Position numbers and translations under genes: made by a program. From a virus, in IMG/VR virus record IMGVR_UViG_3300042908_001020, positions 1-38,274 of that record: 38,274 nucleotides of DNA, one strand, 5' to 3'. The notes under the pieces are model-generated. The model saw only the letters and a program-made list of their open reading frames with translations, was not told where the DNA came from and did no database searches. Each line of letters opens with the position of its first letter. Position 1 is the first letter of the stretch. Of this stretch, positions 1-38,274 are shown in pieces.

Positions 1-127
1 GCAATGAGTGATTCATCGAATTTTTTCAATGCCTCGGCACAGTCCATCATTTCGTTGGCATTGCCCCAGCAGAACGATGAGGCACAGTGCAACATCAGCA
101 TCGCCCCGGGCGACATGTGGCGCTGCT
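1..127. repeat. Left copy of exact terminal repeat (circular contig overlap)
   Basis: These 127 bases are identical to 38148-38274. The protease reading frame crosses the join without a break, so the repeat is best read as the overlap left when a circular or circularly permuted genome is assembled. A length of 127 matches a common assembler k-mer size. The unique genome is then about 38,147 bp. Confidence 0.93.
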
Positions 128-458
128 TGCCAGCCAGGAATATGGCTGCTGCCATGCTGGCCGCCACGCCATCCACGTAGGTATGCACCTCGCACGTAGC
201 ACCCTGAAGTGCAGTTACAATGGCCGCTCCATGAAATACATCGCCGCCGTATGAGTTGATGCGCACATTAATGCGCTTGCACTTGGCTTGCAGCTCGGTG
301 AACATGTTTACAAAAGCTACATCGGTGACGCCGCTCTCCTCGTAACCACCATCCATATAGCGGTATTCCTCGCCGATATAACCGTACAGCAGGATAGTAG
401 CCTCGTCGCCACTTTGGGCAGACTGGAGAATGTCGTAGTATCGTTTATCCTTCTTCAT
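1..458 (-). CDS. ClpP-like prohead protease, N-terminal part
   Basis: This is the first 152 codons of a 370-aa protein; the rest is at 37493-38149. Translation from the ATG at 458 shows a ClpP/crotonase-type serine protease. There is an oxyanion-loop glycine pair (NSYGGDV, residues 69-74), a nucleophile in GVAASMAA (Ser101), a catalytic His in LMLHCASS (His124) and, in the other part, a candidate Asp in KDNWLTA (Asp176). Phages use this type to mature the procapsid by cutting scaffold and capsid protein. It lies immediately before the major capsid gene, as usual, and starts 3 bases after the upstream gene stops. The identification is firm; the cleavage target is inferred from position. Confidence 0.9.
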   Translation of the reverse strand, partial: MKKDKRYYDILQSAQSGDEATILLYGYIGEEYRYMDGGYEESGVTDVAFVNMFTELQAKCKRINVRINSYGGDVFHGAAIVTALQGATCEVHTYVDGVAASMAAAIFLAGKQRHMSPGAMLMLHCASSFCWGNANEMMDCAEALKKFDESLI

Positions 459-460
459 AG

Positions 461-946
461 TCAGAAAACCGGGGTGTAAAAAGGTGACTTGTAGATATGC
501 AGCCCGCTGAAGCTGCACCGGTGGCCGCGTGAATCGCCTCCTTCGCTGCCGGTATCATAGGAGCTGGTAAAGCGCAGGGGGTTTTCTGGCGTACCGATGA
601 GCCAGCTTTCAGTACCTCGCGTGACCTTGAGCACAAAGCGGTGGCGCTTCATAGCCTCGAGCTCGGAGCGCACAGCACCGCTGTCGGAGGGCAGAAACAC
701 AGAGATCACGGAGCGGAAGTATTGCCCCTGCTCGTTTTCCTGCTGCTCTTCCGTCCAGTTTCCGGTGCCTTGCACATAGGGCATGGCATACCACGCCAGT
801 TGCCCTGCCCCACTCTGCTGGTTGTAGGTGCTGTTCTTTATGGCAGCGGGCCATTTAGTCAGATCAATTTCCGACACGGGTATATATGCCAACAGCCCGA
901 TTCCGGGCTGTTGAACAATGCAGCTGTCGTAGGAAAAACCTGTCAT
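461..946 (-). CDS. Putative structural protein, tail-tube-like
   Basis: 161 aa, no predicted membrane segment. The N-terminus carries a Cys, then PGI, then AYIPVSEI. The product of 35933-36478 has the same order (Cys, PPGI, MYIVPVAEI), so the two look like distant relatives. Later, WLIGTPENPLRF and a C-terminal FSG segment suggest a beta-rich virion protein. It has its own GTCCTTT box 33 nt upstream and a hairpin in its leader at 957-978, and it precedes the protease by 2 bases. Tail tube or tail-terminator roles both fit; neither is proven. Confidence 0.5.
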   Translation of the reverse strand: MTGFSYDSCIVQQPGIGLLAYIPVSEIDLTKWPAAIKNSTYNQQSGAGQLAWYAMPYVQGTGNWTEEQQENEQGQYFRSVISVFLPSDSGAVRSELEAMKRHRFVLKVTRGTESWLIGTPENPLRFTSSYDTGSEGGDSRGHRCSFSGLHIYKSPFYTPVF

Positions 947-978
947 GCTGCAAATTTGCCCGCCACGCGGGCGGCAAA

Positions 979-985
979 AAAGGAC
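979..985 (-). promoter_or_regulatory. Candidate late promoter box GTCCTTT
   Basis: Read on the minus strand this is TTAAGTCCTTTTTTG, 33 nt before the ATG at 946 and just after the preceding gene stops. The start context is TTTGCAGCATG, nearly the same as at two other genes with this box. Confidence 0.55.
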
Positions 986-1495
986 TTAATGACGTTTGCG
1001 CGGGCGAGGGCGCACCAGTCCGCGGTGCAGCCTCAGCCGATAGGTAGCCTTTATATCGGCATCCGATTCGCGCACCTCATCGAGGCCCGAGCTTATCCGG
1101 AAGTGCTCGAGGGCCTCCTTGGCATCGAGGCCGGGGCTGTACGTCTGGGCAATGCCAACATATCGGCACTGTTCCTCCAGCAAAGCCTGATACACGATGT
1201 TGTTGAATCCGATGGCAATGAGGTGGGCGTACTCAAAAAACGTACTGTCGAGCAGGCCCGGTGCAGCTTCAAAGCGCAACTTGGCGGTGTAGTCGTCGTT
1301 GTCGCGACTTTCGCGGATGGCCCCGGGGAAGTACATGGACTTCGCCAGTTCGATCATGTTGGCCAGATAGGTGGAAAAAAAGCCCTTGCCGGGAATGGTG
1401 AGGTAATCGGATGCTTCGAGGTTTTCTCGCCACTGGACGAACCGAAGCAGATCGGGGCGCATAGGTAGCAGCCCACGTACGTACTGTTTTTGCAT
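986..1495 (-). CDS. Hypothetical late protein (head/tail junction?)
   Basis: 169 aa, mixed alpha-helical, with a very basic C-terminus (RPRPRKRH) and no membrane segment. I do not recognise a family. It is the first gene after the holin terminator and has its own host-type -7 element (CAAATATA on +, 1530-1537), 35 nt before the ATG. The gene after it is a tube-like protein and then comes the head module. A connector or tail-completion role would suit the position, but this is inference only. Confidence 0.6.
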   Translation of the reverse strand: MQKQYVRGLLPMRPDLLRFVQWRENLEASDYLTIPGKGFFSTYLANMIELAKSMYFPGAIRESRDNDDYTAKLRFEAAPGLLDSTFFEYAHLIAIGFNNIVYQALLEEQCRYVGIAQTYSPGLDAKEALEHFRISSGLDEVRESDADIKATYRLRLHRGLVRPRPRKRH

Positions 1496-1529
1496 GTATA
1501 AAAAAGGGGTACGGAGCGCGATTATCCTG

Positions 1530-1537
1530 CAAATATA
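1530..1537 (-). promoter_or_regulatory. Promoter -7 element (TATATTTG)
   Basis: Minus-strand TATATTTG matches the Bacteroidota consensus TAnnTTTG. It lies between the holin terminator and the ATG at 1495. A -33 TTG at the right distance would fall in the terminator hairpin and is not clear. Confidence 0.5.
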
Positions 1538-1549
1538 GCCCGAAAAACA

Positions 1550-1578
1550 AAAAAGCCACGTGTATTTCTACACGCAGC
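1550..1578 (-). terminator. Rho-independent terminator after holin gene
   Basis: On the minus strand CGTGTA, loop GAAA, TACACG, with outer GC pairs, followed by a run of T. It ends the lysis transcript. Confidence 0.8.
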
Positions 1579-1604
1579 CCCCTGAATTAAACCCCTTTTT
1601 GTAA

Positions 1605-2033
1605 TTATTCCTTGAGCTTCGGTTTCACGAAAATGTGAATGACCGGCAGCGCGATATTGATAAACGCAATTTCAATCAGGTGCACCCAGTTCTGATCAGC
1701 GAATGTTTCGACAATGGCAGTACCGGTGCCTTCGGGAGTTACCACCCCATAGAAGGAGGCAATCCACAGGCCAAAGGTGACCACCTGCCCCCAAAAGTTG
1801 GTACTGAACAGACTCGCCTTCCAGTTGCCCGACTTGTTTTTCACCGTTTTGAAAATGGGCAGTATCAGGTTGTTGAGCAGCAGCAGTCCGAGTGCGAACG
1901 GATTGAAGTCGGTGATTGCCTGTGCCAAGCTGTCGGCAGTTCCTTCGGGGATAATCACGCCGGCGCTTACCAGCGCAACAAGCAGCAGGTTAAAGATGTT
2001 GGCCCAGAAGTTTTTTGATTGATAGAATTTCAT
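1605..2033 (-). CDS. Holin-like membrane protein with internal duplication
   Basis: 142 aa with about four hydrophobic segments (near 12-28, 45-62, 83-97, 119-137). The two halves repeat at an exact 71-residue offset: NFW at 8-10 and 79-81, PEGT at 29-32 and 100-103, LP at 58-59 and 129-130. The C-terminus is Lys-rich. Size, topology and the position after a DUF5675 gene suggest a holin. The duplication suggests a fused tandem of an ancestral two-TM unit. A terminator follows at 1550-1578. Holin function is inferred from context. Confidence 0.6.
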   Translation of the reverse strand: MKFYQSKNFWANIFNLLLVALVSAGVIIPEGTADSLAQAITDFNPFALGLLLLNNLILPIFKTVKNKSGNWKASLFSTNFWGQVVTFGLWIASFYGVVTPEGTGTAIVETFADQNWVHLIEIAFINIALPVIHIFVKPKLKE

Positions 2034-2058
2034 GGTTGTGTGAAATTTAGAAGTGACA

Positions 2059-2169
2059 CTACCCTACCCTGTTTCTTCGCCACAGGCAATCTAACAGGGC
2101 AGCCACGACGAACAATGCCGAGGCGAGCAGCAGTAATATGGTTTGGAAGTGATACAGGATGCGTTTCAA
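2059..2169 (-). CDS. Tiny single-pass membrane protein, TTG start
   Basis: 36 codons starting at TTG, whose last two bases begin the TGA stop of the DUF5675 gene (TTGA overlap). The product has one hydrophobic helix (ILLLLASALFVVAALL) followed by CLWRRNRVG. Overlapping stop-start and position inside the lysis block suggest a real lysis accessory protein such as a small holin or spanin-like subunit. The non-ATG start and short length leave real doubt. Confidence 0.4.
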   Translation of the reverse strand: MKRILYHFQTILLLLASALFVVAALLDCLWRRNRVG

Positions 2170-2597
2170 AATGGCATGAATGATGGGGCGTGGTGAACCA
2201 TCAGATCAACACCTTTAGTCGGCAGCAGCTTTACCAGGGCGGCCATGGCCTTGCGGGAGTTCTGAATATCCATGATGCCATCTTTGTTTATGTCAGCGAA
2301 CTCGGTACCCGGAAGGATGCAGCCCAGTATCTGGCTGGTATAGTTGCCCGGATGAATCAGTATGCCATCGCGATTGGGTACTGGAGTTACGGTGAGGTGA
2401 GCACCAAACTTTTCATTCGTGCGATGGTGAAGCAAGTACCGTCCGTCAGGTATGCAGCTTTCGCGGCGAGTGTTGTTTTTCCACGGCAGTTCGAGCGTAT
2501 AGCACTGGTATTTCAGCACGCCCCAGTCGTCATGTAGCAGCAGAATGCCCTGCGTGTACTTCTCGGTCATGACTGTTCGGTTCAGTATAACTTTCAT
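2166..2597 (-). CDS. DUF5675 family protein, probable lysis protein
   Basis: 143 aa. The central segment ILIHPGNYTSQILGCILPG is the diagnostic core of DUF5675, with conserved His and a GC pair reminiscent of the active site of L,D-transpeptidase-like enzymes. The N-terminus MKVILNRTV and LYxxELPWK-like segment (ELPWKNNTRRESCIPDGRY) also fit. DUF5675 genes commonly sit in phage lysis cassettes; the exact activity is not settled. This copy has its own candidate late promoter box at 2631-2636 inside the upstream gene, 34 nt before the ATG, so it could be switched on separately. Confidence 0.8.
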   Translation of the reverse strand: MKVILNRTVMTEKYTQGILLLHDDWGVLKYQCYTLELPWKNNTRRESCIPDGRYLLHHRTNEKFGAHLTVTPVPNRDGILIHPGNYTSQILGCILPGTEFADINKDGIMDIQNSRKAMAALVKLLPTKGVDLMVHHAPSFMPF

Positions 2598-2829
2598 GCT
2601 GCGAAGATGCAGCTGCGCCGGATTGTTCTGAAGGACTTAACCGGTTACGCAGCGCTGTGAGGTTGCTGATCGCCAGGCGCTGGAGCAGCGGGCAGCCATA
2701 TTCCATGCGCTCCAGATGCAAGCTGACGAACAGCGATACATCGGTGATGAGCATGGCCCCGGATACTTGCAGAGTTTCGGGCAATTCGAGGCCTTGAAAG
2801 TATGATTTCAGTTGTTCTTCGACGTTCAT
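2530..2829 (-). CDS. DUF6965-like small protein
   Basis: 99 aa from the ATG at 2829. The start MNVEEQLKSYFQGLELPE and the ITDVSLFVSLHLERME segment resemble the small Bacteroidota DUF6965 proteins (helical, function unknown). After about residue 70 the sequence becomes Ser/His-rich, unlike the family. It overlaps the DUF5675 gene by 68 nt, which suggests the ancestral stop was lost and the frame now runs on. It is the first gene after the palindrome-rich control region. The family call is from memory of the motif pattern. Confidence 0.55.
   Translation of the reverse strand: MNVEEQLKSYFQGLELPETLQVSGAMLITDVSLFVSLHLERMEYGCPLLQRLAISNLTALRNRLSPSEQSGAAASSQHESYTEPNSHDREVHAGHSAAT
2631..2636 (-). promoter_or_regulatory. 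Candidate late promoter box GTCCTT
   Basis: Minus-strand TTAAGTCCTTCAG, 34 nt before the DUF5675 start at 2597, inside the upstream coding sequence. The start context TTCGCAGCATG is identical to that of the gene at 19712. Confidence 0.5.
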
Positions 2830-2850
2830 CGTTTCACATGTATTAGGAAA

Positions 2851-3060
2851 AAGTCCGGACTTTCCGGACAATCAAGATTCGGCATTTAACTGAATGTTTT
2901 TCAATTAGTTATCTGTCCAATAAAGTCCGGACTTCCATCGGACTAATAAACTGGACAAATTCCAAATAAAATTTACCGGACTTTCGCCGGACTTTTTAAG
3001 GAGTATAAATAATTATTAATCAATTAATTATATATATAAGTCTTGAAAGTCTTGAAAGTC
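2851..3060. promoter_or_regulatory. Palindrome and direct-repeat control region (candidate origin or early-late switch)
   Basis: AAGTCCGGACTT occurs at 2851-2862 and 2923-2934 (centres 72 bp apart). CCGGACTTT occurs at 2976-2984 and 2987-2995 (11 bp apart), with further part-sites at 2863-2870 and 2939-2944. About 35 bp of almost pure A/T follows (3004-3038), then tandem GAAAGTCTT-type repeats (3040-3060). No gene lies in 2830-3143. Repeats plus an AT-rich block beside the replication genes fit an origin. Position between the early terminator and the lysis genes also fits a regulator-binding region. Confidence 0.65.
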
Positions 3061-3090
3061 TGAACTTTCAAAGATTTTTTGAGCCGGCAC

Positions 3091-3118
3091 AAAAAAAGAG
3101 CGACTGTTTCAGTCGCTC
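3091..3118 (-). terminator. Strong terminator ending the early operon
   Basis: On the minus strand GAGCGACTG, loop AAA, CAGTCGCTC, a perfect 9-bp stem, followed by seven T. It lies 26 bases after the stop at 3144. Confidence 0.92.
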
Positions 3119-3143
3119 GGAAAAGATGCTTCATTGGCTGTTA

Positions 3144-3470
3144 TTATGCTGCGGAATAAGGCTTCAGATTAGCCTGGTAACAGAATTCAATTGCTTCTTC
3201 TTCGGTGCTTGTAATGTGAACTGGATTCCACTTCGTTGCATCAAAATGCCCACATTCAAATGTGAACATATCAATTCGATGATAAACTGTCTGGCTGTTG
3301 TTGGGAGCTACAGAGGAGTGAAAGCTCATAGCTTCTTCAAGTTGTTCAAAGCTCCGGATACAAATAAACTTGCGTTCCAGATTGTAGTATCCAACGTGGC
3401 ATTTAGAAGAGGGGCGGATAATCCAGAAGGTGGCCGGTGGATCAACCGGTACAGATAGTTGCATATTCAT
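3144..3470 (-). CDS. Hypothetical early protein
   Basis: 108 aa, last gene of the early operon. Its ATG overlaps the stop of the upstream gene (ATGA). The C-terminal ITSTEEEAIEFCYQANL resembles FFTSQKEAVEYCQTWAE in the 214-aa accessory protein at 10899-11543, so the two may share a small domain. No catalytic motif or membrane segment is visible, and no function can be assigned. Confidence 0.65.
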   Translation of the reverse strand: MNMQLSVPVDPPATFWIIRPSSKCHVGYYNLERKFICIRSFEQLEEAMSFHSSVAPNNSQTVYHRIDMFTFECGHFDATKWNPVHITSTEEEAIEFCYQANLKPYSAA

Positions 3471-3691
3471 TGCGTCAAATCAAAATTTTGAAAGACGATT
3501 TTCTTAGCCAGTTGAAGGCCATTAATACGTTCCAATGCAATCAGCATTTGTTTGGCCGACATCTTGTCGTTAATCATTGCTGTTGTTTTATTGATCTGGT
3601 CGTCAATTTCGGAAAAGGCATCTTTCAGCCAGTCAGGCATTCCGGATTGAGCAATCTGGATGGAGCAGGGTGATTGTTTGTATTCGGTCAT
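3467..3691 (-). CDS. Hypothetical early protein
   Basis: 74 aa from the ATG at 3691 (MTEYKQSPCSI). The frame opens further upstream, but an earlier start would run into the small membrane protein gene that stops at 3699. It looks helical, with MPDWLKDAFSEIDDQINKT and a Met/Lys-rich middle. It overlaps the next gene by ATGA. Translational coupling and operon position support it; the function is unknown. Confidence 0.6.
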   Translation of the reverse strand: MTEYKQSPCSIQIAQSGMPDWLKDAFSEIDDQINKTTAMINDKMSAKQMLIALERINGLQLAKKIVFQNFDLTQ

Positions 3692-3698
3692 GTTCCTA

Positions 3699-3842
3699 TT
3701 ATTTTTCAGTGAAAACGTACTTGAATAGCCTGTAAAAGGCCCAAGCACAGATTACAATGGCAACGCATGGTGGCGCAATGAGCCATGCAATCTGGCAAAT
3801 AATGATTGTTTCAAACAGCTTTGGTTCAATCTCGAGGTTCAT
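3699..3842 (-). CDS. Tiny single-pass membrane protein
   Basis: 47 aa. Its ATG overlaps the TGA of the DUF3987 gene (ATGA). One long hydrophobic segment, IIICQIAWLIAPPCVAIVIC, is followed by WAFYRLFKYVFTEK with a positive cytoplasmic-type flank. Start-stop coupling on one side and a gap of 7 bases to the next gene on the other make it very likely real. Possible roles include superinfection exclusion or membrane anchoring, but nothing in the sequence decides. Confidence 0.65.
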   Translation of the reverse strand: MNLEIEPKLFETIIICQIAWLIAPPCVAIVICAWAFYRLFKYVFTEK

Positions 3843-5272
3843 TGGTGGTATATTTTGACATAGATGCCCTGCCTTTCACGCAGGAATATTTTTCTCTTTG
3901 GGTCAAGCTCCCCCAGATAAATGAACATTTGCGAGCGAGACAATCCATGCTTCAATGCAGACTTTTCAATATCACCGGTAGTTAATGGCTGCCCGGTTGG
4001 CAGATCAGCATACCACTTCCTGATATTACGTGGCAGGCGATCCAGTGGCGTGGCGGCATTGATCGCGCTCTGAGCTTTCAAGGAGTGCCCAAGGAAATAC
4101 TCCGTGATCGTAATAGCCTTTAACACGATTTCCATGTTTATGCGAACCTCTCCGCCATTCTTGCTCCGGTGGGTTATTTCTCCGGCACTTTCGTGCATCA
4201 AGTGCAGCAACATGGTGAAGCGAGTGGCATAGTTCTGCATCTTGGAGTATATGTTGCGCACATACTCATTATCAATTGAATCCATGCGGCGCTTGAGGTC
4301 GTTCATGTATTCAATCAGGCGATCCTCCGCAGCTTCTTCCAAAACACACAGATACGACTGATCTACCTCATCCTCATCATTGCCCCCTGGAAGGCGCGAC
4401 CAGTCCATAATACTGGTGACGAGTGGCGTATAACGGGCCATAATCTGACTGTACACATCGAGGCTCCGGTCGCGGCGGCGCTTAAACGGCTCTACTGGCA
4501 CACTGTCCGGGTAGCAAAACAATATCCGCTCAATGAATCCGCTGAGCGCTCTCCCACCCTTTCCGATATCTTCGAGCAGGCCCGGTTGAATAGTGCCTAC
4601 CACCGGGATAAACGTCTTGTCAATGACCGCTTTGTATGATGCGCGGTTCATCGCGTAAGGCGCACCCGTCCAGTTCATCAGCCAGAACTCCTGTTCAGAG
4701 CCTGAATTGTATCGGTTGAAGTTGGCGAACCATGCCTTGAGCTCGTCTATGTACACTGCCACACCCCGGCTGTTCTTGCGGATTGCCCTGGTGAGCGTTT
4801 CAATCGTGAAATCTGAGTACAGGAACTGCTCATCCTTGCGTGGCTCATTAGAGCTGCCATCCGCGGCCAGTTCATTCTTCTCGCGGATATACTGCTTTAT
4901 TGCCCGCTTGTTTTTCTCGATGCAAGGCCCCAGTGCAAATTTCAGCGGGTGAGATTTCATCGTGCCAGGTGGTGCCACAATGGCCAGATACAGGCAGGCA
5001 CCATCTTCCCAGATACCATTGTGAATCGTATGCGTGCGCCCGCAGGCAATGGATGCAGCTGCGAGCATACCGGTAGCTGTAAAGCCGGGCGGATACGCGA
5101 GGTATGTGTACAGATCACTCACAATAGCACGGTGTTTTTCTGGCAGCACATCCATGGGAAAGTCGGTTACCTTGTAGGTTTCCTTCTCCACCATGCCCTC
5201 CAGTGGCGTGTAGTGATCAGGAGCTGGTGGTGGTGTGGCCACCAGTTGTTTGAGTTTCGACAGGGTACTCAT
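3839..5272 (-). CDS. DUF3987 family ATPase (primase/helicase-like replication protein)
   Basis: 477 aa. The Walker A-like motif is APPGTMKS (residues 100-107) and the Walker B-like segment is VAVYIDELKAWF (171-182). The later region (IGKGGRALSGFIERILFCYPD) and the helical C-terminus are typical of DUF3987, which is found beside or fused to primases in phages and mobile elements. The C-terminus may carry a winged-helix segment (LTTGDIEKSALKHGLSRSQ). No separate primase, polymerase or initiator is visible, so this is the main replication candidate. It is spaced 1 base from the upstream gene and coupled to the tiny membrane gene downstream. Confidence 0.82.
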   Translation of the reverse strand: MSTLSKLKQLVATPPPAPDHYTPLEGMVEKETYKVTDFPMDVLPEKHRAIVSDLYTYLAYPPGFTATGMLAAASIACGRTHTIHNGIWEDGACLYLAIVAPPGTMKSHPLKFALGPCIEKNKRAIKQYIREKNELAADGSSNEPRKDEQFLYSDFTIETLTRAIRKNSRGVAVYIDELKAWFANFNRYNSGSEQEFWLMNWTGAPYAMNRASYKAVIDKTFIPVVGTIQPGLLEDIGKGGRALSGFIERILFCYPDSVPVEPFKRRRDRSLDVYSQIMARYTPLVTSIMDWSRLPGGNDEDEVDQSYLCVLEEAAEDRLIEYMNDLKRRMDSIDNEYVRNIYSKMQNYATRFTMLLHLMHESAGEITHRSKNGGEVRINMEIVLKAITITEYFLGHSLKAQSAINAATPLDRLPRNIRKWYADLPTGQPLTTGDIEKSALKHGLSRSQMFIYLGELDPKRKIFLRERQGIYVKIYHQ

Positions 5273-5273
5273 A

Positions 5274-5669
5274 TCAGAAGAGGTTTGGCATTTCCATTTG
5301 TACTTTCAATATCTGCATACGTCTCATATGCTCGCGCTCGCTTTCATTCATCCTGGTCATGCGGGGGAAGTGCTTTATCCAGCCCTGCTCTGCACTGGCC
5401 AGCTCAATAGTCAGCTGCTGTTTTTCATCAATCAGCCTGGTTATCCAGCTTTGCAGCTCGTCAATGTATGCCTGCGTGGCATCATTGAACTGCGTCAATC
5501 TGATCAGTGCATTTCTTCGGGCGTGATATGCCTTTTGCGCCGGTTCGGGGAGGTTATCCACCCCCCCGTTTTTTTCGGCGTATTCATCGTTTCTGGCCAG
5601 CATGTTTGCCAGCTCATTGAGGTACTCCTGCTGAGATGTGTACCAGCGTTCTTCGATGACCTTATTCAT
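5274..5669 (-). CDS. Coiled-coil early protein of unknown function
   Basis: 131 aa from the ATG at 5669, which gives an 8-base overlap with the preceding gene; the earlier ATG at 5702 would overlap by 41. The product is highly charged and helical, with a likely coiled coil (residues about 60-110, YIDELQSWITRLIDEKQQL) and a basic Met-rich C-terminus. It sits directly before the DUF3987 gene, so an accessory replication role (loader, adaptor or SSB-like) is possible. No family recognised. Confidence 0.6.
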   Translation of the reverse strand: MNKVIEERWYTSQQEYLNELANMLARNDEYAEKNGGVDNLPEPAQKAYHARRNALIRLTQFNDATQAYIDELQSWITRLIDEKQQLTIELASAEQGWIKHFPRMTRMNESEREHMRRMQILKVQMEMPNLF

Positions 5670-5904
5670 GGCAGGTGTTTTGCTCTTGCCATGCCCTGAC
5701 AAGAGTTTTGAACTCGTAGATAGAAATACATACCATGCCCTTGTGAATCGTATGTCGCTGTGACATTTCGGTAAACCATGGATAATATTTGTCCGGAATA
5801 AGCCGGAGAGGTATCATGGACTTGTATTCAGCATAACCAACCTCAATGAGCTTTTCAGCCCAAGTCGGTGTGGTTATACTGGTATTGATATTGATCGTGC
5901 CCAT
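5662..5904 (-). CDS. Hypothetical early protein, possible HTH
   Basis: 80 aa from the ATG at 5904 (MGTININTSITTPTWAEK). The frame is open further upstream, but that part overlaps the tiny gene at 5948-6052. The sequence WAEKLIEVGYAEYKSMIPLRLIPD, then MSQRHTIHKGMVCISIYEF, could form a small DNA-binding fold, though no motif is decisive. It overlaps the next gene by a few bases. Confidence 0.5.
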   Translation of the reverse strand: MGTININTSITTPTWAEKLIEVGYAEYKSMIPLRLIPDKYYPWFTEMSQRHTIHKGMVCISIYEFKTLVRAWQEQNTCHE

Positions 5905-5947
5905 AGGGTCGCAAAGTTTATGAGTGAATTGATTGGACAGAAGGACG

Positions 5948-6052
5948 TCAGCGGTCGCGCAGCTTGTTTCTGCGTTCTCGTTCACGTCTTTCGTAGGGGG
6001 TTGAAATGCTGAGTATGAGTACCAGCCCGATGACAATTGCAGCAACTTCCAT
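5948..6052 (-). CDS. Tiny single-pass membrane protein
   Basis: 34 aa: a short hydrophobic helix (VAAIVIGLVLILSI) followed by an extremely basic tail (YERRERERRNKLRDR). It lies in the gap between the 632-aa membrane protein and the next early gene, reads in the same direction, and would otherwise leave about 225 bases empty. A GGGTAGTGTC sequence lies just upstream (minus strand) and recurs before the holin gene. Support is moderate because of its size. Confidence 0.45.
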   Translation of the reverse strand: MEVAAIVIGLVLILSISTPYERRERERRNKLRDR

Positions 6053-6129
6053 ATTCAGTGAGATGGAGACACTACCCCGCCCCATCATACAGACAGGGCA
6101 GGTTTGTGCCTCATTTGAAAAATATCAGT

Positions 6130-8028
6130 TCAGAGAATAGCCTGTGCAGGCTCTGTAATTGCGCTTATATCTGTGCGCAGGGTTTCCTTTCCTTCATCGA
6201 ACAGTTGCATGGCATAATCCCATGCCTCGAGTCCGGCCAGATTGGCGGGTGAAGGGTTCTTTTGAGCTCGTTTTTTATAAATGCCCCAGCGAGCTTTAAC
6301 ACCGGCAAAGCTGACTGAATCCCACTCCCCTTTCTTCTTCTGGTACATTATTCCACACACCTTGCCGTCAGCGTTATATGTTGGATTAATGCTTTGTTTA
6401 AACAGTTGTGAATCATGCTTAAACAATGCATCGGGTTCATATTCAGCATCTGTTGCTTCATCCTCAGCAGGGGTGTCAAGGTTCTCCATCGTGACCTTTT
6501 CAAGGGGGATTGTATGACTTCTGTCCTGACGACCGACAACTACGATTCCGGCAGATACTCCCCAGCGCAATCCGAGCTTCATGCCTTCTTTCACGATAGG
6601 GGAGGATGGATTTTTGAACACATAGTTATTGATCTCCCTGCGCTCGTCCTTGTCATCGGTACGATCAAATTGATTCATTTGCTCAATCACCATGTTTTTC
6701 CACTTGTTCAGCTGCTGCTCTGGCGACAATACCGGCTTTGGCTGCTCAATTGGAGCGGAGGCATAAGTACCATTCATCGTGCGAGCTTTCTCATACTCAG
6801 CCTGCAATATTTCAGGCGTGATATTGATTTCACCGCGTGAAGCTGCGGCTATCAGTTTGTTCGCCACCTTGGCCCTTATGGCATCGTCATCTTCGTCGGG
6901 ATGAAGAGCCCCCTGTACTGGTGGCTGATAGGCGCGTTGAGGTATTTGCACCGGTGGCACATCAAAGCTGTTGTAAGTTCCGGGTATGGCAATAACAGTG
7001 CCGTCAAAACTGGTAATCGCTTCGGAAGGGGAGAGGCTACGGTGCAGGGCTACAGCTGCGCGCATGGTCTGTCGGTTGAAGCTGTCGCCAATGGCAGTGC
7101 CGAAACGCTCCAGGATATTGCCATGTGCATCCATCACGGTGTAATGCCGCTGTGGCATAATGCCCGACTTGACATTGATGCGTACCCGGGCATAACCCAG
7201 TGCAGCGATCAGAGACAGCAGGCCGACACTGATAATCCATGCATATGTACCAGTTTTGCCTACATCCGTCTGAAAGCGGCTGATCTCGGTCGAGTTGTGC
7301 GTATCAATCTGCGCTACCAGATTGTCGCGGCGGTTCTGTGCGTTTGATTTGGCCGACTGGTACCTTGCCAGCGCTTTCTCCAGCTCAGCAGCTTTGGCAG
7401 CTTCGATACTGGCAACAGCTTTAGCGCGGTCGTTGTAGAGTTTGTTCACTGGCTCACCGGCGGCATTGGCACTCCTGATACGGGCATCAATCGAAGCGGT
7501 TGCAGCTGCGAGCTTGCCCTTGTACAGCTTGTTAATACGCTGTTCATCCTTCTCGTAGCTGCTTTCGATTTCGGCCATGGTAGAAGAGTGTTCACCGGAT
7601 ACGCCGGTGATCTCTTTTGTCTGGGCTGGCTTTACCTGGTTAGCCAGATACATTTCAGCTCCGGTTGACTCCGTAACCAGCAATAATATAAGAATTGCGG
7701 CAGGGATAAATGCCGAGCTGTCCGTTTTTGGATCGTCATCAAGACGATCATACCAAAAAGTCATCCAGGTTGTCCGAAACAGCGTGTGGAGTGTGAACAG
7801 TGCTCCAAACGCCAGCCATGGGCATATCCATGCATACTCGGGATGAGATAAAAACACCCATGAAAACACCGTGTGCCAGGCAGCGAATGCCAAAGCGCCG
7901 TGCACTACCTGCAATACGGTCTGGATAAGACCGTACGCCCGGCGCTTTGGCGCATGTTTTGAATAGTAGCGTTCCTGCTCTTCTGTTGAAGGAACACTCC
8001 ATGTTGTGGTGGAAGTTGTTTTTTCCAT
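6130..8028 (-). CDS. Large early membrane protein with coiled coil, function unknown
   Basis: 632 aa. Four hydrophobic segments are visible at about 33-58, 66-86, 106-122 and 261-281. Between the third and fourth is a long Ala/Lys/Glu-rich coiled-coil region (about 150-245, several Asn-Lys-Leu-Tyr repeats). The soluble C-terminal half has a Pro-rich linker (about 355-375) and charged helices. It is the largest early gene, just downstream of the Cro-like gene and the hairpin-rich gap. A protein of this size is unusual in a phage early region. Superinfection exclusion, membrane-tethered replication or conversion of the host envelope are all possible. Confidence 0.75.
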   Translation of the reverse strand: MEKTTSTTTWSVPSTEEQERYYSKHAPKRRAYGLIQTVLQVVHGALAFAAWHTVFSWVFLSHPEYAWICPWLAFGALFTLHTLFRTTWMTFWYDRLDDDPKTDSSAFIPAAILILLLVTESTGAEMYLANQVKPAQTKEITGVSGEHSSTMAEIESSYEKDEQRINKLYKGKLAAATASIDARIRSANAAGEPVNKLYNDRAKAVASIEAAKAAELEKALARYQSAKSNAQNRRDNLVAQIDTHNSTEISRFQTDVGKTGTYAWIISVGLLSLIAALGYARVRINVKSGIMPQRHYTVMDAHGNILERFGTAIGDSFNRQTMRAAVALHRSLSPSEAITSFDGTVIAIPGTYNSFDVPPVQIPQRAYQPPVQGALHPDEDDDAIRAKVANKLIAAASRGEINITPEILQAEYEKARTMNGTYASAPIEQPKPVLSPEQQLNKWKNMVIEQMNQFDRTDDKDERREINNYVFKNPSSPIVKEGMKLGLRWGVSAGIVVVGRQDRSHTIPLEKVTMENLDTPAEDEATDAEYEPDALFKHDSQLFKQSINPTYNADGKVCGIMYQKKKGEWDSVSFAGVKARWGIYKKRAQKNPSPANLAGLEAWDYAMQLFDEGKETLRTDISAITEPAQAIL

Positions 8029-8047
8029 ACTTTTGTGAAGTTTTTAA

Positions 8048-8081
8048 GGGTACAGTGATATTTGAAGTTGATTCTGTACCC
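8048..8081. promoter_or_regulatory. Inverted repeat before the 632-aa gene
   Basis: GGGTACAG at 8048-8055 pairs exactly with CTGTACCC at 8074-8081. It lies 20 bases before the start at 8028 and could be an operator or leader hairpin. Confidence 0.45.
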
Positions 8082-8092
8082 GGTGAACAATG

Positions 8093-8123
8093 CCCTCGGC
8101 TGTTATCAGTCGGGGGTTTTTTT
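8093..8123 (+). terminator. Terminator-like hairpin on the + strand
   Basis: CCCTCGGCTG, loop TTAT, CAGTCGGGGG forms ten pairs with two G-T wobbles and is followed by seven T. No + strand gene lies upstream, so it would stop antisense transcription or end a small RNA. Confidence 0.6.
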
Positions 8124-8130
8124 ATGGTTG

Positions 8131-8273
8131 GTTTGGTCCCTTGGGCGGAGCCATCCGAAAACAGCCCCGCCCGTATAACCAAACATTCTCTGCAAATTGC
8201 TTCCCGGAGAAATCCCAGAGCCTTGCAGCTCTGGGGCGCTCCATGGGTGAAGCTGCGCGACTTTTCACGCAGC
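8131..8273. ncRNA. Hairpin-rich intergenic stretch, candidate structured RNA
   Basis: GTTTGGT (8131-8137) pairs with ACCAAAC (8178-8184) and encloses GGGCGG (8143-8148) pairing with CCGCCC (8167-8172). CCCAGAGC (8214-8221) pairs with GCTCTGGG (8228-8235). GCTGCG (8252-8257) pairs with CGCAGC (8268-8273). There is no open frame in 8029-8264. Strand is unknown: it could be the long leader of the 632-aa gene or an independent RNA. Confidence 0.4.
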
Positions 8274-8510
8274 CAAATAGTTGGTTTTGTTTTGGATGTC
8301 ATACAGGTGACGGTCAGCATACTCTTTTGCGTAGTAGCAAATAAGCTGTACCCTTTTTGACGTTTTCACGTCAGGATTATTGAACACCTTCCTGAGAGTT
8401 TCTCGAGAGATGCTCAAGCCTTTGTTTTCCTCAACCCATTTAATGAATGAAGTCATTAGTCTGTGTTGAGCAAAGTAGGTAGCAGTGATTGAGATTTCTT
8501 CGGTTGTCAT
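8265..8510 (-). CDS. Small Cro-like candidate regulator
   Basis: 81 aa, diverging from the repressor across a 101-base operator region, which is the usual place for a Cro-type gene. The middle, KGLSISRETLRKVFNNPDV, looks like a helix-turn-helix with a recognition helix around SRETLRKVF, but the sequence is not a standard XRE match. Its -7 element (TACATTTG, minus strand) is at 8536-8543. The gene is followed by the hairpin-rich gap and then the 632-aa gene. Confidence 0.6.
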   Translation of the reverse strand: MTTEEISITATYFAQHRLMTSFIKWVEENKGLSISRETLRKVFNNPDVKTSKRVQLICYYAKEYADRHLYDIQNKTNYLAA

Positions 8511-8535
8511 AAGTGTAAAATGTTTAACTTGAGGG

Positions 8536-8543
8536 CAAATGTA
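8536..8543 (-). promoter_or_regulatory. Early leftward promoter -7 element (TACATTTG)
   Basis: This is a perfect TAnnTTTG on the minus strand, 26 bases before the ATG at 8510. The palindrome at 8546-8560 lies immediately upstream, where a repressor would block RNA polymerase. Confidence 0.65.
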
Positions 8544-8545
8544 TA

Positions 8546-8602
8546 GTATTTAATAAATACCGTGCATCTTTTTAATCAAAAAAAGTTGATAAAAAAATCA
8601 AC
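8546..8602. promoter_or_regulatory. Candidate repressor/Cro operators
   Basis: GTATTTAATAAATAC (8546-8560) is a perfect palindrome around one base. GTTGAT (8585-8590) and ATCAAC (8597-8602) form an inverted pair across six A, with another ATCAA just upstream. These fill the divergent promoter region between 8510 and 8612. Confidence 0.6.
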
Positions 8603-8611
8603 CCTTTCATC

Positions 8612-9229
8612 ATGGATCAGCAAAAACTTGACAGAAAAGAACGTTTCAGAAATGTTCTTAAAACATTAGACCTTAAGCGACAATTAGTTGCACGCAGGTT
8701 AGGCTATAAAGAGGGCTACTTTGATCAGATACTATCTGGCAACAGCGATGTATCAGAATCTGTAGTACTCAAGTTTAGCAAATACTACAGAGAAGCTAAT
8801 CCGGACTGGATACTGAACGGGACGGGAGAAATGCTTTTGAAAAATATTCCGAGAGTAGCGGAAGAAAATGCAGAGATAATAGTTGACTCGTTCAGACACA
8901 ACCTCAAACCAATCAGGGAGCACTACAAGATCAGCTCTGCGCAGATGGCCAGTGACCTGGGCATATACGAGAGCAAGCTGTACGACATTGAGATGGGGGA
9001 GAGTGGCATATCGCTCGCGCTCCTGCTGGAGATGCGGGAGCATTACAAGCTGCGAATAGACGATATGCTCTTCACCGACCTGCGGGCCGGTGGCATTGAT
9101 TATGCGCGCACTGACTACATTTCCTCGCCTTCAGACATAGAGGCCTTCATGCAACATGCAGAAAAAGAGATCACTGAAATAAAGGCCCAGATAGCTGAAC
9201 TGCGAAATAATCAGGATACTAACGCATAG
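8612..9229 (+). CDS. CI-like repressor with two XRE-type HTH domains
   Basis: 205 aa. The first HTH lies at about 8-66 and ends in NPDWILNGTGEML, a signature seen in Bacteroidota phage repressors. The second lies at about 95-150 (LKPIREHYKISSAQMASDLG, then SKLYDIEMGESGISLALLLE). The C-terminus (about 172-200) is a likely coiled coil for oligomerisation. No LexA-type Ser-Lys peptidase domain is present, so induction would not be by RecA-assisted self-cleavage. It is transcribed toward the integrase and divergent from the Cro-like gene. Confidence 0.85.
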   Translation: MDQQKLDRKERFRNVLKTLDLKRQLVARRLGYKEGYFDQILSGNSDVSESVVLKFSKYYREANPDWILNGTGEMLLKNIPRVAEENAEIIVDSFRHNLKPIREHYKISSAQMASDLGIYESKLYDIEMGESGISLALLLEMREHYKLRIDDMLFTDLRAGGIDYARTDYISSPSDIEAFMQHAEKEITEIKAQIAELRNNQDTNA

Positions 9230-9248
9230 AATAATTTCATCATAATCG

Positions 9249-9449
9249 TTGCCAGATCATTGCCAGATGCGTCATTACGCGTGGTGAGAGCAATATTTTG
9301 GCCGGGGCGCAAAGTGGTAACTAATTGATTTTCATTGGGGTGGTGGGAGTGGGTTTATCCTGCCTCCGCCACCAACATTAACCGCATATTTGTGGTTTTC
9401 AATCAGTTACGAATTCTTTTGCGGGCCCGTTGCCAAATACATCTGGCAA
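9249..9449. other. attP region: arm-type repeats around a tRNA-3'-end core
   Basis: TTGCCAGAT occurs at 9249-9257 and 9260-9268 (11 bp apart) and inverted at 9441-9449, with TTGCCAAAT at 9430-9438. Between them, ATCCTGCCTCCGCCACCA (9357-9374) has the form of a tRNA 3' end: T-stem strand CCTGC, acceptor strand CTCCGCC, discriminator A, CCA. GTAACTAATTGA (9317-9328) and TCAATCAGTTAC (9399-9410) form a nearly perfect inverted repeat around the core. The arrangement matches lambda-type arm-core-arm attachment sites beside the integrase gene. Confidence 0.7.
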
Positions 9450-9454
9450 CGGGC
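9425..9454 (+). promoter_or_regulatory. Hairpin in the integrase leader
   Basis: GCCCGTTGCCA (9425-9435) pairs perfectly over 11 bp with TGGCAACGGGC (9444-9454). It lies 15 bases before the chosen integrase start. It contains the two P' arm-type repeats and might also reduce integrase translation. Confidence 0.6.
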
Positions 9455-9468
9455 TTTGCAAAAAAAAA

Positions 9469-10656
9469 ATGCCTGCCAACGTAACTACTTACAACCCGAT
9501 TTTGAAACGCGGAGAGCGCTGGTACATCGAGTACTACATCGAACTGAACGGCACACGCAAACGGATCCGCAGAAGCACGGCGGAGGATGGGCGTGACCTG
9601 AATCAGATCACCAGTGAAGCTGAGCGTATTGCCTTGGCTGAATCCATGATCAGAAGTATCAAGGAGAAGATCACGCCGGTAGAGATGAACCCGACAGCCA
9701 CGCTGTTTACTCAGGCGCTGGAGCTGGCTGTAGAGCTGAAGCGCTCCAACAAATTCAGAACCAACAAGACTTTTTCAGAAACCGCCCGGTGGATTACCGA
9801 GTACTTCCAGCGCAAAGGGTGGAGCACGCTCAGATGCAGCGATGTGAGCGTACAGCATATTCAGTCGTACTTTGATTATTGCATTACGAAGTTGAAGGTG
9901 CGCAACTCTACCTACAACACTCGCAAGAATAACCTGCGTTCGCTTATGGGTGAGCTGGTACAGCGCTCGTACTTCACAGAGAACTATGTGAGCAAGATCA
10001 AGAACCGCCCGGCGGCGGATCCGATACGCCGGTCGCTGTCGGAGAGTGAGTACTCGACGATCATGGGCTACTTTGCCGAGCACGACCGCACGATGCTGCT
10101 GGCCTGTGTGTTACTGGGAACACTGGCAATCAGACCCGGTGAGCTGCGCGACCTCAGATGCGGAGCGTTCGACTTCGAGCGTGGGGTGGTGCGCTTCGGA
10201 GCTGCCACCAGCAAGAACAACCGAAACAGTGTGATCACTATTCCGGACGATCTGGTGGAGCTGCTGCGCTCGTATAACCTGCACAAGCAGCCAGACAGTT
10301 ATTTTGTGTTCGGACGGGCAAAGGGCCGGCATAATTGCACGCTGGCACCTGCCGACAAGCCCATCGGGCTGAATACGCTGTACAATCGTTTCAAGGTGGC
10401 CATTGAACAGCTCAAGGCCGCCGGTCAGCTGGGAGATATTACAGGGATTCAGTTCTACAGCCTCAAGGATTCTCTGGCTATTTATCTGCTGGACTCCGGG
10501 GTAGATGTGGAGTCGGCCATGCGCCATTTCAGGCACAGAAATCTGGAAATGTTTCAGCGATATGCGAAGCGGCTGGGCTTTATTAACGAGCCAGTGAAAC
10601 GATTGCAGTTCAAGGGGCGTATTCCAGGGGTGGACAAAAAAAGCCCGGTCGAGTGA
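9469..10656 (+). CDS. int: Tyrosine recombinase integrase
   Basis: 395 aa from the ATG at 9469. An ATG at 9430 is in frame but falls inside the leader hairpin and adds a poorly conserved lead. There is an N-terminal AP2-like arm-binding segment (about 5-35), a SAM-like core-binding domain (about 85-190) and a catalytic domain. Visible catalytic positions are Arg in IRPGEL (about 222), Lys in TSKNN (about 249) and Tyr in MFQRYAKR (about 365). The usual HxLR is YSLK here, and the usual GH is RHR, a divergence common in Bacteroidetes integrases. The gene lies next to the candidate attP and its stop codon lies inside the terminator that follows. Confidence 0.93.
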   Translation: MPANVTTYNPILKRGERWYIEYYIELNGTRKRIRRSTAEDGRDLNQITSEAERIALAESMIRSIKEKITPVEMNPTATLFTQALELAVELKRSNKFRTNKTFSETARWITEYFQRKGWSTLRCSDVSVQHIQSYFDYCITKLKVRNSTYNTRKNNLRSLMGELVQRSYFTENYVSKIKNRPAADPIRRSLSESEYSTIMGYFAEHDRTMLLACVLLGTLAIRPGELRDLRCGAFDFERGVVRFGAATSKNNRNSVITIPDDLVELLRSYNLHKQPDSYFVFGRAKGRHNCTLAPADKPIGLNTLYNRFKVAIEQLKAAGQLGDITGIQFYSLKDSLAIYLLDSGVDVESAMRHFRHRNLEMFQRYAKRLGFINEPVKRLQFKGRIPGVDKKSPVE

Positions 10657-10670
10657 CCGGGCTTTTTTTT
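10635..10670. terminator. Bidirectional terminator between integrase and accessory operon
   Basis: GCCCGGTC (10643-10650), loop GAGT, GACCGGGC (10655-10662), with A runs before and T runs after. It serves both the integrase (+), whose TGA lies in the stem, and the XRE gene (-) that stops at 10669. Confidence 0.95.
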
Positions 10671-10902
10671 ATGGCTGACTGGCGTCTATCAATCCAGTAA
10701 TCGGGCTGAACTCCTCTTTAGGGACTGCGAACAGTTTGAAGTCCATGAGGTCAATCAGTTCAGTAAAAGTAACAAAGTTGATATTGTCAGCTTTCTCAAG
10801 CGCACTGATTCGCGCTCTGGTAACGCCTGCTTTTTCAGCCAGCTGCGTTTGCGTGAGGTTGCGCGAGCTGCGCATTTGCTTTATGATTTCTCCTGGCTTC
10901 AT
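10669..10902 (-). CDS. Small XRE-family regulator of the accessory operon
   Basis: 77 aa from the ATG at 10902, which overlaps the stop of the 214-aa gene (ATGA). It is a clear single HTH: GEIIKQMRSSRNLTQTQLAE, then KAGVTRARISALEKAD. A short tail follows (DFKLFAVPKEEF). Such proteins are antitoxins of HigA type or autoregulators. As last gene of the operon it could bind the 13-bp repeats in the operon's promoter. No recognisable toxin accompanies it. Confidence 0.82.
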   Translation of the reverse strand: MKPGEIIKQMRSSRNLTQTQLAEKAGVTRARISALEKADNINFVTFTELIDLMDFKLFAVPKEEFSPITGLIDASQP

Positions 10903-11543
10903 GCTTTTACCTCGCTGATAATTTGATTGCATTCTTGACTGTGACTCCATCCAAACATATTGCAGGATACGCCGAAGAATTGACTAACTGTGTAAGTCTG
11001 TGAAGGCTCTGCCCATGTTTGGCAATATTCAACTGCTTCCTTTTGACTGGTGAAAAATTTGAACTCTGAACCTGAATTGTCTTTATACCATATATCAGCC
11101 CGGAAATACTCTGTGTTGTGTTCTCCTGCAAAATAGCTTTTGCAGCATGCCAGAAATATATCCTTGATAAATCGATCGCTACGCTCTTGTAAAAACAAGC
11201 TTTCGACATAATAATCCCACATGAATGAAGCAAATGATTCAGCAGTCATTGTATGATCAATATGCTCTGTGGCATATTGAGTATTTTCAGCGAGATAGTT
11301 GAAAATAGCCTCGTTCATGTTTGCAACTTGTGACGGGTTTGATTCAGATTCAAAGTGTTTAAATAACCGGGCAATTGACTCTTCGAGCTGTTCAATAGTA
11401 AAGTCATGTTCATCTGCATCATAAATAGACTCTGCCTCATCTCTCGCTGTCCAAGTGCCTGATGCAAGAATTGATTGATACTCGATTTTGTTTTCGTCAA
11501 GCATGCAGCAAAAGTCGTCGGTAACTTGATCAAGATTTTTCAT
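10899..11543 (-). CDS. Unknown acidic accessory (moron) protein
   Basis: 214 aa, strongly acidic and rich in Cys and aromatic residues, with no signal peptide or membrane segment. It is coupled to the XRE gene by an ATGA overlap, as in toxin-antitoxin or regulator-effector pairs. The C-terminal FKFFTSQKEAVEYCQTWAE resembles a segment in the early 108-aa protein (3144-3470). Base composition is more A/T-rich than the tail genes beside it, suggesting acquisition. The leader before its ATG repeats that of the 97-aa gene almost exactly. No function recognised. Confidence 0.65.
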   Translation of the reverse strand: MKNLDQVTDDFCCMLDENKIEYQSILASGTWTARDEAESIYDADEHDFTIEQLEESIARLFKHFESESNPSQVANMNEAIFNYLAENTQYATEHIDHTMTAESFASFMWDYYVESLFLQERSDRFIKDIFLACCKSYFAGEHNTEYFRADIWYKDNSGSEFKFFTSQKEAVEYCQTWAEPSQTYTVSQFFGVSCNMFGWSHSQECNQIISEVKA

Positions 11544-11569
11544 GTTGTTGAAAGTTTGATGTGTGATTG
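11536..11569 (-). repeat. Duplicated 5' leader, copy 2
   Basis: 34 bp covering the start codon and leader of the 214-aa gene. It matches 11868-11901 with one mismatch (11558 versus 11890). Confidence 0.9.
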
Positions 11570-11581
11570 ATGTTATTGGTT

Positions 11582-11875
11582 TTAAGCGTTAATCATAGAC
11601 CTAAAGTCAAAATATTTTTCCCAATTCGGAGCGCCAGCATACGGACGCCATTTTCCTTGTACTTTTTGAAATTTATGAGCAACAAAAGCTGTCATGTTAA
11701 GGGCAGGAAATGTTGTGATAGCAATAGTTCCATCGGCATAGATAAATACTATACCAGCACAATAACCCTTTTTTTTAAGCTCACTGATTGCCTTGGCTTT
11801 TGCTGCACGCTTTTGTTCAATAGTTACTGTTGATTCATTTTCAACGGCCAGTTTGATTTCGAATTCGTTTTTCAT
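11582..11875 (-). CDS. Unknown accessory (moron) protein, first gene of operon
   Basis: 97 aa from the ATG at 11875. The N-terminal half is Lys/Glu-rich and helical (EQKRAAKAKAISELKKKGYC). The second half looks beta-rich (AGIVFIYADGTIAITTFPAL) and ends in an aromatic WRPYAGAPNWEKYFDF stretch. No known family. Transcription comes from a near-perfect Bacteroidota promoter at 11916-11945. It lies in a small operon opposite in direction to the integrase, probably expressed in the lysogen. Confidence 0.65.
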   Translation of the reverse strand: MKNEFEIKLAVENESTVTIEQKRAAKAKAISELKKKGYCAGIVFIYADGTIAITTFPALNMTAFVAHKFQKVQGKWRPYAGAPNWEKYFDFRSMINA

Positions 11876-11901
11876 GTTGTTGAAAGTTTTATGTGTGATT
11901 G
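11868..11901 (-). repeat. Duplicated 5' leader, copy 1
   Basis: 34 bp at the start of the 97-aa gene, matching 11536-11569 in 33 positions. Both copies contain the first codons (ATGAAAAA) and the leader CAATCACACAT. Confidence 0.9.
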
Positions 11902-11915
11902 TCATATTGACCCTA

Positions 11916-11945
11916 CAAAGGTAATACATTTATATACAATGTCAA
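11916..11945 (-). promoter_or_regulatory. Host-type promoter of the accessory operon with operator repeats
   Basis: On the minus strand TTG, 19 bases, TACCTTTG, a full match to the Bacteroidota -33/-7 consensus. The 13-mer AATACATTTATAT (+ strand) occurs at 11923-11935 and 11944-11956, exactly 21 bp (two helical turns) apart over the promoter, so a regulator bound there would block it. Confidence 0.8.
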
Positions 11946-11986
11946 TACATTTATATCATTTATTTTTAAAAAAAATCACCGGGCAC

Positions 11987-12029
11987 AAAAAAACCACCAA
12001 AACAACCCGAAAATGGGAGGTATTGGTGG
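11987..12029 (-). terminator. Terminator after the tape measure gene
   Basis: On the minus strand CCACCAA pairs with TTGGTGG across a loop of about 22 bases, with a smaller inner pairing, followed by seven T (11987-11993). It ends the late tail transcript before the accessory operon promoter. Confidence 0.7.
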
Positions 12030-12081
12030 CAAAAATGGGAATCTGTCTTAACCCTTGTTATAATGGATGTACTAACTTTTG

Positions 12082-14898
12082 CTAATAGTAATTACCCGTA
12101 GCCGCATTGATATCTTTGAATCGCTTCTGCATATCCACGATTGTCCGATCTGGCAATACAGCCACCACGCCCGATTGCAGTACTGCCACCAGTGCCTCTA
12201 TAGCTGCTCCGGTGCGGGCTATGATAGCGGGGTCAAAAGCTGGTGCAGCTGAGGTGGGCGATACTGCGCCACCGTCGGCAAACTGACGTACACGACCGCC
12301 TGACTGGGTAAGGCTGTCTATCATGTGCACGTAGTTGGCTACGATTGGATTGGCCAGATCGTGAGCTGCGACAAAGTATTCCTGTCCGCGCTCGCTGGCA
12401 AGTACAGGGCCACCGGTGGCATTGCTTCTGAACAGCACCGGGCGATTTGGCAGTAATCCCGTACCCGGAGTATTGATCATGCTGGCATTATACGTGCGGC
12501 CATCGGATGCTCCTGTAACCATATAGCCGCCTTCGGCTTTCTGCTTTACTTCGGGGGCTGCTGTGAGTATTTTCTTTGCTTGTGCAATATTGGCGATGAT
12601 CCGGGCGAAGCCTGAAACATATTGCGCAATACCGGCAGCTCCAAAGGTTACAGCATTGGTTGGATTGGCATTGGATGCTGCCACCAACGATGATATGGCA
12701 GAAGCTGTATCGAATGCAATTTGAGCCAGTGTAGCGAGTTTCTGAAACTTGGCAGCTTTTTCGCCTTCGCCTCCTAAAAGCTCAAAACTGGCGGTAACGA
12801 AGTCGCCGAACGCGCTGAAAGAGGCCTGCAATGCCTGGAGCCTTACCTGCTGCGATTGTTGCTGATCTTGCAATGCCTGATCTGCATATTCCTTTTCAAG
12901 GGCCTTCAGCTCAATAGACTGTTGTTCTTTGATAGCCGATGTATCCAGACCATATTGCTCGGCCATTGCAAGCAGATGAGCATAGTGATTGTTCAACTGC
13001 TCGGTTTCCCACTCCTGATCAGAAATAAGTTGCAACCTGATCTGCTCTGCGGCAGCGGCCTGCTCTTCGTCAAAGTTCAGATTGATCAGTCGCTGCTGCT
13101 CCTTGGCATCAATCAGTGTATTCAGCTCCTGCTGCTGTTGTGCTGCGAACTCCTCCTGCTGCATCTGTCCAGATTCGGCAGCCAGCTGTCGTATTTTGAG
13201 TAATGAGTCTGAAGCAATAGCATATCGAGCTGCAAAAGCTTGCTGCTCTGCCTCTGCTGCTGCTCTGGCTTCTGCCTCCGGATCTGCTTTTTTGCCAGTG
13301 CCGCCAGAGCCACCTGTACCGCCAGTGCCACCAGTAGATGGTGGTGGCGGCGGTGGTGGTGTATCCAGTGCTTTACCGCGCAATCTGTCAAGTTCGGCAT
13401 TTGCGCCCTGGATAGTAGTTTGCAGCTCTTGTATCTTGTCCTGAAAACCCTTTATTTCTTCAGCATTTAGTTCACGCAATCGCGGAGCAATGCCAGGCGA
13501 AGCAGCTGTTTCAGTTTTGCCAAAGCTGAGCAGTTGCTGGTATCGTTTAAGCTCTGCTTCTGTTTGGGCTTTAACCTGCTCATATTCATCAATAGCCTGT
13601 TTATTAACCAACTGAAGCCTTGCCTTTTCAGCGACAATAAACTCGCGTGCTTTATCAGTATTCAGACCCAGTGCTCTGCCATACTCATCGAAGCCTTTAA
13701 TGGCAGTCGGAATAGTATCACCGACCTGCGTAATGATTTTCTTTAACTCGTCCTGTTCATCCTTCGTTAGTATCGTCTTGCCGGTCAGCTCGTCGTAGCG
13801 ATCAAGCAGGGGGGATATATTGCTTTCAAGTGAAGCGACTGACTCCTGTTGCTTGTCGAAGGCATCGGCAGCGGCTTCCGCCGGGTTGATCATGGCTGAA
13901 ATACCGTCTGTAATGCCTCCGATGACTTCGACTACACCACCGGCCAATGTGATCAGTTTCTCGAACACTGGCAGGAGGAGCACTGCGAGCTTTTCGGCAA
14001 TCTCGGCAATTTTCGCGGAGGCTTCGGCCTGCCTGCGAGCTGCGCTGTCTGTTTCTTTGGCGAACTGGGCCTGAGCATCTGTACTCTTGGCCAGTATCAG
14101 CTCGAGGGTAGTGGATGCCTTGGCCTGTTCCAGCGTTGCGCCGGTCAGCTTGTCGAGGCCCTTGGTGGCCAGTGCTGCCTGTACATCTGCCTCGGATATG
14201 GATATACCCAGCGACTTCAGTTCCTCCCGCTCACCAAGCAGTGCCTTGGTGAGTATCTCCGACACGCGGGTGCTATCCACTTGCCCGCCCGTCCACTCGG
14301 ACAGTGCGCCAGACAGGTTGATCAGCTGCGCACTGATATTGGCAGCCTCCTTGCGCTGGAAGCCCATAGGTACGAGCAAGTCCTGCGCTGCCGATGCAGC
14401 TGCCACATACTGCTGCGTGGTGAGGCCCATAGCCGTGGCATTCTTCTCTGCCTCCGCGGTGATCTGTGGCAATGCCTCCCCGAATACCGTGCGAGCTTTC
14501 TTGGCCAGCGACTCCATTTGCACACCGGTTTTGAACAGCTCGGTGCCTGCTGCTATAATACTGTCCACCGCGAATGCACCGGCGGCCAGCCCTACATATC
14601 CGCTCAGGCCATTCTTCAGGGCCATCCAGCCTTTACCCACACCATCCAGAGCCCCCTGGTGCTTGTTGATATTCTTGAGGCTGTCGTCCACACCACGCAG
14701 GGCGTTGTTGTGATCTTGCAGAACAGCCCGGTATTTCTTCACTTGCTCCAGCTGAGCAAGATATTCGTCACTGCCAATTACCATTTTGGCCAGGCGATTG
14801 TTCGCCTCGCTCAATGCAGCAGCAATACCCTTCACGCTGTTTACAGCCTGATCGGAGTTCACGAAGATGCTGACTTGCCTTGATGCTTGCTTAGCCAT
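12082..14898 (-). CDS. Tail tape measure protein
   Basis: 938 aa, the second largest gene. The N-terminal third (about 1-130) is helical. A TP901-type core follows (about 125-290), with hydrophobic helices (LAVLLLPVFEKLITLAGGVV) near 300-325. A Pro/Gly-rich linker (seven Pro, then TGGTGGTGGSGG) lies near 525-545, and a long Gln/Ala-rich coiled coil near 550-700. At about 0.15 nm per residue the length predicts a tail near 140 nm. It overlaps the upstream tail-completion gene by 8 bases, which couples their translation. Confidence 0.9.
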   Translation of the reverse strand: MAKQASRQVSIFVNSDQAVNSVKGIAAALSEANNRLAKMVIGSDEYLAQLEQVKKYRAVLQDHNNALRGVDDSLKNINKHQGALDGVGKGWMALKNGLSGYVGLAAGAFAVDSIIAAGTELFKTGVQMESLAKKARTVFGEALPQITAEAEKNATAMGLTTQQYVAAASAAQDLLVPMGFQRKEAANISAQLINLSGALSEWTGGQVDSTRVSEILTKALLGEREELKSLGISISEADVQAALATKGLDKLTGATLEQAKASTTLELILAKSTDAQAQFAKETDSAARRQAEASAKIAEIAEKLAVLLLPVFEKLITLAGGVVEVIGGITDGISAMINPAEAAADAFDKQQESVASLESNISPLLDRYDELTGKTILTKDEQDELKKIITQVGDTIPTAIKGFDEYGRALGLNTDKAREFIVAEKARLQLVNKQAIDEYEQVKAQTEAELKRYQQLLSFGKTETAASPGIAPRLRELNAEEIKGFQDKIQELQTTIQGANAELDRLRGKALDTPPPPPPPSTGGTGGTGGSGGTGKKADPEAEARAAAEAEQQAFAARYAIASDSLLKIRQLAAESGQMQQEEFAAQQQQELNTLIDAKEQQRLINLNFDEEQAAAAEQIRLQLISDQEWETEQLNNHYAHLLAMAEQYGLDTSAIKEQQSIELKALEKEYADQALQDQQQSQQVRLQALQASFSAFGDFVTASFELLGGEGEKAAKFQKLATLAQIAFDTASAISSLVAASNANPTNAVTFGAAGIAQYVSGFARIIANIAQAKKILTAAPEVKQKAEGGYMVTGASDGRTYNASMINTPGTGLLPNRPVLFRSNATGGPVLASERGQEYFVAAHDLANPIVANYVHMIDSLTQSGGRVRQFADGGAVSPTSAAPAFDPAIIARTGAAIEALVAVLQSGVVAVLPDRTIVDMQKRFKDINAATGNYY

Positions 14899-15328
14899 TG
14901 GTTATTTTGATTCGCCGTGAGATAACATTCGGAACAACAATCTTTATTTCTGCTTCTATCTTGTCTCCATATTTTTCCGACAGGATATCAGCCAGGCGAT
15001 CAATAGCCGGGTCAAGCACCGGTTTTATCCATGGCTTTGGATGCTTGGAACTTCTGCCAGCTCCAGCTCCATGCTCAAGAAAAATACCATGCCGCTGAAA
15101 CCTGAAATTGACTCTTGAAACCTCTCCAAAATCCTTTTTCAATCCGCTGCCGATACTTCTTTCAAGCGGTTTGTAATCAGCATTTTTTGAAGCTGCCCAT
15201 GCCTTTTTGTATGCTGCCATTTTCGTTTTAAGGGTCAATCCTCCAACGAATTTTCGCATTCTGGAAGCCTGCAATTTTGCCCAAATCGCAACTTCTTCAT
15301 TTAATTGTTTGTCGGAAGTATTTTCCAT
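14891..15328 (-). CDS. HK97 gp10-like tail completion/terminator protein
   Basis: 145 aa, basic N-terminal half. The segment GIFLEHGAGAGR, then PKPWIKPVLDPAIDRLAD, is the usual pattern of gp10-like proteins (glycine loop, aromatic/Pro turn, long C-terminal helix). These proteins join the tail to the connector. It has its own promoter at 15392-15420 and overlaps the tape measure gene. Confidence in the family is moderate. Confidence 0.65.
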   Translation of the reverse strand: MENTSDKQLNEEVAIWAKLQASRMRKFVGGLTLKTKMAAYKKAWAASKNADYKPLERSIGSGLKKDFGEVSRVNFRFQRHGIFLEHGAGAGRSSKHPKPWIKPVLDPAIDRLADILSEKYGDKIEAEIKIVVPNVISRRIKITNG

Positions 15329-15391
15329 GTAAAAAACGTGTCAGTAATACAAAATCAATGAGTTACGTTTCAAAAACTTGTGAATTTGTAC

Positions 15392-15420
15392 CAAAGTTAT
15401 ACAAATCATTGCGCGTCAAA
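15392..15420 (-). promoter_or_regulatory. Promoter before the tail completion/tape measure genes
   Basis: Minus-strand TTTG (15417-15420) and TAACTTTG (15392-15399), a perfect TAnnTTTG with TTG 17 bases upstream. It lies in the 154-base gap 15329-15482, which otherwise holds only a GC-rich imperfect hairpin near 15420-15450. Confidence 0.6.
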
Positions 15421-15482
15421 CGATCGCCGCCTTCGCCTGACGCGGGCGACCTTAAGTTTTTCAAAATTCAGGGATATGTGCA

Positions 15483-16517
15483 TTACAGGATGTACACGCC
15501 CTTTTTGTTCTCGGCATCCCTCGCGTTGAGGATCTGTTGAGCCTCGTCAGCTGTGTTGATATGCCAGGCATCTGCGCTGGTGTTGGTGCCACCGGACGCA
15601 GTGTCGAACACACCGGCAAACGAGGAAGGATGCTGATAGATGTATTGCTTCCAAAGCCAGTGATAGCGGTCGGAATGCACGGCGTTGCTCTGGAGTGCAG
15701 AGCTGCCAGCTGGAGGCAGCACCCGGTCTGCTCCTGCCTGATCGCCCCGATCTTCGGTAACATATACTCGCCCCTTTGAGATGGTAATGTAATGCTGATT
15801 GATCGCCTCGTTCATCGCTCCGTATGCAATGGCATTGCGCATGTAAAGGAGTACCATCTTTTCGTCGTCGGAAAGGGTATTGGCGACATACCTGCCGATG
15901 AAGTACGTCCAATATGATGCAGGCAATACCTGCTGAATAGTCATCAGCTGCTGGTGGTTAATCAGTGGGCGCAGCGTCTCATAGCTGAACCGGTCGCAGT
16001 TGTGTGAGGTGTACAGGCGCACCTGCGATGCGAGGTTAACAAGGCTATACCGGTGCGCCTTACCTTCATCGCTGGCCGCCCAGTCGGTGTAGGTAGCTGT
16101 GTTGGCATTGAGGAATATCAGCATAGACTCCAGTGCATCGTAGCCTTTCTCCAGTGCATCCTCCTGGTACTGCTTCTCCTGATAACGGTATGCTGCCTTT
16201 CTGGTTTCCGTTTCGATGCGGTGCATGCCGGAGTCCGACAGCTCTACGTTGGCCACCTTGCTGTATTCGTATATGGCCAGCAGGGCCAGCGGTCTGCGAA
16301 CGTAAGGCAACAGAGCAGATTGTGCACTGGTCATGGTATTGCCTGCGAATGCAGATACCAAAGCATTGTACACTGTGGCAGACAGATGTGGCACTATATG
16401 CTTGCGAGCTGCATCCCAGATAAACGGGTCCAGACTGGCCAGCTCGACCGTGCTGTTAATGCGGCCACCGGCAAGCGGCTTAAACTGACTGTACTCTGCG
16501 AATAGCTCTGCTGCCAT
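15483..16517 (-). CDS. DUF6712-like head-tail connector protein
   Basis: 344 aa, mostly helical. Features are the N-terminal FAEYSQFKPLAGG, IWDAARKHIVPHLSATVYNA and YVRRPLALLAIYEYSKVANV, which match the conserved DUF6712 pattern of Bacteroidota phages next to the portal. DUF6712 is thought to be a structural head-tail component. The gene lies between the portal block and the gp10-like gene, as expected for an adaptor. Confidence 0.7.
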   Translation of the reverse strand: MAAELFAEYSQFKPLAGGRINSTVELASLDPFIWDAARKHIVPHLSATVYNALVSAFAGNTMTSAQSALLPYVRRPLALLAIYEYSKVANVELSDSGMHRIETETRKAAYRYQEKQYQEDALEKGYDALESMLIFLNANTATYTDWAASDEGKAHRYSLVNLASQVRLYTSHNCDRFSYETLRPLINHQQLMTIQQVLPASYWTYFIGRYVANTLSDDEKMVLLYMRNAIAYGAMNEAINQHYITISKGRVYVTEDRGDQAGADRVLPPAGSSALQSNAVHSDRYHWLWKQYIYQHPSSFAGVFDTASGGTNTSADAWHINTADEAQQILNARDAENKKGVYIL

Positions 16518-16653
16518 GGTTAGATTTCTTTTCGGTTTGCTTGTGTTGCTTCATTGACTTGAACTCTTCCTTCAGTTCGCATGCGCGGTGAAGAAGCGCG
16601 GCTGTCTGGTCGCGCAGATCGGAGGCATGCTTGTACAGTTCTTCGATGCTCAT
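16480..16653 (-). CDS. Small charged coiled-coil protein
   Basis: 57 aa. The ATG overlaps the stop of the upstream coiled-coil membrane gene (ATGA), and the frame runs 38 bases into the next gene. The core is SIEELYKHASDLRDQTAALL followed by a basic tail. Coupled translation makes it likely real. Its job is unknown; pairing with the upstream membrane protein is plausible. Confidence 0.5.
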   Translation of the reverse strand: MSIEELYKHASDLRDQTAALLHRACELKEEFKSMKQHKQTEKKSNHGSRAIRRVQSV

Positions 16654-16928
16654 TTGCGGGCAAGTTGATCGGTTAGTATTTCATTCTGCCTTTTCAGGCG
16701 ATTGTTTTCCTCCATAATCTCCACCTTGTCGCGCTCCAGCTCGGAGATACGATTGCTCAGCTCGCGCAAGTCCTGCATGCCCTGCTTCACCACCTCACTC
16801 ACTGTCGTGTATTCCTCCTTGTCATAGGCATTGCGCTCCTTTCGTATCTTCTGTCGAAAGAAGAGCGCCCACGACAAGCCGCCTCCGGCAATGGCTGTCG
16901 TAATTGTCTGGATTATGCTTTCCATCAT
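16650..16928 (-). CDS. Membrane-anchored coiled-coil protein
   Basis: 92 aa from the ATG at 16928, overlapping the portal stop (ATGATG). One N-terminal hydrophobic helix (IIQTITTAIAGGGLSWALFF) precedes a basic stretch and a long coiled coil ending in LKRQNEILTDQLARK. Similar small genes sit beside the portal in many Bacteroidota phages. The topology resembles an i-spanin (Rz), so a lysis role is possible despite the location. Confidence 0.6.
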   Translation of the reverse strand: MMESIIQTITTAIAGGGLSWALFFRQKIRKERNAYDKEEYTTVSEVVKQGMQDLRELSNRISELERDKVEIMEENNRLKRQNEILTDQLARK

Positions 16929-18265
16929 GGTGCTACGATACCGGATCTGTTGTCGTTCTGTGTTGTCAGGTGAGAATGTTCTACCACTGCTATCAGTTTG
17001 CGATTGCCACCCCACTTGTTATAGTTGGCTACCCACGTTAAAGGCTCCAGCACCACACGCTGATCGGCAGTGTTGAGTATGACGTGCTGGTTATAGCTCT
17101 GCAATTTGTCACTGCCAGAGCCAGCTCCCATCTTGCCTCCCTGCGGGGCCAGTCCAATCTGTGACGGATCCATCCCAAGCCCTTGCACAATCTGACTGTC
17201 GGCAAAGTTGGAATCAGGAACCCACGTGCCCGACTTGAACTTGTCGTCAATAGCCTCAATTTCGGGTACACCTATCTTTGCTCCATTATGCTCATTCTCC
17301 CTGAACGTCACCATGAGCGCTTTCCCGGCATTATCCGGCCCGCTCAGGTAGCGGTTAATCTCTGCCTGCTTTTCCTCGAACAGCTTCTGGCGCTCCTGGT
17401 TAGTCATAGAGTGCCAGTTGTCGTATCTGAATATGAAGTAATTCTCCGGATACTTGATAAGGTACTTCAGAGATACCTGATTATTCTGCATTGCGTTCAC
17501 GATCTTGGGCACATTGCTGGATACATCCATCCAGCCATTATCCTTGAACAGCCCCAGCCACCAGGGGCGGGCGTAATAGATCAGTCCGGGCGTGGGAAAA
17601 CGTGAATGCCAGGCGAACTTGCGGCCACGCAGCCCGTCCATAAAGCGCTGGGCATTGAACCACTTGTACAGCGGCATGGCAATGCGGCTGACATCGTTCT
17701 GGGCGGTGCCGAATGGAAAGTGGTATGAATATATCAGGTAGTCAATACTGTTGCTGCTCTTTGCCTTGGATAACCGTGCATGCTCGGCAGAGATATGATA
17801 CAGGTTCTCCACCTTCGTACGGTCGTTGGTCAGGATAATTTCTGAAAAGCAGTTGTACGGCAGACAGAAATCAGCGCACTGGGCGGGCCACCATTCTTCC
17901 TGAATCCTGTTCATGGCCATCCAGTCATCAATCTCGGGTGTCCATACCGGCGTGGCGTTGAAACCGTCGAGCTTGAACTCATCTGCGTAAAAGAACAGCA
18001 GATCCTCACCCTGCATAAATGCAATCTTCTTGGCCAGTGCTGCGCCAGCTATAGGTACCTGTTCAACCTTGTGACGCATATCAGTTGGCAGCAGATCATT
18101 ATTGCCCCAGTAGGCCCACTGTGTGCCCGGATCCGTCCAGGTAGGCAGCGGGGCATTACTGGGTACAGCATTGGTTGGTCTCAGGCCAGAAACACCATCG
18201 TGCAGAGCCACCATGCCTGTCTCAGGCGTGCTGATGACGTTGAAAACAATCTGGTTGTCGCTCAT
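16925..18265 (-). CDS. Portal protein
   Basis: 446 aa. The Trp/Tyr-rich start (WAYWGNNDLLPTDMRHKVEQ), the clip/stem region (YYARPWWLGLFKDNGWMDVS), the helical QERQKLFEEKQAEINRYL and the C-terminal LTTQNDNRSGIV follow the Bacteroidota phage portal pattern. The portal forms the dodecameric packaging vertex. Its ATG overlaps the stop of the gene before it. Unusually it lies far from the terminase and capsid genes, with tail genes between. Confidence 0.78.
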   Translation of the reverse strand: MSDNQIVFNVISTPETGMVALHDGVSGLRPTNAVPSNAPLPTWTDPGTQWAYWGNNDLLPTDMRHKVEQVPIAGAALAKKIAFMQGEDLLFFYADEFKLDGFNATPVWTPEIDDWMAMNRIQEEWWPAQCADFCLPYNCFSEIILTNDRTKVENLYHISAEHARLSKAKSSNSIDYLIYSYHFPFGTAQNDVSRIAMPLYKWFNAQRFMDGLRGRKFAWHSRFPTPGLIYYARPWWLGLFKDNGWMDVSSNVPKIVNAMQNNQVSLKYLIKYPENYFIFRYDNWHSMTNQERQKLFEEKQAEINRYLSGPDNAGKALMVTFRENEHNGAKIGVPEIEAIDDKFKSGTWVPDSNFADSQIVQGLGMDPSQIGLAPQGGKMGAGSGSDKLQSYNQHVILNTADQRVVLEPLTWVANYNKWGGNRKLIAVVEHSHLTTQNDNRSGIVAP

Positions 18266-18630
18266 ACGGTGGTTATTTTATCATTGAACTTGATGATCAG
18301 CGCCGGGTGTATCTTTCGGATGATCTCGCTTGGATTGCCATCTATGTACACACGCACATTGCGGGTGTACCAGTGGCTGTGATTGGGCCGGCGCTTGTCA
18401 ATATCGTACCGGGCGAACACCAGCGAGCGCTCCAGCTGCGTCATTGCTCGCTCGCCTTGAAGCTCCTTCTTGTCTGCATCCTTTTTAGGGTCGGCCCAGA
18501 TCAGTTTGCCAGCCTCGATGTGCAGCACATTACCGCGGTTATTCTTGCGGCGGCGGTCGTACTGGACAACCTCGCAGCTGAATATTTCACCGGAGTGCAT
18601 AATTTCAAGAGCCTCTTTGAGCGGTATCAT
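18262..18630 (-). CDS. Conserved phage protein before the portal, function unknown
   Basis: 122 aa from the ATG at 18630 (MIPLKEALEIMHSGEIFSCE). The basic segment QYDRRRKNNRGNVLHIEAG is typical of a small family found just before Bacteroidota phage portals. It overlaps the portal start by ATGA and has a GTCCTTT box 34 nt upstream, directly after a terminator. An earlier in-frame ATG at 18690 would lie in the terminator. Confidence 0.65.
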   Translation of the reverse strand: MIPLKEALEIMHSGEIFSCEVVQYDRRRKNNRGNVLHIEAGKLIWADPKKDADKKELQGERAMTQLERSLVFARYDIDKRRPNHSHWYTRNVRVYIDGNPSEIIRKIHPALIIKFNDKITTV

Positions 18631-18663
18631 GCCCACAAAGAACAGGCCTGAAAACACCCGAAA

Positions 18664-18670
18664 AAAGGAC
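18664..18670 (-). promoter_or_regulatory. Candidate late promoter box GTCCTTT
   Basis: Minus-strand TTGTCCTTTTTTCGGG, 34 nt before the ATG at 18630 and immediately after the terminator at 18671-18704. Confidence 0.55.
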
Positions 18671-18704
18671 AAAAAAGAGGCCCGACACATTTGCCGAGCC
18701 TCTT
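18671..18704 (-). terminator. Terminator inside the late cluster
   Basis: On the minus strand AAGAGGC and GCCTCTT pair, with inner CG pairs around a loop, followed by six T. It ends the transcript of the 321-aa gene before a new start at 18630. Confidence 0.8.
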
Positions 18705-18746
18705 GACATCAAAACACGCTTCATTTGTCATGCCATCGCTGTGTGG

Positions 18747-19712
18747 CTATTTCTTTGTTTGCCGGAGCAACTCCTGATACTCGTCTGCTTTCATGCTCAG
18801 ATAAGTGAGCACGTTTCCGTGTGGCTGATCTGCCACCTCATTGAGCGTGCCCATTGCGCCCTGCTCTGCCACCTTGAGCAGCACACCGCCCCAGCCGTAA
18901 TGACTGGTACTGCTGCCATCTCCGCCGCTTTTTTTGAACACCTTCGGATACTGGGCAGTAATCTGTGCCCTGCACGAAGCGAACCAGAACAAAATAATGC
19001 GCTTCGCCAGCAATGGCAGCTTTGCGCACAGCTGCTGGCGTTCTTCAATTCGGCTTTCATGCCCTCGCAGGGGCAGTCTCCGGTCACCATAAAACCCTGA
19101 ATCTTTGTTCTCATTAGTGATCGGTTTCTGCGGTCGGTACATCACCGCAATAATCCGGTCGGCTATCTTCTCATCGTTGGTGGCCACATACTGCTCGAAC
19201 AGCGCAAAGAGCATACCCAGCTCATATATCGTCACGTTGGCCAGCTCATCGGCTGGCGGGTACAGGTATTTCTTCTGAATATTGGGAGTGCGCTTCTTGC
19301 GATTGTACTTCACATCATTGTCGTACTGGATGCGGTCGTAAACATTCACTGTTCTGTTCAGCTTTACCGCATACGTTACGTTGCCCTCTTCATCATGCGT
19401 AATATCGAACAGCCCGGCCAGCATCTTGTGCACAATTTCACGCAGCTCTGCCAGAAATATCTGCTGGCCTATTTCAGGGCCATGCTGTTCCACCAGCAAA
19501 TATTCGTGGTTGCGCAGATTGTCGAGCGTAACACCGCACAATGTAGTGGCCATTTCGATCAGCTTCATGTTTGTGAAGCTGGTTTGGGAGAACTCGCTTT
19601 GTGTTGAACTGAAAATAGCACTGTAAAACAGCAGGCAATTGCGCTCATCGAGATCATTCCAGCTGTCTGGGGCTTGAATTTGCTGCCCATCTATGTAAAT
19701 TTCGGTTTGCAT
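18747..19712 (-). CDS. Probable tail/head assembly protein, function unknown
   Basis: 321 aa from the ATG at 19712 (MQTEIYIDGQQIQAPDSWND). The opening ('a ligand or quantity, then PxSWxDL') is typical of a Bacteroidota phage protein found near the tail chaperone position. The remainder is helical with a Cys-rich patch (FWFASCRAQITAQYPKVF) and GWGGVLLKVAEQGAMGTL near the end. It forms a single-gene transcription unit: own GTCCTTT box 33 nt upstream and own terminator downstream. It diverges from the + strand structural gene. Confidence 0.6.
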   Translation of the reverse strand: MQTEIYIDGQQIQAPDSWNDLDERNCLLFYSAIFSSTQSEFSQTSFTNMKLIEMATTLCGVTLDNLRNHEYLLVEQHGPEIGQQIFLAELREIVHKMLAGLFDITHDEEGNVTYAVKLNRTVNVYDRIQYDNDVKYNRKKRTPNIQKKYLYPPADELANVTIYELGMLFALFEQYVATNDEKIADRIIAVMYRPQKPITNENKDSGFYGDRRLPLRGHESRIEERQQLCAKLPLLAKRIILFWFASCRAQITAQYPKVFKKSGGDGSSTSHYGWGGVLLKVAEQGAMGTLNEVADQPHGNVLTYLSMKADEYQELLRQTKK

Positions 19713-19744
19713 GCTGCGAAAATGCCCCAAAAACGCCCCAAAAC

Positions 19745-19771
19745 AAAGGACACAAGCCCGGAAAGTCCTTT
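19745..19771. promoter_or_regulatory. Divergent pair of late promoter boxes
   Basis: AAAGGAC (19745-19751, minus-strand GTCCTTT) and GTCCTTT (19765-19771, + strand) form an inverted repeat with a 13-bp spacer. They lie 33 nt before the start at 19712 and 41 nt before the start at 19812. Repeated CCCCAAAAAC tracts fill the leaders on both sides. The 11-mer CCGGAAAGTCC here also occurs (inverted) in the control region near 2860. Confidence 0.6.
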
Positions 19772-19811
19772 AAAACACCCCAAAAACACCCAAAATTCGC
19801 ACAAAAAAAAC

Positions 19812-21662
19812 ATGATAACACTTCAAAATGACGGGAAAACACTCGAACTCGCACCCGATCAAAGCGTACAGATCACTATAAGCAACCCAGTATTCGACCC
19901 AGACCGTATCAGTCGCGTGTTCACGCTGCCATTCAAGCTGCCTATTACCTCGCGCAACAGCATGGCCATGCAGTTCAGACACCGATTCGACAGCAGTCAG
20001 CGACTCAGCACTACCAACGCGCAGCTATCCATCAACAGCAATCATCTGGACAGCGGCGAGATCAAGATCATTGGCAGCGTACCGGATGCCATCGAGGTCG
20101 CGTTTCAAAATAACCAGGTGGATCTGGTAGATCAGCTGAGCAATGTGAATCTGTGGGAGATCATGGACACCATCACCATACCTGATACAGCGCCATCGGC
20201 ACTGATCACGCTCACGGTGTTTACGCCGCCTTTGGAGTACATTATCGGCATTGATGGCAATATTTATGGGCTTACCGCTGCCGAGACGGCCTCTATGACT
20301 ACTGCTCAGGTAGCTGTTGCCTTGCGCGATCAGATCAATGCCGATTACCCGGGCATGGCCAGCACCAGTACGGGAACTGTGCTGCACCTTGACAGCGCCA
20401 TGATAGATGCAGCTCCGTGCGACTGGAGCGCAATGGTGAATCTGGAAATACTGAGCTATTACACTGTGGGCAGGCGCGTGATGCGCAATTTTACGAACTA
20501 TGTAAACTCCGTTCGCTCCACGCCGAGCAACAAGATTGTGTTCCCCGTAGTGCGCTGGGAGAACTTCTATGGAACCGATAACCCGGCATACACGAAGGCT
20601 GTGAACAAGCACATAGGCACTACGGTGTACGAGAATACGCCCTCCTTGCAGCAAGAGTGGGAAGTGACTTATATCCCATTCGTGAAGGTGCGCTACATAC
20701 TGGAGCGTATTGCCCTGGCGATTGGAGTGGGATATATCAAGAACGAGAATATACCCGATTTTGAGCGACTGATTGTGCCGAATAACTACGCCTTCGATGC
20801 GATGTATTACAACTATTACGAAGACGAGCAGAACAAGTACCTGAACGGCTTCGGCACTGCCATAGATCTGAACAGGCATGTGCCCCGGATAACTGCGCTT
20901 GAGTTTATCCGGCGACTGGTGGCATCGCTGAACCTGACCTGCGAATACAAGGATGGAGGGCTGGTATTCCGCAACGTAGTGGATATCCAGAACGAGAGCG
21001 CATACGAGGCCTCAGACTATCTGGAAGTAAACTCAGTGAGCACCAAAATAAACAGGCAGCGGAGTCTGGAATACCGGTACCAGGATAATCCGAGGGAGCA
21101 GTACAGCGTGCCATTGCAGCAGCAGCCATGGAGCGATGGAGACGATAATGTACAGCAGATCATACTGCCATTCAATACAATGTACGTGCGTATCGGGCTG
21201 ATAGACGACCCGGCGGTGGAGGGCCTGATGAGGATACCGCACACGTCACAGCCGGGCAAGTCGCCACTCTACAATGGCACTGGATCCGATCTGCCGTTTT
21301 ACTTGCTATTCCAGCGCGACACTGCCCAGACCAGCAACTCGGAGACCTACGTATATGCCACCTACGATGATCGTGCAGCAGATGGCACTACGTTGCTCGG
21401 TAATTTGTCGCTCGAGATGGAAGACTTGCTGGCAATACAGTTCGAGGAGACAATCTATTATGCCAATGCAAATGAAGTAAGGTTGTCGCTCGTAATGCCT
21501 GTAAATGACTTTTTGAGCTTCAGAAACTGGAAGCAGGGCAAAGTATATGCCTGGCATCCGCTGGGCCGCTTCACGATGGCCGTGAAAGATATGCAGGCAG
21601 ATGTGCGGGTAATGGAGGAGAGCAATTATGTGCGAGTGGAGGTCAGCGGCGTGCTGGTATAA
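19812..21662 (+). CDS. Large structural (distal tail) protein, only late gene on the + strand
   Basis: 616 aa from the ATG at 19812 (MITLQNDGKTLELAPDQSVQ). An upstream ATG at 19674 lies inside the divergent gene and is rejected. The start, with SNPVFDPDRISRVFTLPFKL and DSGEIKIIGS, is typical of Bacteroidota phage distal-tail/baseplate proteins. The rest is beta-rich with no membrane segment. It converges end-to-end with the gene at 21663 with no spare base and has no clear terminator. The reversed direction within a leftward cluster is odd. Confidence 0.75.
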   Translation: MITLQNDGKTLELAPDQSVQITISNPVFDPDRISRVFTLPFKLPITSRNSMAMQFRHRFDSSQRLSTTNAQLSINSNHLDSGEIKIIGSVPDAIEVAFQNNQVDLVDQLSNVNLWEIMDTITIPDTAPSALITLTVFTPPLEYIIGIDGNIYGLTAAETASMTTAQVAVALRDQINADYPGMASTSTGTVLHLDSAMIDAAPCDWSAMVNLEILSYYTVGRRVMRNFTNYVNSVRSTPSNKIVFPVVRWENFYGTDNPAYTKAVNKHIGTTVYENTPSLQQEWEVTYIPFVKVRYILERIALAIGVGYIKNENIPDFERLIVPNNYAFDAMYYNYYEDEQNKYLNGFGTAIDLNRHVPRITALEFIRRLVASLNLTCEYKDGGLVFRNVVDIQNESAYEASDYLEVNSVSTKINRQRSLEYRYQDNPREQYSVPLQQQPWSDGDDNVQQIILPFNTMYVRIGLIDDPAVEGLMRIPHTSQPGKSPLYNGTGSDLPFYLLFQRDTAQTSNSETYVYATYDDRAADGTTLLGNLSLEMEDLLAIQFEETIYYANANEVRLSLVMPVNDFLSFRNWKQGKVYAWHPLGRFTMAVKDMQADVRVMEESNYVRVEVSGVLV

Positions 21663-21881
21663 TTAACCGACCCGGTTGTATGCCGGGAGCTCTGTCAGCT
21701 CCCTGGCAGCCATGCGTTCGGTGAGCGTGTATTGCGGGCGTGCCACGCTCACCGGAATACGGCCAACCAGGCGAATAATAATCAGCTTGGATTGGCCTTG
21801 GTGGCCATGAATATCCACGATTTCATAACGCCTGTTATTATCGCCTGCGAAGGAGAATTGTTGTCCGACTTCGTATATCAT
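21663..21881 (-). CDS. Small beta-rich protein coupled to the metacaspase
   Basis: 72 aa from the ATG at 21881, which overlaps the metacaspase stop (ATGA). The pattern YEVGQQFSFAGDNNRRYEIV and SKLIIIRLVGRIPV suggests a small SH3-like barrel. It is the last gene of the secreted-fibre operon. It could modulate or be a substrate of the protease; nothing in the sequence proves either. Confidence 0.55.
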   Translation of the reverse strand: MIYEVGQQFSFAGDNNRRYEIVDIHGHQGQSKLIIIRLVGRIPVSVARPQYTLTERMAARELTELPAYNRVG

Positions 21882-22606
21882 GTGAGGAATGGCTTGTTTT
21901 TGAATTGTCCGGCCTTGCTCGATTCGAGTTGAGGCACCTGCGAATAATCCCACCTGCGGATGACCAGTCGAACAGCATTCAGCAACTGGCTGTAAGTAGG
22001 AGTACCGAGCTGCAATATTTCCTCCACTGCCTGCGTGAATATCCCTCCAGCGTTGTTCTCGTAGCTGGGCTGCCAGATGTTACTGGAAGAGTACGATATA
22101 ATCGAGCAGGGCACACTGCGCAGTGAACCTTTGGTGGGTTTGATTACTGGCAGCTTTGGCAGCACGACAGATCGCTGACGGCCAAGGTTTATTTTGCTTG
22201 GCAGCCTGAAATTAGACTCAGAAAAACAGGTATCTGCCAGTCGGATGATCTTTGTTCCGGCCTTGAACTGTTTCCACATTGGAATCTGTTCATAATCCCA
22301 CAGGATATCGTCGTGGAGGCATAGTCCGGTGGCTCTGGTTCCGTCTTTCAGGTCGGTATAAGTACCATGGCCGGAGTGCGTATAGAACAGCGTATCGCCC
22401 GGCTTCATGGCTTCGGCCAGATTTCGGAATATGCCCTGCACCAGTTGCTTGGTACAGCGTTTATCCACCATGAGGTGGGGCTTCATATCGCGGCGGGAAG
22501 CGAGGTCGTACATCGCCTGAGCATCGCGCACACACTGTTGCAGGTTGCAATTGCCATACACAGCTGTGTCGTACTCGTTTATGCCAACGTGGAGAGAATA
22601 TATCAT
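21878..22606 (-). CDS. Caspase-like protease (metacaspase, peptidase C14)
   Basis: 242 aa. The p20-like order is clear: YSLHVGINEYD start, catalytic His80 in HSGHGT, and catalytic Cys127 in RLADTCFSES after a hydrophobic strand. ISYSSSNIWQPSYENNAGGIFT then matches the downstream loop that shapes the S1 pocket. Metacaspases cut after Arg or Lys and are usually calcium dependent. No extra domain, signal peptide or membrane segment is present. It lies directly after two secreted fibre-like genes and before a small beta protein, in a tail operon. Its role in the phage is unknown. Confidence 0.88.
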   Translation of the reverse strand: MIYSLHVGINEYDTAVYGNCNLQQCVRDAQAMYDLASRRDMKPHLMVDKRCTKQLVQGIFRNLAEAMKPGDTLFYTHSGHGTYTDLKDGTRATGLCLHDDILWDYEQIPMWKQFKAGTKIIRLADTCFSESNFRLPSKINLGRQRSVVLPKLPVIKPTKGSLRSVPCSIISYSSSNIWQPSYENNAGGIFTQAVEEILQLGTPTYSQLLNAVRLVIRRWDYSQVPQLESSKAGQFKNKPFLT

Positions 22607-22607
22607 T

Positions 22608-23258
22608 TCAGTTTCTTAGCGCTGCCTGAATGGCCGCCGGTGGTATAATCTGCTGCTGCAAATCTATCGTCACCCAGCGGCCACCGGGTGCGCGGTAAAA
22701 ATCCAATGCGCGCCCCGTAGTTCCATAATTAGCCAACCGAATGACATTGCCCAGGCAATACGCCAAACGCACCGTTTCAGAGCCGATTTTATACCTGAAT
22801 GCGCCCGTGGTTGCACTAAATGAGAATACAATGTTTTGGGCTGCTGCTGCACCGTCCTTGATAGTCCAACCTGAAGCGGTAAAGTATTTGCCATCCACAG
22901 TTGACGTATCTACCTGCAATGCAATCTGGTTAAGTGCCGACTTTCCTACCTGCGTTTGAAGCAGTCCATCCTGCCGGATTATTTCCCGAATTTTCGCACC
23001 GTTGCTGGATAACAAAATAGCGTCTGATGCCATCGTGGATGCCTGACTTCTGTACACATTTATTGCGCCCTGTACGACCGCTGTTGTATCGCCGACCTTC
23101 GTCACAGACAGCACGCTATTGCCATTGTCGTACGTTTGCAGACGGTTGGCAAAGTAGATGCCGGATGTTTGCGTCAACCAGGATGAATCTTGAATAATGG
23201 TTTGAGATTGCGCGGTCGTGATGAATGCGAAGAGAAAAACGATGATTGTATTTTTCAT
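22608..23258 (-). CDS. Secreted tail-fibre-like protein
   Basis: 216 aa with a clear Sec signal peptide (MKNTIIVFLFAFITTAQSQ, cleavage near 17-19). The mature part has Ser/Thr/Gly-rich beta repeats (GIYFANRLQTYDNGNSVLSV, KYFTASGWTIKDGAAAAQNI) and ends in YRAPGGRWVTIDLQQQ, like fibre tips that describe a state and time series of beta strands. It is in an operon with the 1028-aa fibre and the metacaspase. A secreted virion protein is unexpected. Confidence 0.65.
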   Translation of the reverse strand: MKNTIIVFLFAFITTAQSQTIIQDSSWLTQTSGIYFANRLQTYDNGNSVLSVTKVGDTTAVVQGAINVYRSQASTMASDAILLSSNGAKIREIIRQDGLLQTQVGKSALNQIALQVDTSTVDGKYFTASGWTIKDGAAAAQNIVFSFSATTGAFRYKIGSETVRLAYCLGNVIRLANYGTTGRALDFYRAPGGRWVTIDLQQQIIPPAAIQAALRN

Positions 23259-23269
23259 GGTGATGTTTT

Positions 23270-26200
23270 TTAGTTGATGATGAAAAAGCCTACTGATGTT
23301 TCAGCAGTTGCAGCGGCGTTTAGGCGTATTGTAAATTGTCCCGCTCCAGGCTCCACGTTTTTAATATCTGCTGTCGTGTCATTTGTTCTTACCACCGCAA
23401 AAACAATTGACGATGTGGTGCAAAGTGAATTTGTAACGATTAATGACGTTGCGCCTGCCGCAAAGTTTACCGTTCCTGATGGCCTGTTAATTGTTTGTGC
23501 GCCTGTTGTGCCTGTGGCGGTGTTGGTTGCCCAATAGGTTATTTTGCCGTTATTGTCAATTTGATGCAATGTAGCAGGTGCTGTATTTTGCACATAAAAA
23601 GCCGCAACCCCTGAAGTTTGGTTTGCGCCCCTTAATCGTGTAGCCCCTCCAATAACTTCCAGTTTGTGACCTGATGTATTAGTGTACGTTCCGGCACTTT
23701 GCAAAATAAGATTTCCATTGTGCGACAACCTCATATATGGGTCTGCTGTGTTGGTGAACTCGGCAATCCACCCATCTGTAGGCGTACCGCTTAATCTCTG
23801 AAAATCAAACCTGCTCCCAACATGATCTGCACTTTGAGTTGTGCTATTGATTCCAATAAACGAAACACCAGGTTTTCCTAATGATGCACTTGTGTTTGTT
23901 ATCCCAACGAAAGCCGCCTGAAATTCACCTGAAGTAGTGCTTCTTTGATTGTTAAGTCCTAACGAAGCCGTTGAAGATGATAGGCCATCTCGTGTAAATA
24001 ATAGACCGCCGTACGCGTTCATTGATACCGCAATTGTTGCGCCAGGCGTTGCAGTCCTAACGCCCATCCTTCCACCAGTCCAAATTATACCAGTAGTATC
24101 TATTGTAGTTGAACTGTTAAATTGAGATACGTAATTAGTTACACCCGATAATGCAGCCGCCTTTCCATTAAACGTACTCCAGTCTGCACTACTTAACGCG
24201 CCCCTGTTCGTTGCGCTGGCCGTTGGCAGGTTAAATGTATGCGTCGAGGTCGCAGACGAGATATTAAAGTCAGTTCCGGTCGTACCTGTCGCAAATGTTT
24301 GTGTGGAAGCAGTTAGGCCGTTCAGCGATGTTATGCCAGAGCCACCACCACCGGATGAATTAATCGTGTACACGCCCGCCGATTCACTTACCGTCACATT
24401 CGTACCTGCCGTAATCCCCACCACCGGAAGCGTCACGGTCTTGGCGGCAGTACCATCACTTGACAACGAAGCGCGCAAAGTTTGCCCAGACAAAGAAAAT
24501 GTATCTATCTGCTGAATCTCATTGCTGACAGATCCATCTACCTCCGTGCCGGTTACAGTGACCGTAGAGCCAGATGCACTCACGGTATTGATGCCACCGC
24601 CCGCAACACTCAATGCTCCAGTAAGACTATTCAGCGAAGTTACTCCCCCGCCCCCCCCCGGCAATGTCACCGTCTTCGCTGGCTGGCCATCGTTGGACAA
24701 GCTGAGAGACAAGGTGCTGCCAGATACGGAAAAGGTATCTATTGTCTGGGCCGGACTGGATACAACTATCTGGCCACCGCTGGAGCTGTTTATTCCGCTT
24801 ATGGTGACGCCTGTACCAGCCACAATGCCAATATCATCGGATGTAGAGGTATTGCTCCGAATCCATACATCTGCTCCAGTATCCAGACGGGTGCTCAGCT
24901 TGCCCTCATTACTCACACTGGCATCTGTAGCCGTCAACGTGATGTTGCCCCCATTGCTGCTCGTAGTCTCCGATACGGATATACCCCCGCCTGCCGTGAT
25001 GGTCACCCCACTGGCTCCGGAGGTATTGGAAGTGATCACTGACGTGGTGCTGCTGCCAGCTCCAACGCCGAGCGTGCCCTCGTTGGTGGCAAGGCTGTCG
25101 AGAGCTGTGACGGTGATGGTGCCTCCATTGCTGCTTGTTGTTTCCGAGATTGCCATGCCATTGCCTGCCGCGATGGTCACTCCATTAGCCCCGGAGGTGT
25201 TGGAGCTGATCACTGCCGTGGTGCTGCTGCCAGCACCAACGCCGAGCGTGCCCTCGTTGAATTCAGACAGGTCGCCAGTGTTGTTAATGGTAAGGCTCCC
25301 ACCGTCCGGAGAGCCACCAGTCCCATCGAAACCGATACCCGTCCCCCGATACAGGGTAATCGGAGTCCCGCCTGAAGTATTGGTATTTATATCGTAATAC
25401 AAATTATTGCTTGGCTTGAACCCTTGCAACTTACCCTCATTCGTGCTGCTCGTATCTATCGTCATAGCTTCCCATCGGCTGTTGCCCGACTTGTACACCA
25501 GCGCCTGGTTGTTGCTGGGCGATGGTACATGCACATTGTGCAGCTCGTCCAGCTCGTAGCCGTTCTGCACGGTGACGAAGATGATGCCTGTTGTGGCATG
25601 CTTGCGGATGCAAAAGCCTACTTCCACGCCATGGTTGGGCGCTGTGGGGCGCACTGCTGTCATAGCTCCGGCGGTATCCTTGCTAAGCCATACTATTTTC
25701 CCCTCGGTCAGGTTGCTGGTATTGATACCCTTGACGAGTCCAAACGTGGTGCAGTATCCCTTGTTGCCGCCCGTCACGGTTTCGGTCATCACGCCGAAGG
25801 TGCCGGCACTCGTATTCTCGCTGTTGGCACGGGCATAATCCACTGTAATGTTGTCGCCAGTGCTGCCTTTCAGATAGACTACTTTACCATTCAGCAAACC
25901 AGTATTGTCCACGTGCTTCACGTGCTGCACGCTTTCCTGACCGATAGAGAGCGTAACAACGCCACCGGCGAGGCCAAATTCCAGCGTGCCATCCACATTG
26001 TTCCAGCGCACTACGCCCACGCCACCGGTGTAGGTGCTGTCGGTGCGGAAATACAGCCGCTTGAGGGTATCCAGGCTGATGGTGTAGTTCGGCGAGGTGC
26101 CAGTGACATCTATGCCGGTGCCGGCGGTGATGGTGGCGTACTTGGCTACCACCAGATCCCACACCGCTTTGGCGGTAGCTCCCTGCGCGTTTGTGGAGGC

Positions 26201-26356
26201 ACTGTCTATCACCTCGAGGATGCTCGTGAGTGTTTTCCCGTTCAGCGTGAGCTGCTGCCGCGCACGCACGTTGTCGTAGGTGGCTGTGGTTTGGCTGTAC
26301 AGCCCCACTGTGCAGCACAGCATTATACACGCGATTGTAAGCGCTCTCATCTTCAT
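23270..26356 (-). CDS. Large tail fibre with N-terminal signal peptide
   Basis: 1028 aa, the largest gene. Residues 1-21 ([20 protein letters not shown]) form a good Sec signal, followed by SQ at a typical cleavage site. The rest is Ser/Thr/Gly-rich beta repeat. At about 366-540 three units start with [14 protein letters not shown] or relatives, at a 58-residue (174-bp) period. Pairs [13 protein letters not shown] and [13 protein letters not shown] repeat later. The C-terminus (GFFIIN) has no S74 chaperone. It overlaps the preceding gene by ATGA. It is probably a receptor-binding fibre; the signal peptide is unexplained. Confidence 0.75.
25041..25259. repeat. Direct repeat within the fibre gene (174-bp period)
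   Basis: 25041-25085 and 25215-25259 match at 43 of 45 bases and encode the same fibre unit; flanking sequence is also similar. A third degenerate unit follows toward 24890. Unequal recombination could change the unit number. Confidence 0.8.
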
Positions 26357-26787
26357 AGTTGTATCTGTATCAGTTTGACGGTTAATGTGTGGGCCCCAAA
26401 GCCGGAGAAATACAGCGTGCCGGAGCTGTGGAAATACTTGTCCACCGCGAAAACGGCCCCATCTGTATCGTAGCTCTCCGCTTCAAGTATCTGGGTGCCG
26501 CCCGAGCTGGTACCCACGCTCACGGTTCCCGATGCAGAGCCAATAATCACAATCTTGCTGATCAGCTTGCCCGCACCCACGGCAATGGTGTTGCTGCCAC
26601 TGGTGATGCTGCTGGTCGTGACCGTGAACGCACTCGCCACGGTGATATTGGACTCTATCCATGCAAGCAAGGTGGACAGCTCTACCTGCCTCGCAGCCGG
26701 TGTGTTGCCACCTCCAAGAAATTGCAGCGGTAATCGGGTGTCTTCGTACAGCTGCGTGATGAGGGAAAATGTATGTACCTGTGCCAT
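26353..26787 (-). CDS. Small tail/fibre-attachment protein
   Basis: 144 aa. N-terminal helical part (about 1-45, with [17 protein letters not shown]) followed by a Ser/Thr/Gly-rich beta part ([18 protein letters not shown]) ending in [16 protein letters not shown]. It lies between a baseplate-type protein and the large fibre and overlaps the fibre start, so an adaptor between tail and fibre is likely. Confidence 0.55.
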
Positions 26788-26795
26788 GTGTCAGT

Positions 26796-28466
26796 TTATT
26801 CTTGCCATGCAACCATGAATGTATCGAACCACGCATTACCGTCGGTTTCCTGCCATGCACCCGTGATAATCGCTTGCAGCTTCTTCTTGCTGTAATTGAC
26901 CATCTCCAGCCTTGGCAGGGCCGTGAATGTGTAGCTGAATATTTCCTGCCGGGTTTCGTTGACCGCGAAATCGTTGGTGGTGAGGCGCAGCGGGATATAA
27001 CCCGCGCTGGTTACGTCATAGACCTCGCCACTAATCAGCATTTCTTGTAGCGTCTCTGATTGCGCGTAAGTAATGAAGCCTGTGCGGTATATGATCTCGT
27101 TTTGGAAGCGGCGCTCAAATTGCCACTGCTCGGTAGCGTACTGGTTATACCCCGGTACCACGGGCCGCGTGGCGATGCTGCGATCTATGCTCAGGCGGCG
27201 CGACCAGTTGCCTGTGCAGCGCCAGCACTCCGGCATGCCAAATGCATTCAGGTACTGGATCTGTCGCTCGCTCTCATAGTAGCTCCGATCTATCAGGTAG
27301 GTGCGCCACTGGCTTAATGGCTGCCAGATGAGGGCATCATCCAGATATACCACACGCACACGGTACTTGTAGGCATCTGCAATGGTATTCAGCCCGAGCA
27401 GCTCGGGCGATACGGGCAGCGTGGCGGTTTCGTAGGCATCTATGGCCTTGGCCGTATGGTGGCGAGTGGCTGTGCTCAGCGCATTGTTGTCTATGTCGTA
27501 CCACTGCATCTCTACCCGTATGCTGCGCTGCTCATCTGTGTAGTTGTACCAGTTGAGGTACTCCGGCGAGCTGATGCCCAGTGCCTTGCCGTCTGCCTGC
27601 CATGTGAGGAGGCTGTCGGTTGCGCTCAAGTCGCCCAGGTAATTTGGCGTTTCGGCGAATAGCGACTGCGACAAGCCTCCATCCATGCAGTATTTTACGG
27701 CGCTGTATGCCCATTCCTGCGCAGCAATCGGCACTCCGTAGCTTTCGGAATACCGGAAATAGTAGCGCCGCGTATTGTCGCCTCGCTGTATGCTGGTAGT
27801 GCCATACGCGGGGATCTGTGGTTCGGTTCTGGATGACTTGCACCCGGCTGCCAGTATGCCGGACATGTCGAAGACAACATTGCCTGTGCCCTGCTCTGGA
27901 TATCCGACCAGCTGTGCAGCCTGGGTGTAAGTGCCTGCCTTGTATGAAGTCTCTATGTACACATCGAGCAGCACCTTGTAGTTGGCCGGCAATGTGCTGG
28001 CCGCAGCGGCCACGGCTGTTACGGTGAAGCTCGCGGAGTTGGTAATGACGACCGACCAGCCCGCTTCGGTGCTTTTGGCCCGCACCCGAAGGCGCAGATT
28101 GCCCGACTCGGTGATGGTTTGAACGTCGAAGTACGGAGCGATGCGCGGATGCGCAGCTATTTTGGCGCGCACAGCCTCCCAGTATTGCGCGTCTGTGCCT
28201 GAATATCCGGTGGCGACTATCTCGTTGTCGGTACTCGGACTGGCCTTCGCAGTGAACACTACGGCCTCGGTAGTGGCGTCCGGCTCTGTGTAGGTGATGG
28301 TAATAGTGGCATTCACCGCAAAGCGGTTGGCGGCCAGATAGGTTATTTTGGAGCCGGGGCCGGTGGCATCGTACAGGGCGCCTGCATTGTTGGCAAACAG
28401 CTTCACTATCGCCTGGTTGCGGGCGAAGCACATGGTAGCGGGCTGTTCGAGTAGGGTAAGTGCCAT
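26796..28466 (-). CDS. Large tail/baseplate protein
   Basis: 556 aa, beta-rich, with recurring aromatic stretches (RRYYFRYSESYGVPIAAQEW, WCTGNWSRRL-like CTGNWSRRLSIDRS). The first 150 residues look like a beta-sandwich of the type 'ITYTEPDATTEAV'. This type of gene sits before fibres in Bacteroidota phages and is thought to be a baseplate or receptor-binding hub. Its ATG overlaps the preceding stop (TAATG). Confidence 0.6.
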   Translation of the reverse strand: MALTLLEQPATMCFARNQAIVKLFANNAGALYDATGPGSKITYLAANRFAVNATITITYTEPDATTEAVVFTAKASPSTDNEIVATGYSGTDAQYWEAVRAKIAAHPRIAPYFDVQTITESGNLRLRVRAKSTEAGWSVVITNSASFTVTAVAAAASTLPANYKVLLDVYIETSYKAGTYTQAAQLVGYPEQGTGNVVFDMSGILAAGCKSSRTEPQIPAYGTTSIQRGDNTRRYYFRYSESYGVPIAAQEWAYSAVKYCMDGGLSQSLFAETPNYLGDLSATDSLLTWQADGKALGISSPEYLNWYNYTDEQRSIRVEMQWYDIDNNALSTATRHHTAKAIDAYETATLPVSPELLGLNTIADAYKYRVRVVYLDDALIWQPLSQWRTYLIDRSYYESERQIQYLNAFGMPECWRCTGNWSRRLSIDRSIATRPVVPGYNQYATEQWQFERRFQNEIIYRTGFITYAQSETLQEMLISGEVYDVTSAGYIPLRLTTNDFAVNETRQEIFSYTFTALPRLEMVNYSKKKLQAIITGAWQETDGNAWFDTFMVAWQE

Positions 28467-29005
28467 TATTGCAGATCAGTCCAGTGTACGTTGGTGAAGT
28501 CGCTACCACAGGCGATGGTGCGGAAAAGTCGCATATTGAACAGGTACATCACAGCTGCGAATGAGCCATCGCCCTGAAAGTCGAGGTAATCGCCATTGAT
28601 GCTGAGCTGATCTACTGTGTCAATGTTTGTTTTGAACAGATCATTGCCGTTGCGGCTGTCGTAGATCAGTCTGGACACAAAGTCATCCATCACTTTCTCG
28701 GCATCATTCCAGGCGGTCATGCGGGCCGCTTTGGCGTTCTCGCGGGTGGAATAGTACTTGCCTACCATGAGACCTGCCTCATAGTTCTTGTAGGCATTGC
28801 CATCCTTGTCAGTGAAGGAAATGGTGGGCAGGATGAACCGCACGAAGTACGATTTTTCCCGCCCACCAGTCCGGAAGTCACTAAAGGCTTCGTCATACGC
28901 AACTACCTCATACACCCGGCTACCTGATGTCTCCGAGTGCAACAGGGCCGGGTGTTTTTCGCACAGCCCCCTGAAATAGTCTGATATGTCCTGAATCCCC
29001 TTCAT
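28466..29005 (-). CDS. Hypothetical tail protein
   Basis: 179 aa from the ATG at 29005 (MKGIQDISDYFRGLCEKH), mixed alpha/beta. The segment VRFILPTISFTDKDGNAYKN and the aromatic C-terminus (FRTIACGSDFTNVHWTDLQ) fit a small structural or assembly protein. It is the first gene after the terminator at 29053-29081 and has a GTCCTTT box 35 nt upstream. Confidence 0.6.
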   Translation of the reverse strand: MKGIQDISDYFRGLCEKHPALLHSETSGSRVYEVVAYDEAFSDFRTGGREKSYFVRFILPTISFTDKDGNAYKNYEAGLMVGKYYSTRENAKAARMTAWNDAEKVMDDFVSRLIYDSRNGNDLFKTNIDTVDQLSINGDYLDFQGDGSFAAVMYLFNMRLFRTIACGSDFTNVHWTDLQ

Positions 29006-29039
29006 CGGGTGCAAAAATGCTGCCTGAAAGGGGCTGGGT

Positions 29040-29046
29040 AAAGGAC
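29040..29046 (-). promoter_or_regulatory. Candidate late promoter box GTCCTTT
   Basis: Minus-strand TTCAGTCCTTTACCC, 35 nt before the ATG at 29005 and just after the terminator at 29053-29081. Confidence 0.55.
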
Positions 29047-29052
29047 TGAATC

Positions 29053-29081
29053 AAAAACGCCCGGCTGATTACAGCCGGGCG
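29053..29081 (-). terminator. Strong terminator
   Basis: On the minus strand CGCCCGGCTG, loop TAAT, CAGCCGGGCG, a perfect 10-bp stem, followed by five T. It lies 4 bases after the small gene stopping at 29086. Confidence 0.93.
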
Positions 29082-29085
29082 AAAG

Positions 29086-29259
29086 TCAAAATGTTTCTGT
29101 GTCCTGCATGCTGGCCGTTACGATCAGCATTTTTTCATCGTGGCTCAGTCGGGCGAATGCCCTGATACGAGCGTTGCGGGCTGCATCCTGTTGCCGCTCT
29201 TGCTCACGCCTCATAGCGCGATCCAGCGGGTTGCTGCTGGTTCTGTTGCTTCGCTTCAT
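29086..29259 (-). CDS. Small basic protein
   Basis: 57 aa, strongly charged (MKRSNRTSSNPLDRAMRREQ, then QQDAARNARIRAFARLSHDE). It overlaps the preceding gene by 56 bases and stops right before a strong terminator, so the operon boundary supports it. It has a helical, nucleic-acid-binding look but no recognised family. Confidence 0.55.
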   Translation of the reverse strand: MKRSNRTSSNPLDRAMRREQERQQDAARNARIRAFARLSHDEKMLIVTASMQDTETF

Positions 29260-29503
29260 AATAGTCCTGCAAAAGGGTGAGAGAATAGCATTTCTCCATG
29301 ATCATGGTAGCCTGCATTACAATCGTGTGAAGGCTGCGCAGGCCTTCATCGTTCAGATCAGTGGTGAGCAGGTGAGCAGCACCATGGAGCAGTGAAATGC
29401 CTGTTTCAAAACAGTCGTTGACTGTTTCGTGCATTTCATTGAGGCGATTGTTGATTACCTCGAGTTCCTCGAGGTTGGCGGAAATAATCTCGTTAGTAAG
29501 CAT
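29204..29503 (-). CDS. Small helical protein, function unknown
   Basis: 99 aa from the ATG at 29503 (MLTNEIISANLEELEVINNR); earlier in-frame ATGs lack support. It is helical and rich in Leu/Glu (ETGISLLHGAAHLLTTDLND), with a Gln-rich C-terminus. It is the first gene of its unit, with a promoter at 29639-29646. A chaperone or regulator role is possible but unproven. Confidence 0.55.
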   Translation of the reverse strand: MLTNEIISANLEELEVINNRLNEMHETVNDCFETGISLLHGAAHLLTTDLNDEGLRSLHTIVMQATMIMEKCYSLTLLQDYYEAKQQNQQQPAGSRYEA

Positions 29504-29587
29504 AACGAAAAAAAGAAAAAAACGGCCAGACATGAAAGGCTTACCCACACCGCCGCAAAGGGAAGTTTTGGCAATCATGCTGGCCTT

Positions 29588-29603
29588 GTCTTGAAAGTCT
29601 TGA
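29588..29603. repeat. 16-mer shared with the control region
   Basis: GTCTTGAAAGTCTTGA is identical to 3040-3055 and lies downstream of a host-type promoter. It could be a second binding site of the same regulator. Confidence 0.5.
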
Positions 29604-29638
29604 GAATGTAGTCATACGACTGGTGTGAATAAGCGGGC

Positions 29639-29646
29639 CAAAGATA
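29639..29646 (-). promoter_or_regulatory. Promoter -7 element (TATCTTTG)
   Basis: Minus-strand TATCTTTG matches TAnnTTTG; a TTG lies about 23 bases upstream, slightly far. It is in the 281-base gap 29504-29784, which also holds the 16-mer and two hairpins. Confidence 0.5.
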
Positions 29647-29695
29647 ATTACATCTCATTCACTTGTTCGCAATTTGCCAATTTTATTTTTAGACG

Positions 29696-29725
29696 AAAAA
29701 AACGGGCTGAGGTCACCCCCAGCCC
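29696..29725 (-). terminator. Terminator after the secreted 282-aa gene
   Basis: On the minus strand GGGCTG pairs with CAGCCC and is followed by a G and seven T. Confidence 0.75.
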
Positions 29726-29755
29726 ATCACTTTCAACATGAAAAGAAAACTCGCA

Positions 29756-29782
29756 ATCAGGCCCCTGTGTCAGGGGCCTGAT
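29756..29782. terminator. Perfect 12-bp hairpin after the secreted 282-aa gene
   Basis: ATCAGGCCCCTG, loop TGT, CAGGGGCCTGAT. It starts 2 bases after the stop at 29785. The T run after it is weak; it may protect mRNA ends or work together with the next terminator. Confidence 0.6.
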
Positions 29783-29784
29783 GG

Positions 29785-30633
29785 TTAGTAGCCTTTCGCG
29801 GAAATATTCAATACGTATGCCGTGGTAGCTGACAGTGCTGCACTATTGGCATTCAGCACTACTGTACTGGCAGTCTCGGTCGTGAAATATCGAACAGTAT
29901 GTGTAGCGGCATCGGCATCTGCTGCCGTTACTTGCGCAATCACACCTGTAGGATAGGTATTCGGCAACGTAACGGTAAACAGCACCCCGGATGTGCCTAT
30001 TGTTCCTTCAGAACCTGTTGTCAGTGTTACCTTGAAGTCAGTACCAGTACCTACGATAGTTGCCGTAGCACCAGTGCCGGCAGCTGCACCAACAGCCACC
30101 GTGGGCGTTTCAGGAAGGCTGAGGTCGTGTCGCTTGCTGTCGAGGTAGGCACGCTGGCGCAGGTACGTCAGTTTATTGCTCACACCGGATACGCTGTAGA
30201 TAGTCACAGAGTCAAGCGGGCCGGCATACAGCACTTTTTTACTGAGGTCGTTCACTGCCTTCACCGTGTTGTCGCTGGCCTTGTAGATGTAGTTCACCTC
30301 CTTGCGGGGCAGGAAATAACGCTTTCCATTCAGGTCAGTAGCAGAGATATACCATACTGCGAGCTTCGCGGCTTTGGCACTCCAGGTAGTTGCCCCTGAA
30401 ATGGTGACAGCAGTGGTATCACCACTGAACAGCTGCGTACTGGCGGCAGCATCAAAAACCTGTACGATGCCCGACTTGTAGGTGAGCGTCACCTTGTCGA
30501 GGTCGTAAAATGCCCGGGTGGTGGAGTTGGCAGCAATCACCTCCAGCGAGGTATTGGTGACCGCAATCGTCTGGGCCTGCATGGAAAGCGCGAGACACAG
30601 GAGAGAGAAAACAAGAATCTGAATCTTTTTCAT
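29785..30633 (-). CDS. Secreted structural-like protein with signal peptide
   Basis: 282 aa. Residues 1-20 (MKKIQILVFSLLCLALSMQA) form a Sec signal with AQA/QT at the cleavage site. The mature protein is Ser/Thr/Ala-rich and beta-rich. An N-terminal part (about 21-160) contains RYFLPRKEVNYIYKASDNTV and a C-terminal part (about 175-282) contains GAAAGTGATATIVGTGTDFK, like a small phage decoration or fibre-tip domain. It is third of the three signal-peptide proteins in the window. A GTCCTTT box lies 46 nt upstream. Confidence 0.65.
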   Translation of the reverse strand: MKKIQILVFSLLCLALSMQAQTIAVTNTSLEVIAANSTTRAFYDLDKVTLTYKSGIVQVFDAAASTQLFSGDTTAVTISGATTWSAKAAKLAVWYISATDLNGKRYFLPRKEVNYIYKASDNTVKAVNDLSKKVLYAGPLDSVTIYSVSGVSNKLTYLRQRAYLDSKRHDLSLPETPTVAVGAAAGTGATATIVGTGTDFKVTLTTGSEGTIGTSGVLFTVTLPNTYPTGVIAQVTAADADAATHTVRYFTTETASTVVLNANSAALSATTAYVLNISAKGY

Positions 30634-30678
30634 TGCAATGATTTTAGGGGCGAAGTTGCCCGGTTTTATTTGGCGAAA

Positions 30679-30685
30679 AAAGGAC
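30679..30685 (-). promoter_or_regulatory. Candidate late promoter box GTCCTTT
   Basis: Minus-strand GCGTCCTTTTTTCGCC, 46 nt before the ATG at 30633, just after the dCTP deaminase gene. Confidence 0.45.
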
Positions 30686-30690
30686 GCATA

Positions 30691-31257
30691 TCATTTGTGA
30701 TCGCTAAAGTTCTTCCACATCTGGCTGGGCACAGGCATGCTGCACAGGGCATTATACTTTGCATCCGCTTTGGCATGATATGGTGTAGAAACCTTGCCAT
30801 TTATCGCAAAGTATATAAGCTGAGCAATAGGCATGCCTGCATATACACGCACCGGTTGCACTACAGTTATTTCCAGCGTCCAGTAATTGCAGAACCCTGC
30901 ATCGCCGCGACCGGCAGTGCAATGCACAGATATGCCCAGTCGGCCAATGCTGCTCTTTCCCTCAATGAATGGCACTGCATTATGCGTTTCGGTATATTCC
31001 TTAGTGACGCCCAGATACAGCGTATTGGGTTCCAAGATATATCCGTCATCAGGAATATCTATTTGAATCATGTCTCTGTTAATCTTGTATTGCTGTTTGC
31101 AATCCAGCACGCTATCCGGGTAGTCAGGATAGCGCAAAAGCACATGACCGAGATGCACATCGTAACTGTTTGATCCGAGGCAGGCCCGGTCAAACGGTTG
31201 AATTACGATATCGGATGATTCAATTTGTTCGAGTATTTTACTGTCTGACAGGATCAT
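30691..31257 (-). CDS. dcd: dCTP deaminase
   Basis: 188 aa from the ATG at 31257, with an alternative at 31263. The active-site block is clear: FIEGKSSIGRLGISVHCTAG, then GDAGF and WTLEI, giving the SSxxR arginine, the Asp and the catalytic Glu in TLE. The enzyme deaminates dCTP to dUTP (trimeric, dUTPase fold). It follows a guanylate kinase-like gene with a short overlap. Supply of dUTP for thymidylate, or a base-modification pathway, is the likely purpose. Its placement between terminase and tail genes is unusual. Confidence 0.88.
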   Translation of the reverse strand: MILSDSKILEQIESSDIVIQPFDRACLGSNSYDVHLGHVLLRYPDYPDSVLDCKQQYKINRDMIQIDIPDDGYILEPNTLYLGVTKEYTETHNAVPFIEGKSSIGRLGISVHCTAGRGDAGFCNYWTLEITVVQPVRVYAGMPIAQLIYFAINGKVSTPYHAKADAKYNALCSMPVPSQMWKNFSDHK

Positions 31258-31735
31258 TTTCAACGATTGGGAATGATGAAACTTTTAGGTCGTATGCCTT
31301 CAATTTTTCAAACTTGCGGAATGCAGCTGCGTCACGTTTCATTCTGGCTTCTGCTGTATCGCCGGGCATGTCCCTTGCTGCCAGCCTCTTTTTTATTTCT
31401 GCCTTTGGCGGACACAGATAGATCAGCATGCAGTTTTTTTTGCCTACAGCATTTTGCAGCTTCAGGGCCAGCTCAGGGCCAGCCACGAAAATATCAGCCG
31501 GTACCACTACCATTTTATGCCATCCGTATCCCCATATGCCATTATACACATGGCCGATCACATTCGGATTTCCGAAATATGAGAGGTCATCAACGAAATA
31601 GTATTCTTTGTCATCCGCTCCTCGAGGTGGTCTATTTGTAGAGCACTTGGCTATTGTTAGCCCTTTTTTAGACGATAGATATTTCGCCAGAGTTGATTTA
31701 CCTGATCCGCCAGGGCCTGTGATGATGTATTTCAT
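31238..31735 (-). CDS. Guanylate kinase-like nucleotide kinase
   Basis: 165 aa. P-loop GPGGSGKST (residues 7-15) and the nucleotide-binding segment STNRPPRGADDKEYYFV correspond to the guanylate kinase TTRPPRxGExxGxxYxFV. The lid Arg segment is likely KKRLAARDM. The protein is shorter than cellular guanylate kinase (about 205 aa), with a reduced NMP domain. It probably phosphorylates GMP/dGMP or another dNMP for phage DNA synthesis. Its ATG overlaps the stop of the preceding gene. Confidence 0.78.
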   Translation of the reverse strand: MKYIITGPGGSGKSTLAKYLSSKKGLTIAKCSTNRPPRGADDKEYYFVDDLSYFGNPNVIGHVYNGIWGYGWHKMVVVPADIFVAGPELALKLQNAVGKKNCMLIYLCPPKAEIKKRLAARDMPGDTAEARMKRDAAAFRKFEKLKAYDLKVSSFPIVENDPVRQ

Positions 31736-32154
31736 AGTTGCAAATTGAAATCGTCAGCATTAAATTTCCAATTTATGATCTGACCTGATTCATCAATATC
31801 CATTATTATATAATCACAAAAACCACGTTCTTTTGGGCACATTGTATTAGGAACATATCCATACTCTTTGCTAAACAATACCTGTCCAGCTGAACCGAGT
31901 ATTTCATATCCAAATTCATCGCATACTTTATAATGAATTTCAGCTTTTACTCCTTGCTTCCAATTGACTATTTTACCTGTATCAATAACAATAATAGGTG
32001 ACCAGTTATCTCCTTCTTTGCAAGGTATATTATCTCCAAACTCTGTATCTTCTACTCCATTAATTTTTGAATCTTCCCAATATCGAGGCTTTGCTTTTAC
32101 GATTAGGAGTATTACCTCAACTTCTTTGATTGTCGGAATTTTAATAATTGCCAT
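31732..32154 (-). CDS. Conserved Bacteroidota mobile-element protein, unknown function
   Basis: 140 aa, A/T-rich compared with its neighbours. PRYWEDSKINGVEDTEFGDN, then IPCKEGDNWSPIIVIDTGKI, then CDYIIMDIDESGQIINWKF recall a family widely seen in Bacteroidota phages and plasmids, with conserved Trp, Asp and Cys. No catalytic role is known to me. It is placed between the large terminase and the kinase and was probably acquired. Confidence 0.6.
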   Translation of the reverse strand: MAIIKIPTIKEVEVILLIVKAKPRYWEDSKINGVEDTEFGDNIPCKEGDNWSPIIVIDTGKIVNWKQGVKAEIHYKVCDEFGYEILGSAGQVLFSKEYGYVPNTMCPKERGFCDYIIMDIDESGQIINWKFNADDFNLQL

Positions 32155-32166
32155 GTTGTTTCGGTT

Positions 32167-33768
32167 TTACCCGGGCAGCGGTGCTCCCCAGCTTTGAGAA
32201 ATCTGATTGTACAGTACGAATATCGGATAGTCCAGGGCATCCGACAGGTCGGTGGCCAGCTCGCGCTGGCGATTGTCGGCGCGCTCGCTGCTCTTATCCT
32301 TCTTGATATCGCCCCTGTCGCCCTTGCGAACCTTCGCCCGCGACATGGATATAAACAGCTCCTTGGCGTTGTGAATGTTGATCCTGAATTTCGGAAGGCG
32401 CGGGTTCTTCTCGCTGAGAATGCGCTCCCAAAGTACATACTTCTCTGCATGACGCGGGTTGGTGCCTCCGAGGGTGAACGGCACCGGCTCCCAGCCATGC
32501 TTGACGAACTGCGCAATGGCCTGCTTGCCCCGGTTCAGCTTCGAGTTGCCAGTGTTCACGTTGCCTGAGGCATCGTGGTAAAACTCGATTCGCTTGCTGC
32601 CCTGCTGGTGGTGGTGGTAGTACGAATTGAACTTGTCTATCACATCATCCTGAATGTGGCCCTCCGAGCCTTTTACCCAGAAGTTTTTCAGAACGCGAAA
32701 TTCATTGGGCAGGCGCTGGCAAACCACCACAGAGTTGATAGCTGCCCCGAAGTCCATACCGATCACCAGCGGGTGACCGGGCACCAGATCGCTGTCGCCC
32801 CGGCAGTCGGGCATGATGCCGATCCGGTCGGGTGAATAGTGTGAATAGTTAAAATCCGTGTACGTGTGCTGATCCTTGTCGAGCAGCGCGTAAAAACCAC
32901 CTTTCAGCAACTTAGGGCGAATGTTCAGGTACTCGGCATTGAACACCTCCATATCCGAGCTTTCAGTGCGGGCCACTTCGAGGTAATCGGGCTTCAGGAT
33001 GCCCAGCTTGATATTCTCCACGCAGTTGGCGCGCAGGAACCGGTACTTGTCTGGCGACTCGATAGCCAGGTTTTCGCGCTCGATGAACCACGCCCCTGCC
33101 TCTGTGAGTGGCGTGCTGCTTTCCATAATCCGGAAGTCGAAAAAACGCTTGCGCCCCAGCTCGCGCATGTTGCTGCCCCGGATTGATGGCCCCGATTCTT
33201 CGTCGAGCTTTTGTTTGTTCAGCATTACGGCCTCCGATACAATGCGGCCATCGGTACTCAGACCCCGGCCCGAGCCAGATATATCCTGGCTGAGCAGTTG
33301 TATGCCGAAGCCATTCCAGAACACGATAAAGTTGTCGTACCTCGCTGGGGCCTTGTAAGGCTCCGGCCAGTTCCATTTTGACGGTGGCCGGCGACCAACG
33401 AAATAATGCAGATCCTTATACAGCCCCTGCATTTCAAGTCCATGTATGAAGGCCGGGATGATCTCCGTCAGGAACTTCTGATAGGTCGGTACTTCCCACT
33501 GAAACACCCCGCGCGGCATATCGTACAGTATGCGCCGCACCATCGCGGAGAGCAGCGTGGTTTTACCCGTGCCCCTGCTCCACTCCAGATCAATGTTTTT
33601 CACCGTGTGCAGGTTGTCGGCGATCATCAGGGCCATTCGCTGCGCAAAGTTGTAGTCAATGCGTTTGATGTTGCTGTCGTCCACCTGACTCAGCAGTTGC
33701 TGGTAGTTACCAGTGCTCCGGTCATGCAGGCGCATGATTTCAGATTTTATGAGGTCGTTGGTGTTCAT
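32167..33768 (-). CDS. terL: Terminase large subunit
   Basis: 533 aa. The ATPase has Walker A SRGTGKTT (about 63-70), a Walker B-like acidic segment and the coupling region; the nuclease domain contains VIGMDFGAAINSVVV (about 333) and later an Asp near FYHDASGN and at DLSDALDY. The enzyme pumps DNA into the procapsid and cuts it. Its ATG overlaps the small subunit's stop. A genome that assembles as a circle suggests headful packaging. Confidence 0.92.
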   Translation of the reverse strand: MNTNDLIKSEIMRLHDRSTGNYQQLLSQVDDSNIKRIDYNFAQRMALMIADNLHTVKNIDLEWSRGTGKTTLLSAMVRRILYDMPRGVFQWEVPTYQKFLTEIIPAFIHGLEMQGLYKDLHYFVGRRPPSKWNWPEPYKAPARYDNFIVFWNGFGIQLLSQDISGSGRGLSTDGRIVSEAVMLNKQKLDEESGPSIRGSNMRELGRKRFFDFRIMESSTPLTEAGAWFIERENLAIESPDKYRFLRANCVENIKLGILKPDYLEVARTESSDMEVFNAEYLNIRPKLLKGGFYALLDKDQHTYTDFNYSHYSPDRIGIMPDCRGDSDLVPGHPLVIGMDFGAAINSVVVCQRLPNEFRVLKNFWVKGSEGHIQDDVIDKFNSYYHHHQQGSKRIEFYHDASGNVNTGNSKLNRGKQAIAQFVKHGWEPVPFTLGGTNPRHAEKYVLWERILSEKNPRLPKFRINIHNAKELFISMSRAKVRKGDRGDIKKDKSSERADNRQRELATDLSDALDYPIFVLYNQISQSWGAPLPG

Positions 33769-34442
33769 TCCTCATCCTCATTTTTTTCCACGAAATCGGC
33801 ATCCTCAGCGGATGCGTGAATTTCTTCAAACATCTTCGACATATCCATCACACCGGAGCTGTTTTTCAGCATCTGGAGCATGGCAGTCCGGATGGCTGGA
33901 TCCAGCACCTCCACGAACACCTTGTCGCGTTGCAGCTTTTCAATATCAATGCCCTCTACCTGCTCCTTGTCGAGGCCGGCCGCTTTGATGTACACCGCAG
34001 CCGCCCGTGCAGCTGCGTCCGGATTGTTGTCGCTCAGGGCCAGCTTGTAGGCGTTCAGGGCCATCTGCTCGGCGGTCTGGCGTTTTATGCTGGTGGGTAT
34101 CTCGTCCAGATTACCATAGATATCCTTCATTTTGGCCACCGCCCGGGCAGCCGTGGAGCGGGAAATATCAAACTTCTCCTGCAACATCTGAAGTACCTCG
34201 CTGTAATCGTGCATCGCGATAAACGAAGCCTTGGCGAACTCGAGGCGTTCCAGCAGGTTGTTTTCCGTGGGCGTCAGGTCGAAGTCGCCCGGAGCCATCA
34301 CATACCGCTTCACGATATCCCAGTCTGTGAGGTGCTTCAGGCGGTCGCGGGCAGCCCATTTGTCGCGCTCCTCCTTGGTCATGGCTGACGCTTTGGCCGC
34401 CGACATGTAATTTGAATGGCTGCCGTTCGGGTTCTTTGGCAT
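33765..34442 (-). CDS. terS: Terminase small subunit
   Basis: 225 aa. The central helices (SRSTAARAVAKMKDIYGNLD, preceded by a likely HTH near residues 75-105) fit DNA recognition, and RQTAEQMALNAYKLALSDNN fits the oligomerisation region. The C-terminus is very acidic (VEKNEDEE). Its position, coupled to terL, makes the assignment safe although the sequence is diverse. Confidence 0.8.
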   Translation of the reverse strand: MPKNPNGSHSNYMSAAKASAMTKEERDKWAARDRLKHLTDWDIVKRYVMAPGDFDLTPTENNLLERLEFAKASFIAMHDYSEVLQMLQEKFDISRSTAARAVAKMKDIYGNLDEIPTSIKRQTAEQMALNAYKLALSDNNPDAAARAAAVYIKAAGLDKEQVEGIDIEKLQRDKVFVEVLDPAIRTAMLQMLKNSSGVMDMSKMFEEIHASAEDADFVEKNEDEE

Positions 34443-34444
34443 CT

Positions 34445-34819
34445 CTATAACATTTTGTTTTGGATGATACCCAGTTTCAACTCCATTTGTTTGCGAAGTT
34501 CATTGAGCTGGGAGGTAGCCTGCTGAATCTGGTGCAGCGTGGGTAATGCAGTAGGTTTGCCTTGCGGGGGGAAAGCCTGTATGCCATGCTCTCTTATATA
34601 CAGGCTGTTGTAATGCTTCATGGCTCTGTAGGCCATTTGAACATTGCACTGGCAGGCAACAGCGAGGTGATTGATTGCCTCATCGTGGGTGTAGCTGAAA
34701 TTCTGCCTGAACAGCTCCAGCATATTCAGGCGTTCAGCATAAGGCTTTACGGAGAACTCTGTAAGGTGTGAATTGTCTGGCGACAACCATTCGAGCTTAA
34801 GTTCAGGTGATGTTGTCAT
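34445..34819 (-). CDS. Hypothetical protein before the terminase genes
   Basis: 124 aa. Helical, with DEAINHLAVACQCNVQMAYR resembling an HTH-like segment, then a Gln-rich C-terminal coiled coil (LHQIQQATSQLNELRKQMEL). It overlaps the preceding frame by 17 bases and lies 2 bases before terS. It could assist DNA recognition in packaging. No family recognised. Confidence 0.6.
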   Translation of the reverse strand: MTTSPELKLEWLSPDNSHLTEFSVKPYAERLNMLELFRQNFSYTHDEAINHLAVACQCNVQMAYRAMKHYNSLYIREHGIQAFPPQGKPTALPTLHQIQQATSQLNELRKQMELKLGIIQNKML

Positions 34820-35156
34820 ATTCGGCTTGTTTCAGTGTCAGTTGTTTCTCCAGATCAGCGAGGCGCTTCCCGCGAGCTGTTTTCATCTCTTTCTTGATCT
34901 GGCTGATACGCACCCGGATGGACATGATTTTCCGGGCGTGCTTTTCGTCCAGCTCGGCAGGCGACATCCACTCTTCCTGCCTGAGTCGGGCGTATTCAGC
35001 ATCGAGCGCAGGTATTATTTTCGTGAGGATGGTATGCGCTACCTCTGCCCTGGCTTCCTGCGTGGGCGCGATGGTCAGCAGCGTGTGGAAGTAGGCATGT
35101 TCCTTGTGGAGCTTCCTTGCCGCCTCGCTGCTGATTACCGGAACCAGCTCAATTTC
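34803..35156 (-). CDS. C-terminal extension reached by -1 frameshift (no start codon of its own)
   Basis: 117 codons in the -1 frame relative to 35135-35488, beginning EIELVPVISSEAARKLHKEH and ending QLTLKQAEYDNIT. It is charged and helical with a likely coiled coil. A stop (TGA) lies only 14 bases before the slippery site in this frame, and no ATG, GTG or TTG occurs before an internal ATG at its 64th codon (34967), so separate initiation of the whole frame is unlikely. Fused product: 111 + 117 = 228 aa. The extension then overlaps the next gene by 17 bases. Confidence 0.75.
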   Translation of the reverse strand, partial: EIELVPVISSEAARKLHKEHAYFHTLLTIAPTQEARAEVAHTILTKIIPALDAEYARLRQEEWMSPAELDEKHARKIMSIRVRISQIKKEMKTARGKRLADLEKQLTLKQAEYDNIT

Positions 35157-35162
35157 TTTTTT
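35130..35162 (-). promoter_or_regulatory. Programmed -1 frameshift site: slippery A AAA AAG plus hairpin
   Basis: Minus-strand heptamer A AAA AAG (35162-35156, part of an A9G run) is in the right frame for -1 slippage. After a 7-base spacer, GCTGGTT (35148-35142) pairs with AATCAGC (35136-35130) around the loop CCGGT, 7 pairs with one G-U. The zero-frame stop lies within the hairpin. Site and spacing match known -1 frameshift elements such as dnaX. Confidence 0.75.
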
Positions 35163-35488
35163 TTTGCCGGGGCTTCATTGGCAGCAAGAACTGGAGTGCC
35201 ATGATCTGGTGAAACAACCTTCCCGGATTCAAACCCGGGCGGAAGATCTGTTTCATCTGGACCAGTCTCAGGTATTCCATCTGGCGGAACAACCGGATCA
35301 GGTTCCACTTCTTCTTGCGGTTTAGCGTTGTGCTTGTTCAGCTCGTATTGCAGCTTGCCTGCCAGATAGTTGTCAAGCTCGCCACCGCCAGCAATAGCCT
35401 GTTTAATCCGATCCACTATATTTTTGGTGAGCGAATGACCTGCTTTTTCGAGGGTTACCAGTGCTGCCCATGCCTGTTCTGCGTTCAT
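35135..35488 (-). CDS. Zero-frame product of the frameshift gene
   Basis: 117 aa. N-terminal helical domain (about 1-55, AWAALVTLEKAGHSLTKNIV, then LAGKLQYELNKHN), then a Pro/Asp/Glu-rich linker (about 58-105), ending AKKKKLSWFR. In unshifted translation the protein stops 5 codons after the slippery AAG. The shifted protein (228 aa) adds a coiled coil. A short and long form sharing a start recalls tail-assembly chaperones, but this location, between capsid and terminase units, is not the usual one. Confidence 0.65.
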   Translation of the reverse strand: MNAEQAWAALVTLEKAGHSLTKNIVDRIKQAIAGGGELDNYLAGKLQYELNKHNAKPQEEVEPDPVVPPDGIPETGPDETDLPPGFESGKVVSPDHGTPVLAANEAPAKKKKLSWFR

Positions 35489-35504
35489 ATTGGTGGTTTT
35501 TAGC

Positions 35505-35580
35505 GATCATGTTCCTGACATCAGGAAAATGATCAGTGTGTTGATTCGTACTACCATTTTGCTGACGTCACCAAAATGGT
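35505..35580. promoter_or_regulatory. Two large palindromes before the frameshift gene
   Basis: 35505-35534: GATCATGTTCCTGA/TCAGGAAAATGATC arms, 13 of 14 pairs. 35553-35580: ACCATTTTGCTGAC/GTCACCAAAATGGT arms, 13 of 14 pairs. Both have TGA-TCA around the centre and ATTTT/AAAAT-type outer arms; centres are 47 bp apart. They lie between the terminator at 35635-35670 and the ATG at 35488, so operator or leader-RNA roles fit. Confidence 0.55.
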
Positions 35581-35627
35581 CGTTGCCTTGTTCGACATGC
35601 AAAAATGACCTGATTAATGGCCAGCCC

Positions 35628-35634
35628 AAAGGAC
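35628..35634 (-). promoter_or_regulatory. Candidate late promoter box GTCCTTT
   Basis: Minus-strand TTTGTCCTTTGGGC, immediately after the capsid-operon terminator. The next real start is at 35488, so the leader would be long and would contain both palindromes. Confidence 0.45.
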
Positions 35635-35670
35635 AAAAAAAGGCCGCCCTGCCTGCGCGGCAGAACGGCC
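35635..35670 (-). terminator. Terminator after the capsid operon
   Basis: On the minus strand GGCCG, two G-U pairs, CTGCC, loop, GGCAG, CGGCC, then seven T. It is 26 bases after the stop at 35696. Confidence 0.9.
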
Positions 35671-35695
35671 AAACAAAACCGAATACATTGTGGAT

Positions 35696-35929
35696 CTACA
35701 CTTTCGCAGCCTCGTCATGCTGCTCCTTCTTTTGCTTCGTCGCTTCGATACGCTCAAGCCCTTTCCATCCACGTTCAATGAGCAGTTCTGCCTGTCGCTC
35801 GGAGATGGTAGTCAGGTTGACGTTGTACATGCTTTGCGAAGGGAAGTCGAATACCGGTCCGCCCTTGATGGGCTGGGTGAATCGAAACTTGCCTTGCAGT
35901 TCCCTCGGTAACTCCAGCAGCTTCGCCAT
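35696..35929 (-). CDS. Small capsid-operon protein
   Basis: 77 aa. The first half is beta-like (FRFTQPIKGGPVFDFPSQSM) and the second half a charged helix (SERQAELLIERGWKGLERIE, then KKEQHDE). It is the last gene of the capsid unit. Head-decoration or connector roles fit the position; no family is certain. Confidence 0.6.
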   Translation of the reverse strand: MAKLLELPRELQGKFRFTQPIKGGPVFDFPSQSMYNVNLTTISERQAELLIERGWKGLERIEATKQKKEQHDEAAKV

Positions 35930-35932
35930 AGA

Positions 35933-36478
35933 TTACGTGTTAGGCGTAGTGTCTATGGTTCCACCGTACACCATTGGGCGGGCAGTGTATGCCACTACCG
36001 TCACCTGAATTGTGCGGCTGCCCTCCGGGCCTTCGCCAGTGCCACCGGTGGCGGTATCCACGTAGGCGGCCTCGTCCTTATGGCCCACCGTATGTATAAC
36101 GCTGTTCTTGTCAGGAATCAGGAACGCAGACGGGATATTCAACATGCGGGTGCAGAATTCCAGTTGCTCCGCATTCACGCCCTGAATCGTGAACGTGAAT
36201 GTTTCCTTCCACTGCTTGCTGCCCTTGTCGCCAACGGCCTCGAGCTGGTAAGAGCCTGTGTCTATCAGGATCGGGAAACTGCGCCAGTATCCTTTGCCTG
36301 ATCCTGCTCCGGTAAAGTCGTAGTTGCCGGTGGTTTTCACAAAATCGCCTTCGGCAGTGCCGGTGCTCCATCCTGGTTCAGCAGTGATCTCTGCCACCGG
36401 AACGATGTACATGGTAGTTTTTATGCCCGGCGGATTGGAAGCACAGGGCACGGCTGTCAAATTGCTTATTACGCACAT
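35933..36478 (-). CDS. Putative major tail tube protein
   Basis: 181 aa from the ATG at 36478. The start (Cys, PPGIKTTMYIVPVAEI), the central RSFPILIDTGSYQLEAVGDK and the helix NAEQLEFCTRMLNIPSAFLI, then beta strands with GEGPEGSRTIQVTVVAYTAR, follow the pattern of abundant tail-tube-type proteins in Bacteroidota phages. It comes directly after the major capsid gene. The product of 461-946 shares the N-terminal pattern. Confidence 0.6.
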   Translation of the reverse strand: MCVISNLTAVPCASNPPGIKTTMYIVPVAEITAEPGWSTGTAEGDFVKTTGNYDFTGAGSGKGYWRSFPILIDTGSYQLEAVGDKGSKQWKETFTFTIQGVNAEQLEFCTRMLNIPSAFLIPDKNSVIHTVGHKDEAAYVDTATGGTGEGPEGSRTIQVTVVAYTARPMVYGGTIDTTPNT

Positions 36479-36496
36479 ATCTCAATCGTTTGCGGC

Positions 36497-37474
36497 TTAC
36501 ACCTGGTTATTGACATAGATTTCCGCAGGGAACTCAAAACCGTATCCACGATAGATCGTGGCGTAGCACTGGAGCACGCGCGGAGCTGTGTCGAAGATGA
36601 AGTTCGGATAGGTGGCATAACCAGCACGATCTACCCAGATCATGTTGTCGCGGCCATTGGCCAAAAACACCATTCTCTGGCTTCCGGCCATGGTGGCGAT
36701 TGGTACCAGCTCTACATTGTAGGCATCCACCAGTACCGGGCGCAGTGCGCCGGCCTCAGGGTTGTACAGGCTCGGGATAGAGCTGAATTCGCCACGGTAG
36801 TCGCGCAAATACCAGCGTACGAGCTGCGGAGAGCAAAGAATCTTTCCGCCCTTGCTGGTGAGTGCCTCCGGGATAGAGTCGAGGAAGCCCTCCACTTGAT
36901 CGCGCATGTTGGATACCGACAGTGAACCAGAGTTGTACACGTTTGCAGCAGGAATTTTTCCGGCGGTGATGGCATCAGCGATCACCTTCTTGAAGCCGTC
37001 CACGCTATCCACAGAGTCGCCCGCAGTGCCTGGAGTAGGGGCAGCGTAAGAACCCAGCCATGCAACGCTGTTCAGGTCGTCTTGCAGCTTCGGTGTGATT
37101 TCTCGCTCCAGTACGTACTGGGCATACGAGTAATTGCGCGGATCCTTTCCGCCTTCAAATCGGGAGTTCTGCCATGCGTAGTACCACTTCTCCAGTTGCT
37201 CCTCCGTAAACGTCAGATCAATTTTGATCGGGCGCACGCGGATAGCGTTTTCGGAGTGCGTGAGCGTTCCTTTTGGGGTAAAAGCACCCTGATAAGGTTG
37301 CAGTATTTCACTGCTTTCCATGCTTTCGGTTACGTAATATTCGCCCGTGCTGGTGCGCTGCATGAGTTTCGACTCCATCTCGAGGCCGAGACGGGTTTTC
37401 ACAGCGATTTCAGGAGCGAACTGGCGGGAGGCGGTATTCAGAAAACTGGCCGCCTGGTCAATTGTAATAGTCAT
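36497..37474 (-). CDS. Major capsid protein
   Basis: 325 aa. Starts MTITIDQAASFLNTASRQFA and contains LTHSENAIRVRPIKIDLTFT, a helical EEQLEKWYYAWQNSRFEGG segment and a C-terminal beta region with RMVFLANGRDNMIWVDRAGY. Position right after the protease-scaffold gene, length and composition are typical of the HK97-fold capsid proteins of Bacteroidota phages. The gene lies 18 bases after the protease stop. Two or more processed forms are possible because a protease precedes it. Confidence 0.82.
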   Translation of the reverse strand: MTITIDQAASFLNTASRQFAPEIAVKTRLGLEMESKLMQRTSTGEYYVTESMESSEILQPYQGAFTPKGTLTHSENAIRVRPIKIDLTFTEEQLEKWYYAWQNSRFEGGKDPRNYSYAQYVLEREITPKLQDDLNSVAWLGSYAAPTPGTAGDSVDSVDGFKKVIADAITAGKIPAANVYNSGSLSVSNMRDQVEGFLDSIPEALTSKGGKILCSPQLVRWYLRDYRGEFSSIPSLYNPEAGALRPVLVDAYNVELVPIATMAGSQRMVFLANGRDNMIWVDRAGYATYPNFIFDTAPRVLQCYATIYRGYGFEFPAEIYVNNQV

Positions 37475-37492
37475 TGCCTTCGTAGTTAATGG

Positions 37493-38274
37493 TTAGTTGG
37501 GTGTGACTTTCAGGGCCTCGTACTTGCCAGCTGCTTCACGCAGCATGGCATCGAAACGCTGATATTCCTGCATTTCAGCCGACACATTTTCCGGGTCGTT
37601 AGCGGGCAGTCCGGGCTGCGTTTTGGTATCGCCAGCCTGTTTTCCGAGGGCTTCCACCTGCTGCTTCAATGCAGCCAGTTCAGCTTTCAGGGCTTCTTGT
37701 TGTGCGGAGGCCACAGCCACCGGATCCGACTGCTTTAGCTCGGTGAGGTGTGCCTCGACTTCATCAGCCGACAGCTTGCCCTCTTGCAGGGCGGCCTTGA
37801 ATTGTTCGATGTTCATTTCATCATCTTGAATGGGTGAAGTAATAGAGCTGACAACCTTCTTGCTATTTTGGAAGGCATTGCGGATACGACTCATCAATGA
37901 GGGAGCGTCCGAATGCTGCGCGGTGGCCTTCGCGCGAACATGCTTCACGAAGGAAGCGTAATCCATGGCCTTGAGTTCCTCGGGTTCGGGAAGCTCGTAA
38001 GGTTGTTTCACTGGAAATTCATCTGGTTCGGTTGGCGCGAGCAAGCCGGCACTTTCGGCCTCGGCAGCGGTTAGCCAGTTATCCTTGTAATTGAACCACT
38101 GCGATCGGATAGTATCCGGATCAATGCCGGTGCTGGAAGCAATACCGGCAATGAGTGATTCATCGAATTTTTTCAATGCCTCGGCACAGTCCATCATTTC
38201 GTTGGCATTGCCCCAGCAGAACGATGAGGCACAGTGCAACATCAGCATCGCCCCGGGCGACATGTGGCGCTGCT
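37493..38274 (-). CDS. ClpP-like prohead protease, C-terminal part with scaffold-like tail
   Basis: This continues the frame that starts at 458, across the circular join (38148-38274 repeats 1-127). It carries the protease's His124 block, the candidate Asp176 in KDNWLTAAEA, then from about residue 240 a Glu/Lys/Gln-rich coiled coil (ALKAELAALKQQVEALGKQA) ending in KYEALKVTPN. A protease fused to a scaffold-like tail is known in phage heads. The whole protein is 370 aa. Confidence 0.9.
   Translation of the reverse strand, partial: QRHMSPGAMLMLHCASSFCWGNANEMMDCAEALKKFDESLIAGIASSTGIDPDTIRSQWFNYKDNWLTAAEAESAGLLAPTEPDEFPVKQPYELPEPEELKAMDYASFVKHVRAKATAQHSDAPSLMSRIRNAFQNSKKVVSSITSPIQDDEMNIEQFKAALQEGKLSADEVEAHLTELKQSDPVAVASAQQEALKAELAALKQQVEALGKQAGDTKTQPGLPANDPENVSAEMQEYQRFDAMLREAAGKYEALKVTPN
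38148..38274. repeat. Right copy of exact terminal repeat (circular contig overlap)
   Basis: Identical to 1-127; see the left copy. Confidence 0.93.

Follow-up and report, generated by a model that had tools for sequence, protein, structure and literature searches.

A frame break at a poly-A tract in a conserved, unnamed phage gene, most likely bridged by slippage

Gene X and its surroundings

The window analysed here is the whole 38,274-nucleotide stretch of an IMG/VR virus record. Its ends repeat for 127 bp, which suggests that the genome is probably a closed circle of about 38 kb. On the minus strand lies a gene, called X here, that is split between two reading frames (Table 1). The zero-frame ORF starts with ATG at 35488 and stops with TAA at 35137-35135. 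Its end reads GCA AAA AAA AAG AAA TTG AGC TGG TTC CGG TAA, with the stop 6 codons past the heptamer A_AAA_AAG, and the short product ends in KLSWFR. The -1 frame spans 123 codons from stop to stop, of which 117 follow the A-run, the number given in a preliminary description of this DNA. That description had placed the preceding -1 stop 14 bases upstream of the heptamer; the measured distance from the end of that stop is 12 nt, and the other coordinates were right. A start-codon scan of the -1 frame in the window found no ATG, GTG or TTG before ATG 34967, which is codon 70 from the upstream -1 stop and about the 64th after the heptamer, confirming that the second half has no conventional start before that point. 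Fusion of the two frames gives a product of 228 aa, as previously stated, with EAPAKKKEIELVPV at the junction.

Table 1. Features of the X locus in the window
Feature	Coordinates	Strand	Remarks
Gene X, zero-frame part, 117 aa	35135..35488	-	N-terminal helical domain and linker; short product
Gene X, -1 frame part	34803..35174	-	C-terminal helical module; TGA 34805-34803
Slippage site A9G	35156..35165	-	holds A_AAA_AAG (35162-35156) and A_AAA_AAA (35165-35159), zero-frame phase
Hairpin, 7-bp stem and 5-nt loop	35130..35148	-	7 nt after heptamer; contains zero-frame TAA
Downstream gene, 124 aa	34445..34819	-	ATG overlaps -1 end of X by 17 nt (34819 to 34803)
Small-terminase-like gene, 225 aa	33765..34442	-	weak HTH similarity below Pfam cut-off; position kept in relatives
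Large terminase	32167..33768	-	phrog_2, E 1e-11
Intrinsic-terminator-like site before X	35642..35670	-	strong: 12-pair stem, T7
Candidate tail tube gene	35933..36478	-	upstream across terminator; AlphaFold pLDDT 87
Small gene	35929-35696	-	after tail-tube-like gene

The A9 run occupies 35165-35157 and is followed by G at 35156, so that AAAAAAG lies in the X_XXY_YYZ phase, exactly where it had been reported. No A-run on the coding strand of the 38 kb is longer, and no other reaches nine; A7-A8 runs in other genes of the window leave those ORFs open. The window was scanned for 18 types of in-phase heptamer with a -1 frame of more than 100 codons past the zero-frame stop, and the A_AAA_AAG in X was the only match within a likely real gene. 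The scan's other match is an out-of-frame ORF lying within the tape-measure gene. On the plus strand an A10 run at 9460-9469 closely follows the TTG with which the integrase ORF (9430-10656) opens. Translation of the integrase may really begin at the ATG past this run, or the run may affect integrase expression.

A hairpin with a 7-base spacer had also been described after the heptamer. It is present in the window, but its base pairs break in the close relative L002, where a different 7-bp stem can be drawn at equal spacing. The region after the heptamer folds no better than shuffled sequences in either genome (z +0.5/+0.6 and -0.5/-0.6), and what stands of the hairpin is thus its presence, not its pairwise conservation or a stability above shuffles. 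No Shine-Dalgarno-like stimulator upstream of the heptamer was evident by eye.

In 31 of 58 loci a terminator-like site precedes X by no more than 300 nt, where shuffles predict 0.1. X thus often heads a unit of its own that continues into the terminase genes, and in the window it probably begins the packaging unit. At the other end of X, the overlap of its -1 end with the ATG of the downstream gene means that shifted ribosomes would reach that start; zero-frame ribosomes would stop some 315 nt before it. Short overlaps of this kind between ATG and stop are common at the X end in relatives. Across the terminator, the predicted fold of the 36478-35933 product mostly matches tail tube and Hcp proteins in the PDB (E 0.01-0.2, low TM), and this product is tentatively regarded as probably a tail tube protein. 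X follows the tail-tube-like gene in most loci. The locus order in the relatives examined in detail includes protease and major capsid, and later the tail-tube-like gene, X, the small-terminase-like gene or genes and the large terminase; the position of X in the window between the tail-tube-like gene and the terminase genes fits the X family. In several relatives (L008:5970-6545, L012:5620-6240 and L013:4058-4666) a phospholipase-D/polyphosphate-kinase-like gene, annotated or assigned by resemblance, lies between X and the terminase genes, and it is absent from the window. Elsewhere in the window, a 242-aa ORF among the tail genes (21878-22606, minus strand) carries HSGHG and DTCFS motifs, which we take to be like those of caspase-type (C14) peptidases; it has no Pfam match at E 0.001.

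One protein in two frames

Codon usage was scored as log-odds, with twelve other ORFs of the window as the training set. Upstream of the A-run, frame 0 scored +22 and frame -1 scored -76; downstream of it, the scores were -62 and +31, respectively. The coding frame switches from 0 to -1 at the A-run.

The fused protein at first seemed to be an orphan. Scans of genome contigs found no relative, and a whole-protein profile built from distant relatives only missed it. Weak tblastn matches of the fusion in human-gut phage records (H1-H3) were set aside as chance matches to ClpB coiled coils. Relatives were reached through the large terminase, which matches Polaribacter phage Leef_1, Microcystis phages Mea/Mae-Yong924 and about 80 uncultured contigs, as well as Flavobacterium and Cellulophaga phages of Duneviridae. 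With nearer relatives found in this way, a profile of nine single-ORF X proteins matches the -1 segment of the window over columns 93-211 of 217 with an E-value of 4.4e-15, and that of L002 with 4.9e-15. A profile of three X N-termini (L016, L017 and L026) matches the zero-frame ORF of the window at E 2.4e-5, the next match among 710 ORFs being at 0.93. Both halves match X profiles in order, which makes the two frames the N- and C-terminal coding parts of a single protein. The preliminary reading that the coding frame does change to -1 at a slippery A-tract, with both frames coding, is thereby supported by codon usage and homology alike.

Iteration brought the X family to 72 ORFs, which form 64 clusters at 90% identity. 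In 65 loci, from about 60 lineages including Leef_1 and Duneviridae, X is a single full-length ORF; the loci that lack one are three contig ends, L026/L087, and the window together with L002. This makes the frame break a derived trait of one lineage. The slippage site is absent from the 65 other loci, and long A-runs are not enriched in the family: they occur in 10 of 53 genes, where synonymous shuffling yields 13.2. In L026 (4909-5367) and L087, X ends inside the C-terminal module (column 144 of 213) and lacks the last hairpin, and the next gene directly overlaps the shortened X. In L019 (4805-5443), X has an in-frame A9 of its own in the linker, at codon 68; a slip there would cut the product short, the reverse of the case in the window. 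The family has no name in Pfam or NCBIfam and no shared PHROG, in line with the earlier remark that the products fit no family, yet X is a conserved phage family: widespread, unannotated and heading the packaging unit in Bacteroidota-type phages. Gene callers will split X of the window and thereby hide its family.

The structure of the X protein of L017 was modelled with AlphaFold using 53 family members (mean pLDDT 86). The model has an N-terminal helical domain at residues 1-59, a linker of lower confidence at 60-95, and two helical hairpins at 99-150 and 173-222. By alignment to this model, the A-run of the window falls in the linker between the helical modules. The predicted fold found no convincing match in the PDB or BFVD.

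The close relative L002 (IMGVR_UViG_3300034072_001373) is about 94.7% identical to the window over most of the compared genome. At the A-run position it has CGACAAAAAAAAAGAAGTAGAGCTG, with A9G and phase identical to the window; bases have changed on either side of the run, and the ten bases of A9G are unchanged. Its zero-frame stop comes 1 codon after the heptamer, so that the zero-frame tail after the site is K rather than KLSWFR, and its -1 frame is intact. When the first 30 nt after the run are left out, the -1 parts of the two genomes differ by 5 synonymous and 1 non-synonymous codon changes. The NG86 dN/dS is 0.06 for this stretch; it is 0.21 when the -1 part is taken whole and 0.38 in the N-terminal part. 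Neither genome, at about 5% divergence, has accumulated a stop or indel in the -1 part. The -1 part of X is under purifying selection, the strongest signal coming from six substitutions. A start of its own for the second half, which the preliminary description had raised for relatives, receives weak support from L002, where TTG and GTG occur just after the A-run; the window has neither. The second half might use an unusual start such as ATT, CTG or ATC, or TTG/GTG in L002. The frame split is known from these two genomes and counts as one event, common by descent; peptide and DNA scans for further members found only L002, in collections that may omit very near records.

Proposed origin and bridging of the frame break

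X is a conserved phage gene without a name, and the change of frame within it is genuine and under selection. Slippage at A9G most likely bridges the two frames, a type of recoding already known from elsewhere but new for this gene and lineage. The data are probably best explained by an ancestral full-length X that was split by an indel in the A-tract and is still made through slippage at A9G. X would be a modular protein in which a flexible linker joins a small helical domain at the N-terminus to two helical hairpins at the C-terminus. In the common ancestor of this phage and L002, the linker A-tract would have changed in length by a number not divisible by three, moving the C-terminal module into the -1 frame. 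A fraction of expression would slip at A9G to give full-length X, either through a -1 slip of tRNA-Lys on A_AAA_AAG or through RNA polymerase adding one A (A9 to A10), and unslipped expression would end a few codons on as an N-domain-plus-linker product. Through the overlap with the next gene, slippage probably also contributes to the translation of the terminase unit. The fused product is the ancestral protein and the short one the novelty. Relatives keep full-length X, suggesting that it is very likely needed. That slippage occurs, its kind and any role of the short form are what we infer from sequence comparison.

Two kinds of slippage fit the site. As in programmed -1 frameshifting, the heptamer is in phase and the -1 frame is coding past the zero-frame stop; A_AAA_AAG is among the three best X_XXZ_ZZN motifs with stimulators (PMC4066793). 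X also has at least nine A on the coding strand, the threshold for transcriptional slippage taken from PMC1088944 and PMC5009743, and one inserted A restores the frame. RNA polymerase slips efficiently on runs of nine A (PMC5009743; see also PMC1088944). The lack of a conserved stimulator and the full A9 slightly favour polymerase slippage over ribosomal slippage.

The nearest precedent for X is tssM1 of Citrobacter rodentium, which is interrupted after A11 and rescued by polymerase slippage, both forms being needed (PMC4256274). Like tssM1, X is one ORF in relatives and is broken after a poly-A run. In tssM1, slippage gives back the complete protein alongside a truncated form that lacks the C-terminal domain, as proposed for X. 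In contrast to tssM1, X has A9 rather than A11, is an unnamed phage gene, and its slippage is proposed from sequence. In Shigella spa13/spa32, transcriptional slippage is tied to expression of the next gene (PMC5009743). There too the slipped frame yields an additional C-terminal part, about 110 aa long, whose end overlaps the start of the next gene, but the gene and system are different, and for X it is the overlap that points to such coupling. The dnaX gene uses ribosomal -1 slippage at A_AAA_AAG in E. coli and polymerase slippage at nine A in Thermus thermophilus. X combines the heptamer of the former with the run length of the latter, leaving two candidate mechanisms. Slippage gives the shorter form in dnaX and, as proposed, the full-length form in X.

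The preliminary description had classed X as a programmed -1 frameshift gene. The frame transition stands; programming as a feature of the gene is not supported, and there is no family-wide signal of it, given the 65 single-ORF loci, the unenriched A-runs and the unconserved hairpin. A design in which short and long X are needed in a set ratio, like lambda gpG/gpGT or TssM1, would refine the reading of a split ancestral gene by adding a function for the short form. It accords with the in-phase A_AAA_AAG, the zero-frame stop close by in both genomes, the break between modules and the overlap with the next gene. The absence of the split from every other family member speaks against it, as do the hairpin and the zero-frame tail (KLSWFR or K), neither of which is conserved, and the lack of A-run enrichment in X of other phages argues against an old design of this type. 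Such a two-product gene is thus rather unlikely, and slippage that corrects an old indel accounts for the data no less well. It is slightly more doubtful still that a single-product X has turned into a two-product gene in which slippage at A9G would set both the ratio of N-domain to full-length protein and, through the overlap, the terminase output. X offers a clear case, in one lineage, of a poly-A frame break tolerated by selection, and a test case for the origin of programmed frameshifting from a corrected indel to a two-product gene.

X might instead have been broken by a recent frameshift mutation, with its C-terminal half dead or internally started and the full-length protein dispensable. 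The single intact ORF of relatives, the confinement of the split to one lineage, the natural loss of the last part of X in L026/L087 and the TTG and GTG of L002 would all suit such a history. This is improbable when 5 of the 6 codon changes beyond the junction in the -1 part are synonymous, two genomes about 5% apart have gained no stop or indel, and the window has no conventional start before 34967. Phase variation, by which changes of A-tract length in replication would mix intact and truncated X in the population, is less probable again. A nine-base homopolymer is a classic mutable tract in which a one-base change restores the ORF, and poly-A/T tracts have been discussed in this role (PMC3711429). 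However, both assembled genomes carry A9, the off state, and a conserved gene beside the terminase genes is an unlikely switch. A sequencing or assembly error would be natural in an error-prone homopolymer known from assemblies, but it is very improbable, as L002, a separate contig with about 5% of its sites changed and with substitutions flanking the run, has A9 too, and other A7-A8 runs in genes stay in frame. The run is not an obvious sequence error.

Tail assembly chaperones

Since X follows the probable tail tube gene, it was also considered as a tail assembly chaperone. Like gpG/gpGT, X is a phage gene with a -1 shift. The short form of gpG/gpGT-type proteins has about 120-140 aa and the long form about twice that, and the two sizes of X resemble these. 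Unlike gpG/gpGT, X lies behind a terminator at the head of a terminase unit, and its relatives carry one ORF. No significant similarity to chaperones was found when 53 X members were compared with PHROGs, Pfam and NCBIfam, the best PHROG chaperone match having an E-value of 0.02 in 1 of the 53. Genes of the G/GT type immediately precede the tape measure gene within the tail unit; in the window the tape-measure-like gene lies at 12082-14898, far from X at 35488-34803. The chaperone reading was dropped because of the terminator, this distance and the absent similarity. Near the portal gene, a 327-aa ORF (18747-19730, minus strand) begins with IYIDGQQIQAPDSWNDLDERNCLLFYSA, which we take to resemble the starts of tail assembly chaperones, and it is perhaps a better candidate for that role than X.
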